Shown: piece after piece, positions 1 through 64,000 of the stretch | How positions within the stretch are numbered: position 1 is the stretch's first letter | Layout of the letters: every line of letters begins with the position of its first letter | From: Bacteroidales bacterium | GTDB taxonomy: Bacteria; Bacteroidota; Bacteroidia; Bacteroidales; GCA-2748055 | Assembly (NCBI GenBank): GCA_030589895.1 | Contig: JAUUZQ010000006.1 | Coordinates: 1 to 64,000 of the forward strand | Direction of reading: 5' to 3' | Length of the DNA: 64,000 nucleotides | The notes under the pieces: generated by a model | Seen by the model: the letters and a program-made list of their open reading frames with translations, nothing else | Databases searched by the model: none | What the model was told of the DNA's origin: nothing | Position numbers and translations under genes: made by a program

Positions 1-104
1 AATGAAGGGGTTTTAGATTAGAAACCTACCAATAAACCTACTAATCGCATATTTAGGGATAGTGCATGATATTTATTTTCAGGAAGTTATCAACAGAATA
101 GAAT

Positions 105-220
105 AGCCTCAGCTGAATCACCACCCAAAACAACCTCTGGTCTTCATTGATCGGAGGTTTTTTGCTTTAAAGGGGAAGAGGAAACCACGCCTGTAATGAT
201 TCCTAGAGCATATACTATTA
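105..220 (+). repeat. Left copy of a 116-bp inverted repeat: 16 nt of the tRNA-Lys 3' end, CCA, terminator hairpin and downstream sequence
   Basis: agcctcagctgaatcaccacccaaaacaacctctgg...agagcatatactatta is the reverse complement of 2565-2680; by-eye alignment gives 4 mismatches in 116 nt and no indels. Confidence 0.95.
132..163 (+). terminator. Rho-independent-like terminator (copy of the tRNA-Lys terminator)
   Basis: AACCTCTG-gtcttcattgat-CGGAGGTT-TTTT hairpin followed by a T run. Confidence 0.7.
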
Positions 221-337
221 ATACCGTTTGTAAGGTAAGTCTGTAATAATATGGTAGAATAAGTTGTGGATTTACCTACTAAATTTTCTATACATAAATA
301 ATCACTATATTTAATACCCACTTTTAATAACAACATT

Positions 338-811
338 ATGAAATACTTGTACATAATATGCTTAGCGATTATATTGACTTCTTGCTCATCCAACATAACC
401 ACTACTCAAGAATGGATTGAAACACAGTTAGAATCATATTGTATCGGTGGTGCCTTTGATGGCACGAGTGATTTTCATTTTCAAGGTACAAATATGATTA
501 TTGATAGTTATTATAGTAGCAGTGAAAGAACTTATAAGCACATAGATTCTATAAGGATTGCAGATATTAGAAATATAGTATTTCAGCCACAATGGTATGA
601 AGGTGAAATAACATTTGTCCGCATTTACTTTTTCCTTTGGGAAAATAATCGTTTTGACAGTTTTGAAGAAAAGGACTTTAATTATGATTTTGTTCAAAAT
701 ATTATTGTTCCTCGTGATGTTCTTGAAGGGGATATGCCTGAACGACTAGAAAAGTCGTTTAGACGTCTAGTGAAATTACATGGAGGGGAAATGTATAAAG
801 ATGTATTCTGA
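338..811 (+). CDS. Hypothetical lipoprotein (cargo between inverted repeats)
   Basis: ORF with lipobox-like N-terminus MKYLYIICLAIILTSCSS. Confidence 0.7.
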   Translation: MKYLYIICLAIILTSCSSNITTTQEWIETQLESYCIGGAFDGTSDFHFQGTNMIIDSYYSSSERTYKHIDSIRIADIRNIVFQPQWYEGEITFVRIYFFLWENNRFDSFEEKDFNYDFVQNIIVPRDVLEGDMPERLEKSFRRLVKLHGGEMYKDVF

Positions 812-943
812 TTAATTGAAAAACTTCAACCCCTTCAACTCTTTACAGACTTCAAGCTTCTGTAGTTCCACTCGTATAGATTATGAAAAGTACAATACTT
901 GTTAGAGTTTACTATCTTTAAGATACCAACAATAACTAAAACT

Positions 944-1228
944 ATGACTCCAAAAAAAGCAATGGTTAAGAACGTTCAGTCGTCGGTTAAGTCTGGAGAA
1001 GTAACTCCCCGTACTGAAACTCAAGATAAGGAGGAATATGATCTTGAAAAGTTAGCTAAGTTCCAGTTAAAAGTTGCCCAAAAACAAATAAGCATTGCTG
1101 AAGACCATTTGAAGGTGGCAAAGTCCACAAACACTTTACTCACCTGGATTGCTATACCGTTTATAATATCGGTAGTAGTTGCTTTAGGTATTATTGTACT
1201 AGGTGGAATAGGATTTGCAAGTTTATAG
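944..1228 (+). CDS. Hypothetical small protein, charged/coiled-coil-like N-terminus and C-terminal TM helix
   Basis: ORF 899..1228; first canonical ATG at 944 (MTPKKAMVKN); hydrophobic C-terminus; convergent with the integrase, stops 2 nt apart. Confidence 0.6.
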   Translation: MTPKKAMVKNVQSSVKSGEVTPRTETQDKEEYDLEKLAKFQLKVAQKQISIAEDHLKVAKSTNTLLTWIAIPFIISVVVALGIIVLGGIGFASL

Positions 1229-1229
1229 G

Positions 1230-2402
1230 CTAACTAAAGAAACTCAAGCTCTTCAACTCTATCCCAGCCTCCAATTCCCGTAGCTTAACATATCTCTCGA
1301 AGCTAGAGAGGCTCTTGTGACCTGTTACTTTCATAACTACGTAAGGAGATACGCCTTCTAATATTAGATTGGTTGCAAGACTCCTCCGTGCTGTATGTGT
1401 TGTTACAAGGTCATGTTTCTTTTCAGTCCTAATCTCCTTCTTACCGCCTCTGGTTATCCTTACTTCAATATCATCATTAATGTCGGCTCTCATGGCAGCA
1501 ACCTTTATGTAATCATTCATCTTCTGATTACTTGGTTTGGGTGGCAGGACGCCTTCATACTTATCTAATATCTGCTGCACATATGGATGCACTGGAATGA
1601 TGCTTACCTCACCTGTCTTAGTCGCACGTATACTCATTGTACCATCTTTAATGGTTGATTGCTTCACCCGGTTCCAATCTTCAAACCTCAACCCAGTAAA
1701 GGACCCAATAATAAAGTAGTCTCTAGCTTTCTCTAAATGGCCTGAGAGCTTCTTATTCATCATTCGACTTAACTCACCAACACTAAGATATATAGTGTCT
1801 GCCTGCTCCATACGCTGCTTAAAATGCTTAAATGTAGCATTGTTGTGGTATTCCTCAACGAATGCTTTTGACATGACCGCTTTGATCAGTTTCCACTGGT
1901 TAGCAACGGTATTCGCAGCTAACTTGAGTGATAGCAGATAGTTATTATATGAGTTATAGAATCGCATATCTACAGCTGAGAAGGGGAGAGGCTTATTATT
2001 TTGATATTTACAAAGGTGCTTATAACAAGTATTGTATGATTTCCAGTTAGAGCGCTCTTCCTGCTTTGCCTTTTCCTTAAAATCCTTGAAGTACTCTAAG
2101 AAATCTGAATACTCCTTTATAGAACTATTGTTAAGGAGTTTGCCTAGCTCATGTCGGACAACCTGTACAGAGTCTTCAGGGTATTTGATTAATGATTCTC
2201 CCAGAGTATTCTCATATCTCTTCATTTCATCAATAATATTACTTCCTAGGTAAGTAGCATTAACGTCCCTGGGTCTTGCTTTCTTCTTATTCCAGTCTGT
2301 AAGTTCTATCTTCAGTTTAGTAGAGACCTTAAGTGGAGTTGTAGGATTGATCCAATGATATAAATAGATGTATCCATTCGATTCACGTCTGAAAGTTGCC
2401 AT
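1230..2402 (-). CDS. Tyrosine recombinase / site-specific integrase
   Basis: N-terminal SAM-like domain; catalytic pattern R...(HTARRS)...(GHKS)...Y at the C-terminus. Confidence 0.93.
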   Translation of the reverse strand: MATFRRESNGYIYLYHWINPTTPLKVSTKLKIELTDWNKKKARPRDVNATYLGSNIIDEMKRYENTLGESLIKYPEDSVQVVRHELGKLLNNSSIKEYSDFLEYFKDFKEKAKQEERSNWKSYNTCYKHLCKYQNNKPLPFSAVDMRFYNSYNNYLLSLKLAANTVANQWKLIKAVMSKAFVEEYHNNATFKHFKQRMEQADTIYLSVGELSRMMNKKLSGHLEKARDYFIIGSFTGLRFEDWNRVKQSTIKDGTMSIRATKTGEVSIIPVHPYVQQILDKYEGVLPPKPSNQKMNDYIKVAAMRADINDDIEVRITRGGKKEIRTEKKHDLVTTHTARRSLATNLILEGVSPYVVMKVTGHKSLSSFERYVKLRELEAGIELKSLSFFS

Positions 2403-2426
2403 TGTTTTGTGGTATTGGTTTACGCA

Positions 2427-2511
2427 AACCTACCTACTAATTTTAGTCATGTCAACCTACTAATGTTGATAGCCTGTTAATAATTGGTAGGTTATTTGGT
2501 AGGTTAGTAGA
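2427..2511. promoter_or_regulatory. Cluster of putative integrase arm-type sites (AACCTACYAAT family, both orientations)
   Basis: AACCTACCTACTAAT and AACCTACTAAT, then inverted ATTGGTAGGTTATTTGGTAGGTTAGTAG; related AACCTACCAATAAACCTACTAAT at 23-45. Confidence 0.6.
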
Positions 2512-2564
2512 TAAATTCCGCCTTATCATACCACACTATTTTCGTTAAGCCTGTCCAACTGTTA

Positions 2565-2680
2565 TAATAGTATATGCTCTAAGAATCATTACAGGCGTGG
2601 TTTCCCCCTCCCCTTTAAAGCAAAAAACCTCTGATCAATGAAGACCAGAGGTTGTTTTGGGTGGTGATTCAGCTGAGGCT
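2565..2680 (-). repeat. Right copy of the 116-bp inverted repeat (overlaps the tRNA-Lys 3' end)
   Basis: Reverse complement of 105-220. Confidence 0.95.
2622..2653 (-). terminator. tRNA-Lys rho-independent terminator
   Basis: Minus strand AACCTCTG-gtcttcattgat-CAGAGGTT-TTTT. Confidence 0.8.
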
Positions 2681-2737
2681 CGAACTCAGGACCCCCTCCT
2701 TAAAAGGGAGGTGCTCTACCAACTGAGCTACTGAATC
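2662..2737 (-). tRNA. tRNA-Lys (anticodon TTT), CCA encoded
   Basis: GATTCAG TA GCTC AGTTGGTA GAGC A CCTCC CTTTTAA GGAGG GGGTC CTGAG TTCGAGC CTCAG CTGAATC A CCA folds as a cloverleaf. Confidence 0.96.
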
Positions 2738-2764
2738 ATCCGTCTCGCTTTTGTAAAGCGGAGA

Positions 2765-2772
2765 CAAAGATA
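2765..2772 (-). promoter_or_regulatory. Bacteroidetes -7 box for tRNA-Lys
   Basis: Minus strand TATCTTTG (TAnnTTTG) 27 nt upstream of the tRNA 5' end. Confidence 0.6.
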
Positions 2773-3001
2773 AAAACTAAATTTTTATATTCAAATAGTT
2801 TGTAAAGAAACATTTTTTAATTTTTACACATGCGCTGTAAGTGACTGAGAAACAGGCTACAGCATGTGTATTCATTTTGCATATTCCAGTCTTCAAAAAT
2901 AATTTTCCAAAATTCTTGTAATAAATATAAGCACCAATCGTCTCCTTCATAGAAACGTGAAAATGAATCATTCAAAACAAATACAAATTAAATTTAAACA
3001 G

Positions 3002-3523
3002 ATGAAGAAAGTAACATTATTTCTAAGTGTAATATTGTTTTCTGTTATGGCTATGGCTCAGCAGACTACAATTGATAAAGTATTTAAAAAATACAGCGGA
3101 CAAGAAGGGGTAACGACAGTTAATATCAGCCCTGAGCTATTCCAGATTATTTCAGATATGGATGTCAGTGAGATTGCCGGAGCAGATGTTCCCATGGATA
3201 AACTGACAGCACTGAAGGTACTTGTCATTGAAAATCCTGAAATATTAAAGGGAAATGACTTCTTTGCCGAGGTGACAACAAATTTGAACACAAGCGATTA
3301 TGCAGAAGTTCTTACTGTTCAGGATGGTGATGAAGATGTGCGTATGTGGATGAAGACTGAAGGGAAGCAGATCCTGGAGTTTCTTCTTGTCGTCTCTTCG
3401 CCAGGTGAGGGTGTGCTGGTATATATTACCGGAGACTTCAACCTGAATGATATAGAGGGTCTTGCAGAATCATTTGGTGGATTTGATGGTATTGATGGCT
3501 TAGATAATCTTCAGATTAACTAA
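3002..3523 (+). CDS. DUF4252-like secreted protein
   Basis: Signal peptide MKKVTLFLSVILFSVMAMAQ; paralogous to 4651..5163 (VDKIFDKYAGKDGYTTV vs IDKVFKKYSGQEGVTTV). Confidence 0.75.
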   Translation: MKKVTLFLSVILFSVMAMAQQTTIDKVFKKYSGQEGVTTVNISPELFQIISDMDVSEIAGADVPMDKLTALKVLVIENPEILKGNDFFAEVTTNLNTSDYAEVLTVQDGDEDVRMWMKTEGKQILEFLLVVSSPGEGVLVYITGDFNLNDIEGLAESFGGFDGIDGLDNLQIN

Positions 3524-3554
3524 CTTGTAAGCTGAATCTATAAAAGCTTTTTGC

Positions 3555-4073
3555 ATGAGGTCCTCTGACTTTAAACTAATGGTATTGCCCTACAGTTCGC
3601 GCTTGTACCGATTGGCATTTAGCTTATTGAGAAGCAAGGAGGAGGCTGAGGATATCGTGCAGGAAGTTTACATGAAACTCTGGAAGATGCGGGATGACCT
3701 TCCAAAATACAACAGCATCGAAGGTCTGAGCGTTAAAATAACCAGGAATATGTGCCTGGATCTATTAAGAAGAAGAAAAACCACCCTTGAGATCATAAAG
3801 GAGGAGGGAAGAAGCAAGGAAAACGAATTTAGTGCTGATCCATCTAAAGATCTTGAGAAAAAAGAGCGATCAGAATTAATACATAGTTTAATAAACCAAC
3901 TGCCTGAACCACAGAAATCCCTGGTCTATTTCCGACATATTGAAGGAAAAGAATACAATGAAATATCTGAACTGATGGAGATGAATGAAAACGCAATCAG
4001 AGTGAGCATATCCAGGGCAAGAAAACAGCTACGTGAAATGTTACAAACACAATATTCCTCATGGATAAATTAA
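3555..4073 (+). CDS. RNA polymerase sigma-70 factor, ECF type
   Basis: LLRSKEEAEDIVQEVYMKLWK region 2 and C-terminal HTH EYNEISELMEMNENAIRVSISRARKQL. Confidence 0.93.
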   Translation: MRSSDFKLMVLPYSSRLYRLAFSLLRSKEEAEDIVQEVYMKLWKMRDDLPKYNSIEGLSVKITRNMCLDLLRRRKTTLEIIKEEGRSKENEFSADPSKDLEKKERSELIHSLINQLPEPQKSLVYFRHIEGKEYNEISELMEMNENAIRVSISRARKQLREMLQTQYSSWIN

Positions 4074-4627
4074 CCAGCATAAAAGAACTTCTCGATAAGT
4101 TCTACGAAGGGCAGACCAGCCTGGAGGAGGAGTTGCACCTGAAGGAGTACTTTCTCGGCGACAACATCCCTGAAGAGTTGCTTGAGGATAAAGAGCTTTT
4201 CGTATCGATAAGTGCAACCAGTGAACACATTGAGGTGCCTGATAATTTAAATAGCTCTCTTATTGAAGCAATTAGCTTTGCAGAACACAGAGAGTCGCGG
4301 GTGAAGAGAATCAATTTATATTCATTTTCCGGTTTGGCCGCCGGATTGGCCATCATCCTGGGAGTGTACTTTGCATTTTTACGTGACAATCCGACGGAAG
4401 TACTTGCAGAATATACAATTCAGGATGAAGAAGTGGCCTATCTGGAAGCCAAAAGGGCACTTACTTACGTCTCTGCGAAATTGAATAAAGGGACCGCCTC
4501 ACTGGAACCCCTTGGACAAGTGAACAGATCAATGAAAACCCTGGCACCTTTGAAGAAGATTTCAAGTGGCCGCAAGGAACTGCAGCTACTGGGGAACGTA
4601 GAGAAGGCCGCTAATATAAAATTGTAA
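4061..4627 (+). CDS. Putative membrane anti-sigma-like protein
   Basis: Overlaps the end of the sigma gene; single TM segment (LAAGLAIILGVYFAFL). Confidence 0.6.
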   Translation: MDKLTSIKELLDKFYEGQTSLEEELHLKEYFLGDNIPEELLEDKELFVSISATSEHIEVPDNLNSSLIEAISFAEHRESRVKRINLYSFSGLAAGLAIILGVYFAFLRDNPTEVLAEYTIQDEEVAYLEAKRALTYVSAKLNKGTASLEPLGQVNRSMKTLAPLKKISSGRKELQLLGNVEKAANIKL

Positions 4628-4650
4628 TAGGAAAACATAAAATATTTATC

Positions 4651-5163
4651 ATGAAAAAATTATTATTAAGTATCGTCCTTATCGCAGGAATCATGACCAT
4701 GAATGCACAGTCTCCTGTAGATAAAATTTTCGATAAGTATGCAGGAAAGGATGGATATACTACTGTTATAATAAACAGTTTTATGTTCAGATTGATCGCA
4801 AATCTGGATATAGATGATCCTGATTATAATGAGTTTAAAAAGGCCTCTGCAGGAATTGAATCTATAAAGATCTTAACCCAGGATGGTGGTAATTCAAAAA
4901 GCTTTGGCAAAGAGCTTATTGAAATTCTGCCCCGCAAAGAGTACAAAGAGTTAATGGTGGTGAAGGATGCAGAGGAGGAGGTGCTCTTTCTGGCAAGAGA
5001 AGAGGGAGGAATTATTACTGAGTTTCTGCTGATCGTTTCTGGAGATGATGGAGATGATGCACTGATCGTTTTCACCGGTAATATCGATCTGGAGAGTATC
5101 GCAAGTATTTCGAAAGGGATGGATCTTCCCGCGATGGATAATCTTGAGGATTTCGATGAGTAA
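4651..5163 (+). CDS. DUF4252-like secreted protein
   Basis: Signal peptide; paralog of 3002..3523. Confidence 0.75.
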   Translation: MKKLLLSIVLIAGIMTMNAQSPVDKIFDKYAGKDGYTTVIINSFMFRLIANLDIDDPDYNEFKKASAGIESIKILTQDGGNSKSFGKELIEILPRKEYKELMVVKDAEEEVLFLAREEGGIITEFLLIVSGDDGDDALIVFTGNIDLESIASISKGMDLPAMDNLEDFDE

Positions 5164-5212
5164 GTGGAATTAATAATACAACACTTTCTCCACCTTGTTC
5201 TTTTGCATCCAG

Positions 5213-5776
5213 TCAGTTAAGGTTTTTGTATTTTGAAGAGGGGGAGGCGAGTAGCTCGGGTCCATCGCCATTCATTTTGCTTTGCTCCTGAAGCAGTTCA
5301 AACAACTTTACGGTTGCAAGTGCATCTCCGGCTGCACGGTGACGATCTGTGATCTTAATGCCAAGATCCTTGCAAATCTTACCCAGACTATATGATTTAT
5401 GTCCGGGTATAAGTTTTCGACTTAGTCTGACAGTACAAAGTACATCTCTGTTGTACTCAAAGCCCAGACGAGAGAACTCACTTTTAATAAATCCATAATC
5501 GAAGCTAACATTGTGTCCCACAATAATGTGGTTCTCAGTTCTCTTAACGATCTCTTTGGCGATTTCAAAAAAGCGTGGGGAATTGGCAACCATTTCATTG
5601 GTGATGCCGGTAAGTCCAGTGATAAAATAGGGAATATCTTTTTCAGGATTGATTAGGGTTGACCATTCATCAATTATCTGATTACCATCGTGAAAAAAAA
5701 TAGCAATTTCAGTGATTTTTTCCGTTTTCGGACTTCCACCAGTGGTCTCAATATCAAGAATAGCATACATCAGCAA
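5213..5776 (-). CDS. 3'-5' exonuclease, DnaQ-like
   Basis: AILDIETTGGSP ExoI motif; HNVSFDYGF; HRAAGDALAT. Confidence 0.93.
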   Translation of the reverse strand: MLMYAILDIETTGGSPKTEKITEIAIFFHDGNQIIDEWSTLINPEKDIPYFITGLTGITNEMVANSPRFFEIAKEIVKRTENHIIVGHNVSFDYGFIKSEFSRLGFEYNRDVLCTVRLSRKLIPGHKSYSLGKICKDLGIKITDRHRAAGDALATVKLFELLQEQSKMNGDGPELLASPSSKYKNLN

Positions 5777-5884
5777 TCAAATTCTTTCTCCTCCCCAAAT
5801 CTTTAACGAAGGGCGAGTCCTTCCTTATTAAGTGTTATACCTGCACATCAGGAAGATATTAGCTTCAAATCTTGAGGGATCTCC

Positions 5885-6391
5885 TTACTTTTCCTTCTTC
5901 TCTTTTTCAGCTGACTTGTCCTCTTTAGCGGTAGAAGGCTTGTCTTCTTTAGCTTTAGCAGTAGTGGTTTTCTTAGCAGCTGGCTTGTCCTTCGAAGCTT
6001 CAATGGAGGAGGACTTGTCCTCAGCAACCTTAGCAGTTGAGGGCTTTTTAGGAGCCGCTTTTTTTACAGGCTTGTCCTCGGTGGCTTTAACTTCCTTTGC
6101 TGCAGATGCTGCTTTTGGAGCGGTAGTCTCAGCTTTTACTTCCTTTGCTGCAGATGCTGCTTTTGGAGCAACAGTCTCAGCTTTTACTTCCTTCACTTCC
6201 TTTATTTCTTTCACTTCAGGTGCTTCAGCAACTACTTCTTTCTCAACAGCTTTTGTCTCTTCCTTAGCAGGTTTAACTTGTTTCTTAGCCGGGATTATAA
6301 CATTTGCTTTTTTGTCTTTTCTTGGACGTCTTACTCCGTAAGAACCACTAAATAATTTCCCTCTGCGTGTTTTGTTGTCTCCTTTTCCCAT
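5885..6391 (-). CDS. THX-like ribosomal protein with long Lys/Glu/Ala-rich C-terminal extension
   Basis: MGKGDNKTRRGKLFSGSYGVRRPRK N-terminus followed by internal repeats KEVKAETxAPKAASAA. Confidence 0.75.
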   Translation of the reverse strand: MGKGDNKTRRGKLFSGSYGVRRPRKDKKANVIIPAKKQVKPAKEETKAVEKEVVAEAPEVKEIKEVKEVKAETVAPKAASAAKEVKAETTAPKAASAAKEVKATEDKPVKKAAPKKPSTAKVAEDKSSSIEASKDKPAAKKTTTAKAKEDKPSTAKEDKSAEKEKKEK

Positions 6392-6519
6392 ATCAGTTTA
6401 TTATATTAATCGGATTTTCGCGTAAAACTAGCGATAATTTAGGGGATTCACAAGTGGAAGAAGAGTTGATAAGCAAAAGTTTAATGGCTTTTTTATCGCA
6501 GAGTTATGATGCCTCATTC

Positions 6520-7005
6520 CTATTCCTTCTCAATGAAAGTAATCGAAACTGAATTTACGCAGTGCCTGGTATTCTTCTCTGTATATTCCTCCCCTAAGAA
6601 CACATGTCCCAGGTGTCCGTCACAATTGGCACAAATTATCTCAGTGCGCCTTCCATCAGCATCAAGCTCCTTTTTTATAGCTCCTTCAATCTCATCATCG
6701 AAGCTTGGCCAGCCACAGTGGCTATCGAATTTATCATCCGATTTGTATAAAGGTGCGTTACACTGTTTACATACATACACCCCTTTTTCATCATGCTCCA
6801 CATATTTTCCTGTAAATGCTCTCTCTGTTCCTTTATTAAGGATCACAAATTCCTCGAATTCAGTTAGTTTATTATATTTCATCGGATCTTCTATTGTATT
6901 TTCCTGTGTTAATTTTACATCCTTAACATTGCTTTTTTCTTGTCCATATGCATTTAAAATGAAGGCTGTTAATATAAATGAAAGGATTATTATTTTGTAT
7001 CTCAT
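6520..7005 (-). CDS. msrB: Peptide-methionine (R)-S-oxide reductase, exported
   Basis: CxxC pairs ([21 protein letters not shown]), [14 protein letters not shown]; signal peptide. Confidence 0.95.
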
Positions 7006-7057
7006 TCTGAAATTTTATCGTATTTAAGCTTCTAATCTGAATACTAATAAATAACAA

Positions 7058-7249
7058 TTAAAGAGTAATTTGGTTCGGGAAGCACAGAGAGAGTGCAGTG
7101 ATTCCGGTCTTGTCCAATATCCAGATCGCTGTTAATCTCCTTTTTCTTTTCCCAGGAATCGTATATCTTCTAAACCCTTCCAAGAAATCGTTTTTTAATT
7201 CTTTGGCTTCTTCTTTTGTGTACATATGGAATAAAGATAGGGAATACAT
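7058..7249 (-). pseudogene. Probable truncated DUF4268-like fragment
   Basis: MYTKEEAKELKNDFLEGFRRY...WILDKTGI resembles an N-terminal DUF4268 segment, then an abrupt stop. Confidence 0.4.
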
Positions 7250-7313
7250 TTTTTTTCTATCTTCAAATCCACGAATTATTTTTGATTGGTATTATTTGAA
7301 ATTCTGCATACTA

Positions 7314-7815
7314 TGCCTGAAAAACTTGGTTACGACTATATTATTATTGGTTCCGGATTTGGAGGTTCTGTTTCTGCACATCGTCTTACTGAAAAGGGCT
7401 ATAGCGTACTTGTCATTGAAAAGGGAAAGGAATGGAAGAGTGAAGACTTTCCTAAGTCCAACTGGAAACTTCGCAAGTGGTTGTGGCTGCCTGGATTTCG
7501 TTTTTTTGGTTTCTTTAAGATGACATTTTTGCGTCATGTTGGTATTTTAATGGCGAGGGACCAGAACGCGAAGGATGCTCATTTTGCGGAGGTTGCATGA
7601 CAGGTTGCAGACACAATGCACATATACTGGGTGGTTGTGTTATTGGGACAGATGCTGGTAATGGAGTGATTGACAAAGATCAAAGGGTCTTTGGATATGA
7701 GAACATGCTGGTTTGTGATGGTTCCGCTATCTCTGCTAATCCGGGTGTAAATCCAGCACTCACCATTACAGCCATGAGTGAATTCGCAATGAGCAAAATT
7801 CCCATTAATTCATAA
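7314..7815 (+). pseudogene. GMC-family oxidoreductase pseudogene with two internal deletions
   Basis: N-terminal FAD-binding YDYIIIGSGFGGSVSAHRL; frame change near 7550; (F)[23 protein letters not shown] fused directly to [18 protein letters not shown]...[14 protein letters not shown]. Confidence 0.85.
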
Positions 7816-7873
7816 GCCCCCGAAGTCGCTTACTTTTTTTGTAAGAAAGTGGGAGTGGAGAAGTAAAACTTAA

Positions 7874-8764
7874 TCAATATATAACCAACACATCCTTCTT
7901 TTTTAATTCCTCGATCTGTTTATCCGGAATTTTGTTTCCAAACAAGTTGACATATTCCAGGTGCTCCAGATTTAATAGAGGAGTGATGTCGTTGATCTCA
8001 TTTCCCGAGAGATCAAGTATTCTTAGATTCAGGAGGTTGCTTAGTGCATCAATATAACCAATGTGGTTGTTTGAGAGATATAGTTCCTGGAGTCCTAAAA
8101 GTGTCCATAGCTCAGATATATCTGTGAGAATATTTCTCGAAAGATCCAGTGTGATGACATGCTTGCAATGCTCTATCCCATCTAAATACTCTATACCACA
8201 TTCTGCAAATTCGAGGTCATCAAAATCCTGAAGATAATAGGGAGGGAATTCCCGGTTCAGATTTCCGTATACTCTTATTTTAACGGCATTAAAGAAGTTC
8301 TTTTCATAATCGCCGTCTTCCATTGTATTGCTGTCAAACTGCTCCCTGTACTGCTCTTCAGAGTCAAAAACATAGTTAAATCCACCCTGTGATGGATCCC
8401 ATTCGTATTCCGGCTCAAATTCAAAATCCTCACAGACTATGGATTCAGATATATCTATTTTATCCAGTAATAATATGTGTGAAAAGGATTCCAGTTCTTC
8501 TGATTCACCTTCTTTGTGAATTTTATCAATTGCTTTTCGATAAATTTCCGCCTTATCAGGGTGGTATAGCATGATGAGTTTAGAGAAACACTTTGTATCG
8601 CTCTCTTCGTTTATTGGAATATGATTTGAGATACGGTTTGCTATGGTTCTGATCTGACAAAAATTTTTCGCCTTGTACAATTCAATTAATTTCCCGGTTA
8701 TCTCATTCAGATTCTCATCAGAATAGGCCTCTTTCAACTTTATATATAAATCCTTCGCACCCAT
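7874..8764 (-). CDS. Leucine-rich-repeat protein
   Basis: Repeats such as LQELYLSNNHIGYIDALSNLLNLRILDLSGNEINDITPLLNLEHLEYVNLFGNKI. Confidence 0.85.
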   Translation of the reverse strand: MGAKDLYIKLKEAYSDENLNEITGKLIELYKAKNFCQIRTIANRISNHIPINEESDTKCFSKLIMLYHPDKAEIYRKAIDKIHKEGESEELESFSHILLLDKIDISESIVCEDFEFEPEYEWDPSQGGFNYVFDSEEQYREQFDSNTMEDGDYEKNFFNAVKIRVYGNLNREFPPYYLQDFDDLEFAECGIEYLDGIEHCKHVITLDLSRNILTDISELWTLLGLQELYLSNNHIGYIDALSNLLNLRILDLSGNEINDITPLLNLEHLEYVNLFGNKIPDKQIEELKKKDVLVIY

Positions 8765-8781
8765 AGCCCAGCTTCAATGTT

Positions 8782-8970
8782 TTATTTTAGCTCCTTCTTT
8801 TTTCTTTGCATATAAGTTATGTTAAAGACAATTGATAAGCCGAAGAGAATTCCTGCAAGTATAGCTATCACGAGGTTATGATTCAGGAAAAAATAGTTTA
8901 CTATGAAACTTATAAAACCCAGGATCATAGAAAATTGTCCGATTATAAGAAGTAAATTGTTATTTTTCAT
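8782..8970 (-). CDS. Small two-TM hypothetical membrane protein
   Basis: Hydrophobic 62-aa ORF adjacent to the LRR gene. Confidence 0.5.
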   Translation of the reverse strand: MKNNNLLLIIGQFSMILGFISFIVNYFFLNHNLVIAILAGILFGLSIVFNITYMQRKKKELK

Positions 8971-9211
8971 CTGGTTCTATTTTGGTTTTTCTAATTTCAG
9001 CCAGTTGTGTTTTTATTGCTTCCCCCATTCTTCCTCCAGATAGCTAGCGGGACCTTTTCTTTCTTTTCCCCCTTCTACCTCCCAATACTATCGGGACCCC
9101 ATTCTTCCTTCCCCTCAGATAACTTCCAATTCGAGATTAATGTTAGTAATAATCCATGAATTATTTACTTTTACTACTGTCAAAAATATCTAAAATTATT
9201 AAATCCGATAT

Positions 9212-10213
9212 ATGAAAGAGTTAAGATGGGGAATTATAGGATGCGGAAATGTCACTGAGGTAAAGAGTGGTCCGGTATTTAATCTGCTTAGAAATTCTTC
9301 ACTGGTGGCAGTAATGCGACGAAACAAGGATAAAGCCGAAGATTATGCCAAAAGACATGGCGTAGCAAAGTGGTATGGGGATGCTGATGATTTGATCATG
9401 GATCCGGATGTCAATGCGATCTATGTGGCAACTCCACCGGATACACATGCTGAATATGCTATCAAAGCAATGGAGGCTGGTAAACCTGTATATGTGGAAA
9501 AACCAATGGCTTTGAATTTTGAAGAGTGTGAGAAGATGCTCTCAGTATCGGAGCGTACGAATACACCTCTCTTTGTCGCTTATTACCGGCGGTCGCTTCC
9601 TGGATTCAGGAAGGTTAAGGAGCTGATAGATAATGAGAAAATAGGGAAGGTCCGGCATATCAACATGCAGCTATATAAGTTTGCCTCTGAGGATGAAAAG
9701 CAGGGTCAGCCAGGATGGAGAGTGGATCCTGCTATTTCCGGAGGGGGACATTTTTTCGATTTAGGATCTCATCAGCTCGACTATCTCGATTACCTGTTCG
9801 GACCGGTAAAGGAGGTCAGTGCTGTTGTGAAAAATATTGCTGGTCTGTATGCCGCAGAAGATTATGTAACAGCCATCTTCTCCTATGAAAATGGAATGGT
9901 TTGCTCAGCGAGTTGGAATTTTGTTTGCACAAAAGAAAACGTTCGTGATACAATTGAGATTGTTGGGGAAAGAGGCAGTATCTCATTCTCCACCTATAGT
10001 TTTGCTCCTGTGCGATTGGTAAATCAGAATGGAACCAGGGAGTTTGAATATCCCAGACCTGATCATGTGCAGTATTATCTTATTCAGGAGGTGGTGGATT
10101 CATTGCTGGGCAATGGAGAAGCACCAAGTACCGGAGTAAGTGCTGCCAGAACAAGTAAGGTGATGGACCAGGTTGTAAAAGAGTATTACGACAACAATAA
10201 AAACTCGCTGTAA
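9212..10213 (+). CDS. Gfo/Idh/MocA-family oxidoreductase
   Basis: RWGIIGCGNVTEVKSG; YVEKPMALN motif. Confidence 0.95.
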   Translation: MKELRWGIIGCGNVTEVKSGPVFNLLRNSSLVAVMRRNKDKAEDYAKRHGVAKWYGDADDLIMDPDVNAIYVATPPDTHAEYAIKAMEAGKPVYVEKPMALNFEECEKMLSVSERTNTPLFVAYYRRSLPGFRKVKELIDNEKIGKVRHINMQLYKFASEDEKQGQPGWRVDPAISGGGHFFDLGSHQLDYLDYLFGPVKEVSAVVKNIAGLYAAEDYVTAIFSYENGMVCSASWNFVCTKENVRDTIEIVGERGSISFSTYSFAPVRLVNQNGTREFEYPRPDHVQYYLIQEVVDSLLGNGEAPSTGVSAARTSKVMDQVVKEYYDNNKNSL

Positions 10214-10264
10214 ATCTATCTTATATAGTTCAATCGATTAGATCAATATGTACTTGCTAGAGAG

Positions 10265-11038
10265 TTAGTCTTCTTTACCAGTAATCTCTTCCGCTATTTT
10301 CTTAATAAACATTCCATCCAGTAAGTCAACATACATTAACCTTACAGACTCACCTTCATAATCTAATGTTTTGCAATTAAGTGGCATCTTTTCAGGTAAG
10401 CTACCAGATATTGTTTGGACAAAAACAGTAGCTGTTAAATAGGCTCCAAGATCTCCCTGGTGACTGCCATCAGATGAAAATAAATTAATCGTTGGTCTGT
10501 ACGCTTTTGCCAGGGCCCAGGCATCACCAACCATGACAGGTACAGCATCGTACTTTTCAGCAGCATCCAGATAAACCTTGTTGATCTGATCCTGGAACTG
10601 AGGTACTTTTTCTCTTGCCCACGTCACATACAGATAAGGCTCGCCTCCATTCTCCCGGATATAATCACAAAATAATCCTGTATATTTCATCAGGCTGTCA
10701 GGCGTATCGATGGCTGACATGCTGAAGTCCTGAAGCACAACAACATCATAGTCCCCATTTTTTATTCTATCCATCGTCTTAAGTCCACGTTTGTTATTCC
10801 AATGCTCACTTAATCTGGCTCCTCCAACTACACTTTTTCTTGTAATAAGCTTGACATTGCTTCCTTCAGAGATAAGAGAGACTATATGGGGCATGTTTTC
10901 TACATAAATGTAGCTATTGCCAACAAAAAGTACTTTCAGGGTGTCCTGACTTTCCTGAGCTGAAACAGATTTCACTGAAACAGTTGCCAGAAGAATAGAT
11001 ATAAGTAGGATGGTACGTGGATGTTTGTTAAAGATCAT
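10265..11038 (-). CDS. SGNH-hydrolase-like / DUF4886-like secreted protein
   Basis: LKVLFVGNSYIYVENMP; SSDGSHQGDLGAYLTA; signal peptide. Confidence 0.75.
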   Translation of the reverse strand: MIFNKHPRTILLISILLATVSVKSVSAQESQDTLKVLFVGNSYIYVENMPHIVSLISEGSNVKLITRKSVVGGARLSEHWNNKRGLKTMDRIKNGDYDVVVLQDFSMSAIDTPDSLMKYTGLFCDYIRENGGEPYLYVTWAREKVPQFQDQINKVYLDAAEKYDAVPVMVGDAWALAKAYRPTINLFSSDGSHQGDLGAYLTATVFVQTISGSLPEKMPLNCKTLDYEGESVRLMYVDLLDGMFIKKIAEEITGKED

Positions 11039-11133
11039 GGATTGTAATTATTCAGTTATTAAAATGTATATCAGGTATTTACGTATTTTGTTTACCTGGT
11101 AAAAATAAAAATTTAGGATCAAATATATTTTGT

Positions 11134-12204
11134 CTAAGACTCATCATTTTCCTCGTTAAATTTCTCAAGAAAATTATATTTTGACTGCTTCATTTTCCAG
11201 CGTTCACGTGCATATTGCTGCATATCTGTGATGGTATCTTTCTCATCAATAATTTCAAATCCCAGAAGTGTTTCGATAATATCTTCCATGGTAATGATTC
11301 CGTCCATCCCTCCATATTCATCAACAACAAGTGCAATATGTTCCTTTTTTTCCAATAGAATTTCCCAAACCCTGAAAAGTGGAGTTGTTTCCGGAACAAC
11401 AACAATATCCCTTCTTATATCGAGAAGTTTCAAATTTTCCGAATCCTCTGCTAGTTTCTCGAATACTGTTTGTCGAAAAATATATCCTGTAATGTTATCT
11501 GAATTTTCAGAAAAAACAGGGATTCGCGAAAAATGCAAGTACTCCTTGTTCTTAAGAAAATCTCTGAGAACCATATTCTCATCAGCAACAGTTACTACTA
11601 CACGTGGCGTTAATATTTCTGATACCCTGATGTTTTTAAGTCTAATTAAATTTTGAATAATTTTATTCTCTTTTTCAGCAAATATTCCTTCTTCAGCTCC
11701 AATATTTGCTAACACAGATATTTCCTCCCTGCTAATAGTTTGGGCATCTTTCTTCCTGGAGAAAATTCTTGTAATAAAGGATGAAATTATAACCAGAGGG
11801 CATGTAATATAGATAGTGAACCTAATGGAATAGGCGGAGATTTTGGCCAGTTCTCTCCAATATCTGGCGCCAATAGTTTTTGGAATTATTTCAGAGATAA
11901 AGAGAATCAAAATGGTAAGAATGACAGATACCAATCCAAAATATACCTCACCAAAAACTTTTGTTGCTTGTGCTCCCACACCTGCCGCTCCAATTGTATG
12001 GGCAACTGTGTTCAATGATAATATCGCAGACAATGGCCTGTCAATATTTTGCTTCAGTTTGATAAATAATTTAGCAGATTTACTGCCATTGTTTTCTTTT
12101 AACCTCAGGTAAGACATGGAGGTTGAGAGTAAAACGGCTTCCATAATTGAACAAAGAAATGAAACAATTATAGCAAGAGACAGATAAAAAAATAGGAGTA
12201 TCAT
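11134..12204 (-). CDS. CNNM/CorC-type transporter-associated protein (DUF21 + CBS)
   Basis: N-terminal TM DUF21 domain, CBS pair, DEYGGMDGIITMEDIIETLLG. Confidence 0.93.
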   Translation of the reverse strand: MILLFFYLSLAIIVSFLCSIMEAVLLSTSMSYLRLKENNGSKSAKLFIKLKQNIDRPLSAILSLNTVAHTIGAAGVGAQATKVFGEVYFGLVSVILTILILFISEIIPKTIGARYWRELAKISAYSIRFTIYITCPLVIISSFITRIFSRKKDAQTISREEISVLANIGAEEGIFAEKENKIIQNLIRLKNIRVSEILTPRVVVTVADENMVLRDFLKNKEYLHFSRIPVFSENSDNITGYIFRQTVFEKLAEDSENLKLLDIRRDIVVVPETTPLFRVWEILLEKKEHIALVVDEYGGMDGIITMEDIIETLLGFEIIDEKDTITDMQQYARERWKMKQSKYNFLEKFNEENDES

Positions 12205-12209
12205 TTATT

Positions 12210-12217
12210 CAAATATA
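12210..12217 (-). promoter_or_regulatory. Putative -7 box TATATTTG, 5 nt from ATG
   Basis: TATATTTG-AATAA-ATG on the minus strand. Confidence 0.5.
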
Positions 12218-12226
12218 GTTATTTTA

Positions 12227-13813
12227 CTATTTACTTATCTGACTTCCCCACCAATCGTCATTTGGCTTCCACCCCTCCGTCAAGGTATTCCTGCGTTGCT
12301 TTTCTAATCTTGGTAGTTGCACATCTACAATCTTTTGATGTTTTACTTTGGAAATTTGGGTGTCAAATTCAGGATCAGGGATTGGAAATTTTGCATTTAC
12401 AGAATTAAGCCAATCAAGAAGTTGAGTACTCATTCCGGATGTTATATCTGTATGATCCCCTGCAACATTATTCTTTTCGAATGGATCATCATGCAAATTG
12501 TATAGTTCATTGCTATTATCTTCCCAGTAATGTATTAATTTCCAATCACCCTCTCTCATGATCGAAGAGGGGTCACCACCCTGATTACCATAATGCGGAT
12601 AATGCCAATAAAGAGGTCTGTTGCTAATAGTTTTGCCATTTAGCAGTGGGACCAGACTAACGCCATCGATGTGCTCCTCAGGTCTTTGAGCGACTCCTGT
12701 TAGTTCCAGAATAGTAGGGTAGAAGTCAGTTCCGCTTACAGGCACATCACATTCCGTTCCATTCTGATGGAGCCAGGGGACAGATATGAGATAGGGCTCT
12801 TTTATTCCACCTTCCCATTGGTAACCCTTTCCACCTCTTAGGGGAAGATTGCTGGTGGCAAAGTTATCTCCTGAAGCTACACCTCCATTGTCGGAAGTAA
12901 AGATTATAACTGTATTTTCCTTGAGGCCGAGTTCATCCAGCGTATGAAGTACGAAGCCAACCGCATCATCCATCTGCTCTACTAAACCTGCATAAACAGG
13001 ATTATCCTGTTCAACCCGAATGGGTAACCTTCGCTCCATTTCAAACCCTGATTCAGCGATTCCGGAGGACTCAGCCTTGTCCCTGTACTTTTCCCATTTC
13101 TCTTTTGTAGTCTGAATAGGAGCGTGTACTGCGTAAAAGGAGAGCTGCGCATAGAATGGGCTATCTTTGTTTTCCTTAATGAATTTAACCGTCTCTTTTG
13201 CTAATTTCATGGAGAGGCTCATCCCTTTCTCATCAGGGTAATCCTCCATTTTAGGATTATTAAATGGTGAGAAGTATCCTCCGCTATACGGACCACCCTT
13301 TTCGTAACCACCCTTATTAATGTCAAAACCATGGTCTTCAGGATAAGATCCTTCACCTCCCAGATGCCATTTACCGGCAAAAAAAGTTTTATATCCTGCT
13401 TCATGTAAAGCTTCTGGCAGCGTTATATATTCATGAGGCAAATGAGGGACATAGTCGGCAGGAAGCAATACGCTGTTTCGATTCATTTTTCTCCATTCTT
13501 CACCAGTCCTGGCACCGATATAATCTGTAATACCATGTCTGGCAGGAAATTTCCCACTCATGATGCTGGCCCTCGAGGGACTACAAACCTGGCATGTTGC
13601 ATATCCGTTGCTGAAAACCATTGCATTGTCAGCAATATGATCAATATTAGGCGTCTCATAATAATCACTTCCCATACAACTAAGGTCATGATAGCCCAGA
13701 TCATCAGCTATAATAAAAAGGATATTCGGATTTTCAACTGTATCAGATTGATTGCAAGCTGGTAATAAGGCTGCAGAAGCTATTAGAATGGAGATTCGAA
13801 AGTTATTTATCAT
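12227..13813 (-). CDS. Sulfatase (S1-like)
   Basis: CSPSRASIMSG FGly motif; lipoprotein-like signal. Confidence 0.93.
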   Translation of the reverse strand: MINNFRISILIASAALLPACNQSDTVENPNILFIIADDLGYHDLSCMGSDYYETPNIDHIADNAMVFSNGYATCQVCSPSRASIMSGKFPARHGITDYIGARTGEEWRKMNRNSVLLPADYVPHLPHEYITLPEALHEAGYKTFFAGKWHLGGEGSYPEDHGFDINKGGYEKGGPYSGGYFSPFNNPKMEDYPDEKGMSLSMKLAKETVKFIKENKDSPFYAQLSFYAVHAPIQTTKEKWEKYRDKAESSGIAESGFEMERRLPIRVEQDNPVYAGLVEQMDDAVGFVLHTLDELGLKENTVIIFTSDNGGVASGDNFATSNLPLRGGKGYQWEGGIKEPYLISVPWLHQNGTECDVPVSGTDFYPTILELTGVAQRPEEHIDGVSLVPLLNGKTISNRPLYWHYPHYGNQGGDPSSIMREGDWKLIHYWEDNSNELYNLHDDPFEKNNVAGDHTDITSGMSTQLLDWLNSVNAKFPIPDPEFDTQISKVKHQKIVDVQLPRLEKQRRNTLTEGWKPNDDWWGSQISK

Positions 13814-13823
13814 GATAAAGTAA

Positions 13824-15353
13824 TTAGAAATTTTGTTTCACTTTTAAATAGTATTCTGATAAATCTGATACTTTTCCGGGGAGTGAATCAGATAGATTGA
13901 CAAGCTCAGTGGGGTCATTTATCATGTCATACAATTCCCATGGACCATTATTGGTCCTCACAATCTTATATCCATCACTTCTGAACATTCTGAATTTCTC
14001 CAGTCCTGACATGAAGTAATCAGGTTCAACCCGCTTTTCTCCTTTAAATATGGGAAGGAGTGAAGCGCCATGCAATGGTAGACTGGCAAAATTTTCTATT
14101 GAATCCGGATAAGGTATATCCATGATATCAAGTAGTGTAGGAGCAATGTCTACAATGTGACCAATCTGATGAGTAAATGTGTTTGGACGAATTACACCCG
14201 GCCATGAGACAATAAACGGAGTGTGACTTCCCCCTTCATGTCCGTATTGTTTATAGTAGCGATATGGCGTATTCCCTACGTTTGCCCATGCTGCCCGCAA
14301 ACTCCAATAGGAGCTGTCAGGACCGGGCTGAACATCAGGGATTTTATTTGACTCGTATGGACAAGAGCCATTGTCGATCAGGAACATAATGATAGTATTG
14401 TCCAATTTCCCTTCTTCTCTTAATCGTTCGATAATCCTACCGATATTCTGGTCCAATCTGTCAACCATTGCTGCATAAACAGCCATTTCAAGATCAAGCG
14501 AGTCTTGTTGCCCCTCAGACAGACTATTCCAGGGATAGTAATCGGTGTAGTTTGAATGAAAGGGTCCTCTAAATTTATTTATGTTTCCTTCGGGCGAACT
14601 GAGATTTGCATTTTCCGGCAGTATATTCAAATTCTGCATTCTCATAAATCTTTCAATCCGCAGTGAATCCCAGCCTTTCAGGTATTTTCCCCTGTATTTC
14701 TCAATATCTTCAGGTCTGGCCTGTAGGGGATAATGTGCAGCGTGGTAGGGGAGATAGAGGAAAAAAGGACCATCCTTCTCAAATGCTTCATCCAGCCAGT
14801 TCAATGCATAATCGCTTATGAAATCGGTTTTATACATCGGTGATTCTTCATATTCAATATCATCTGCTGATATTTCCTTGCCCTCCAGAAAAAAAGGACG
14901 TTCAAATTCTCCGGATGGAGGTCGGAAATACTCTGTTGTGGCCCAAAAATAGAGGGAATGATCGAAAACGTTTTCAGCCTTACAATAATCAGGCACCCAG
15001 GAGTCAAAATGCTCTTTACCACTCATAATATTGTAATAACCAGCCTTTTTTGTGAGTTGTGCAATATGGACAGCACCCTCACCTCCCTGGTATAGCCCTG
15101 TTAGCAGGCTTGACCTGGTGGGATTGCATTTGGCCATATTGTAAAAAGTCGTAAAGCGGAGACCTTCAGCTGCCAGTCGATCGATATTGGGAGTCTCAAT
15201 TTCACTCCCATAGCATCCGATATCTGATATTCCTATGTCATCGGCCATGATCAGGACAATGTTGGGTAAGGCATTTTCAGACTCTGAACAGGAGACCAAT
15301 GTAAGAGTAGCGGTAAGAATTGTAGCTGATTTAAGACTGTTGATGTTGAGCAT
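13824..15353 (-). CDS. Sulfatase (S1-like), apparently shortened after the FGly motif
   Basis: CNPTRSSLLTGLYQ FGly motif, then directly GGEGAVHIAQLTKKAGYY. Confidence 0.9.
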   Translation of the reverse strand: MLNINSLKSATILTATLTLVSCSESENALPNIVLIMADDIGISDIGCYGSEIETPNIDRLAAEGLRFTTFYNMAKCNPTRSSLLTGLYQGGEGAVHIAQLTKKAGYYNIMSGKEHFDSWVPDYCKAENVFDHSLYFWATTEYFRPPSGEFERPFFLEGKEISADDIEYEESPMYKTDFISDYALNWLDEAFEKDGPFFLYLPYHAAHYPLQARPEDIEKYRGKYLKGWDSLRIERFMRMQNLNILPENANLSSPEGNINKFRGPFHSNYTDYYPWNSLSEGQQDSLDLEMAVYAAMVDRLDQNIGRIIERLREEGKLDNTIIMFLIDNGSCPYESNKIPDVQPGPDSSYWSLRAAWANVGNTPYRYYKQYGHEGGSHTPFIVSWPGVIRPNTFTHQIGHIVDIAPTLLDIMDIPYPDSIENFASLPLHGASLLPIFKGEKRVEPDYFMSGLEKFRMFRSDGYKIVRTNNGPWELYDMINDPTELVNLSDSLPGKVSDLSEYYLKVKQNF

Positions 15354-15500
15354 ATTAGTATCTTGAAGTTAAAGTTATCAATAAGATATAACTGTAAACA
15401 GATCAATCAAGAGAGAGTATCTGATTTCTCATGAATTATGGCCTGACAATAAAGCAATTTTTAAATATAAGATTATAGCTCTATGAATCCAAGAATAAAA

Positions 15501-15508
15501 TATCTTTG
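15501..15508 (+). promoter_or_regulatory. Putative -7 box TATCTTTG, 5 nt from ATG at 15514
   Basis: TATCTTTG-TGGGG-ATG. Confidence 0.5.
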
Positions 15509-15513
15509 TGGGG

Positions 15514-16758
15514 ATGAATAAGTATGATGTTATAGTGGTAGGAGCAGGACCGGCAGGATTACTGGCAGCAGGAAGAGCAGCAGAGCTAGGAGGGAAAGTT
15601 CTCTTGCTGGAGAAGATGAGGCAGGAGGGAAGAAAGTTACTGATAACAGGCAAGGGAAGGTGCAATATTACCAATGATGCTGCTATTGGAGAGTTTATTA
15701 CACATGTTTATCCGGATGGGCGTTTCCTTAGAAATGCTTTTTCTCAATTCTTTTCGAGCGAAATTATAGATTTGCTACAGCAGCATGGTGTTGAAGTTAC
15801 TTTGGAACGTGGTGGGCGTTATTTCCCGGCCAGTAATAAGTCGGCCGATGTGCTCAAGGCGATACTTCTTTGGCTTAAGCGTTCTAATGTTGAAATCAGG
15901 TGTGGAGAAAGGGTAGAGAAGCTTATTGTGGAAGATAGTACTATCAGCGGTGTTCAGGTCAATGGAAAAATAATTAATGCAGGGAGTGTTATTCTTGCTA
16001 CAGGAGGAAAGTCTTATCCTGCAACAGGATCCAATGGTGATGGATATGAACTGGCGAAAGAGGTGGGGCACTCAATAGAGACAGCCATTCCTGCGCTTGT
16101 ACCACTTGAAACGGAAGGAGATACTGCGCTGAGTCTGCAGGGACTCAATTTGAAAAATGTGAGCGCACAGGTTTGGGTAAACGATAAAAAGTCAGGGGAA
16201 GATTTCGGAGAGATGATCTTTACTCATTTTGGATTGTCAGGTCCCATTATTCTGACATTGAGTCGGATAGCTGTGAAGGCACTGAATGCGAAAAGCAAGG
16301 TTGAGATTCTAATAGACCTCAAGCCAGCGCTTGATGAGCAGAAACTGGACAATAGGTTACAAAGAGATTTGAATGAGCATGGTAAGAAGCAAGTTGGAAA
16401 TATCTTTCGTTACTGGCTGCCTGCTACGATGATCCCTGTATTTATTAAGCTATTGGGAATTGATCCTGAAAAGGAATGTCACCAGATATCTTCGAAGGAG
16501 CGTAAAAAGATTCGCTATCTATTGAAGAACCTACGTTTTCAGGTAGTACGGCATCGATCCTTTAAAGAGGCAATCATCACTGCAGGAGGTGTTTCCACCA
16601 AAGAAATTTCACCTAAAAAAATGGAATCGAAGCTGGTTAAAGGATTATTTTTTGCCGGTGAAATGATAGACCTGGATGCAGAGACAGGAGGGTATAACCT
16701 GCAGATAGCCTATTCAACAGGGTGGCTGGCAGGAAATTCGAGTATGTCTATTGTTTAA
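15514..16758 (+). CDS. NAD(P)/FAD-dependent oxidoreductase, HI0933/BaiN family
   Basis: DVIVVGAGPAGLLAAGRAAELGGKVLLLEK; GGRYFPASNKSADV; AETGGYNLQIAYSTGWLAG. Confidence 0.93.
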   Translation: MNKYDVIVVGAGPAGLLAAGRAAELGGKVLLLEKMRQEGRKLLITGKGRCNITNDAAIGEFITHVYPDGRFLRNAFSQFFSSEIIDLLQQHGVEVTLERGGRYFPASNKSADVLKAILLWLKRSNVEIRCGERVEKLIVEDSTISGVQVNGKIINAGSVILATGGKSYPATGSNGDGYELAKEVGHSIETAIPALVPLETEGDTALSLQGLNLKNVSAQVWVNDKKSGEDFGEMIFTHFGLSGPIILTLSRIAVKALNAKSKVEILIDLKPALDEQKLDNRLQRDLNEHGKKQVGNIFRYWLPATMIPVFIKLLGIDPEKECHQISSKERKKIRYLLKNLRFQVVRHRSFKEAIITAGGVSTKEISPKKMESKLVKGLFFAGEMIDLDAETGGYNLQIAYSTGWLAGNSSMSIV

Positions 16759-16782
16759 TTGAATTGATGGATTACATCGAAG

Positions 16783-18291
16783 TTATTCCTTGAAACTGAT
16801 GTTGAGGTAATTATAGTTTTTAAGATACAGGAGAGGTATGACCATCTCATTGTTCAGTTTGTCGTAGTATTGAAGAGGCATTGGCGTTTTCATCCTTTTT
16901 TTTGTCTTGCGATAAATTATACTGCTTGACATCTCACCTGAGGGACCCATGCTTATAAGCCTGAGATTCGCTTTCTCATAAGGATAGAAAGATTTCCTTC
17001 GAACACCGGGCGACAAAAATTCATTTTTATCAGACTCATTGAAAATAATATAAATCTTGTCTGTAAACTTTGGTGCATGAACGCAGTATGATGAATAATT
17101 AAATTCTGAATCAAGATCAATATTCTGTCTTTTTTGAATTACCCTTGTCCAGTTAAGTATTCCTCCCGGACTAAAGCATGTAGCTATTATATTCTGATAG
17201 GTGTCATAATGCTGGTCATATTGATTTTCTGCGAGCATGATGAAATCTCCATTATTTCTTCTGATAAGATTCTTTATCCTGAACTCAAACAATTCTTCAG
17301 AATCATTTTTTTTATTTTCAGCAATCGCTTCCTTCAAGACCGTGCGCTCAAATTTATAATATGCTAAATTGAAAAAATTCCCACTTCTATTGTCAAGTTC
17401 AAAAAAGAAAATTCCATTTGCCAAACCAGGAAAACGGGAGTGAGAATAAAAACCTGTACATACGAGCAGATGATTATCCCCGGGTTCGATCTGCACGCTA
17501 CTAATGTAAAGTTCCGGAAGACTCAATGTATATGTATTAACTATTTGTCCATTTTCGGTGGCAGCCACCAAATGATAACGATTGGTGAAACTTCTCCTGA
17601 GGTGCTGCATATTCGGCTCATCCAGAAGACTAATAAAAAAAACATCTCCATCGTCGCTCACTTTTATGATAGATTTTCTTGGTGGATTTCTGGAATAAAT
17701 AATTTTCTCTTTCATTTCCCATTCAAGATTAAAGTCCTCCCCATATAACATTAGGTGTAAGTCCTGAACAAAATTACTAAGTGCATTAAGTTTACTATAA
17801 ACCAATAGCTTGTCATGCTGTCTTGATAGCTGAAAACTAAATTCAGACTTCCATCCGGCCTGATTGGGGATATTCATTAAAAGACGAACATCATTATTGC
17901 GCTCCAGGGTCTCTTTATTAATGGTTTCAACAAACAGGAGCATTCTTTTCAGGCGCTCTTCCGTTGTAAACATATAGATCGTATCATGAAAATGACACAG
18001 TCCAAGTAACTCTTTCCTCTGAATCAGCTTTTTCAGGTTAAGATCTTCACGCTGAATTAATTGGTATTGTTTGTCCAGACGCTCAATGGCAGGCTTGTAA
18101 TCGAAGGTATATGCATAATATCCGTTCTCATCATGGCCGAATATTTGAGGGACGATAATATCTTTGGACAGATTCAACTCAGAACCATGGTAAAGGTCAA
18201 TTAATTCATTGCTCTGCTGTGCTGAGGCCGGCAATATAATAAACAACAGTATTATATGAATTGGAATGATATATAATCTGAATGCACTCAT
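16783..18291 (-). CDS. Hypothetical secreted protein
   Basis: Long ORF with N-terminal signal peptide ending SAQQ. Confidence 0.65.
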   Translation of the reverse strand: MSAFRLYIIPIHIILLFIILPASAQQSNELIDLYHGSELNLSKDIIVPQIFGHDENGYYAYTFDYKPAIERLDKQYQLIQREDLNLKKLIQRKELLGLCHFHDTIYMFTTEERLKRMLLFVETINKETLERNNDVRLLMNIPNQAGWKSEFSFQLSRQHDKLLVYSKLNALSNFVQDLHLMLYGEDFNLEWEMKEKIIYSRNPPRKSIIKVSDDGDVFFISLLDEPNMQHLRRSFTNRYHLVAATENGQIVNTYTLSLPELYISSVQIEPGDNHLLVCTGFYSHSRFPGLANGIFFFELDNRSGNFFNLAYYKFERTVLKEAIAENKKNDSEELFEFRIKNLIRRNNGDFIMLAENQYDQHYDTYQNIIATCFSPGGILNWTRVIQKRQNIDLDSEFNYSSYCVHAPKFTDKIYIIFNESDKNEFLSPGVRRKSFYPYEKANLRLISMGPSGEMSSSIIYRKTKKRMKTPMPLQYYDKLNNEMVIPLLYLKNYNYLNISFKE

Positions 18292-18339
18292 AACCTACTT
18301 TTTTCTTATCGTTAATCAAATTAGAAAATAAAGCAATTA

Positions 18340-18368
18340 TTTTACGATAGTTTAGCTTGATCGTAAAA
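18340..18368. promoter_or_regulatory. 9-bp inverted repeat upstream of 16783..18291
   Basis: TTTTACGAT-N11-ATCGTAAAA, about 50 bp upstream of the start codon. Confidence 0.45.
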
Positions 18369-18532
18369 GGGGTGTGAGAGCTGGCTCCATCTATTATTGT
18401 TATAAGGGAATAAAATAGACGGTCGTGTATGCTAATGGTTTTTAACTAAGCTAAGGCAAATTATGAATAATGTATGACAATTAAAAATCCTGAAGTTATA
18501 GACTGCAAAAGCATATATTGTAAATCTTCCCT

Positions 18533-21500
18533 TTACATTCTTTGGTTTATAATTAATTTTTGATGTGCAATTATTGATGAACCATTGTGCAGACTTATCA
18601 CATAACTTCCTGGGGGGAGATTGAATGGAATCGTCACGTTTGAGTCCATTTGGTAACTATTTTCAAAGACTTTCTCTCCTGTCAGCTTTATGATAACTAC
18701 TTTTATTTCCGACGAAAGATCATAATTTTCAAATTCTAGCGTAATATAATTAGTAGTTGGTATTGGATACAAGCGAACACTATTTTCAGACAATGAATTA
18801 TCAATTGAGGAGACAGATCCACTTACAGTATATTCTTTCTTAGTTCCATTATGTGCAGTCACAGTATAAATAACATTATCGGCAAAGTTCATCAGCTCTC
18901 CTGATACAGGATATACAGTAGCCATTTTTGATGGATATATTGTTGTTTTAACATTTGTAATATCCATTCCTTCTGATAAAATGAAATGAATTGTAGCAGG
19001 TTCTTCAGATATGTTGGCATGTATAACATCATTTAAAGCAAAGGAAATTATGTCATTTCCTGATTTTTCATCATGTATATGTGATTCCATTATTTCCAAA
19101 ACTTCAAGCTGAGTTAATGCTGTTTTGAATAGCATAACTTCGTCCATTAAGCCATCCCACTTTCTATCCTCACTTTGAGCAATTTTAAGTCTTCCGATAT
19201 TTATTTCTCCAGATGATTCTTCAATAAACACGTTGGTAATTGGGGGCTCTGCTTTGCCATTTACAAAAAATTGAATTGTATTGGTTTGTGGGTCTCCAGT
19301 GATTGCCACATGCGTCCATTCATCAAGTTGATAACTGTTTGAAGAGCTGTATCCTTGACCGCTTAGATAGGTCCCAAATTTCTTATTGTTTAAATATAAA
19401 ATAGATCTTCCATTTCCATCTACAGATTCTTGCTGAAAGATAATACGAAGTTGATCATCTGATGAAGGTTTTATCCATGCACAGAAAGTAAACATATCAG
19501 TTCCGGGATTGATTAATGATTGCTCTGTAATTAAGTAATCATCCTCAGCATCAAAGCTTAGACAGGTCCCAAACTTTCCATCCTGTTCAAACAGAGGGTC
19601 TCCATTAATTGATTTCGGATTATTATCGTTCTCCGAACCATCATAAAATGAATTTTCGAATGGATAATAGAATAGCAGATTACTGTATAAATCTAAAAAA
19701 TCAATGGCCTCTGTTTTTATAGATCTCTGCTCTCCATATACAATTTTACTTGAGGTTTTAGCGTAGGCACGAATGTAATACAGTTGTCCGGGAGTCAAAT
19801 TAAGAATTGTTGAAGAAAAATATTTTTCCTCAATATCTGCTGGCACGATAATATTATCAAGAGTAGGGTTTTCATTATATGCATATACAAATCCTCTCTC
19901 AATTATTGCTTCCCCTCCATGAACTAATATCTTTCCCTGGGTTTTTACTGAAGATGATGACAGGTAAATGGTTTCAAGCGTCTCAACCAGAAGTTCATTT
20001 GTTATTTCAACTCTTAATGTTGAAGTTATATCCTGATTGCTTCCTGAAGTAATAATTACGTCAATAAATCCTATAGAATCACCTGCAATAAGCTCTCCGA
20101 ATTCTGTAATTTCTGCATTTATTCCAGGAGTTACATCTTGAATTGTAAGAATAATTTCCCTGTTAAAAGCATTTGCAGGCAGAAGGTCAACCGATAATTG
20201 AAGCGTATCCCCCGGAGCCACAACAGCTTTGGAATTACCGGCTGAGAGGAGCAACTCAGATAGTTGAATGTCAGTTGGATGTTGAAAATTGAAATATGTA
20301 TGTTGTGTTCTTGACGTAAGCATTAGAAAATTCATTTTCTCTGTCAAATCCGGGTAATCGCTGGCAAGATCATTGGTTTCACTTACATCATTTATTAAGT
20401 TATACAACTCAATCGGTCCATCCATATTGATATTTACATTTAACCTCACAGCTTTCCAGTCTCCCAGTCTGATAGCTTGTGTACGCTTGCCAGATTCGTG
20501 AATTTCCCAGTATAAGAATTTATGAACCTCCTGTTCATGTTGCAAAGGTTTATCGGGCCATATTGTCGGCAGAAATGATATTCCATCAATATTTTCGGGT
20601 ATCTCCTCACCAAGCAGTTCGCAACATGTAGGTAAAAAATCCCAAAAAGCAGATATATGATCAGAAATGGTATTTGGTTTAATTGTACCAGGCCACCATG
20701 CAATATGCGGTGCCCTGATTCCACCTTCGTAAAGGTCCCTTTTGATTCCCCGATATTCACCATTTCCATCAAATAAATTAATTGTCCCACCCAAACCATG
20801 GGCACCATTATCACTAGTAAAAATTACCAATGTATTTTCGTCAATGTTATAGTATTTCAAGCTGTCTATTATTCGACCAACATCGGCATCCATGCGAGAA
20901 ATCATAGCAGCATGCGTTTTTTGTTCTATTGTCCATCCTTCCATTGAAGCGTACTCCCCCAAATCAGGCACTTGAAATTTTGTGTGAGGAATGGTATAAG
21001 GAATGTACAAAAAGAAGGCAGAGTCCTTATGCTGGTCGATAAACCATAGAGCTTCATCAGTTAGAAAATCATGACTGTAGTCGTTTTCGCCCGTTAAATT
21101 ATTTAATTGAACCTGGGTATTATTTCGCCATAGGTGGTCAGGGTAGTATTCATGAGCCTGAACCTGTCCGAGGTATCCAAAAAAATGATCGAAGCCCTGA
21201 TAGTTTGGATCGCCTGAAGTGCCAGGGCCGCCTAATCCCCATTTTCCAATGCATGCAGTAGTGTATCCAGCATTTTTAAACATTTCAGCAACCGTAAAAG
21301 TTTCGTTTGGAATAGGTTTGTCATAATTGTTAGATGCCCAGTTACTTCTAATATAAGTATGCCCGGTGTGCATGCCTGTCATTAAAACATTTCTTGTTGG
21401 TGCGCAAACAGATGAACCTGAATAATGTTGGGTAAAAAGCATTCCTTCGCTTGCCAGCTTATCAATTGAAGGTGTTTTTATCAGACTTTGTCCATAACAA

Positions 21501-21637
21501 CCTAATTCGCCAATCCCAAGATCATCGCACATAATATAAATTACGTTTGGCTTGTCTTGTCCACATAGCAATGCAGTTACTTTGCCAAGTAATACTATGG
21601 CAAGAAATATTTTTCGGATAAATTGGTAATGTTTCAA
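18533..21637 (-). CDS. Multidomain sulfatase: sulfatase, Ig-like regions, LamG-like domain, T9SS C-terminal domain
   Basis: CAPTRNVLMTG FGly motif; LamG-like LLFYYPFENSFYDGSENDNNP...EVMLFKTALTQLEVLEIM; C-terminal VRLYPIPTTNYITLEF...KLIINQ. Confidence 0.9.
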   Translation of the reverse strand: MKHYQFIRKIFLAIVLLGKVTALLCGQDKPNVIYIMCDDLGIGELGCYGQSLIKTPSIDKLASEGMLFTQHYSGSSVCAPTRNVLMTGMHTGHTYIRSNWASNNYDKPIPNETFTVAEMFKNAGYTTACIGKWGLGGPGTSGDPNYQGFDHFFGYLGQVQAHEYYPDHLWRNNTQVQLNNLTGENDYSHDFLTDEALWFIDQHKDSAFFLYIPYTIPHTKFQVPDLGEYASMEGWTIEQKTHAAMISRMDADVGRIIDSLKYYNIDENTLVIFTSDNGAHGLGGTINLFDGNGEYRGIKRDLYEGGIRAPHIAWWPGTIKPNTISDHISAFWDFLPTCCELLGEEIPENIDGISFLPTIWPDKPLQHEQEVHKFLYWEIHESGKRTQAIRLGDWKAVRLNVNINMDGPIELYNLINDVSETNDLASDYPDLTEKMNFLMLTSRTQHTYFNFQHPTDIQLSELLLSAGNSKAVVAPGDTLQLSVDLLPANAFNREIILTIQDVTPGINAEITEFGELIAGDSIGFIDVIITSGSNQDITSTLRVEITNELLVETLETIYLSSSSVKTQGKILVHGGEAIIERGFVYAYNENPTLDNIIVPADIEEKYFSSTILNLTPGQLYYIRAYAKTSSKIVYGEQRSIKTEAIDFLDLYSNLLFYYPFENSFYDGSENDNNPKSINGDPLFEQDGKFGTCLSFDAEDDYLITEQSLINPGTDMFTFCAWIKPSSDDQLRIIFQQESVDGNGRSILYLNNKKFGTYLSGQGYSSSNSYQLDEWTHVAITGDPQTNTIQFFVNGKAEPPITNVFIEESSGEINIGRLKIAQSEDRKWDGLMDEVMLFKTALTQLEVLEIMESHIHDEKSGNDIISFALNDVIHANISEEPATIHFILSEGMDITNVKTTIYPSKMATVYPVSGELMNFADNVIYTVTAHNGTKKEYTVSGSVSSIDNSLSENSVRLYPIPTTNYITLEFENYDLSSEIKVVIIKLTGEKVFENSYQMDSNVTIPFNLPPGSYVISLHNGSSIIAHQKLIINQRM

Positions 21638-21712
21638 ATGGATTGATATATCTGTTTCATCAATCGCAGGAATACGATCCCTTTTTTCAATAACAACGCA
21701 GATCAGGGCTTT

Positions 21713-22180
21713 TTATTCAATACCCATCTCCTCAAGTTTCTTCTCAGCTTTTGCAGTGATTTCATCAAATCTTTTCTGATGCTTTTCTTTGGAGGCACAA
21801 TAGGAAAGCTTACCGCTCCACTCGGTCATCCAGTTCATACCCTCTTCAGCCAGTGTTGAATATTCTTGCAAGAGGGTGGCATCCATTGGATTCTTCATAA
21901 ATTTATCGATCATTTCAATGTAATTATCCATCCACTCTTCATAACGGTCGATAAATTCATCACAATTTTTTGCGTCACTTAAATCTGTGTCCTTAAGCGT
22001 CTCTTCAGTTAAGTCATTAGATTTTTCTGCAGATTTATCTTTGGGCTGACTATTTCCACAAGATGTAAGTAACAATACGGATACCAGGAGAATTGACAGG
22101 GTAGTTTTCATGATGTTTGGTTTTATTAATGTATTGAGTGAAGGTAATAATAATGGTGGATAATTGAAAACAATAAGCAT
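21713..22180 (-). CDS. Hypothetical lipoprotein
   Basis: MKTTLSILLVSVLLLTSCGN lipobox. Confidence 0.7.
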   Translation of the reverse strand: MLIVFNYPPLLLPSLNTLIKPNIMKTTLSILLVSVLLLTSCGNSQPKDKSAEKSNDLTEETLKDTDLSDAKNCDEFIDRYEEWMDNYIEMIDKFMKNPMDATLLQEYSTLAEEGMNWMTEWSGKLSYCASKEKHQKRFDEITAKAEKKLEEMGIE

Positions 22181-22244
22181 CAGGGCTCTAATGCAAAGAT
22201 TGTAAATGGCTCTGAGTAGTGGTTTTACTGCTAAGTTAAATTGA

Positions 22245-23060
22245 TTACCAGCTTTTCTCTTGAAATGCTTTCTGAATTTCTCTGGTCACACTGCCTGGAT
22301 TTCCATTTCCAATTATTCTTCCATCTACAGAAACTACGGGCGTAATATCTCTGGATGTGCTGGTGATGAACATTTCATCAAAATCAGAGAGACGATCGAA
22401 GGGGATATCTTCCACATTAATATTTCCAATCATGCCAAGCACCTGTTTCCGTGTGATCCCAAGCAAAATATTGTTGGCAGGAGTGTAGATACTGCCTTCT
22501 TTTACGAAAAACACATTGGCCCGGGAGGTTTCCGAAATCATACTGTTGTGATATAAGACATCAACGGCATCAGATTTTTGAAGTCTTCCATTCAGACTCA
22601 GTAAATTAAAATAATTCAGTGTTTTTACCTCTGGATTGGGTCGTTCAAACTCATAGCTGATCAGTTTCACTCCCTCTACAAAAGTCTCTGTTGCAGGGCT
22701 ATGCCACGGTACATTGAGTATGACAAGGTTTTCCTGTCCGTTAACAGTTTCCAGGTTGTCTGAATATCCCCCGGTGACAATCATCTTAAATGCTCCATTA
22801 TCAGATTTGTTTCTTTTCTGAAGATCGTAAATAATAGAGATTAAATCCTGTCTTGTGAGCGTAATATCTATATTAGAAAGCTGAAGCGAATTGAACAATC
22901 TATCAATATAGTCATCTAACCAGGGGATACTGCCCTTCCTGCAACGAAAAAAATCAAATACTCCATATCCTCTCTGGATCAGCAGGTCGGAGATATGAAG
23001 ATTGCAATCATTGTATTGTATTATTTCGCCATTGAAATAGCAGTAATTCATTGTATTCAT
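22245..23060 (-). CDS. Aminotransferase class IV
   Basis: YGVFDFFR; LNYFNLLSLNGRLQ; SETSRANVFFVKEG; ITSTSRDITPV. Confidence 0.88.
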   Translation of the reverse strand: MNTMNYCYFNGEIIQYNDCNLHISDLLIQRGYGVFDFFRCRKGSIPWLDDYIDRLFNSLQLSNIDITLTRQDLISIIYDLQKRNKSDNGAFKMIVTGGYSDNLETVNGQENLVILNVPWHSPATETFVEGVKLISYEFERPNPEVKTLNYFNLLSLNGRLQKSDAVDVLYHNSMISETSRANVFFVKEGSIYTPANNILLGITRKQVLGMIGNINVEDIPFDRLSDFDEMFITSTSRDITPVVSVDGRIIGNGNPGSVTREIQKAFQEKSW

Positions 23061-23400
23061 AGGGCGATTGATTCGAGATTTCGGTTTGGGTAAAAATTCA
23101 TTAGCGCAATATCGGCAGATTCTTTGTAATTAAAATATGGTTTTCTACTTTTTCTTCCTGCGCGCTTCTATAGCAAGCTGTGGATTGGCATAGTCACCAC
23201 ATTACATGTAAATGCGACTAAGCAACACTGGTAAAAACAAAATTCACAATAAAAAACATCACCTAAATATTGACATTAATATTTTATTAATCATAATTTA
23301 ATACTTGTAGACTATTTTTGATTTTGTTTAATATGAGCTATGTAAAAACATATTATTTCCAAGTGTTGAAATTTTAATCTAAACTAATAAATAGAGTATT

Positions 23401-26184
23401 ATGAAAAAAGGATTTTTACTATTTGCATTATTAATTTATGCATCTGGGCTTGTAGCTCAGACGAATGTTTTGGAATTTATGGATGGAGATTTCGTGAGTG
23501 GAAATTTTGATCAATGGAGGTATGATGAAGAAGATCTTAGCACAGGTACTGCTACTATCTCTGAAGATGCTTATAGAGGTAACTACGCAATTGAAATAGT
23601 TTGGAAAGATGATACTCCTGACCTTGCTGACGATAAATTAAGATTTGACCATGGACCAAATATGTACTATGGTTGTAAAGGCAACACACAGTATGTATTT
23701 AAATCGGCTGCAAAAGCTACTTCAGGGACTGCTATCTTAAAATTATTTGTAAAATATTGGTCTGCTGATTGGGGAACCAGTGGAGAACTAACAGAAACTA
23801 CATGGTTGTTAACTGATTCGTATGTAGAACATGAATGGGCATTTACTATACCTGCAGAAATAGATGGAGGCCAGTTCTTCATTGGATATCAATTATTAAA
23901 TACAGATGGCTCAAGATGGCCTGTTGGAGATGTAACAACTTTAATTGATGAGATAGAGGTGTGGGAAACTGCTGTTCCTGTAAGTGGTGGTGCACCGATA
24001 TGGAATCCTGCAGCGAATAGTTCCAGTACAGGATTATGGAATGAGTCTGCTAATTGGTCAGATGGAAGAGTGCCACATAATAACAAAGCTACTTTTAAAG
24101 TACCTGGCTCACAAGAGTGTGTACTTAAGGATTCTCGATATGTATCTCAAATTGCAATTGGTGATGGAGACGATGGAGGAACGCTTCGTGTAGCTGATGG
24201 CGGCACTCTGAATACAACAGCATCATGGTCAGTAATTAGTTGGGATGCTCCTGGTACAATGATTGTTGATGCTGGTGGCACTGTGAATTTCGCTGAAAGA
24301 ATGCTTTTAGGATACATGCCAACTGGTGATGGGATCGTTATATTAAATGGCGGTACAATTAATGTTCCGGCAAAAACTGAACTTGGAACGAACGGCAAAG
24401 GTACTCTTTATGTAAACAGTGGCGTTCTTAATCTTGCTAATATCGACCCAACACTGTCAATTAAAGATGGTTCATTAATAGATATTTCAGGTGGTGAAAT
24501 TAATGTCGGAGGAAACCATACTGCTGAGATTGACACATATGTTGCAGCAAGTAAGATAATTGCCAAAGGAGGTGATAATTTTGTTTCAGTAGTTTATGAT
24601 GCAGATAATGACAAAACAGTGGTTACAGTTGGCCTTCTTATACCACCTAAAGTTGAAGTTAACATCTTTGAGGGAGAAAATGGTGGCTTCGAAACCGGAG
24701 ATGCAACAAATTGGCAATCTAGAAATGCGACTGTAGTACTTACTGTTAAATCAGATGATGTATCCGAAGGAAGCTATGCAATGGAATTGTCAAATTTAAC
24801 AGCAGGAGCTAATGGAGACGGATTAGACAACCGTGGACATCGTGTAGCCGTTACAGCCGGACAAACATATACACTCAGGTTAATGGCGAAGTCTAATAGT
24901 GCGGGTGTAGGGGTATTATCCTATATAACTTATTATAATGCTTCCGGTGATATGATAGATGGAGAAGGTTTTAAAAACAATGGTGGATGGGATACGTTTG
25001 TTCTAAGCACTACTTATCAGGAATTTGAATATATCAGAACTGCTCCAGCTGATGCTGTAGACGTAGGAGTTGGCTTTATGACCTGGTCGAATGTACCTGC
25101 AGATTGCATCATATTAACAGACGATTGGAGATTTACTTATGAACGTGATGCTGCTGTGGATGCAACATTGAGTGACCTGGCTGTGGATGGTACTACAATT
25201 GATGTATTTGATGCTGCTACCACAGAATATAATATCGAGCTTCCATATGGAGCTCCAAATCCAACAGTTACAGCAAGTACAACTGATGTTAATGCAACTT
25301 CTGTTGTTACTGATGTTACGGGTCTGCCAGGAGATGCAACGGTTGTTGTTACTGCTGAAGATGAGATCAATACCAGTACTTATACTATCCACTTTACAGT
25401 TGCTGCCCCAAATGATGATGCAACATTAAGTGACCTGGCTGTAGATGGTACTACAATTGATGTATTTGATGCTGCCACCCTGGTTTATAATATTGAGCTC
25501 GCAGTCGGGACAACTGATCTGCCAACTGTTACGGCAACCATTACTGATGTCAATGCATCTGTTGTTGTTACCAATGTTACCAGTCTGCCGGGAGATGCAA
25601 CTGCTGTTGTTACTGCTGAAGACGAAACCACTACCAGTACATATACTATCCACTTCACAGTTGCTGCCTTAAATGATGATGCAACATTAAATGATCTGGC
25701 TGTTGATGGTACTACAATTGATGTATTTGATGCTGCCACCTTGGTTTATAATGTTGAGCTCGCAGCAGGGACAACTGATCTGCCAACTGTTACGGCAACC
25801 ACTACTGATGTCAATGCATCTGTTGTTGTTACCAATGTTACCAGTCTGCCGGGAGACGCAACGGTTGTTGTTACTGCTGAAGACGAAATTGTAAGCAGTA
25901 CTTATACCGTACACTTTACTGTTGCAGTTGGAATATCTGACAATGATGTAATTGTAAGTTGTGTTTATCCAAATCCGACAAACGGAGAGATAAATATCAG
26001 CTTAAATTCAGATATTAAAAATGCAAAGCTGGCGTTATTCAATATAACCGGGAAGACCGTATTTACAAGCACTATACATGATTCCGAAACATCTATAGAT
26101 CTTTCAGAGTATGGAAGTGGCATCTACTTCCTGAAAATTGAAGCCGATAACAAGATTTATAATCAGAAAGTAGTACTTAAGTAA
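23401..26184 (+). CDS. Large T9SS cargo protein: CBM-like regions, passenger-type beta-solenoid, three cadherin-like beta-sandwich repeats
   Basis: Signal peptide; GGTLRVADGGTLNTT-type repeats; three DATLSDLAVDGTTIDVFDA repeats; C-terminal CVYPNPTNGEINISL...YNQKVVLK. Confidence 0.85.
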   Translation: MKKGFLLFALLIYASGLVAQTNVLEFMDGDFVSGNFDQWRYDEEDLSTGTATISEDAYRGNYAIEIVWKDDTPDLADDKLRFDHGPNMYYGCKGNTQYVFKSAAKATSGTAILKLFVKYWSADWGTSGELTETTWLLTDSYVEHEWAFTIPAEIDGGQFFIGYQLLNTDGSRWPVGDVTTLIDEIEVWETAVPVSGGAPIWNPAANSSSTGLWNESANWSDGRVPHNNKATFKVPGSQECVLKDSRYVSQIAIGDGDDGGTLRVADGGTLNTTASWSVISWDAPGTMIVDAGGTVNFAERMLLGYMPTGDGIVILNGGTINVPAKTELGTNGKGTLYVNSGVLNLANIDPTLSIKDGSLIDISGGEINVGGNHTAEIDTYVAASKIIAKGGDNFVSVVYDADNDKTVVTVGLLIPPKVEVNIFEGENGGFETGDATNWQSRNATVVLTVKSDDVSEGSYAMELSNLTAGANGDGLDNRGHRVAVTAGQTYTLRLMAKSNSAGVGVLSYITYYNASGDMIDGEGFKNNGGWDTFVLSTTYQEFEYIRTAPADAVDVGVGFMTWSNVPADCIILTDDWRFTYERDAAVDATLSDLAVDGTTIDVFDAATTEYNIELPYGAPNPTVTASTTDVNATSVVTDVTGLPGDATVVVTAEDEINTSTYTIHFTVAAPNDDATLSDLAVDGTTIDVFDAATLVYNIELAVGTTDLPTVTATITDVNASVVVTNVTSLPGDATAVVTAEDETTTSTYTIHFTVAALNDDATLNDLAVDGTTIDVFDAATLVYNVELAAGTTDLPTVTATTTDVNASVVVTNVTSLPGDATVVVTAEDEIVSSTYTVHFTVAVGISDNDVIVSCVYPNPTNGEINISLNSDIKNAKLALFNITGKTVFTSTIHDSETSIDLSEYGSGIYFLKIEADNKIYNQKVVLK
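25159..25929 (+). repeat. Three tandem repeats, about 258-261 bp, within a CDS
   Basis: Unit starts (GATGCAACATT) at 25159, 25417 and 25678; copies 2 and 3 nearly identical. Confidence 0.9.
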
Positions 26185-26201
26185 GAATTGATATGAACGG
26201 C

Positions 26202-26236
26202 AAAGGGGCTATCACAGGAGTGATAGCCCCTTTTTT
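26202..26236 (+). terminator. Rho-independent terminator
   Basis: AAAGGGGCTATCAC-agga-GTGATAGCCCCTTTTTT. Confidence 0.92.
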
Positions 26237-26497
26237 GACGCAGTTAATAAAGTAGATATTCCGAGTATTGCTTTCCTGATCTGTTAACAATGTCTTTTTA
26301 AATTACTTTCCAATTTTCAGGAAAAGGCTACATTGTATGAAGGTTTTCTTAACTAAAAAAAGTGTATCTCCTTAATTTACTTCGATAGAATAAGAGCTTA
26401 CATATAGATTATTTACTTTTCTTGTTTTTTGACTTTTCAAAACACTTGCTAACATTGCAACTCCCTGTTCCGTAAATGCAAATGCAGCTTGAGTCTA

Positions 26498-26545
26498 TTT
26501 GGAACGTTTGAATCCTATTTTTGGGATGGATTAATATGTTCTATA
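26498..26545 (+). promoter_or_regulatory. PUL operator copy A
   Basis: TTTGGAACGTTTGAATCCTATTTTTGGGATGGATTAATATGTTC; shared with copies B, C and D. Confidence 0.7.
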
Positions 26546-26642
26546 TGCTCCAAATAAAATATCTTGCCATAGATTTGCAAGTGGAATCACCTAGTGAGAA
26601 ACAATTGCAAGTCGAAATCGAAAAAACTAGTAACTAATCTTA

Positions 26643-28280
26643 ATGAAATCGATGAAATATCGCTCACCAGTCAAACTGTCACAGGGGCTTGCCCTATACC
26701 TTGTCTTCTCTTTCTTTATCACTTCATGCGCAACTGGCAAGAAAGATGGGGATGACTCCGAAAGATCTTCTACTTCACCTAATATCATACTGATCCTTGC
26801 AGATGATATGGGGTATTCAGACCTCGGGTGCTATGGTGGTGAAATAAATACACCCAACCTGGATCAGCTGGCGGCAGAAGGTGTGCGCTTTACCCAGTTC
26901 TACAATGCGGCGCGCTGTTGTCCGACAAGGGCGTCTCTGATCACTGGTCTCTATCCACACCAGGCAGGAATGGGGGGTATGATAAATGATCCGGCAACTA
27001 CTCCTGAGGGTCCTTACCAAGGATATCTCAGTAAAAACTCGGTAACAATTGCAGAGGTGTTGAAAGAGGTAAACTATTATACAGCTTCTTCGGGCAAATG
27101 GCACGTGGGTGAGGAACGACCATACTGGCCAACAGATCGTGGATTTGATAATTACTATGGACTGATCAGCGGAGCGGCGAATTATTTCGATATCTCCCGG
27201 ACCAAACGAGAAGGCCTTAAACGCCATTTTGCGATCGACAGCATGGAGTATATGCCGCCGAAAGAAGATTTTTATATGACGGATGCGATCACAGAAAATG
27301 CAGTGAAGTTTCTTAAAGTGGCGGATACAAAGGAGCAGCCTTTCTTCCTCTACCTGGCATATACTGCCCCGCATTGGCCCTTGCATGCGAAGCAGGAGGA
27401 TATTGATAAGTACCTTGGAAAGTACATGACAGGATGGGATGTGCTGAGAAAGGAGCGCTATGAGCGCATGATAGAAATGGGACTGATCGATGAGAGCTGG
27501 GCACTGAGTGAGAGGGATGCGCAGGTGACCCCCTGGGAAGAGCTTGATGATGAACAGAAGGAGCGAATGGATTTGCTGATGGCAATCTATGCGGCGCAGG
27601 TGGACTGCCTCGACCAAGGAATCGGCAAGGTAATGGAGCAGCTGGAAGCGATGGGCGAAAAAGAGAATACGATTGTGATGTTTCTGTCAGATAATGGTGG
27701 CAGCGAGGAAACAGGTCCCTTCGGACAGGACTTCTGGGGGAACTTCTGGGACGGTGATGCGAGACCTGGTTCGGGAGATTCCTACCACAGCTACGGTGGA
27801 TCATGGGCTAACCTTAGCAATACACCATTCAGGTACTATAAGAAACGGACCCATGAAGGTGGTATTGCCACTCCATTCATTGTCAGCTGGCCGGAGCAGG
27901 TAAAACAACAAGGTGAATTGATCCATCAGCCAGGACACATCATCGATATCATGGCTACAATCTGTGAGCTAACGGGTGCAGTATATCCGGATACCTATAA
28001 TTACAATAATATCATAGCACTCCCTGGCACATCCTTTGCCTCAGCCTTGAAAGGGGAAGGGGTAGAGCGTGAAGAGCCTCTCTTCTGGGAGCATATTGGC
28101 AACAGGGCAATACGGGAAGGAGACTGGAAACTGGTGGCGCAAGAAGGAGAGGAGTGGGAGCTGTTTAACCTGGCTGCGGATCGCTCTGAAACGAATAATC
28201 TGGTGGAAAGTGAAGCAGAAAAGGCTGAGCATTTGCTTGGGTTGTATCAGGAATGGGCTGCTGATGTTGGGGTAAAATAG
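26643..28280 (+). CDS. Arylsulfatase (S1-like), lipoprotein
   Basis: CCPTRASLITGLYPHQAG FGly motif; lipobox FITSCATG. Confidence 0.95.
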   Translation: MKSMKYRSPVKLSQGLALYLVFSFFITSCATGKKDGDDSERSSTSPNIILILADDMGYSDLGCYGGEINTPNLDQLAAEGVRFTQFYNAARCCPTRASLITGLYPHQAGMGGMINDPATTPEGPYQGYLSKNSVTIAEVLKEVNYYTASSGKWHVGEERPYWPTDRGFDNYYGLISGAANYFDISRTKREGLKRHFAIDSMEYMPPKEDFYMTDAITENAVKFLKVADTKEQPFFLYLAYTAPHWPLHAKQEDIDKYLGKYMTGWDVLRKERYERMIEMGLIDESWALSERDAQVTPWEELDDEQKERMDLLMAIYAAQVDCLDQGIGKVMEQLEAMGEKENTIVMFLSDNGGSEETGPFGQDFWGNFWDGDARPGSGDSYHSYGGSWANLSNTPFRYYKKRTHEGGIATPFIVSWPEQVKQQGELIHQPGHIIDIMATICELTGAVYPDTYNYNNIIALPGTSFASALKGEGVEREEPLFWEHIGNRAIREGDWKLVAQEGEEWELFNLAADRSETNNLVESEAEKAEHLLGLYQEWAADVGVK

Positions 28281-28350
28281 CTCGCATGCGAATGAGATGA
28301 TACTTGAATCATCTAAGATTTTATACTACTAAACTAAAAGTCATAAAACT

Positions 28351-31300
28351 ATGAAAAAGCTCTTCTTGCTTTTGATGTTCATTCTCTGCATAGCAACGCT
28401 GAATGCTCAGAATCAACAAAAAACGATCACTGGAACTGTACTCGACACAGAGGGTATGGAAATGATCGGGGTATCTGTAATGGTTAAAGGAACTGTTATC
28501 GGTGAGATAACAGATTTCGAAGGAAAATACAGCATTACGGTTCCGGGCGATGCTGAAATCCTTGCCTTTTCCTATATTGGCTACGTACCGCAAAACATTC
28601 CAATTGGAAACAATACAGTCATTGACGTAACCCTCGAATCGGACTTGCTCGGATTGGAGGAGGTTGTTGTGATTGGTTATGGCTCTGTGAAGAAAAGAGA
28701 CCTTACAGGGTCGGTGGGAAGCGTTGCCTCAGAAAGGTTGACACAGCGTGGTAGTACAGCAGCTGCGGAAGCCCTGCAAGGTCAGATCGCTGGTGTGAAT
28801 ATATCGAGATCATCAGGTCGTTCCGACGTGGGCTTCGATATTACGATCAGGGGTAAAAACTCCATCGGTGGAGGATCGCCATTGTTTGTTGTTGACGGAC
28901 TTGTTGTTGAGAACATTGATTTTCTGAATCCGAATGATATTGCAAGGATGGATGTATTGAAAGATGCTTCATCCACTGCCATCTACGGATCCAGAGGTTC
29001 AAACGGTGTGGTGATCATCACTACGAAGGGTGCAGGTGAGACAAGAGAAAGGATCTCTGTGAGTTATGATGGATATTATGGTGTAAGGACTCCTGCACAC
29101 AAACCAAATATGATGGATGCAACAGAGTGGCTAAACTATCGGATCGCAGGTGCTCAGGGCAACGACACCGAGCCCTTCTCAGGAGATGTATTTGGAGGCT
29201 CCAACCAGGTAGTACCGGTAACAGGAGAAGACTGGGACCGTGAAATTGAGCGACGCATCCTGGCCGGCGAGACCTATGACTGGCCGGACGAGTTTATGGA
29301 GAACGGGTTTCGTACCAACCATTATATTGCATTGAAAGGCACCTCTGGAAATACCTCTTTCTCAATGACCGCAGGCTACCAGAAAGAGAAAGGCTTTATC
29401 GAAAAGGATTATATGGATAAGTATAGTTTCAGTCTGGACTTGAACCATAAATTGAATGATAAATGGACGCTCGGCGGACAATTCCGCATGGGCTTCAGGG
29501 AGACAGAGGTTGCAGGCGGTAAGAGTATATTGAACTACTACAGGATGCCTCCCATCGCCCTGGCTAAGGATCCGACTGGATGGCTTTACGAAGCTGATGG
29601 ACTGACGATCAATCCTGCACGTATGCTAACCGGATCAGGGAATCCACTTCTTGATCAGAAATATTCCAATAACCAGGACAGGGACCTTGACCTGATCGGA
29701 CGCATCTTTTTTGACTTTAAGCCCGTAGACTGGTTGAGTTTCCGCACAGAGATACTGCCGAGGTTTGCGATGGCCCGTGATGCTTCATGGAAGGGACTCT
29801 GGGCTGACGGTGTTGGCGTGCCTGAAAAAACAAGTGCCGAAGCGTATAATTCACACAGGATCAACGTGACATGGGACAACCGAGTTGTTGCTCGAAAATC
29901 TTTCGGGAAACACACCATCCAGGGAACAGGACTCTTTAGTATTTACGACTACCAGCAGGAATCATTCTCCTTTGAGGTTATGAATCTTCCCCAAAGTACT
30001 TCCTTTTATAATATGGGAGCAGCAGCGGACCGCGTCGTCAGTGAGAGTAGTTATACCATGAACAGACTGGTATCCTATATGGCCAGGTTTAATTACGACT
30101 ATGCACAAAAATACCTCTTAACACTATCCATGCGTTATGATGGCTCTTCAAAATTGGGAGATGGTTACAAATGGGCCTCTTTCCCATCTGCAGCTATTGC
30201 ATGGAGGATATCTGAAGAAGACTTCCTGAAAAATGTTGCAGCCATTTCTACACTTAAAATGCGACTTAGCTATGGCTACACCGGGAACAATAATATTTCC
30301 TCCTTCCAGTCGTCCGTTAGTGCCAATTCACTTTACTACTACGATTTCGGAGGTGTAATCTCCAATGGTATTGGTCCCTCCGGAATTGCGAACAGGGCAC
30401 TGACCTGGGAAAGAACCTCGGAATTAAACTTTGGACTCGATTATGGCTTCCTGAAGGGCCGCATCTCAGGTACGGTCGATCTCTACTCGAAGCTATCGGA
30501 TAACCTGCTGCTCGACCGAAAATTACCAATTCCCATGGGATGGGATATTATGGTGGATAATATCGGATCCGTTAGTAATAAAGGAATTGAACTATCCCTC
30601 CGAACCATTAACGTGAAGAGGCAAAACTTCTCATGGGAAACTGCTTTTATCTTTGCCAGGAACGTGAATGCAGTAGTTGAAACAAATCTTGGCGCTGTAG
30701 ACGATGTTGTCAACGGGCTATTTATCGGTCAGCCTGTTAATGTACATTATAACTATGTGTTTGATGGAATATGGCAGCTTGACGAGATCGAGGAAGCTGC
30801 ACTCTGGGGACGTGAACCCGGAAGCGTAAAGATCAAGGATCTTAGCGGACCGGATGGCGTTCCTGATGGCAAGATTGATGCCCAGTATGACAGGGCGGTT
30901 ATCGGGTCTCCAATACCAGATTATACAGCGAGTCTATTTATGCAAATAACCTTCTGGAATTTCGACCTGTCAGCATCCATCTATACGGAGCAAGGTATTA
31001 TGAAGAAAAGCACCTTCTTTAATGACCTGATCTACAGTAACAGGAATACCATTGTATACGATTACTGGACAACGACGAATCCGTCGAATACTGCACCAAG
31101 TGCATCCGGGACCTTTACTAGTGACGATATTTATTGGGGAAGAAAAGGAGCGCAGCTACAGAACTACAGAAATACTTCCTATACAAGACTTCAGAATGTG
31201 ACCCTGGGATACACACTCCCTGCCAATGTTTCGAAGGCTGTGAATATTTCGAGGCTGAGAATATATGCCAATGTTACAAATCCGATCCTGATCTCGCCTT

Positions 31301-31392
31301 TTGAAGGTCATGACCCGGAGTTTGGAGACAAAGGCGCCAACGACGGCCCAAGTTTTATTACCTATCAGGTAGGTGTAAATGTTAATTTTTAA
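28351..31392 (+). CDS. SusC-like TonB-dependent receptor
   Basis: CarboxypepD_reg-like N-terminus; plug domain EEVVVIGYGSVKKRDLTGSV; DVLKDASSTAIYGSRGSNGVVIITTK. Confidence 0.97.
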   Translation: MKKLFLLLMFILCIATLNAQNQQKTITGTVLDTEGMEMIGVSVMVKGTVIGEITDFEGKYSITVPGDAEILAFSYIGYVPQNIPIGNNTVIDVTLESDLLGLEEVVVIGYGSVKKRDLTGSVGSVASERLTQRGSTAAAEALQGQIAGVNISRSSGRSDVGFDITIRGKNSIGGGSPLFVVDGLVVENIDFLNPNDIARMDVLKDASSTAIYGSRGSNGVVIITTKGAGETRERISVSYDGYYGVRTPAHKPNMMDATEWLNYRIAGAQGNDTEPFSGDVFGGSNQVVPVTGEDWDREIERRILAGETYDWPDEFMENGFRTNHYIALKGTSGNTSFSMTAGYQKEKGFIEKDYMDKYSFSLDLNHKLNDKWTLGGQFRMGFRETEVAGGKSILNYYRMPPIALAKDPTGWLYEADGLTINPARMLTGSGNPLLDQKYSNNQDRDLDLIGRIFFDFKPVDWLSFRTEILPRFAMARDASWKGLWADGVGVPEKTSAEAYNSHRINVTWDNRVVARKSFGKHTIQGTGLFSIYDYQQESFSFEVMNLPQSTSFYNMGAAADRVVSESSYTMNRLVSYMARFNYDYAQKYLLTLSMRYDGSSKLGDGYKWASFPSAAIAWRISEEDFLKNVAAISTLKMRLSYGYTGNNNISSFQSSVSANSLYYYDFGGVISNGIGPSGIANRALTWERTSELNFGLDYGFLKGRISGTVDLYSKLSDNLLLDRKLPIPMGWDIMVDNIGSVSNKGIELSLRTINVKRQNFSWETAFIFARNVNAVVETNLGAVDDVVNGLFIGQPVNVHYNYVFDGIWQLDEIEEAALWGREPGSVKIKDLSGPDGVPDGKIDAQYDRAVIGSPIPDYTASLFMQITFWNFDLSASIYTEQGIMKKSTFFNDLIYSNRNTIVYDYWTTTNPSNTAPSASGTFTSDDIYWGRKGAQLQNYRNTSYTRLQNVTLGYTLPANVSKAVNISRLRIYANVTNPILISPFEGHDPEFGDKGANDGPSFITYQVGVNVNF

Positions 31393-31401
31393 ATCATTAA
31401 G

Positions 31402-33048
31402 ATGAGTATCATGAATAAAATAGGAACAATATTAATGATAGTAGTTTTGATTGGTACCTCCTGTACTGATTTCCTGCAAGAAGACAATAGGTCGACCATA
31501 ACAGTTGACGATTTTTATGCTACCACTGAAGGATATGAGGCCTTGATCAGCGCAAGCTATTCTACCATGAGGGAACTCTATTCAGATATGAACTTTGATA
31601 ATAACAATCAGAAGAACTACTGTTCTCTCCAGGGATTAACCTTGCTGGGAACAGACCTGTTTACAGTAGCCAAAAAGGCTGATCAGAATGATATACTTGA
31701 TGGATATTATCTACTGACACCAGATCATTCGGCAGTTAGCAAGGTTTTTGCGAACTGTTATAAATCCATTCAGATTCACAACCTGGCACTTGCATGGGCT
31801 GAAAAGACAGAGGAATATGAGGAACTACCCCTGCGTGTTGCAGAGGTGCGATTCATCCGTGCTTATATGTATCATCTCCTGCTTGAATTGTACGGAGGGG
31901 TTTCCATTGTTACAGAAGCCTTTGATGCACCGGTTGTGACATTTGAGAGAAATACGGAAGAAGAAGTTTATAGTTTCATAATTGATGAACTGAAAGACGT
32001 AATCGAGGTTTTGCCTGATCAACAATCGGACATTGGAAGGGTAACAAAAGGTGCTGCAAATCACCTGCTGGCGGCCGTATACCTTTCACGTGGCTATACC
32101 TCCTATGCAGCCACTGATGATTTTGTCAATGCAGAGAGCTATGCGACGGATGTTATTGAAAGTGGGAATTACTTCCTGCTACCGGAATATGAAGATGTAT
32201 TTAAGGTTGGAAATGAGATCAATGATGAGATCATTTTTTCAATTCAGTTCGACCAGGCTTCCCTGATTGCAGGTGTGGCAGGGCATAACTGGCCTGCTAC
32301 ATTCGGACTGCATGCTTCAACCGATGCAGGCTGGCCATACAGGAACGGACAGGTGAGGCCTACGGATCGATGCTGGCTTCAATATCATCCTGATGACGAG
32401 CGCTTTGAAGCATCATTCATGACAACACAATACGATCCTTATTATGACAAATACGATGAATCAAAACCTGATGAAGAAAAGGTGATTACCCATGTCTTTC
32501 CCCATCCTTCCATCGAAGAGGATCCACTTAATCCATCTCCAGAGAACTACTATTTCCTCGCAGATTACACGGTATTTGTACCGGTGCCTGAAGATTGGGA
32601 AGATGGAGATTTCCCCTGGATACGCAAATTTGATGACCCAACAGCTGTGACACAATATGATCATAGCCGTGACATTTTCATTTTCCGTCTGGCTGAAACC
32701 TACCTGCTTCGTGCAGAGGCAAAGATACAGCAGGGAGCATCCGGCGATGATGACATTTACGCAGTGCGATCACGCAGCTGGGATGTGATGCCTGTAAATG
32801 CAGATATCGATACCATCCTGGATGAACGTGGCAGGGAGTTGCTGGGAGAAGGAAAACGATGGATGGACCTTCGCAGAACGGGGAAGCTCATCGAGCGTGT
32901 CAGTGTGCACAATCCAACGGTACTTCGCTACCTGGATGAAGGATATGAACCTTTCGGAGAATCGGATGGCAAGGCACTCAGACGCCCTATTCCTACAGAT
33001 GTGATTATAAGAGATCTGGGTGATTACGGTCAGAATATTGGTTATTAA
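31402..33048 (+). CDS. SusD/RagB-like outer membrane lipoprotein
   Basis: Lipobox GTSCTDFL; RAYMYHLLLELYGG; ERGRELLGEGKRWMDLRRTGK. Confidence 0.96.
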   Translation: MSIMNKIGTILMIVVLIGTSCTDFLQEDNRSTITVDDFYATTEGYEALISASYSTMRELYSDMNFDNNNQKNYCSLQGLTLLGTDLFTVAKKADQNDILDGYYLLTPDHSAVSKVFANCYKSIQIHNLALAWAEKTEEYEELPLRVAEVRFIRAYMYHLLLELYGGVSIVTEAFDAPVVTFERNTEEEVYSFIIDELKDVIEVLPDQQSDIGRVTKGAANHLLAAVYLSRGYTSYAATDDFVNAESYATDVIESGNYFLLPEYEDVFKVGNEINDEIIFSIQFDQASLIAGVAGHNWPATFGLHASTDAGWPYRNGQVRPTDRCWLQYHPDDERFEASFMTTQYDPYYDKYDESKPDEEKVITHVFPHPSIEEDPLNPSPENYYFLADYTVFVPVPEDWEDGDFPWIRKFDDPTAVTQYDHSRDIFIFRLAETYLLRAEAKIQQGASGDDDIYAVRSRSWDVMPVNADIDTILDERGRELLGEGKRWMDLRRTGKLIERVSVHNPTVLRYLDEGYEPFGESDGKALRRPIPTDVIIRDLGDYGQNIGY

Positions 33049-33080
33049 TCCTGGATGAAAATTCAGTAATACAGAATACG

Positions 33081-34397
33081 ATGAAAACGAGAAAAAGTTT
33101 ACTAGTCGGAATAAGCATGGTGGCATTCGCTGTGATGGTATTTATTACCGCATGTGAAGAAGACTCCACGGGTCCGGAAACAGTGCCGATCAAAGCAGAG
33201 ATCAAACAGGTTACAGTCCTGAACTCTATTCATACCGTTGTCTTTCATGATGATGTCTCTGAGGACATCGATACGGTTGAAATATCCATTCCATACGGAA
33301 CCGATGTAACCACGCTGGATCTGGATATCATAGTATCCTACTTCGGATCGATCGAGCCAGCAGCTGGTATCACAGACCTGACCGAGCCGGTCACCTATAC
33401 TGTGACCTCAAATTATGAGACCAGAGATGTGCTTGTGATGGCCACCCTGGTTCCTCCTGCGCTGACTTCTTTCTTGCTGACCTCTCCGATAGAACAGGTA
33501 GGCAGGATTGTGAAGGATACTACAGGATTGGCAATGGATACGATCAAGCTTAAGATCAAAGAAGGGATCGACCTTTCAAATTCCAAGATCGTTGTGGAAT
33601 TCTTTGGCGAATCGGTTGTTCCTGATCCTGAAGGGGCTGTTGACCTTGAAGGTGAGAATCCAACCTTAGCGGTGGTGAATAAGGAGTTTCAGACAGTGTA
33701 TGCCATCGACATTGAACGCTATAAGGAGATTAAGTTTACCGGTATTATCTATGATGGAAGCGCACACCCTAATGTGCTCTTACCGGGCTCGATCAGTAGC
33801 GATGATTCAACCATGATTACCATTGAAGATGATGAAAATGCCCTGAGTGGTAAAGTAGCGCGATTCACGAACCTGGTTTACTCAGGCAATACCTCCGGTA
33901 GTGTCAACTTTGCTTTTGATGACTATGAAGAACTTTCTGATCAACCCGAAGAAATTACGGTGATCATGAGAGGTAAGGGTATTCCAACACTGGAGGAAGA
34001 TTTCAGGTACGTTGAAATGAATGTCTACCTGGGTTTCTGGCGATTCCAGTTCTGGGTAGAATGGAATGGTCTGGATGGCACGGATTATACGCAGTTGGCC
34101 TATGAAGATATACCTGCAGGGCTCAATCCGCTTGAATGGAATACCTACCGACTTACAGCGAATGCTATCACAGGGGAAGTTAAAATTTATCTGAATGAAG
34201 ATCCTGAGCCGCTGACTGCAATGTTGCCTCTTTACTTAGGGCCCAGAGATAAAGAAGATTGGAAAGCTTACTTTGGTGATGGCAGCGGTGGCAATGCATA
34301 TGATGGATTGTACGATTACTTCATCATTGAAACAGGTGGAGCATATTCTCCTTCTCAACTGCCGCTGAGTAAGATATTCGGAGAAGAAGAGGAATAA
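33081..34397 (+). CDS. Putative surface glycan-binding lipoprotein (SusE/F position)
   Basis: Lipobox FITACEEDS; Ig-like N-terminal repeats; directly follows susD. Confidence 0.6.
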   Translation: MKTRKSLLVGISMVAFAVMVFITACEEDSTGPETVPIKAEIKQVTVLNSIHTVVFHDDVSEDIDTVEISIPYGTDVTTLDLDIIVSYFGSIEPAAGITDLTEPVTYTVTSNYETRDVLVMATLVPPALTSFLLTSPIEQVGRIVKDTTGLAMDTIKLKIKEGIDLSNSKIVVEFFGESVVPDPEGAVDLEGENPTLAVVNKEFQTVYAIDIERYKEIKFTGIIYDGSAHPNVLLPGSISSDDSTMITIEDDENALSGKVARFTNLVYSGNTSGSVNFAFDDYEELSDQPEEITVIMRGKGIPTLEEDFRYVEMNVYLGFWRFQFWVEWNGLDGTDYTQLAYEDIPAGLNPLEWNTYRLTANAITGEVKIYLNEDPEPLTAMLPLYLGPRDKEDWKAYFGDGSGGNAYDGLYDYFIIETGGAYSPSQLPLSKIFGEEEE

Positions 34398-34412
34398 GAA
34401 GACTTAGAACCT

Positions 34413-34445
34413 GATACCCCGGGCTTAGGTGCTCCGGGGTATTTT
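34413..34445 (+). terminator. Intercistronic hairpin (terminator or processing element)
   Basis: ATACCCCGG-N-CCGGGGTATTTT between the SGBP gene and GH28. Confidence 0.6.
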
Positions 34446-34468
34446 AATACACAAAGAAGAAATTTCCC

Positions 34469-36148
34469 ATGATAAATACATGCCTAAAAAGCCTGGTCTT
34501 GCTTACACTGATCCTGGCATCAGGGTGTAATTCCCAACAGGAGTCAGCTCAGTCTGACCTCGATATGTATCAAGGTGTCGAGTTTGAAATGCCATTAATT
34601 ATAGAACCTGTATTCGCGCATCATTCGGTTTCCATTACAGATTTTGGAGCCAAAGACGATGGACAAACCCTGAATACAGAAGCATTTGAAAAGGCCATAG
34701 CTTTGGTTTCTGAAAAAGGGGGTGGACGGGTAGTTATTCCACGCGGTATCTGGCTGACTGGTCCAATTGTCCTTAAAAGCAATATCAACTTACATGCGGA
34801 AGACGGTGCAATGGTCATTTTCTCCGGTAACAAGGACCTCTATCCTATAATTGATGGTAGTTTTGAAGGTGTAAAAGCTTTCCGTTGTCAATCGCCCATC
34901 TCTGGGAAGGGACTGGAGAATATTGCTTTTACCGGCCAGGGCGTTTACGATGGTTCCGGGGATGCCTGGCGAATGGTGAAGCGTTATAAAACAACTGATA
35001 AGCAATGGAAAGCCCTGATAAAGTCAGGTGGAGTACTGAATGAAGATGAAAGTAGCTGGTACCCTTCCGAAGGCGCACTAAAAGGTCTGGAAGGACCTGA
35101 GATACGTTCTGAGAAGATGGAGGATTATCTGAAGATCAAAGATGCGCTTCGACCTGTGATGCTAAGCCTGGTAAATTGTAATAAGGTTCTATTTGATGGT
35201 CCTGTTTTTCAAAATTCACCGGCCTGGTGTATTCATCCCCTGATGTGTACGAACCTGACGATAAGAAATATTGATGTTAAGAATCCGTGGTATTCTCAGA
35301 ATGGTGATGGACTGGATATTGAATCCTGCACCAACACACTCATCTACAATTGCACCTTTGATGTCGGTGATGATGCGATATGTATTAAATCAGGAAAGGG
35401 TGCCTACGGTCGCGCGCGCGGAATCCCAACAGAAAATACCATCGTAAAAAACTGTATCGTATATCACGGACACGGAGGAGTAACGGTGGGTAGTGAGATG
35501 TCGGGCGGAGTTAAAAATCTTCATGTATCCGGATGTACCTTTATTGGAACGGATGTAGGATTGCGATTCAAAAGTACACGGGGAAGAGGCGGAGTAGTAG
35601 AGAAAATATACATCAGTGATGTGGACATGCTCAATATACCCAGCAAGGCCATTTCATTCAACCTCTACTATGGTGGTCTCTCGGTGTCGGAAATGCTGGC
35701 CCGGGAACAGGAAGACAAGATCGGGAGTGAAGCATATGAAGTAAGCGAGGAGACCCCGCAATTCAAAGACATTCATATTAGGAATATTCGCTGCAAGGGA
35801 GCTTACCAGGCGATCTACCTCCAGGGACTTCCTGAAATGAATCTTGAGAACGTTTACCTGGAAGACATCGTTATGGAAGCGGAGAATGGTTTATTTTGCA
35901 TGGATGCTAACGGGGTCAGTATACATGGGTTAAGCCTGATCAATACGAAAGCTCCTTCACTAACACTATACAATACGAAGAATGTACATATTGAAGATCT
36001 TGTTTTGAATGAGGCAGGAGCAGAACAAATAGCAGTATTTGGAAAAGAAACCAATGACATTAACATTGACTTTAAGGCTGATCTCAAAGAAGGAAAGATC
36101 CTGGAGTTAGGGGAGGAGGTTGATCCAGATGCTGTCAAATTGGAATAG
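34469..36148 (+). CDS. GH28-like polygalacturonase
   Basis: Parallel beta-helix; NGDGLDIESCTNTLIYNCTFDVGDDAICIKSG; GHGGVTVGSEMSGG. Confidence 0.95.
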   Translation: MINTCLKSLVLLTLILASGCNSQQESAQSDLDMYQGVEFEMPLIIEPVFAHHSVSITDFGAKDDGQTLNTEAFEKAIALVSEKGGGRVVIPRGIWLTGPIVLKSNINLHAEDGAMVIFSGNKDLYPIIDGSFEGVKAFRCQSPISGKGLENIAFTGQGVYDGSGDAWRMVKRYKTTDKQWKALIKSGGVLNEDESSWYPSEGALKGLEGPEIRSEKMEDYLKIKDALRPVMLSLVNCNKVLFDGPVFQNSPAWCIHPLMCTNLTIRNIDVKNPWYSQNGDGLDIESCTNTLIYNCTFDVGDDAICIKSGKGAYGRARGIPTENTIVKNCIVYHGHGGVTVGSEMSGGVKNLHVSGCTFIGTDVGLRFKSTRGRGGVVEKIYISDVDMLNIPSKAISFNLYYGGLSVSEMLAREQEDKIGSEAYEVSEETPQFKDIHIRNIRCKGAYQAIYLQGLPEMNLENVYLEDIVMEAENGLFCMDANGVSIHGLSLINTKAPSLTLYNTKNVHIEDLVLNEAGAEQIAVFGKETNDINIDFKADLKEGKILELGEEVDPDAVKLE

Positions 36149-36158
36149 AAGAATACAG

Positions 36159-36200
36159 ATTGGGACTTCTGCATCTCTATTTTGGGAATACTGAATCTAT
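36159..36200 (+). promoter_or_regulatory. PUL operator copy B
   Basis: ATTGGGACTTCTGCATCTCTATTTTGGGAATACTG. Confidence 0.6.
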
Positions 36201-36279
36201 AGGGTAGTGCTGTATTCTCTATATTTACTGAGCTGTTTTTTAACCAAAAACTTAAAACTATTAACTAAACATTTTATCA

Positions 36280-38315
36280 TGAAAAAAATCTTTACCTTAA
36301 TTTTTGTAGTAGTTTGCAGCATAGGACTTCTGCAAGCTCAAACCATACCTTCTGGTGGAAGCATCCAGGAGTTTATTGATGCTGCTGCTGATGGAGCAGT
36401 ACTGGAACTGGAAAGCGGTGGTATTTATACAACGGAAACTCTTTTAATACCAAAATCTATTACACTAAAAGCTGCTGACGGGGCAACGATGCGTCCGGTT
36501 ATCTATATGGAAGAAACGAATGGAATTAATTTCGGGGAGGCAAAAAGTGGAGCTGAAATCATGTTTAAAGGAATTGAATTTGCTTCCTTAGACTCACGCT
36601 ACCTTTGTCGTTTCGCTACAGGTGACTCACTTGCTTATCTGGAATTCACGGATGTTGTTGCGCATGGCTATGACAGGAGTTTCATTAGAGCAAGTGACCC
36701 GGGAATTTTTATTGATTCCATTTTGATACAAGACAGTTACTTCTACAATTTTGATGAAGGAGGTCAAACCTATCGCTTTTTCTATTTTGACAAGGGAGAT
36801 TGTCCGGTGAAGTATTTTAAAGCATCAAATTCCACATTTGTAGGATTTAACAGAACTTTTCTGCAGATTAACTCTCCAGACACGAAAAAAACTGTTATCG
36901 TAGATCAGTGTAACATCCACAGAAGATCAGATAGTAGAGAAGACGATCTGTTTGATATAGATGGTGCTGAAGGTACTAGCTTTAAACTATCCAACTCAAT
37001 CATCTCTTCAATAAAGTTAGCACCCATATGGGATGTGAAGGAAAATGTTGTCGACAGTATAATGAATTGTTTCTATTCAGATATCGAATTTGCTGACAAC
37101 ATGATTGTAAATACCTGGAGCTATGAAACAGCATTCACTGCCACAGACCCTATGTTCAGTAATGCGGCCGCAGGTGCCTTATATTTAGATCCAGCATCTC
37201 CAGCTTTGACAGCTTCAACGACTGGTGGTGCAATTGGAGATTCAAGATGGGTTGTTGCTCCTGCAAATGCTTCCTTGCTCGAGATAACAACGAACGCAGG
37301 CATGATGCCTGCGTTTACGACAGATGTACTGGTCTATAACTTAACAGTTCCTTATGGAACAGCAAGTGTGGATGTTGTTGCAGTTCCGAATTTTGCAGAC
37401 GCAACAGTAGCAGGAACAGGGACAGTGGCTATTAGTTCTGGTTCTGGTACAGCAACACTGGTTGTTACGGGAGGAGATGCATCAGAATTAACCTATACTT
37501 TGAATATAACTGAAGCACTTCCATCAACTGATGCGACACTGAGTGAATTGATACCAGATGTTGGGACGCTTGATCCAGTATTTGATCCTGCAGTATTGAG
37601 CTATACATTGGAAGCTCCAATTGCTACAGACACTGTATTCTTTGACTTCACAGTAGCAGATGGAACTGCAACGGTTGTGGATACAGACACTGTTGATGTA
37701 CAATCAGGAAGCGGCACAGCTACGTTTGAAGTCACCGCCCAGGACGGAACTACTGTCCTTACCTACACTGTAACAATCACAGTGCTTCAGCTATCAACAG
37801 ATGCTACCCTGAGTTCACTGACCCTGGATGTTGGAACACTCAATCCTTCATTTGATGCTGCGGTTGAAGCCTATACCGCTGAGGTTCCAGAAGGAACAAC
37901 TTCAGTAACTGTGGATGCAACTGCAACGGGAGTTGATATTGCCACATTGACAGGAACCGGAGCTGTGGATGTTTCTTCAGGAAGTGGAGCAGCGACCATT
38001 GTTGTTACTGCAGAGGATGGAACTACTACGAAAACCTATACGGTAGATATTACAGTATTGGTTGGTATAGATAATGTTGAGATGGATCTTGCACAGATGT
38101 ATTACAACCATCTGAGCGATCAGTTGATAATAAAGAATTCATCCAATGTTGAGACTGTTGAGATCTATACGATCACTGGTAAGAAGATATTCACTGTGGA
38201 GAACTACCTTAATGAATCCATGGAGATCAGTACTTCGAACCTGATCAACGGTTTATATTTGGTTCGTATGAAGAACAGCGATAAGGGTGTGCAAAGTGGA
38301 AAATTTGTAAAATAA
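36280..38315 (+). CDS. DUF4957/DUF5123-like beta-helix protein with cadherin-like repeats and T9SS C-terminal domain
   Basis: Signal peptide MKKIFTLIFVVVCSIGLLQAQ at 36280; beta-helix region; three DATLSxL repeats; C-terminal T9SS-type sequence. Confidence 0.75.
37293..37315. repeat. 23-bp near-perfect palindrome inside a CDS
   Basis: AACGCAGGCAT-G-ATGCCTGCGTT. Confidence 0.9.
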
Positions 38316-38349
38316 GCCTTCTTTAGAAGCGAGTAATTGAAGAAGATTT

Positions 38350-38382
38350 GGGAGATAGACCACTGGTTTATCTCCCTTTTCC
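38350..38382 (+). terminator. Terminator-like hairpin
   Basis: GGGAGATAGACC...GGTTTATCTCCCTTTT. Confidence 0.75.
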
Positions 38383-38406
38383 AATTTTTAGCATTGACTT
38401 TAACCG

Positions 38407-38440
38407 TTTGGGACGTTTATGTTGCATATTCGGTATACAC
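38407..38440 (+). promoter_or_regulatory. PUL operator copy C (degenerate second half)
   Basis: TTTGGGACGTTTATGTTGCATATTCGGTATAC. Confidence 0.5.
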
Positions 38441-38552
38441 GTACCCTTAATCTTTGCCCCTGTTTTCTTCAAGGGCAGCAGCAATTCAGTATCTTTACCT
38501 GTGGATCGAAAAGGATGACCCATGCATGCATTAAAGCACAGCTAACACAAAA

Positions 38553-39773
38553 ATGAAAATGAAAAAATCAATTTATATTCTAGGAGCGATATTCTTTGCC
38601 TCCATCATGATCATTTCATGCTCCCCATCTCCAAAAAATGATTCAGCAGGAGGCAACGCTGTACCTGAAGCCTGGTCAGTACGAATGGGGGAGACCATTA
38701 TGAAAGACTACCCGGATCTGTGGAAAATCGAAGAGGCAACGAAGATAAAATGGGCTTATGCAAAAGGGCTCTTATGCGATGCCTACCTGGCCCTGTGGAA
38801 TGAGACCGGGAATCAGGATTATTTCTCATATCCGCAGGCCTATGCAGATACCATGATCAATGAAGAAGGGGTCATTTATGGCTACAAGATGGAGGACTAC
38901 AACATTGATAAGGTGAATCCCGGAAAAATGCTCTTCACACTATATGAAGAAACAGGTGATCAACGCTATGAAACCGTAATCCATACCCTGCGGAAGCAAT
39001 TAGATGGCCATCCAAGGACTGATGCAGGTGGATTCTGGCACAAGAAACGCTACCCATCCCAGATGTGGCTCGATGGACTTTACATGGGATCGATATTCTA
39101 TGCCCGGTATGGTACCTTATACAATGAGCCCGAAAGCGTCCTGGATGCTGCCAATTGGATCATTCTTATGGAAGAAAAGGCGAGGGATGAAGAAACAGGA
39201 TTGCTTTACCATGCCTGGGATGAAAGCAAGGAGCAATCATGGGCCAATAAGGAGACCGGGCTATCAGAGCATTTCTGGAGCCGGGGTATGGGGTGGTACG
39301 CCATGGCTCTGGTGGATATCCTGGATTACCTCGACGAAAACTCCAGGAAAGATGAAGTTATTGCCATTGCAAAGAGAACTGCGGAAGCCATCATACAGGT
39401 GCAGGATGATTCTACGGGTGTCTGGTACCAGGTGCTGGACCAGGGAGACCGGGAAGGAAATTACTTCGAAGGATCAGGATCAGCGATGTTTACTTATTTT
39501 CTCTTTAAAGCAGTGAAGCAGGGATACATTGATGAGTCCTATCTGGTGCAAGCAAAGAAGGCCTACGAGGGGATGATCGACCATCTTATAAAGATCCGGG
39601 ATGATGGCGGAGTTGTCATTACACCGGTCTGCGCAGGAGCTGGTCTGGGAGGCGATCCATACAGGGATGGAACATATGAATACTATATCAATGAGGATCT
39701 GCGCGACAATGATCCGAAGGCAGCAGGACCTTTTATACTTGCGAGTATTCTTTATGAAGAACTGGATAAGTAA
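38553..39773 (+). CDS. GH105-like unsaturated glucuronyl/rhamnogalacturonyl hydrolase
   Basis: KWAYAKGLLCDAYLALW; GFWHKKRYPSQMWLDGLYMG; FWSRGMGWYAMALVDILDYL. Confidence 0.95.
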   Translation: MKMKKSIYILGAIFFASIMIISCSPSPKNDSAGGNAVPEAWSVRMGETIMKDYPDLWKIEEATKIKWAYAKGLLCDAYLALWNETGNQDYFSYPQAYADTMINEEGVIYGYKMEDYNIDKVNPGKMLFTLYEETGDQRYETVIHTLRKQLDGHPRTDAGGFWHKKRYPSQMWLDGLYMGSIFYARYGTLYNEPESVLDAANWIILMEEKARDEETGLLYHAWDESKEQSWANKETGLSEHFWSRGMGWYAMALVDILDYLDENSRKDEVIAIAKRTAEAIIQVQDDSTGVWYQVLDQGDREGNYFEGSGSAMFTYFLFKAVKQGYIDESYLVQAKKAYEGMIDHLIKIRDDGGVVITPVCAGAGLGGDPYRDGTYEYYINEDLRDNDPKAAGPFILASILYEELDK

Positions 39774-39804
39774 AAAACTCAAACATTAATCTCTAAAAAT
39801 CGAT

Positions 39805-41433
39805 ATGCGGAATAAAACATTCATCTTATTAATATTCCTGGTCATGATTTCATGTGGAACTGTTGCCTTTGCCCAGCAGCTGGCCTTTCCGGGTGCAGAA
39901 GGATTTGGAGCCTATACACAGGGAGGGCGTGGGGGAGATGTTTATACGGTTACCAATCTGACTGATTGGGGAACAGGATCATTACGCTATGGGATTGAGA
40001 CAGCCACAAGTCCGAGAACTATCGTATTTGCCGTTTCAGGCATCATACCATTGCGCTCAGATCTGAATATTGAGAAAGATTATATCACCATTGCCGGGCA
40101 AACAGCTCCAGGTGATGGAATATGCCTGAGAGATGGCACACTTGTAGTTAAAGGGAATCATGTTATTGTTCGCTATATACGCTCCAGATTGGGCGATGAA
40201 GCTGGACTGGAGCATGATGCTATATCCATTGTGAGAGGGCATAACGTCATCCTGGACCATTGCTCCGCTTCGTGGTCGGTTGATGAAGTTTTCTCTTGTT
40301 CTACAGGTGATAAGGATGAAATTGATAGTGTAACAGTTCAATGGAGCATTATCTCAGAAGCGCTTGAAAACAGCATACATTCTAAAGGAGCTCATAGCTA
40401 TGGTGCCCTGATCAGGGGTTGTTATGGAGCTAAATATTCCTATCATCACAACCTCTTTGCACATAACCGGTCCAGGAATCCGCGACCGGGAAACTACGAT
40501 GAGAATACCTACACCCTCGATCCTGAAGGGCTCTTGTTTGATTTCAGGAATAATGTTATGTATAATTGGGCAGGATTCAGACCAGGATATGATGGTGACT
40601 CAGAAAGTGTTTGCCGCTACAACTATGTTGGAAATTACGGGAAAACGGGACCAAATTCAGACAACACGGGGTATGCATATAGTGCAGGTTGCAAGCACTT
40701 CAGGGGCTACTATGAAGACAATTATTTCTTTGGGGAAATTCCTGTAGACCAATGGAGTCTTGTTGATTTCAGCGGAACATGGACTAGCCTGGAGGAAAAC
40801 GATTACAAGCAGGATATGCCTTTCCCAACAGGCCCTATTGTAACAGACTCGCCCCAGGATGCCTATGATAAAGTACTGGAGTATGCAGGAGCATCCATTG
40901 TGAGGGATATGGTTGACAGCAGGGTTATTGATGACGTTATTAATGGAACGGGTGCGATCATAGATGATGAGGATGAAGTGGGCAGCTGGCCCGTTTATGA
41001 GACATATGATGAGCGAGCTGATACCGATATGGATGGAATGTGGGATCAATGGGAAATTGACAATGGATTAGATCCAAATGATTCTTCAGACAGAAACGGT
41101 GATGCAGATGATGATGGTTATACTAATCTGGAAGAGTACCTCGATGAAGTGATTACTATGGAGCCGGTTTCTGTTGAGGATAGATATGCAGGCAAACAGT
41201 TAATTCTGAATTGTTTTCCGAATCCTGTAGATAATGAGTTGAACATAGAGCTAAGGGAAGAAGGACCATCTTCCATCAGGATTTTGAATTTCACTGGACA
41301 AATTATCTATAGTGAGGATGTTGCAGGGAAGCAACATCGTATTCAACTTGCTGATCAGCTTCCGGGGATTTACCATGTAGTAGTGAGGGGTGAAAAAGGT
41401 ACTGTCCATGCACAAAAAATTATTATTAAATAA
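39805..41433 (+). CDS. PL1-like pectate lyase with Ca-binding-type repeat and T9SS C-terminal domain
   Basis: QLAFPGAEGFGAYTQGGRGGDVYTVTNLTD...ITIAGQTAPGDGI...RYIRSRLGDEAG; DTDMDGMWDQWEI; C-terminal NCFPNPVDNELNIEL. Confidence 0.93.
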   Translation: MRNKTFILLIFLVMISCGTVAFAQQLAFPGAEGFGAYTQGGRGGDVYTVTNLTDWGTGSLRYGIETATSPRTIVFAVSGIIPLRSDLNIEKDYITIAGQTAPGDGICLRDGTLVVKGNHVIVRYIRSRLGDEAGLEHDAISIVRGHNVILDHCSASWSVDEVFSCSTGDKDEIDSVTVQWSIISEALENSIHSKGAHSYGALIRGCYGAKYSYHHNLFAHNRSRNPRPGNYDENTYTLDPEGLLFDFRNNVMYNWAGFRPGYDGDSESVCRYNYVGNYGKTGPNSDNTGYAYSAGCKHFRGYYEDNYFFGEIPVDQWSLVDFSGTWTSLEENDYKQDMPFPTGPIVTDSPQDAYDKVLEYAGASIVRDMVDSRVIDDVINGTGAIIDDEDEVGSWPVYETYDERADTDMDGMWDQWEIDNGLDPNDSSDRNGDADDDGYTNLEEYLDEVITMEPVSVEDRYAGKQLILNCFPNPVDNELNIELREEGPSSIRILNFTGQIIYSEDVAGKQHRIQLADQLPGIYHVVVRGEKGTVHAQKIIIK

Positions 41434-41451
41434 CACAACGAAACCTTAGTT

Positions 41452-43086
41452 ATGAAAAGAATTAACACTGGACAAAAGATATTGATCGTACTATCGATCT
41501 GCATGTTTGCTCTTTCGAGTTGCGAACAAGAGCCTCAGAAAAGAGTGAATATACTCTTTGCCATCAGTGATGACCAATCGTTTGCGCACACCGGTTTTGC
41601 TGGTTGCGAATTTGTAAATACCCCTGCCTTCGACAGGATCGCCAGCGAAGGGGTCTATTTTACCAATTGTTATGCTGGTTCTCCAGGCTGTGCGCCTTCA
41701 AGGAGCACGATTGCCACGGGCCGCTACCACTGGCAGAATGAGCAAGCAGGACAGCATGCTTCTGCATGGTTGAAAAAGTTTGTTCCTTTTATTGATATGC
41801 TGGACCTGAATGGGTATAAAACCGGACGTGCAGGGAAAGGTGTTTCTCCCTTCCAGTATGCGCGCGATGATAATGATTCTCTGTGGAGGGCCACGGATGC
41901 TGGCGGGATTATCCATAGTGATATCAGGTATGAAAAAGGAAGTCCCGAGGATGAGCGTACAGCGAAGGGAATTGGCCCTGTAAACTACTTTGAAAATTTC
42001 AAGTTCTTTATGGAAAAGGTACGTGATGATGAGCCCTTTTTCTTCTGGTATGGATGTAAGGAGCCTCACCTGTCATATGAGGAAGGTTCATGGAAACGGA
42101 ATGGAAAAAAACTTGCAGATGCAGAGGTGCCGGCATTCCTGCCTGACCATCCGATCATACGCGGAGATTTGCTGGATTATGCGGTAGAGATAGATTGGTT
42201 TGATGTGCACCTCCAGCGCATGCTCGATTATCTTGAAGAGATTGGTGAATTGGAAAATACCATCGTCATCGTTACATCAGATAATGGATTGCCCTTTCCC
42301 AGGGGAAAAGCAAATGCTTATGAGTTTGGAGTACGTGTACCTTTCGCGGTGAGCTTCCCCAAAGAATTTCCGGGTGGCAGGATCGTTGAAGATCCTATAT
42401 CCTTTGCTGACCTTGCACCCACCATCCTTGAATTAACAGGAAGCAGTTCGGAAGGTATGCTGCCAATGTCAGGTAAGAGTTTTGCTGATATCCTGAACTC
42501 AGAGGAGCAGGGGATTGTTGATTCGGAAAGAGAATATGCTTTTGCCGGTAGGGAACGTCATAGTTGTTCCCGATACCAGAATTGGGGTTATCCGCAGCGC
42601 GTCATTCGCAGCAAGGATTACTTACTTATCTGGAACATGAAACCAGAACGCTGGCCTGCCGGGGCACCACAGAGGTATGATCCGGATAATCCTGAAAAGC
42701 TTTTACCAAAATACGGGATTGCAGAGGATGGAAAGTTTACTAAAGGTTGGGCCTATACGGATATTGGATATACACCCACAAAAGCCTTTCTTATTGAGAA
42801 CAGGGACGATCCGAAAGTCAAGCCCTATTTTGACATGGCACATGCCCGGAGGCCCGAGTTTGAGCTCTATGATGTGAAGCAGGATCTTGCTTGTTTAAAT
42901 AACCTCTTCGGTGTGAAGGAATACAAGGACATTCAGGAAAAAATGAAACAGGCTTTGATCGCCGAGTTGAAAAAATCTGAAGATACCAGGGTTGTTGGTC
43001 CGGACAAAGAAATTTTTGACAGCTATTTACGATACAGCCCAATGCGGGAGTTTCCTCCACCGGAGTATGACGATATTTCTAACTAA
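41452..43086 (+). CDS. Sulfatase (heparan N-sulfatase-like), lipoprotein
   Basis: CAPSRSTIATGRYHWQNE FGly motif; lipobox LSSCEQ. Confidence 0.93.
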   Translation: MKRINTGQKILIVLSICMFALSSCEQEPQKRVNILFAISDDQSFAHTGFAGCEFVNTPAFDRIASEGVYFTNCYAGSPGCAPSRSTIATGRYHWQNEQAGQHASAWLKKFVPFIDMLDLNGYKTGRAGKGVSPFQYARDDNDSLWRATDAGGIIHSDIRYEKGSPEDERTAKGIGPVNYFENFKFFMEKVRDDEPFFFWYGCKEPHLSYEEGSWKRNGKKLADAEVPAFLPDHPIIRGDLLDYAVEIDWFDVHLQRMLDYLEEIGELENTIVIVTSDNGLPFPRGKANAYEFGVRVPFAVSFPKEFPGGRIVEDPISFADLAPTILELTGSSSEGMLPMSGKSFADILNSEEQGIVDSEREYAFAGRERHSCSRYQNWGYPQRVIRSKDYLLIWNMKPERWPAGAPQRYDPDNPEKLLPKYGIAEDGKFTKGWAYTDIGYTPTKAFLIENRDDPKVKPYFDMAHARRPEFELYDVKQDLACLNNLFGVKEYKDIQEKMKQALIAELKKSEDTRVVGPDKEIFDSYLRYSPMREFPPPEYDDISN

Positions 43087-43090
43087 TTAA

Positions 43091-44755
43091 ATGAAGAAAT
43101 ACAAGTTAAATACAGTATATAGTTTCAAAGTGATCGGCTTGATGATGTTTCTTGGAGTGACGATGACTCTTGGCGCTCAGCAACTTGCCTTCCCTGGTGC
43201 AGAGGGATTTGGCAGGTATGCACTTGGCGGTCGTGGAGGTGATGTCTATCATGTTACTAAATTGACCGATTGGGGAGAAGGAACCTTAAGGTATGGTGTT
43301 GAAACGGCCACTGGCCCGTGTACCATTGTTTTTGATTTGTCTGGAACAATACAACTAACAAGGGGACTAAGTATTGAGAAACCATTTATCACCATTGCAG
43401 GACAAACTGCCCCGGGTGATGGAATTACCCTTTCCGGGATGCCCCTGCTGGTATCAGCCGATCATGTTGTGGTTCGTTATATTCGTGTGAGACTGGGTGA
43501 TCAGAGTGGGGCTGATGACGATGCTGTTTCTGTTAAATCAGGATCTAACATCATTGTTGATCATGTAACAGCCAGCTGGTCTATCGATGAAACATTTTCA
43601 TTCCAGAGCAACACGGTTGATTCTCTAACGGTTCAGTGGTGCATGATTACTGAAAGCCTTCGGGATTCTCATCACGAGAAAGGGATGCATGGTTATGGAG
43701 GTATAATGGGTGCCTTGCGACAAACTGTACACCACAATCTCTATGCACACCATAGTTCCCGTAGCCCAAAAATTACCGGTCGCCGGCACTGTGAGGTAGA
43801 TTTTCGAAACAATGTTATATACAACTGGGGCTACAATGATTGCTATGACGGCGCCAAATCATATACCAACTGGGCAAATAACTATTATAAGGCCGGACCT
43901 GGAACCAACAGCGATGTCAAGGACAGAATTTTTGAGCTTAGCGACTCACCGGTAGACCCGGAGAATGAGGGTTGGGAGATCTCGAATACCTTTACAACGT
44001 CATTTTTTGCAGAGGGCAATTATGTTGATGGATATGCTGGAATAAGTGCAGATAACTGGAGCGGAGGGATCGATTTTAATAACGGTGCCTCTGAAGTTGA
44101 ACACCGCGTGCTTACTCCCTTTGATTACCCGCTTATCACAGAACAAACAGCTGAAGAATGCTACCAGCTGGTACTTGACAGCGCAGGTGCATCAAAAGTT
44201 CGGGATGCCATCGATGAACGTATCATCAACGAGGTGATATCAGGCACCACCACTTATAGTGGATCTAAAACAGGCACCCCGGGGATTATCGATTCCCAGA
44301 CAGATGTTGGAGGCTTGCCTGCTCTGTCCAGCCAGCCAAATCTAACAGATACAGATCAGGATGGCATGCCGGATTCCTGGGAAATAGAAAAAGGATTAGA
44401 TCCAGACTATCCAGATGACAGAAATGATGACAGGAATACTGATGGATTTACAAATTTGGAAGAGTATCTTGATGATGCAATAACAATGGATCCTGTTGGA
44501 CTTAGTTTGCAGAAAGAGCCGGTTAATATGCTGGTATACCCTAATCCGACAAATACAAGTTTTACGATCGATCTGAGCGCCTTTGGGGAATCAATTATTG
44601 AAATATTTGATTCCCTTGGTATATTGAGATATGCATCCTCTAACAGAAATTCTGTTTGTATAATCGATGGACTAAATCTTGAGACCGGGATATTTTTAAT
44701 TCGGGTTATAGACGATTATGGCCGCTGTTTTTTAGAAAAGTTAATTATCGTATAA
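43091..44755 (+). CDS. PL1-like pectate lyase with T9SS C-terminal domain
   Basis: QLAFPGAEGFGRYALGGRGGDVYHVTKLTD; ITIAGQTAPGDGITL; C-terminal VYPNPTNTSFTIDL. Confidence 0.92.
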   Translation: MKKYKLNTVYSFKVIGLMMFLGVTMTLGAQQLAFPGAEGFGRYALGGRGGDVYHVTKLTDWGEGTLRYGVETATGPCTIVFDLSGTIQLTRGLSIEKPFITIAGQTAPGDGITLSGMPLLVSADHVVVRYIRVRLGDQSGADDDAVSVKSGSNIIVDHVTASWSIDETFSFQSNTVDSLTVQWCMITESLRDSHHEKGMHGYGGIMGALRQTVHHNLYAHHSSRSPKITGRRHCEVDFRNNVIYNWGYNDCYDGAKSYTNWANNYYKAGPGTNSDVKDRIFELSDSPVDPENEGWEISNTFTTSFFAEGNYVDGYAGISADNWSGGIDFNNGASEVEHRVLTPFDYPLITEQTAEECYQLVLDSAGASKVRDAIDERIINEVISGTTTYSGSKTGTPGIIDSQTDVGGLPALSSQPNLTDTDQDGMPDSWEIEKGLDPDYPDDRNDDRNTDGFTNLEEYLDDAITMDPVGLSLQKEPVNMLVYPNPTNTSFTIDLSAFGESIIEIFDSLGILRYASSNRNSVCIIDGLNLETGIFLIRVIDDYGRCFLEKLIIV

Positions 44756-44758
44756 AAT

Positions 44759-46135
44759 ATGGTTAGAAGGATATTAATATTGTCTTTGATCGCTTTGATT
44801 ATACCACTAAGTACAATTATCTCACAACAACTGGCTTTTCCAGGGGCTGAGGGATTTGGGGCCTATTCCCAGGGTGGTCGTGGTGGTGATGTCTACACCG
44901 TAAGTAACCTGAATGATTCAGGGGAAGGTTCCCTTCGGCATGCTGTTAAATCTGCAGATGGTCCACGGACTATTGTTTTTGCAGTTTCTGGCCTGATCAA
45001 GCTTAAGGAGGAGCTGGAAGTAAAGAAAGACTACATCACCATTGCAGGGCAAACAGCTCCCGGTGATGGAATTTGTCTTAGAGACAATGCATTAAGTATT
45101 GATGCAGATCATGTTATTGTGCGTTACATACGTTCCAGGCTGGGCGACGAAGCAGGAATCAACAGCGATGCGATTTCCATTGAGGGAGGGCACAATATCA
45201 TCATGGATCACTGTTCTGCTTCGTGGTCAGTGGATGAGGTCTTCTCATGTTCTACCGCTGATAAGAATCAAATTGATAGCATCACAGTTCAGTGGTGCAT
45301 CATTTCGGAGGCATTGAACAACAGCATACATCATAAAGGTGAGCATGGATATGGTGCCTTGATCCGAGGCTGCTATGGTGCAAAATATTCCTATCACCAT
45401 AACCTGTTTGCACACAACGCTTCACGGAATCCTCGACCCGGAAATTACGACCGCAATAATGCTAAGATTGATCCTCAGGGACTCTTGTTTGATTTTAGAA
45501 ACAACGTCATATACAATTGGAAAGGTTCACGCCCAGGATACGATGGAGATAAGAAAAGTGTGTGCAGATACAATTATGTAGGCAATTATGGAGTAGCCGG
45601 ACCCGACTCTGATGAGGATGGATATGCCTACAGTGCAGGATGCAAGCTCTTCAAAGCACATTATACTGATAACTACTTTTTTGGAAGTATTCCGGATGAT
45701 CAATGGGAGCTTGTAAGATTTGGAGAAGATTGGAGTAAAAAAGAAATTCGCAAATACAAACAATCCAGGGCCTTTCCCAGCGGTCCTATTCATACTAAAA
45801 CACCTGCTGAAGCCTACCAGAGTGTTATCAAAGGTGCAGGAGCATCGCATGCACGGGATGAGGTTGATATAAGAGTTGTAAATGACGTGAAAAACGGTAC
45901 AGGCTCACTCATCGATCATGAAAATGATGTAGGCGGCTGGCCGGAATACAGGACCTACGATTTTAAAATGGACAGTGACGGGGATGGGATGCCTGATGAA
46001 TGGGAATTATCCTTGATGCTAAATCCATATGATCCTTCGGACAGAAATGGAGATGATGACCATGATGGTTATACAAATCTGGAAGAATACCTGAATGGCT
46101 TGATCCTCTTTGGTACCAAAGTATATGAACATTAA
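44759..46135 (+). CDS. PL1-like pectate lyase, no T9SS C-terminal domain
   Basis: Close paralog of 39805..41433; ends shortly after the Ca-binding-type repeat (NGDDDHDGYTNLEEYLNG). Confidence 0.93.
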   Translation: MVRRILILSLIALIIPLSTIISQQLAFPGAEGFGAYSQGGRGGDVYTVSNLNDSGEGSLRHAVKSADGPRTIVFAVSGLIKLKEELEVKKDYITIAGQTAPGDGICLRDNALSIDADHVIVRYIRSRLGDEAGINSDAISIEGGHNIIMDHCSASWSVDEVFSCSTADKNQIDSITVQWCIISEALNNSIHHKGEHGYGALIRGCYGAKYSYHHNLFAHNASRNPRPGNYDRNNAKIDPQGLLFDFRNNVIYNWKGSRPGYDGDKKSVCRYNYVGNYGVAGPDSDEDGYAYSAGCKLFKAHYTDNYFFGSIPDDQWELVRFGEDWSKKEIRKYKQSRAFPSGPIHTKTPAEAYQSVIKGAGASHARDEVDIRVVNDVKNGTGSLIDHENDVGGWPEYRTYDFKMDSDGDGMPDEWELSLMLNPYDPSDRNGDDDHDGYTNLEEYLNGLILFGTKVYEH

Positions 46136-46143
46136 GGAAATTT

Positions 46144-46245
46144 ATGGGTTCAAACCAGAAAATAAAGAGACTAAGTTACCTCATTGTTGCATTGTCGATA
46201 ATCGGCTTGATATTTCTATATTTCTTAATTACTATTGTTTTTTAG
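46144..46245 (+). CDS. Putative 33-aa single-TM microprotein
   Basis: ATG 8 nt after the upstream stop: MGSNQKIKRLSYLIVALSIIGLIFLYFLITIVF*; overlaps the HTCS 3' end on the opposite strand. Confidence 0.4.
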   Translation: MGSNQKIKRLSYLIVALSIIGLIFLYFLITIVF

Positions 46246-49200
46246 TATACTTTCGGACATAGCCTGATGGCGTAAGTTTATAAATATTTTTGAAGCATTT
46301 CCTGAAGTATGCCACCTGCTGAAAGCCTACACTATATGCTACTTCCGATATATTCAACTCTCTCTGCAGAAGGAGTTGGCAGGCGCGTTTTAATCGGATA
46401 CTGCGAATAAATTCCTTGACGGTCATTTCTGTCAATGCGTTCATCTTTCTGTAAAGTTGTGTTCGGCTGACTCCGACCTCCCTTGATATTTTTATAATAC
46501 CAAATTTAGGGTCCGCAATGTTATCTTCAATAATGGCTATCAGTTTATTGATGAATTTGTCATCGGGTGATAGTGCACTTTTGTCGAGTGGTTTCAAGAT
46601 ATTTTCCTGGCTGTATTTATCTCGCAACAGTCGTCGTGTTGACAGGAGTTGGTCGGCTCTGAGTCTTATCAGTGAGGGGTCGAAAGGCTTGGTAATATAA
46701 TCATCAGCTCCTGCCAATATTCCATCTTTTTCATGGTCCTTTGAAGAAAGAGCTGTCAGCAGGATCACAGGAATGTGAGAAGTCTTAAAATCCTGTTTAA
46801 TAGTCTTACAGAACTTCTTACCATCCATCCTGGGCATGAGTATATCGCTAATGATGATATCAGGAATCGTTTCATTCGCTAATTCCAGTCCGGTCTTTCC
46901 ATCCTCAGCTGAGATTACATTGTAGTCCTCCTCGAAGATTGATATGACAAAATCAAGAAGGTCTCTATTATCCTCTATTATAAGGATAATCGGCTTATCC
47001 TGATCAATCTCTGATTCTTTGAAAGCCGCATTTTGCACACTTGCAAGCTCGCTATGATCATTTTCATCGCCAGGAATATTTGTTTGCGCTTTCTTATCAG
47101 GATCGTCCTTGATCAGTGGCAGCAGAATCGTTACTTTTGTCCCTACACCCTCCTGGCTCTTAAGGGATATGGATCCATTAGAGACCTTCACGAGCTCGCG
47201 TGACAAGGAAAGTCCAATTCCTGATCCTGTATTGATATTATCTTCCGTAGATTTACCCTGATAGAAACGCTCGAAAATCCGCTCTTTCTTATCCTCAGGA
47301 ATTCCTTTCCCTGTATCCTGTACAACAATTTGCAGGTATTCTCCGGGATGGATGTTTTTATTATCACTTATATCTCCATCCATGTGGATTGTAAGAGAGA
47401 CTGCAACACGTATTGTGCCTCCTTCTTTTGTTGCTTTAAATGAATTGGATAAGAGATTGAATATAACTTTTTCAACTTTGTCAGGATCAAAATACATCTG
47501 AATCTGATCCACTACAGAGAAGAATTCCAGGTTGATTTTTTTTTCATCCGACAACTCTTTATACAAATAAATAACCTTCTTCAAGTATGATACAATATCT
47601 CCTTTTGACAGCTCCAGTTTCAATTTCCCAGCTTCAATTTTTCTAAAATCCAGTAATTGATCGACCAGTTTTCCTAAGCGTGTGGCATTTTTATACACGA
47701 CATCCAAATCCTTCTCAATCTGTTCTTTCGATGGATTTGAATTCATGATCCGCGAAAGTGGGCTGAGGATCAGCGATATTGGGGTTCGTATTTCATGTGA
47801 GATATTTGTAAAAAACTGGAATTTCATCATGTCGATCTTATGCAGCTCTTTTGACTTGATCCGTTCCATCACCAGTTGATTCTTTAAATTCTCTCTTTTT
47901 ACAAAGAATAAAATGATCAGGTAAATCAGGAGTGCAAATAATAGAATCAGAAAGCTCTCAAAGGCAGATGTTTTCCATATTGGTGGTGTGACGATCAGGC
48001 TAAGTGATGTTCCTTCATCATTCCAAACACCATCGTTATTGGAGGCTTTTACCCGAAATATATATTTACCTGGGTCTAGATTCGTATAGGTTGCTGATCT
48101 GTTGTTCGTAATGGGATTCCATTCTTCTTCAAAGCCCTCCATAATATAGGTGTACTGATTATGTGAACTGGTCACATAGTTGAGCGCAACAAAATCAAAT
48201 GTCAAAACGGAATGTTTATAGGCAACAGTTATTTCATCAGATTCGCTGATGCTCTGTTCCAGGATTAGCTCACCTTGAAATTCCTGACCTATAGGAACCT
48301 TTTTATTGAAGATCCTGAAATCTGTTATTACAACAGGTGGTTCGTTATAATTCTTTACTAACTGGTCTGGATGAAAACTGGTGAGTCCTTTTTGTCCGCC
48401 AAAGAAAAGCTCTCCTGTTTTACTTTTGCAGTATGCTCCATAATAAAATGTGTTACCCTGTATGCCATCTTCGATGGTATAGTTTTCGAAGGTCAGACTG
48501 TCAGGATTGAACATGGATAAACCAGATCCGGTGCTTAACCACAAGTCCTGCCCGTCTTCGCTTTCAAGGATTCCAAACACCTGGTTTGAAGGCAGACCAT
48601 CGTCCATTGTGTAGGTCCTCACTAAGCCATTCTCAACTTCAAATTGACACAGGCCGCTGTATACCCCTGAGCCTATCCATATTCGTCCTTTTATATCTTC
48701 AAATATTACCCTGGCCATGATGTTATAATTGAAGACACGATTCTCAACAGTGATAATGTATAGCCCATTGTTTGTTGTTCCAATAAATAAGTTACCGGCT
48801 CGATCTTCAAAGATCACATGAACAGGAGAAGTGATCAGGCTATCCATGAAATGTTCGAATGATCTGCTCGCCGGGTCGAAGTGATCCAACCCAGCATCAG
48901 TCCCAATCCATATTCTTCCTTTTTTGTCTTCCAGCAAGGCCCAAACCGTATTGTTGGAAAGCGTATTCTTATTTCCCGGATCATTCTTATAATTGGTAAA
49001 ACGTCTGCTTATTGGATCATAAAAATCCATTCCTCCCAAAAATGACCCGATCCAAAATTTGCCTGATCTATCCTGGATAATTGATTTTATGCAATTCGAA
49101 CATATGGAGTTGTCATTTCCCTCGCTATGTGTTAAATGTGTGAAGCGACCTGTTTGCTTGTTGTACACATTGATACCGCCGTTTTCAGTACCCAGCCATA

Positions 49201-50395
49201 TCTTTCCGTCACTGGATTCCATTATTGCATAGATTTCGGCATTATTCAGGTAGCTGTTATCATTTGATTTAAATCCATAGTATTTGAAGGCTTGTTTAAG
49301 CTGGTTGACATAATTCAATCCATTTCTTGTTCCTATCCAGATATCCCCTGTATTGTCTTCAAAAATATTGTTGATTGATATTTGACTCAGGCTGTTCTGA
49401 TCATGTTCATGGGGGACATAGTGTGAAACGACATTATAGGATTGGTCCAGGATATAGATTCCACCCCGGGTTCCCAGCCAAATGTTATTATTCTGGTCCT
49501 GGTACACAGCTCTTAGCGTGTAGCTCCTGTTGTATTCAGGGTCGGGTACAATGTTTCTGATCTTGTCGTCAGCATTTTCAATAATGAATAGTCCGCTGCT
49601 ATATGTTCCAATTAATATATTGCCATTTCTTCCTTCAGCAATATCCTGGATGTCATATGTTGCACTCATATCGAGTCTGACTTTTGCATCCAGCTTGATA
49701 TGTGTTACAGTAGCTGATGCAGGATCGTAGGTGTCGAGGCCATTTTTCGTTCCAAGCCACAGTGTACCATTGCTGTCAATAAATACTTTCTCTATGTTGT
49801 TGTGAGCGATACTGGAAGTTTCGTTTTCTATATGCTGAATCCTCTGAAATTCTTTAGTTTCTGGATCAAAACGATTGAGTCCCTTGTCTGTGCCTATCCA
49901 TAAGATCCCTGAACTATCCTCAGCCACAGAAAATACCAGGTTGCTACTTATGCAGTTCCTGCTGGTATCGGCGCTGTAATATGAGAATTTATCTTTGCGT
50001 CGATCGTATAGTGCCAAGCCGGCATCTTCGGTACCCACCCATAGTCTGGATCTTGAATCTTCAAAAATGCAATTGATCAAGGAGAAATTTTCCCTGGTTA
50101 AAGGGTTATTAAGAATATATGTGTGAAAATTATGTCCGTCATATTTACTGATACCTCTATTTGTTCCTAGCCAGATCCATCCGATATGATCCTGGTAAAC
50201 ACAACTAACAACGTTACTGGATAGTCCGTCATCTACACTATAGTTTTCAAACCTGATCTTGCTTTGACCTTGGAGAGCCAGGGCAGAAATCAACATGATG
50301 AATGTAGCTATAATGGCGCGATGAAAAAGATTCATATTCAAGCTGCGTTGAGTTTTGACAAAAGATCTTGTGCATGCAAATTTAACAATAATCAT
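46232..50395 (-). CDS. Hybrid two-component system (propeller sensor, Y_Y_Y, histidine kinase, receiver, AraC-type HTH)
   Basis: GLSSNVVSCVYQDHIGWIWLGTNRGISKYDG repeats; FFTNISHEIRTPISLILSP H-box; IIISDILMPRMDG receiver; AraC-type HTH at the C-terminus. Confidence 0.97.
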   Translation of the reverse strand: MIIVKFACTRSFVKTQRSLNMNLFHRAIIATFIMLISALALQGQSKIRFENYSVDDGLSSNVVSCVYQDHIGWIWLGTNRGISKYDGHNFHTYILNNPLTRENFSLINCIFEDSRSRLWVGTEDAGLALYDRRKDKFSYYSADTSRNCISSNLVFSVAEDSSGILWIGTDKGLNRFDPETKEFQRIQHIENETSSIAHNNIEKVFIDSNGTLWLGTKNGLDTYDPASATVTHIKLDAKVRLDMSATYDIQDIAEGRNGNILIGTYSSGLFIIENADDKIRNIVPDPEYNRSYTLRAVYQDQNNNIWLGTRGGIYILDQSYNVVSHYVPHEHDQNSLSQISINNIFEDNTGDIWIGTRNGLNYVNQLKQAFKYYGFKSNDNSYLNNAEIYAIMESSDGKIWLGTENGGINVYNKQTGRFTHLTHSEGNDNSICSNCIKSIIQDRSGKFWIGSFLGGMDFYDPISRRFTNYKNDPGNKNTLSNNTVWALLEDKKGRIWIGTDAGLDHFDPASRSFEHFMDSLITSPVHVIFEDRAGNLFIGTTNNGLYIITVENRVFNYNIMARVIFEDIKGRIWIGSGVYSGLCQFEVENGLVRTYTMDDGLPSNQVFGILESEDGQDLWLSTGSGLSMFNPDSLTFENYTIEDGIQGNTFYYGAYCKSKTGELFFGGQKGLTSFHPDQLVKNYNEPPVVITDFRIFNKKVPIGQEFQGELILEQSISESDEITVAYKHSVLTFDFVALNYVTSSHNQYTYIMEGFEEEWNPITNNRSATYTNLDPGKYIFRVKASNNDGVWNDEGTSLSLIVTPPIWKTSAFESFLILLFALLIYLIILFFVKRENLKNQLVMERIKSKELHKIDMMKFQFFTNISHEIRTPISLILSPLSRIMNSNPSKEQIEKDLDVVYKNATRLGKLVDQLLDFRKIEAGKLKLELSKGDIVSYLKKVIYLYKELSDEKKINLEFFSVVDQIQMYFDPDKVEKVIFNLLSNSFKATKEGGTIRVAVSLTIHMDGDISDNKNIHPGEYLQIVVQDTGKGIPEDKKERIFERFYQGKSTEDNINTGSGIGLSLSRELVKVSNGSISLKSQEGVGTKVTILLPLIKDDPDKKAQTNIPGDENDHSELASVQNAAFKESEIDQDKPIILIIEDNRDLLDFVISIFEEDYNVISAEDGKTGLELANETIPDIIISDILMPRMDGKKFCKTIKQDFKTSHIPVILLTALSSKDHEKDGILAGADDYITKPFDPSLIRLRADQLLSTRRLLRDKYSQENILKPLDKSALSPDDKFINKLIAIIEDNIADPKFGIIKISREVGVSRTQLYRKMNALTEMTVKEFIRSIRLKRACQLLLQRELNISEVAYSVGFQQVAYFRKCFKNIYKLTPSGYVRKYTKKQ

Positions 50396-50448
50396 ATTAT
50401 GAGCTATAATACGAAAATTGTAGAGACAATGTCACGTCTCCGGATGCT

Positions 50449-50497
50449 TTTGGAACTTCTGAATCCTATTTTTGGGATATACTGGTATGTTCCTGAA
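50449..50497 (+). promoter_or_regulatory. PUL operator copy D
   Basis: TTTGGAACTTCTGAATCCTATTTTTGGGATATACTGGTATGTTCC; lies between the divergent HTCS and GH28 genes. Confidence 0.7.
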
Positions 50498-50604
50498 CCT
50501 CTAAAAACCCTACCTTGCTTCATATGTCGGTTCCAGGGAATACAGGATAATTTGAACATTGTCAGTTTCAAGTGGCATCATTAATAAGTAAACTATAAAC
50601 AACA

Positions 50605-52017
50605 ATGGAAATGAGATCACTGCTATTTTGTGTATCTATACTTTTTTGTCTGAGCTCATGCACCCATGAGCAGAAACATGAAGATATTGAACGTGGATGG
50701 GAACAGATGGAAGTCATACTCCAGGGGATCAATGCGCCGGAATTTGCTGATCAGCGGTTCTGTATTTTAGATTATGGTGCGTCCCAAGATGGTGAACTAT
50801 GTACCGAAGCATTTCGGCAGGCCATTGAAGCCTGTCACCAGGCTGGAGGCGGAAGGGTGATCGTTCCTGAGGGTGAATTTGTTTCGGGTGCCATTCATTT
50901 GCTTAGCAATGTAGAACTTCATTTAGAAGAAGGGGCGAAGATACTATTTAGCACCAATCCCATGGATTATCTTCCCAATGTACGCACCCGTTTTGAAGGC
51001 TGTGAGCTTTACAATTATTCCCCTCTGATCTATGCTTATAAGCAGGAGAACATTGCGATAACCGGCGATGGCGTGCTTGATGGTCAGGCCTCTATGGATA
51101 ATTGGTGGCATTGGAAACGCGGGCATGAGGACAAGTCAAACTCCCAACAGGAGCCAAATTCCAACCCTCGCTTGTTGGAGATGATGACCAATGGTGTTCC
51201 AGTTGAGGAACGTATTTTTGGAGATGGATACTATTTACGACCCAGTTTTATTCAGCCCTTTGAATGTAAAAATATACTGATAGAAGGCGTAACTCTTGTC
51301 AGGCCACCCATGTGGATGATCCATCCGGTATTATCGGAAAACATTACGATAAGAGATGTAAAGCTTTTCAGCCAGGGAGCCCCCAACGGAGATGGATGTG
51401 ATCCGGAGTCATGTAAGAATATTATGATCGAAGGCTGCGAATTTAACAACGGAGATGATTGCATCGCTATCAAATCGGGTAGAAACCGACAAGGTTATGA
51501 TGCAGGCATCCCCACTGAAAATGTAATTATACGACACTGCAAAATGCTGGACGGTCACGGTGGCGTTGTAATCGGCAGTGAATCCTCCGGCGGAGCGCGT
51601 AATATTTATGCTTACGATTGTGAGATGAGCAGTCCTAACCTGGACAGAGCATTGCGATTAAAGTCGAACAAATACAGGGGAGGTGTGATTGAGAATATCT
51701 ACCTGAGAGATATAACAGTTGGAGAGGTAAAGAATGCCGCTGTTAGAATTAATCAGAACTACTCCTCAAAAACAACACAGGGGGAAATAAAGTACACCCG
51801 CTACCGGAATATTTTTATTGAACGCATGGTCTGTAATAAAGCAGATTATGCCATTCAAATAATGGGATTGGAGGCACTCCCTATTGAGAATGTTAAACTA
51901 ATCGATTGTCAGTTTAATAATATCAAAAAGGATAATGTGCTGGAGTACGTAAACGACCTGGTATTGGAAAATGTAACTGTAGACGGGAAACAAGTATCAC
52001 CGATACTTGATTTGTGA
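50605..52017 (+). CDS. GH28-like polygalacturonase, lipoprotein
   Basis: NGDGCDPESCKNIMIEGCEFNNGDDCIAIKSG; GHGGVVIGSESSGG; lipobox LSSCTH. Confidence 0.95.
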   Translation: MEMRSLLFCVSILFCLSSCTHEQKHEDIERGWEQMEVILQGINAPEFADQRFCILDYGASQDGELCTEAFRQAIEACHQAGGGRVIVPEGEFVSGAIHLLSNVELHLEEGAKILFSTNPMDYLPNVRTRFEGCELYNYSPLIYAYKQENIAITGDGVLDGQASMDNWWHWKRGHEDKSNSQQEPNSNPRLLEMMTNGVPVEERIFGDGYYLRPSFIQPFECKNILIEGVTLVRPPMWMIHPVLSENITIRDVKLFSQGAPNGDGCDPESCKNIMIEGCEFNNGDDCIAIKSGRNRQGYDAGIPTENVIIRHCKMLDGHGGVVIGSESSGGARNIYAYDCEMSSPNLDRALRLKSNKYRGGVIENIYLRDITVGEVKNAAVRINQNYSSKTTQGEIKYTRYRNIFIERMVCNKADYAIQIMGLEALPIENVKLIDCQFNNIKKDNVLEYVNDLVLENVTVDGKQVSPILDL

Positions 52018-52202
52018 TACCTACTTTCCGATACAGAAATTGATTATATTCTATGAATCAATTGTTTACGTCTTCTTAGGAACAAAATAGAAACACAGAT
52101 TCTAAGGAAATCAGACAGGAATAATGCTGACAATTATTTCGCAATATTAGAGAATAATAATTAGGAGGGGAGTCCAAAATAGTAACATGTGTACCCACTA
52201 AA

Positions 52203-53411
52203 TTAGTACATAAAACCAAACAACCATAATGGGATTCTATTGCCAAATCCATGTTCTATATTATCTAAAACTATAAAAGCATTCTCAATTCTTTCAATTT
52301 GAGATTTATCCTTATTCTTGCCACCAACTTCAATGGTATATTTATCATTTACAATGAAATCAGCTTTTTTGGAGGAAGTTAGACTCTCGGTAAAGCTAGC
52401 CTGGTTGTAAAAAAACGTTTCCCGGATTGTCCCTGTATTACTTTTTTCAGATGCGAATGCAAACATAAGATTTGGATGATGAAGGTATATTTTTTCAGGT
52501 TTTTGTAAAATACTCACACCCTTGCTGTCAGATTGTAAGAGTTGGATAATCTTAGCTCTTTCCAAATAATGCAAATACGTTTTTATAGAATTTCTTGTAG
52601 CACCTATCTTTTCACTTAGCTTTACAATGTTTGGTTTGAAGGGCGTTGAGCTTGAAATAATATACAATAGCTTCTTCATTTTTTCAATGCTATGAAGTGA
52701 TATTTCAAATGAATGAGGAATATCAATTTCCATAACTACATTAATAATTTCTTCTATCTTTTTGTGATAGCTTGCTTCATTCTCCAGAAAGAAAGGATAA
52801 TAGCCTATTCGGATATAATCATTGTAGAGTGCAATGGGTTTAATATATTTCCCAATTTCAGTACTTAATTCCTGGTGATCAGATAAAATTTTCTGAAATG
52901 GGATAGATTCAAATGAATTATCCGTTTTAATATTCACATATTCTCTTAATGAAAACCCCGGCATATCATAAAATACTGCCCTTCTGCTTAAATCTGCTTT
53001 TTTATGATCAATATGAAGAATTGAAGAACCGGTAAAAATTACTTTGAGATATTTATGAGTATCATAAAGATTCTTTATTTCAATTGACCAATTAGAATAT
53101 CGATGTACTTCATCTAAAACTAAATAGGATCCTCCTGTTTTGACAAATTCATCTGCCAGATCAACTAATAAATTGCTTGAAAAATATATATTATCTAAAC
53201 TCACATATAGAGTTTGGGAGATAGGAAGATTCTGCTTTATATACTGCAGTAATAAGGTTGTTTTTCCAACACCTCTGGCACCTTTTATACCAATTAATCT
53301 GTCATTCCAGTCAATAGACTTTGCAAAGTCTCTGATAAAAGAAGTATCAGTTAAGTTGATAATGTTGATTGAATCATTTATAAGTTTTTCCATGTATATT
53401 GGCTTTATCAA
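52203..53411 (-). CDS. AAA ATPase with DUF4143-like C-terminus
   Basis: GARGVGKTTLLLQYI Walker A; YLVLDEVHRYSNW Walker B. Confidence 0.88.
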   Translation of the reverse strand: MIKPIYMEKLINDSINIINLTDTSFIRDFAKSIDWNDRLIGIKGARGVGKTTLLLQYIKQNLPISQTLYVSLDNIYFSSNLLVDLADEFVKTGGSYLVLDEVHRYSNWSIEIKNLYDTHKYLKVIFTGSSILHIDHKKADLSRRAVFYDMPGFSLREYVNIKTDNSFESIPFQKILSDHQELSTEIGKYIKPIALYNDYIRIGYYPFFLENEASYHKKIEEIINVVMEIDIPHSFEISLHSIEKMKKLLYIISSSTPFKPNIVKLSEKIGATRNSIKTYLHYLERAKIIQLLQSDSKGVSILQKPEKIYLHHPNLMFAFASEKSNTGTIRETFFYNQASFTESLTSSKKADFIVNDKYTIEVGGKNKDKSQIERIENAFIVLDNIEHGFGNRIPLWLFGFMY

Positions 53412-53478
53412 AAATCAAATATACGATAATTTGGTTTATACAAAGACCATTTTATGAAAATAATGATCTTTTAAGAGA

Positions 53479-54876
53479 TCATTTTCCGATACAGAAATTC
53501 TTAAATATATTCCCCAATATCTCATCTGTAGTTACCTCACCCGTAATCTCACCGAGATAATGTAGTGTGCCTCGGATATCTTGTGCCAGCAGATCCTGGG
53601 GAATTTGTTCGGTGAGTCCGGATAGAACACGTTCCAGGCTTTCTGAGGCGCTGTTTAAGGCATTAAAGTGGCGAATATTGCTTATGATGACATCCTGGTG
53701 ACGAAGGGAGCCTAAGTTGATTTGTTCGAGCAGGAGGGAGACCAGTTTACTGATGCCTGTCTGTTTGTTTGCACTTATCAGAACCGCTTTTTCGGATTCT
53801 TCCAGTTGAATGGAGGAAAGCATCTCATCGGGGGTGTCGGTTTCGGCCAGGTCAGATTTATTAATAACCAGTAGTAAATGCTGACTGTCCTTTAGCTGTT
53901 TCCTAATGGCAACAAGGGATTTATTAATCAATTCAGCTTCATCTGATGCTTCAACAAGGAGCATTATTATAGATGATTGATCAATCTTCTGGTAAGTTTT
54001 CCTGATTCCCAGGTTTTCAATGGTATCAGCTGTTTCTCTTATACCTGCAGTATCGATAAACCTAAAGGTAATGCCTTCGATAACTACTGTATCTTCAATG
54101 GCATCTCTGGTGGTTCCTTCTATTTCAGAAACTATGGCTCTTTCTTCATTGAGCAAAGCATTCAGCAGGGTAGATTTTCCCACATTAGGCCTTCCTATTA
54201 TTGCTACCGGTACGCCTGACTTAAGTACATTGCCCAGCTGAAAAGAGTCTTTCAGACTGTCAACGAGCTCTTTCACATCTGTAACCAGCTTTGTAAGTTC
54301 TTTTCTGTCAGCAAACTCCACGTCTTCCTCGCTGAAATCCAGCTCCAGCTCAACCAATGAAATGAAATGCAGGAGCCTGTCGCGCAGTACTTTTATCTTT
54401 TGTGAAAATCCACCTCTCATCTGCTGCATTGCAACGGCATGGGAAGCCTTTGATTCAGAGGCAATCAGATCTGCCACAGCTTCAGCCTGTGAAAGATCCA
54501 TTTTTCCGTTCAGGAATGCCCGTTGTGTAAACTCACCTGGCTTTGCCGATTCAGCACCCTGCTCAATCAGCAACTCCATGATCTTCTGTTGGATATAAAC
54601 AGAACCATGACAGGATATTTCGATTGAATCTTCACCAGTGTAGGAGTGAGGAGCCCTGAAGATACTTACCAGAACCTCATCAATGATCTCATCTTCATCT
54701 ACTATATGGCCAAAATGAATTGTATTGGGCAGCTGCTCCGATATAATTTTGCCTTTTTGTGCAGACTTAAATATAGGCTCAACAATAGCAAAGGTATTGG
54801 GACCACTAACCCTGAGAATAGAGAGTGCTCCGTTTCCGGGTGTTGCAATGGCGCATATCGTGGATTCGAGAATCAT
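53479..54876 (-). CDS. mnmE: tRNA modification GTPase MnmE
   Basis: IGRPNVGKSTLLNALL; DTAGIRET; C-terminal ILGNIFKNFCIGK; N-terminal STICAIATPGNGALSILRVSG. Confidence 0.98.
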   Translation of the reverse strand: MILESTICAIATPGNGALSILRVSGPNTFAIVEPIFKSAQKGKIISEQLPNTIHFGHIVDEDEIIDEVLVSIFRAPHSYTGEDSIEISCHGSVYIQQKIMELLIEQGAESAKPGEFTQRAFLNGKMDLSQAEAVADLIASESKASHAVAMQQMRGGFSQKIKVLRDRLLHFISLVELELDFSEEDVEFADRKELTKLVTDVKELVDSLKDSFQLGNVLKSGVPVAIIGRPNVGKSTLLNALLNEERAIVSEIEGTTRDAIEDTVVIEGITFRFIDTAGIRETADTIENLGIRKTYQKIDQSSIIMLLVEASDEAELINKSLVAIRKQLKDSQHLLLVINKSDLAETDTPDEMLSSIQLEESEKAVLISANKQTGISKLVSLLLEQINLGSLRHQDVIISNIRHFNALNSASESLERVLSGLTEQIPQDLLAQDIRGTLHYLGEITGEVTTDEILGNIFKNFCIGK

Positions 54877-54881
54877 AGATA

Positions 54882-54889
54882 CAAAGGTA
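54882..54889 (-). promoter_or_regulatory. Putative -7 box TACCTTTG, 5 nt from the mnmE ATG
   Basis: TACCTTTG-TATCT-ATG on the minus strand. Confidence 0.55.
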
Positions 54890-55008
54890 GCTATTATGGT
54901 CTAATCAGAAAAAAAATGGGTGTTTGCTGAGACGTCGATTTGGTACATCTTACAAACAAACAGAGTTTAAAATAACAGAAGTCTATTATATTTTTGCCTC
55001 AGTAAATT

Positions 55009-56016
55009 TCATTTCTTCAAGCCCTTGGTTTTATTCTCAATTTGATTGATAAAATCCTTTTCAACTGGTGTGATTCTATTCTTTATTCCCTCTTTATAAA
55101 TTTCGTATTCGCTATGGGCTTTTTCAAGTGCTTTTTGATGACTGGTAGTTCCTGAATGTTGAAGAATATTTTTATTAGTTATTTTTAAGAAAGTATCTAA
55201 CTGTTTAATCCAATCAACCATATACATTGGTGTACGGTCTAATGCCTGGATTTCTGCAATTTCCAAAAATGCAGTTACCATTCTATTTAATAAATCCAAC
55301 TCATCTTCTGCAAGATAATTTTTAGCAATTTCAACTTCTTTTTTTGTGGGGATTTCTCCCTTAAAATTTGTTAATCCAATATGTTCTTTTGACGAATCTA
55401 CTCTTTTATAAACAGTCTCGGCTGCTGTTTCTCCATGAGTTGCCCAGTGCATTTTGTTTTGTATAGTTTTAAATACCATTACAGATTGTTCTGTTTTGGG
55501 ATCATAGTCTATACTTGTGGCATAAATATCAAGAACTTTACGCCAAAATACTTTTTCTGATGAACGAATATCACGGATACGAGCTAAAAGCTCATCAAAG
55601 TAGTTTCCACCTCCTACCTCTTTTAGTAATTCATCGTTCATTGCAAAACCTTTAATCAAATATTCTTTGATAAGAGCGGTTGCCCATATTCTAAAATGCA
55701 CACCTCTGTGAGATTTCACTCTGTATCCAACCGAAATAACCACATCAAGACTGTAATATTTTACATTTTTTGATTGTGTTAGTCCTTTTACGGCACCGTG
55801 TTGAGTGGTTGTTCGGAAATCCCGAACAACCAGTTCTTCTTCCAGTTCACCATCTATAAATATATTTTTAATATGTTCGCTAATAGATGCTTTAGACCTT
55901 TGAAAAAGCTTTCCAATTTGGGCCTGATTTAGCCATGCAGTCTCATTTTCAAAATGGGTTTCTATTTTGACTTTTCCATCTTCAGTTTGATATATTATGA
56001 GTTGGTTATTATTCAT
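55009..56016 (-). CDS. RhuM-family protein
   Basis: IIYQTEDGKVKIETHFENETAWLNQAQIGKLFQRSKASISEHIKNIFIDGEL; YYSLDVVISVGYRVKSHRGVHFRIWAT. Confidence 0.93.
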   Translation of the reverse strand: MNNNQLIIYQTEDGKVKIETHFENETAWLNQAQIGKLFQRSKASISEHIKNIFIDGELEEELVVRDFRTTTQHGAVKGLTQSKNVKYYSLDVVISVGYRVKSHRGVHFRIWATALIKEYLIKGFAMNDELLKEVGGGNYFDELLARIRDIRSSEKVFWRKVLDIYATSIDYDPKTEQSVMVFKTIQNKMHWATHGETAAETVYKRVDSSKEHIGLTNFKGEIPTKKEVEIAKNYLAEDELDLLNRMVTAFLEIAEIQALDRTPMYMVDWIKQLDTFLKITNKNILQHSGTTSHQKALEKAHSEYEIYKEGIKNRITPVEKDFINQIENKTKGLKK

Positions 56017-56087
56017 TTTATCGAAGCTATATTTATTTTAGTGTCCTCTATTTAAAATTACCAGATAAGGGGATGCTTGCATTTTAT

Positions 56088-56173
56088 TTACCCATCACAG
56101 CCCCCGTTTCCATGAGTCGCTATGGCATAAATGGTTAAATCGAGGATCATGGATGTAAAGGTAGCTATTCAAG
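56088..56173 (-). pseudogene. Displaced, degraded copy of the mnmE promoter and 5' end
   Basis: Minus strand AATAGCTACCTTTACATCC-ATG encodes MILDLTIYAIATHGNGGCDG*, vs AATAGCTACCTTTGTATCT-ATG and MILESTICAIATPGNGAL of mnmE. Confidence 0.8.
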
Positions 56174-56220
56174 GCAAAAGGCAAACTTTTTGTATATTTA
56201 AATCCTAATCCAGCAATCTT

Positions 56221-56625
56221 ATGAAACGAAGAACATTTTTAAGAAATAGCGGTGCTGCCGCAATAATCGGAACAAGTATGATAGCACAGGGATGTACTGA
56301 TGGTAATAGCGGACTCTTGGGGGAAACACAGATACAGCATGGTGTAATATTCTCGCTTAAACATGAGAGTGGAAGTGGAGAGGCTGGTAAATTCCTTGCG
56401 GATGGACGAAAGACGCTTACTGAGATCCCTGTAGTTAAGAATTTTCAGGTTTTTTCCCAGGTAAGTGCGAAAAATGAGTACGACTATGGATTTACCATGA
56501 TATTCGATAGTATGGAAGATTATCAGATATACAACAATCATCCAAATCATGTTGCCTTCGTTGAAGACCGCTGGATGAAGGAGGTGGAGAAGTTTTTAGA
56601 GATTGATTTTAAAGTATACTCGTAG
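56221..56625 (+). CDS. Dabb-like (stress-responsive A/B barrel) protein with Tat-like leader
   Basis: MKRRTFLRNSGAAAIIGTSMIAQGC; YDYGFTMIFDSMEDYQIYNNHPNHVAFVE. Confidence 0.85.
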   Translation: MKRRTFLRNSGAAAIIGTSMIAQGCTDGNSGLLGETQIQHGVIFSLKHESGSGEAGKFLADGRKTLTEIPVVKNFQVFSQVSAKNEYDYGFTMIFDSMEDYQIYNNHPNHVAFVEDRWMKEVEKFLEIDFKVYS

Positions 56626-56740
56626 AAGTTGAGTTATTGATTTTTTCAAAACTTTGAAAGTATTATGCAGATCATTTATTTATAATTTGCCCTCTCAATT
56701 GAATTTCAATCATAGAGAATCTAAAATTACAAATACTAAT

Positions 56741-57241
56741 CTATTTAATCTCCTTATTCTTCCGTAAATAATTGATTTTAACATCGAAACCAAGCAATGG
56801 ACTGTTCAGTTCAAATGAGCATTCATCACATTTCGGGGCTTTGATCTTTCGAAAAGAGGGATTGTTTGACATGCCCCATCCTTCCCTGGGGAGTCCCATG
56901 AAATACTTCATTTCTTCGTTCTTATCTTCATCATCGAGTACCGTTATGGCGTAGGTGCCATAGGGAAGATCAGGGATTTCAACAGTCATGGAACCGTTTA
57001 CAAGTGTCTCTTTTGACCATGAATAGCTTCGGCGGGGCTCGTTTATCCACTGACCTTCATGATCATATACGCCTGCAACAATGTTACCTGCCGTGCTTCT
57101 GATATCTGTAAAGGTAATCTTTAGTGTACCTTTGATGCTATCCTGAGCGTGAAGTGACAGGTTAAGTAACAGTAGAAAAGATATAAAGAACAAGTACTTA
57201 TACTTTCTACCTTTCAAGATATGATACTGTGAAATAGTCAT
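56741..57241 (-). CDS. DUF2141-like secreted protein
   Basis: LKITFTDIRSTAGNIVAGVYDHEGQW; LPYGTYAITVLDDEDKNEEM. Confidence 0.82.
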   Translation of the reverse strand: MTISQYHILKGRKYKYLFFISFLLLLNLSLHAQDSIKGTLKITFTDIRSTAGNIVAGVYDHEGQWINEPRRSYSWSKETLVNGSMTVEIPDLPYGTYAITVLDDEDKNEEMKYFMGLPREGWGMSNNPSFRKIKAPKCDECSFELNSPLLGFDVKINYLRKNKEIK

Positions 57242-57983
57242 TGTTGGAATCCGTAATTTGAATTTTATTCATCTTCATGGATGAGCTTCTGCCATTGCTA
57301 TGGTTCTCGGCAAGCATGTCAGTAATCATATACTTAAGATTGATCTCATCCAATAGCTTATATCCCAGTGTTTTTATTGTCTTAAAATGATCTCCGTCAA
57401 AGTCAAAGTACTCCGTTCTTCTTACAATAAAATCATTCTTACCTATCCATGATATTGCTTTGCCAAAGCCATATTCATCTTCCTTGTCCATATTGACTGG
57501 TGTTGACGTAATCATCCAGCAATCCTGATTATCAATTGTTTCACTACCTGAAATTACATAAGTAAAATCCTCCATTGTTGGTATAGTCATGTCGGCATTT
57601 GAGAACTCGGATCCCATGAACCCTTTGCTCTTTTCACTGCTCACGATGCGCCTGGTTTTTCGCATGGCAGGGAGATAAACCCACATATCATCCGATTTAT
57701 CTTCGTAGTCGAATATCAGTATCCCGGTTCCCCTGACTTCAGCAGGAGAAATGAACTTTATGATTCTCTTCTCGGTATTGTCAGCAAAGGTCTTCGATGC
57801 CATTGTATTCTCCCTCACTCGCTTGTTTCCTTTTCCATCGTATATGGTGAGTGTGGAAACTGCTTCAAAGGAACTTACCTTTACAGCATCATGGCTTTTT
57901 TGAATGATGTCCTTTACATCCTGGCTATATCCTGGAAGGATAAGCAGCATCAGTAACAGATTGATAATCAGTATCTTTTTCAT
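57207..57983 (-). CDS. Outer membrane lipoprotein-sorting (LolA-like) protein
   Basis: DDMWVYLPAMRKTRRIVSSEKSKGFMGSEFSNADMT motif. Confidence 0.85.
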   Translation of the reverse strand: MKKILIINLLLMLLILPGYSQDVKDIIQKSHDAVKVSSFEAVSTLTIYDGKGNKRVRENTMASKTFADNTEKRIIKFISPAEVRGTGILIFDYEDKSDDMWVYLPAMRKTRRIVSSEKSKGFMGSEFSNADMTIPTMEDFTYVISGSETIDNQDCWMITSTPVNMDKEDEYGFGKAISWIGKNDFIVRRTEYFDFDGDHFKTIKTLGYKLLDEINLKYMITDMLAENHSNGRSSSMKMNKIQITDSNNDYFTVSYLER

Positions 57984-58009
57984 ATTTTTATTTTTATATT
58001 AATTCACAT

Positions 58010-60310
58010 CTATATAGCCACCTTTAGTTCCTCACCTTCCTCGCTATCCACCTTTTTAGTCGTGGGTTCAAGGAATTTATATCTTTTGTTAAGTACAAGT
58101 GCAGGTAAGATCACTAAAGCGCCTATCAGACAGCCTAATATACTAACCACAACAAGTACTCCAAAGAACCTTATGGGAGTGAATGAGGAGAAAAGCAGCA
58201 CTACAAAACCTACAATAACCGACATGGCATTAAACAGAATTCCTCTTCCCGTAGTGGAAATGGTTGTAAGAACAGCTTCCCTGGGTGGCCGGTGTTGTTG
58301 TCGTTCTTCCCGGTACCGCCAAAGGAAATGTATGGTGTAATCCACGCCAACGCCTATCATAATTGAGGAGAGCAGTGCTGTTGCTACATCAAGCTTTACA
58401 CCTGTTAATCCCATTATTCCAAAGAGAAGTAATATCGACATCAGCAATGGTATACTGCTGATTAAACCGGCAGTAATAGATTTAAAGATGATCGAAAGTA
58501 GTATGAAAATGATAATCAGTGCTATAGAGAGAGAAAAGAACTGTCCCCGTACCACTTTATTGGCAAGTTGAGACCTGACATACCCATATCCGCCAATGGC
58601 AGCAACCGATGGATCATCTTTTGTCAACTCTTTTATATCCCTTATGATGCCATTGATTGCAGTATTACTGACACTTTTAATCCTGATGATCATAAGGGAT
58701 GTCTCATAATTGAAATCAACAAGCTGATCCAGGTTTTCAGGATCTCCGTTCATATTGTATAATTCTATATACTGTGCAACTGCCTCACGTGTTGGAGGGA
58801 TCTTATCATAGTACTCAGAGCCAGGATCATTCAGAGCCTTGCTTATCTGCTTGATGACATCAGGAAAGGTCATCACAAGATCAACATCGGCTTGTTTCTT
58901 CAATTCATCTTTATAGTAATCTATCTGTTGTAGCATTTCAGGATCGAGCATATCACCGCTAAACATAATGGAGAGGCTTTCAGAGCCACCGTAGTGTGCA
59001 TTGATAAGTTTAGAGGCTTGTTTAACTGCATGTTTTTCAGGAAAGAAATTCTCTTCATTGGAATCAACTTTCAGAAAAGCAATACCTCCTGATATAAGCA
59101 GTGTAATGATTAATGCGACGTAGGGTATTCTCTTGTGATGCGCGATGATGAAGAATGACAGCCGAATAAGAAAGCTTTTTCGCTTGCTCTTTATGGTACT
59201 TTTCCTTGTCTTTGCAGGTTTTGAACGTGACATAAGGGAGAGCATTCCCGGAAGCAGGACAACGCTGTATAGCAATGCAAAAAGTATTCCTACACTTGCA
59301 ATTACTGCCATCTGCCGGGCTGGTATCATCGTATGTGCAAGCAGGGCTGCAAGTCCGGCAATTGTGGTGATTCCTGTAAGGAGTATGGGTTTCCATAGTT
59401 TATTAATAATCTCCAGGGCAATTTCCTTCATGGAGAGATGTGGCGATCTTGCAGCAATTTCCTGGTATTTAGCGATGACATGTATCCCATAATCATTGGC
59501 AACTGCTATGAGCATAATCGGAACAAGCAGTGTGATTATATAAAACTTCCATCCGATAATGGGCAGAAGAGCGAGTGCTATGACCGAAGACATGATCACT
59601 ACAAGAAAGGGCAATACTACTCCACGCCACTCTCTGAATACAAAAAACAGGAACCCAATCATTAACAGCAATGCTATGGGAACCAGAATCAATCCATCGC
59701 GCTGTACATCCTTTCCAATAGCTTGACGTAAATAGGGCAATCCGCCAAAGTGGATTTTTTCAGTTCCGGGGAACTCTGTCAGAATTTGATTTATGGCAGC
59801 AAAAACTGAATCTTCATTGGTAGTTTTTTCCAGGGTAGCAATGATAGCAGTGGAGCGGTAATCATCTGCTACCACTATATTTTTAACCATATCATTACTA
59901 TCAATGATTTTTTTTATTTCATTGATCTCTTCTTCAGAATCAGGAATTCTTTTGATAGTTGCTTCAACATACATCGCACCATCTTTTCCGTATATCCTGT
60001 TGGCACCAAACAGGGAAGTGGTTTTCTGTATCCCTTTAACCCGCTGAAGTTTTCTGTCTATCTGCTTTACTCTTGTCAGACTCTCCTTGTTTATTATATC
60101 ATCTTTTTCAAACAGGAGCATTATAATATCCTGATTTCCAAATACATCTTCAATTTTATCGGTGTTCACCATTGATTCCATCGAATCGGGAAAATAGTTT
60201 TTAAGGTCGGGATCGATTTTTATTCCCGAAAGCATTCCCGATAGTGCTACAGTAATAACAATTGAGGCTGTGATGATCCACCAGCGATATTTGATTATTT
60301 TCTTCTCCAT
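58010..60310 (-). CDS. MMPL/RND-family transporter
   Basis: Two 6-TM halves with large periplasmic loops; SSIMIGVGVDYTIHFLWRY. Confidence 0.93.
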   Translation of the reverse strand: MEKKIIKYRWWIITASIVITVALSGMLSGIKIDPDLKNYFPDSMESMVNTDKIEDVFGNQDIIMLLFEKDDIINKESLTRVKQIDRKLQRVKGIQKTTSLFGANRIYGKDGAMYVEATIKRIPDSEEEINEIKKIIDSNDMVKNIVVADDYRSTAIIATLEKTTNEDSVFAAINQILTEFPGTEKIHFGGLPYLRQAIGKDVQRDGLILVPIALLLMIGFLFFVFREWRGVVLPFLVVIMSSVIALALLPIIGWKFYIITLLVPIMLIAVANDYGIHVIAKYQEIAARSPHLSMKEIALEIINKLWKPILLTGITTIAGLAALLAHTMIPARQMAVIASVGILFALLYSVVLLPGMLSLMSRSKPAKTRKSTIKSKRKSFLIRLSFFIIAHHKRIPYVALIITLLISGGIAFLKVDSNEENFFPEKHAVKQASKLINAHYGGSESLSIMFSGDMLDPEMLQQIDYYKDELKKQADVDLVMTFPDVIKQISKALNDPGSEYYDKIPPTREAVAQYIELYNMNGDPENLDQLVDFNYETSLMIIRIKSVSNTAINGIIRDIKELTKDDPSVAAIGGYGYVRSQLANKVVRGQFFSLSIALIIIFILLSIIFKSITAGLISSIPLLMSILLLFGIMGLTGVKLDVATALLSSIMIGVGVDYTIHFLWRYREERQQHRPPREAVLTTISTTGRGILFNAMSVIVGFVVLLFSSFTPIRFFGVLVVVSILGCLIGALVILPALVLNKRYKFLEPTTKKVDSEEGEELKVAI

Positions 60311-60416
60311 CTGTTTTTATAATTCTTATGATTAACCCAGGTTACCCGGGCTTAGTAAATTACTGTCATTTAGAGATATAGACCATCCATAACATGGCGA
60401 CAATAATTAGTCATTT

Positions 60417-61814
60417 TTAAAAAAGTAACTTAAATGTCATGTATCCGGCATTTATCACCGGTCCAACAAGGTCATACAAACTATTCTCTTCTCCTTTCAT
60501 AAATAAGATCCCTGCATTGATCAGCAATCCATCGCTTACGCTATATTCTATCGAGGGACGAAGCATTAGTTCTTTTGTGGTAAAATTGTACATGCCGGGA
60601 ATTTCCAGTTTTACCAGGTCATTCAAGAGTTGAACAGAGACCGATGCATAGACATTGTGGTAGTATTCATGAAGCTGGTAATCATATAGCTGATTGAAGG
60701 CGTCAATTTGTGAAGCAATAGCTCCATTAATGAGTTCTTCAGTAATAGGAACATCCGGAGGAAATAGGGTAGAGGGGTCAGGAAATGATCCTGTCATACC
60801 TGTCGGTTCTGCTACCGGGGCTTCGAATGACAGAATATACTTTCCATAGTACCCGGCAATAACTGTCACATTGGCACCGGATTGTTCTATTTCAGCTGTA
60901 TAGCTGAGTTCTGAAAAGGGGAGATAGATATTATCTTCGACTTCATCTACCGGATCCATCCATGCGAACTCGGTCCTGAAAATATAGCTTCCAAAAGGTA
61001 TTGATAAGTTGAGTCCGGCTGAATTTATACGATAAGGCTCCTGGTAAAGTTTTATCTCTTCAGGAGCAAAAGTAGTCATATTAAAGGAGGCTGATTCAAA
61101 CGAAAATCTCGGATTGTTCCTGTAACCATTAAAAAATGAAAGCGAGCCATCAAGCAGTGAGGATCGCAAATCATAAAGAAAACCGTAGCTGCTGTTTCTG
61201 ATCTCCCGTGCAGGCCATGCTGACTCTGAGAATGTAATATAGTCTGGAAAGGTAAATGGATCTGTCAATAATATAGAAGGTTCATAAACTGGTATCCATA
61301 AGATTTGAAGCGATGAATTACCTGCTATTGAGAGTTTTGTATTGACTGACCAGGAGCCGATCTTCATATCGTCGGGGTCGGGCGAACGGACAATGGGATT
61401 TATAGGTGAAAACTGGTCTGAGGGATTCAGGAAACTAGTGGATCCCCAACTGACGATCTGTTTTCCAATCCGGAATGAAGCCGGACCTGCAAAAAGATCT
61501 ATATATGCCTCACGCAGATCGATCTCTGAAATATCTTCATTGAATTCGCTTCCATATCTGAATCGGATATCAGCAAATGCCCCCCCTGATTGGCCCACTT
61601 TGCTATCGAGGATTAATCCAAATTGTCCGTATATACTCTGAAGACAGGGTATCTCTTTGTCCTCTGAATTGCCAATATAAATGGCGCTTCTTACAAATCC
61701 ACTCAGTACACTGTTATCAGTTTTATTTTCCTCTTCAAATGCATTTTCAAATAGACCCTGTCCATTGACAGATATTGTTCCCAGGAGAGTAATAATTGCT
61801 ATAAGTTTATACAC
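60417..61814 (-). CDS. DUF1302-like outer membrane beta-barrel protein
   Basis: Signal peptide; RIGKQIVSWGSTSFLNPSDQFSPINP; aromatic C-terminal strand. Confidence 0.75.
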   Translation of the reverse strand: MYKLIAIITLLGTISVNGQGLFENAFEEENKTDNSVLSGFVRSAIYIGNSEDKEIPCLQSIYGQFGLILDSKVGQSGGAFADIRFRYGSEFNEDISEIDLREAYIDLFAGPASFRIGKQIVSWGSTSFLNPSDQFSPINPIVRSPDPDDMKIGSWSVNTKLSIAGNSSLQILWIPVYEPSILLTDPFTFPDYITFSESAWPAREIRNSSYGFLYDLRSSLLDGSLSFFNGYRNNPRFSFESASFNMTTFAPEEIKLYQEPYRINSAGLNLSIPFGSYIFRTEFAWMDPVDEVEDNIYLPFSELSYTAEIEQSGANVTVIAGYYGKYILSFEAPVAEPTGMTGSFPDPSTLFPPDVPITEELINGAIASQIDAFNQLYDYQLHEYYHNVYASVSVQLLNDLVKLEIPGMYNFTTKELMLRPSIEYSVSDGLLINAGILFMKGEENSLYDLVGPVINAGYMTFKLLF

Positions 61815-61863
61815 AGTTTTTTTTTATTTTAATGTAAAACTAATTATGAAAAACGCGGGAATC

Positions 61864-61921
61864 GTCCGGGCTAAGCGGTGTGCACTACAAAATCCTGAAG
61901 GAAATGTCCGGACTTAGCGGT
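61864..61921. repeat. 16-bp direct repeat pair, 42-bp period
   Basis: GTCCGGGCTAAGCGGT at 61864 and GTCCGGACTTAGCGGT at 61906 (14/16). Confidence 0.8.
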
Positions 61922-62054
61922 CAGGACGGATAAATATTTCTATTTTTATGCTTTAGAATCTTAAGAGGGGAAAACGAGATAGCGCTCAGTTGTAGCGGAA
62001 CCGAGGGCATGGGGCTTGCGAAACGCTAATTATAAACTTAAATCATTATAATTC

Positions 62055-63443
62055 ATGTCAAAGAATGAGGATAGAAGTATTTCCGAGATAGTTGAAAATC
62101 AAAAATCATATTTTCTCACCGGAAAATCCATGCCGATTGCGACCAGGAAAAAGTATTTAAGGGAGCTTAAGCTAATGCTTCAGGAAAATGAAAATATAAT
62201 TGCCGAAGCAGTCTACAAGGACTATAAGAAATCATATTTTGAAGTAATTGAGAATGAGATCAGCCTTGTTTATGTGGAGATCAACCTGGCCTTGAGAAAA
62301 CTTCGTAAATGGTCTAAACCTCATCGTCCTGTCCCCAGTATAGTTAGTATACCTGCAAGGTGTATGGTATGCCAGCAACCTTACGGCACTGTATTGTGCA
62401 TATCACCATGGAATTACCCTATTCAACTTGCATTGATTCCCGTTGTAGCAGCTATGGCAGCAGGAAACACGGTGATATTAAAACCCTCCGAAATATCAAA
62501 TCATACCTCTGCTCTTTTGTCAGAGCTAATCAATAACAGGTTTCCTGAAGAGGTTTTTTATGCACAGGAAGGTGGAATTGAAGAGACAACTGAATTACTG
62601 AGTATTCATTTTGATAAGATCTTTTTTACAGGGAGTACCCATGTTGGAAGAATAGTTATGCGTGCGGCAGCAGAGCATCTCACGCCTGTTACATTAGAAC
62701 TTGCTGGGAAAAATCCGGTTATAGTATTGCCGGATTGCAACCTTAAGATGACTGCAAAGCGAATAGTTTGGGGTAAGTTTCATAACGGGGGACAAGCATG
62801 TGTGGCACCGGATCATATATATGTTCATGAATCTATCAAGGAAAAGTTGCTTGAAGAAGTAAAGATGAATATCGAAAAGCAATTTAAGGGAAATGCCATC
62901 GAGAGTGAGGCACTGCCTCGTATTATAAATGAAAAGAATTATAATCGGCTTATGAAATTGATTCCGGCCGATAGAGTTGTACTCGGTGGAAGCGGAATTA
63001 AAGAGGAGCTGTTTATCGAGCCAACGGTATTGAGAGATATAACTGAGGATGATACGATTATGCAGGAGGAAATCTTTGGTCCGCTGATGCCATTCTTGTC
63101 ATTTGATGATCTGGATGCGCTATTGGAGCAAATTAAACTTAAGCCTTCACCTTTGGCATTGTATATTTTCACACGGAATTTCCGCTTAGCCAGAAAAATT
63201 CAGAGAGGAATACGCTCCGGGGGAGGAATGATCAATGACACGGTAGTACATTTTGTAAATTCTTCCACACCCTTTGGTGGCGTTGGTGAAAGTGGAATGG
63301 GGAATTACCACGGCAGAGCCGGATTTGAAACATTCAGTCATCGAAAAGCAGTAATCAAGAAGCCGAACTGGTTTGAATTGTGGATTAAATATCCTCCCTA
63401 TACAAATTTCAAGCTGAAGATTATTAAACTTCTTTTGAGGTAG
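62055..63443 (+). CDS. Aldehyde dehydrogenase family protein
   Basis: LELAGKNPVIVLPDCN; GGQACVAPDHIYV catalytic Cys; EEIFGPLMPFLSF. Confidence 0.96.
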   Translation: MSKNEDRSISEIVENQKSYFLTGKSMPIATRKKYLRELKLMLQENENIIAEAVYKDYKKSYFEVIENEISLVYVEINLALRKLRKWSKPHRPVPSIVSIPARCMVCQQPYGTVLCISPWNYPIQLALIPVVAAMAAGNTVILKPSEISNHTSALLSELINNRFPEEVFYAQEGGIEETTELLSIHFDKIFFTGSTHVGRIVMRAAAEHLTPVTLELAGKNPVIVLPDCNLKMTAKRIVWGKFHNGGQACVAPDHIYVHESIKEKLLEEVKMNIEKQFKGNAIESEALPRIINEKNYNRLMKLIPADRVVLGGSGIKEELFIEPTVLRDITEDDTIMQEEIFGPLMPFLSFDDLDALLEQIKLKPSPLALYIFTRNFRLARKIQRGIRSGGGMINDTVVHFVNSSTPFGGVGESGMGNYHGRAGFETFSHRKAVIKKPNWFELWIKYPPYTNFKLKIIKLLLR

Positions 63444-63501
63444 ACTCTTTGATGCCACTCTGCACTTTCTCCATTTTCCATTTAACTTTGTAAGAGGCAT
63501 C

Positions 63502-63560
63502 TAACTCCCAAACTCTGAACTCTGAACTCTATACTCTAAACTCCGAACTCTGTACTCTGA
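63502..63560. repeat. Degenerate 7-bp tandem repeat (ACTCTGA)n
   Basis: aactcccaaactctgaactctgaactctatactctaaactccgaactctgtactctga. Confidence 0.85.
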
Positions 63561-63737
63561 TCTTCCTTCCTTTGCTATTAACTAAAATACTCTCTAAATT
63601 GTATCCTCATTTTAACCCTAAAAAAAAATAGTGATATGAAAAGATCAATTAGAATACTATCCTGCATTATTCATAAGGCGTAATAAACTAATTTATGAAC
63701 GGCTTTAGCCCTCACCGGAGGTTATAAAGCAGGCTAA

Positions 63738-63773
63738 TTACCGGGGGCATATTTTTGAATATGACCCCGGTAA
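63738..63773 (+). other. Strong stem-loop
   Basis: TTACCGGGGgCATAT-N-ATATGaCCCCGGTAA, one internal mismatch. Confidence 0.7.
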
Positions 63774-64000
63774 CTTTATTAGGGTAATTGCTATTAATAT
63801 GATATCTTTGTAGACGATAATTAGATAAATTGACAGGTTATTTACGGTTATTGTTAGAAATAGATAGAAAAATCAGCAATAAGAGAGTGGTTTATAAAGC
63901 TCTCTTTGAATTAAAATTTCAATTGATGTAGCTATTTCAGCTATATTCTCACATCTTAGTCTAATGAGATACGTGATCTGACAAATGGCAAATATTGATC

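Follow-up and report, generated by a model that had tools for sequence, protein, structure and literature searches.

Inverted copies of a tRNA-Lys attachment site enclose a tyrosine integrase gene in a Bacteroidales genome

To our knowledge, descriptions of integrases residing in tRNA genes nearly always include att repeats in direct orientation, through which excision is possible. At the start of a contig from a Bacteroidales bacterium the second att-like copy is inverted, which raises the question of how such an arrangement arose and whether the enclosed segment could be turned round by its own integrase. The window, that is the whole 64,000-nucleotide stretch of DNA that was analysed, shares its first base with contig C33 (65,852 bases) of a MAG of 200 contigs that is 88.9% complete, and the far end of the element is therefore absent from view.

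Two inverted attachment sites and the genes between them

The inverted repeat consists of positions 105-235 on the forward strand and 2550-2680 on the reverse strand, which are 92% complementary over 131 nt. The original prediction had described a 116-bp inverted block (105-220 and 2565-2680), carrying the tRNA 3' end and its terminator in both copies and enclosing a tyrosine integrase and two small open reading frames; all of this was confirmed, with the repeat being somewhat longer. The 116-nt tract within it is 97% alike, with 4 mismatches (at 153, 177, 179 and 203) and no indels, and the initial 48 nt of the copies are identical. A weaker similarity reaches to about 282 and 2504, respectively (gapped alignment, 161 nt, 84%, E = 4e-42), and the part beyond 235 scored 19 as compared to 9.7 +/- 1.7 for shuffled sequences, none of 500 shuffles being equal. 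A chance repeat is excluded by the 131-nt match together with this shuffle test. The identity falls sharply from 97% over the first 116 nt to about 60% further in, which would fit an old duplication that was later homogenised over the 116 nt. The contrast suggests that the copies have exchanged sequence, as recombination between them could do, the alternative cause being a shared constraint on the att region.

ARAGORN identified a single tRNA in the whole window, an intact tRNA-Lys gene with anticodon TTT on the reverse strand (2662-2737), which is the integration target. The right copy contains a 19-nt core (2662-2680), a terminator (2626-2653) and a spacer, and the left copy likewise contains a core (105-123), a terminator (132-159) and a spacer. 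All 19 nt of the two cores are identical and the 11-pair terminator is kept in both copies. The left copy begins exactly at the last 19 nt of the tRNA, the only tRNA part that it has, so that the outer edge of the repeat coincides with the edge of the core, as expected from site-specific joining. Reversed integration by way of a palindromic overlap, for which the 8-bp palindrome TCAGCTGA in the core was a candidate, was rejected, since pairing in the reversed sense would flank the core with CACCA, or with AGCC, at either end; in all copies observed, the tRNA-like side and CAC(CA) stand at opposite ends of the core.

Beside the tRNA gene lies a tyrosine integrase of 390 amino acids (1230-2402, reverse strand), whose SAM5 and Phage_integrase domains are accompanied by a weak, sub-threshold arm-binding domain. 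Its catalytic residues are intact and legible in the alignment (R239, K262, H336, R339, H362 and Y371), as in elements that target tRNA genes. The first of the two forward-strand reading frames, ORF1 (338-811, 157 amino acids), has a lipoprotein-like N-terminus (LTSC), and the second, ORF2 (944-1228, 94 amino acids), is convergent with the integrase and coiled-coil-like, with one transmembrane stretch recognised by eye. Neither gave a credible family match; no relatives of ORF1 were found among plasmids or of ORF2 among phages, and neither was present in the loci of relatives that were compared. Among 393 genomes of the order, no close integrase was found besides that of the window itself.

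Reading from the tRNA, the order on the right is tRNA-Lys, core, terminator, spacer, five arm-type sites and integrase. The arm-type motif is AACCTACYNA; counted from the tRNA end, the sites are located at +156 and +168 (forward) and at +198, +221 and +225 (reverse), forming a P arm at 2427-2505 (2427, 2431 and 2454 on the forward strand, 2484 and 2496 on the reverse strand). A genome from another genus of the same family, G002, encodes a 60%-identical integrase behind tRNA-Lys, with arm-type sites at +145, +157, +187, +210 and +214. This is the same five-site spacing with a shift of exactly 11 bp; the sequence of the spacer is not conserved. By its architecture, with the tRNA 3' end rebuilt and the arm-type sites inside the element, the right copy is an ordinary attL. 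The exact arm-pair pattern occurred three times in 28 family genomes, namely at the left and right copies of the window and in G002, each time beside a tRNA-Lys core. The sole other arm-pair match in G002 was considered as the attR of its element and rejected, being a different sequence with no tRNA core nearby.

The left copy has arm-type sites on both sides of its core. Outside the core, a P'-like arm on the forward strand (1-104) contains two sites (23-32 and 35-44) with the 12-bp spacing of the P arm, and inside it a decayed continuation of the repeat (236-282) contains one degenerate site at +149 (273-282). The copy thus looks like an attP, consisting of a P' arm, a core and a partly decayed P arm, but the layout could equally be read as the junction of two elements in an array, with the owner of the P' arm continuing leftwards off the contig. 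An open frame closing at position 21 is maybe the tail of a gene lying off the contig. The sequence 1-104 has no second occurrence in its own genome, and a search for the left junction in viral contigs gave no match.

The tRNA-Lys locus in this genome and its relatives

In the family the tRNA-Lys gene is preceded by a DUF4252/ECF operon and followed by a variable stretch and then by PCMT, an S41 peptidase, PyrD and HTH, with CorC or another gene often preceding PCMT. The corresponding flank in the window (3002-5163, forward strand) contains an ECF sigma factor and an anti-sigma-like gene between two genes that we take to be of the DUF4252 type; sigma domains were detected, and the segment is syntenic beside tRNA-Lys in most of the relatives examined. 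The variable stretch behind tRNA-Lys is an integration hotspot. Direct partial tRNA-Lys ends are present in G003, G016 and G027, which shows accretion at this site. In another genome, G012, 16 nt of the tRNA-Lys end recur in inverted orientation (contig C54, locus L107, 5460-5475). This copy is separated from the tRNA by about 73 nt and falls where a histidine-kinase-like gene has its 3' end, the gene being an insertion between tRNA-Lys and CorC relative to G011.

A third tRNA-Lys 3' fragment was found in the genome of the window itself, on contig C83 (L143, 6165-6189). It is 25 nt in size with 1 mismatch, has its own terminator and adjoins an element end that has its homologue in G016 (71% over 97 nt, E = 1e-9). 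The fragment points away from the PCMT-S41-PyrD-HTH flank, an orientation inverted relative to the family norm. That C83 and C33 belong to one locus is suggested by synteny, the two contigs being unjoined in the assembly. A join through a cut-off metallophosphoesterase gene was tried and gave no link, as homologues of that gene end unlike the frame closing at 21. A direct attR elsewhere in the genome, which would have marked a normal island end according to the original prediction, was not found in the 88.9%-complete assembly.

Several other features of the locus were recorded. The direct tRNA-Lys end in G003 (L113, 4049-4760) lies about 0.6 kb behind the tRNA as a small direct-repeat insertion; its terminator resembles those of its own genus, whereas the terminator of the G003 tRNA-Lys itself differs. 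In G027, a tRNA-Lys end with its terminator is placed between two copies of a repeat of roughly 55 nt, followed by the chromosomal flank (C106, L169/L180, 1-180), and the contig with the tRNA-Lys gene (C131) ends within the matching terminator stretch. Contig ends fall at tRNA-Lys, shortly behind it or within the integrase in G002 (C109), G005 (C176), G009 (C195), G019 (C20) and G027 (C131) as well as at base 1 of the window, which is what a repeated site, or one that varies across the population, would be expected to produce. A 69%-identical integrase in G007 is cut short at residue 209 and lies next to a sequence resembling the end of an insertion sequence (C228, L007, 10504-11046). The CCA end of tRNA-Lys is encoded in some members of the family and unencoded in others, which have CACTT, CACTC or CACAA (L105, L108, L110, L111). 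In genus g3, PyrD and HTH are located upstream of tRNA-Lys and in the same direction (L110, G020 C227, 343-2262), opposite to g2 and g5, and this gene order would represent another orientation change at tRNA-Lys.

Origin of the inverted copy

On balance, we lean towards an explanation in which related elements accreted at a tRNA-Lys hotspot and part of the array was then inverted. The right copy would be the attL of an element whose integrase recombines in the 19-nt tRNA 3' end and has its arm-type binding sites about 145-235 bp inside. On the left, the P' end of an off-contig element would meet the decayed P end of another at the core; such a junction would be direct relative to tRNA-Lys in an ordinary tandem array, and here it would have been turned round by the inversion. 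We count the arm layout that is kept between genera despite an unconserved spacer in favour of accreted elements, as well as the confinement of the exact arm pair to three tRNA-Lys cores in 28 genomes and the outer edge of the repeat at the core edge. Several element ends are joined at copies of one core, both at the left P'-core-P junction and at the C83 fragment, as in accretion islands, but not all cores are direct, the left copy being inverted. Our favoured account needs one rearrangement on top of tandem accretion, a process established for sites of this type (PMC3146451, PMC5704250). It explains why a P' arm flanks the left core externally, as well as the decayed inner P arm and the inverted C83 fragment, and a single inverted block could underlie both odd copies, the left one and that on C83. 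We infer accretion and then inversion, in that order; no inversion breakpoint was found in the analysed sequences. The inverted core of G012, which represents a second genus, hints that inverted copies may arise repeatedly, and this counts against a single accidental inversion, which would leave such copies unexplained.

A more active role for the integrase is conceivable but rather unlikely, namely that the locus is a tRNA-anchored inverton in which the enzyme flips 124-2661 between the inverted attP-like and attL sites. Such flipping, at the same low level of credence, would bring the integrase and ORF1 alternately up to the tRNA, with tRNA-Lys and its terminator intact. Inverted sites do surround the segment with a recombinase nearby, the identity of the cores and of the adjacent nucleotides is complete, arm-type sites are present at both ends and the integrase looks intact. 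An inverted copy beside tRNA-Lys also exists in G012, and in vitro Int-pTN3 inverts DNA between inverted tRNA-Leu sites (PMC5495485). Against this, decay has left a single imperfect site in the left P arm, and a strict search for Bacteroidota-type promoters gave no match within the enclosed segment and no arrangement suggestive of a switch, the only strict match being that of the tRNA. The complete arrangement was absent from every relative examined, with the genus of the window represented by one genome. Recombination between inverted sites leads to inversion (PMC8371274), and the att layout supports the original prediction that recombination between the copies would turn round the DNA enclosed by them without damage to tRNA-Lys; the segment concerned is 124-2661. 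The inverted att copies were borne out and extended by the arm sites on the left, while the inversion itself is possible in principle only. Flipping of the segment may still be within reach of the integrase, or of RecA by way of the 116-nt tract. A rearranged or tandem island, offered as an alternative in the original prediction, fits better, given the inverted end on C83 and the direct remnants in three relatives.

Two further readings were considered. A wrong join of the leftmost 280 bases at the contig end is improbable; it gains something from the start of the window at base 1 of a contig in a fragmented MAG, and from the breaks at or near tRNA-Lys in several relatives. Yet the copies are mismatched and diverge further in, 1-104 is unique in the assembly and bears the arm-type sites of the integrase itself, and ORF1, ORF2 and the integrase run on unbroken. 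An exact fold-back of one copy is excluded by the 4 mismatches in 116 nt, the later divergence and the private sequence at 1-104. Least probable is an independent origin of the left copy, as what remains of a second tRNA-Lys gene or of some unrelated element, of the kind seen on C83 and in G016, where tRNA-Lys 3' fragments adjoin other element ends. It has no tRNA sequence beyond the 19 nt, its outer flank carries arm sites of the window's integrase, which makes it more than a stray tRNA fragment, and its inner flank continues as the P arm of that integrase, so that this reading is already largely refuted.

Implications and comparison with known systems

A functional inverted pair, if real, would lock the element into the chromosome, and an enzyme of integration would become one of inversion. 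It would constitute a simple path from a mobile element to a switch and would help to explain rearrangements beside tRNA hotspots. If the locus is merely a scrambled accretion array, it calls for caution in the use of island-finding methods that assume direct repeats.

The window shares the integrase beside attL, the core formed by the tRNA 3' end, the arm-type sites and the restored tRNA with the integrative elements and prophages that tyrosine integrases insert into tRNA 3' ends, but differs from them in that the second att site is inverted and attP-like and in that no direct attR was found in the 88.9%-complete assembly. Among tandem accretion islands are the ICESt1-related CIMEs. The repeated use of one RNA-gene 3' end, the element remnants and the several partial copies of the gene end are common to the window and such islands, of which the ssrA islands of Dehalococcoides are another example (PMC3146451; reviewed in PMC5704250); the copies in these islands are described as direct repeats, whereas the left copy of the window is inverted. 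FimB/fimS-type tyrosine-recombinase switches likewise have inverted sites near the recombinase, but in the window no promoter switch was seen and the sites are tRNA-derived with long arms. The Int-pTN3 integrase of Thermococcus, a tyrosine integrase that targets tRNA-Leu and has been linked to chromosomal inversions, has in common with the window the type of enzyme, the inverted tRNA-derived sites and tRNA genes that are intact after inversion; for Int-pTN3 inversion has been demonstrated, along with low-specificity recombination (PMC5495485), whereas for the window it is possible in principle.
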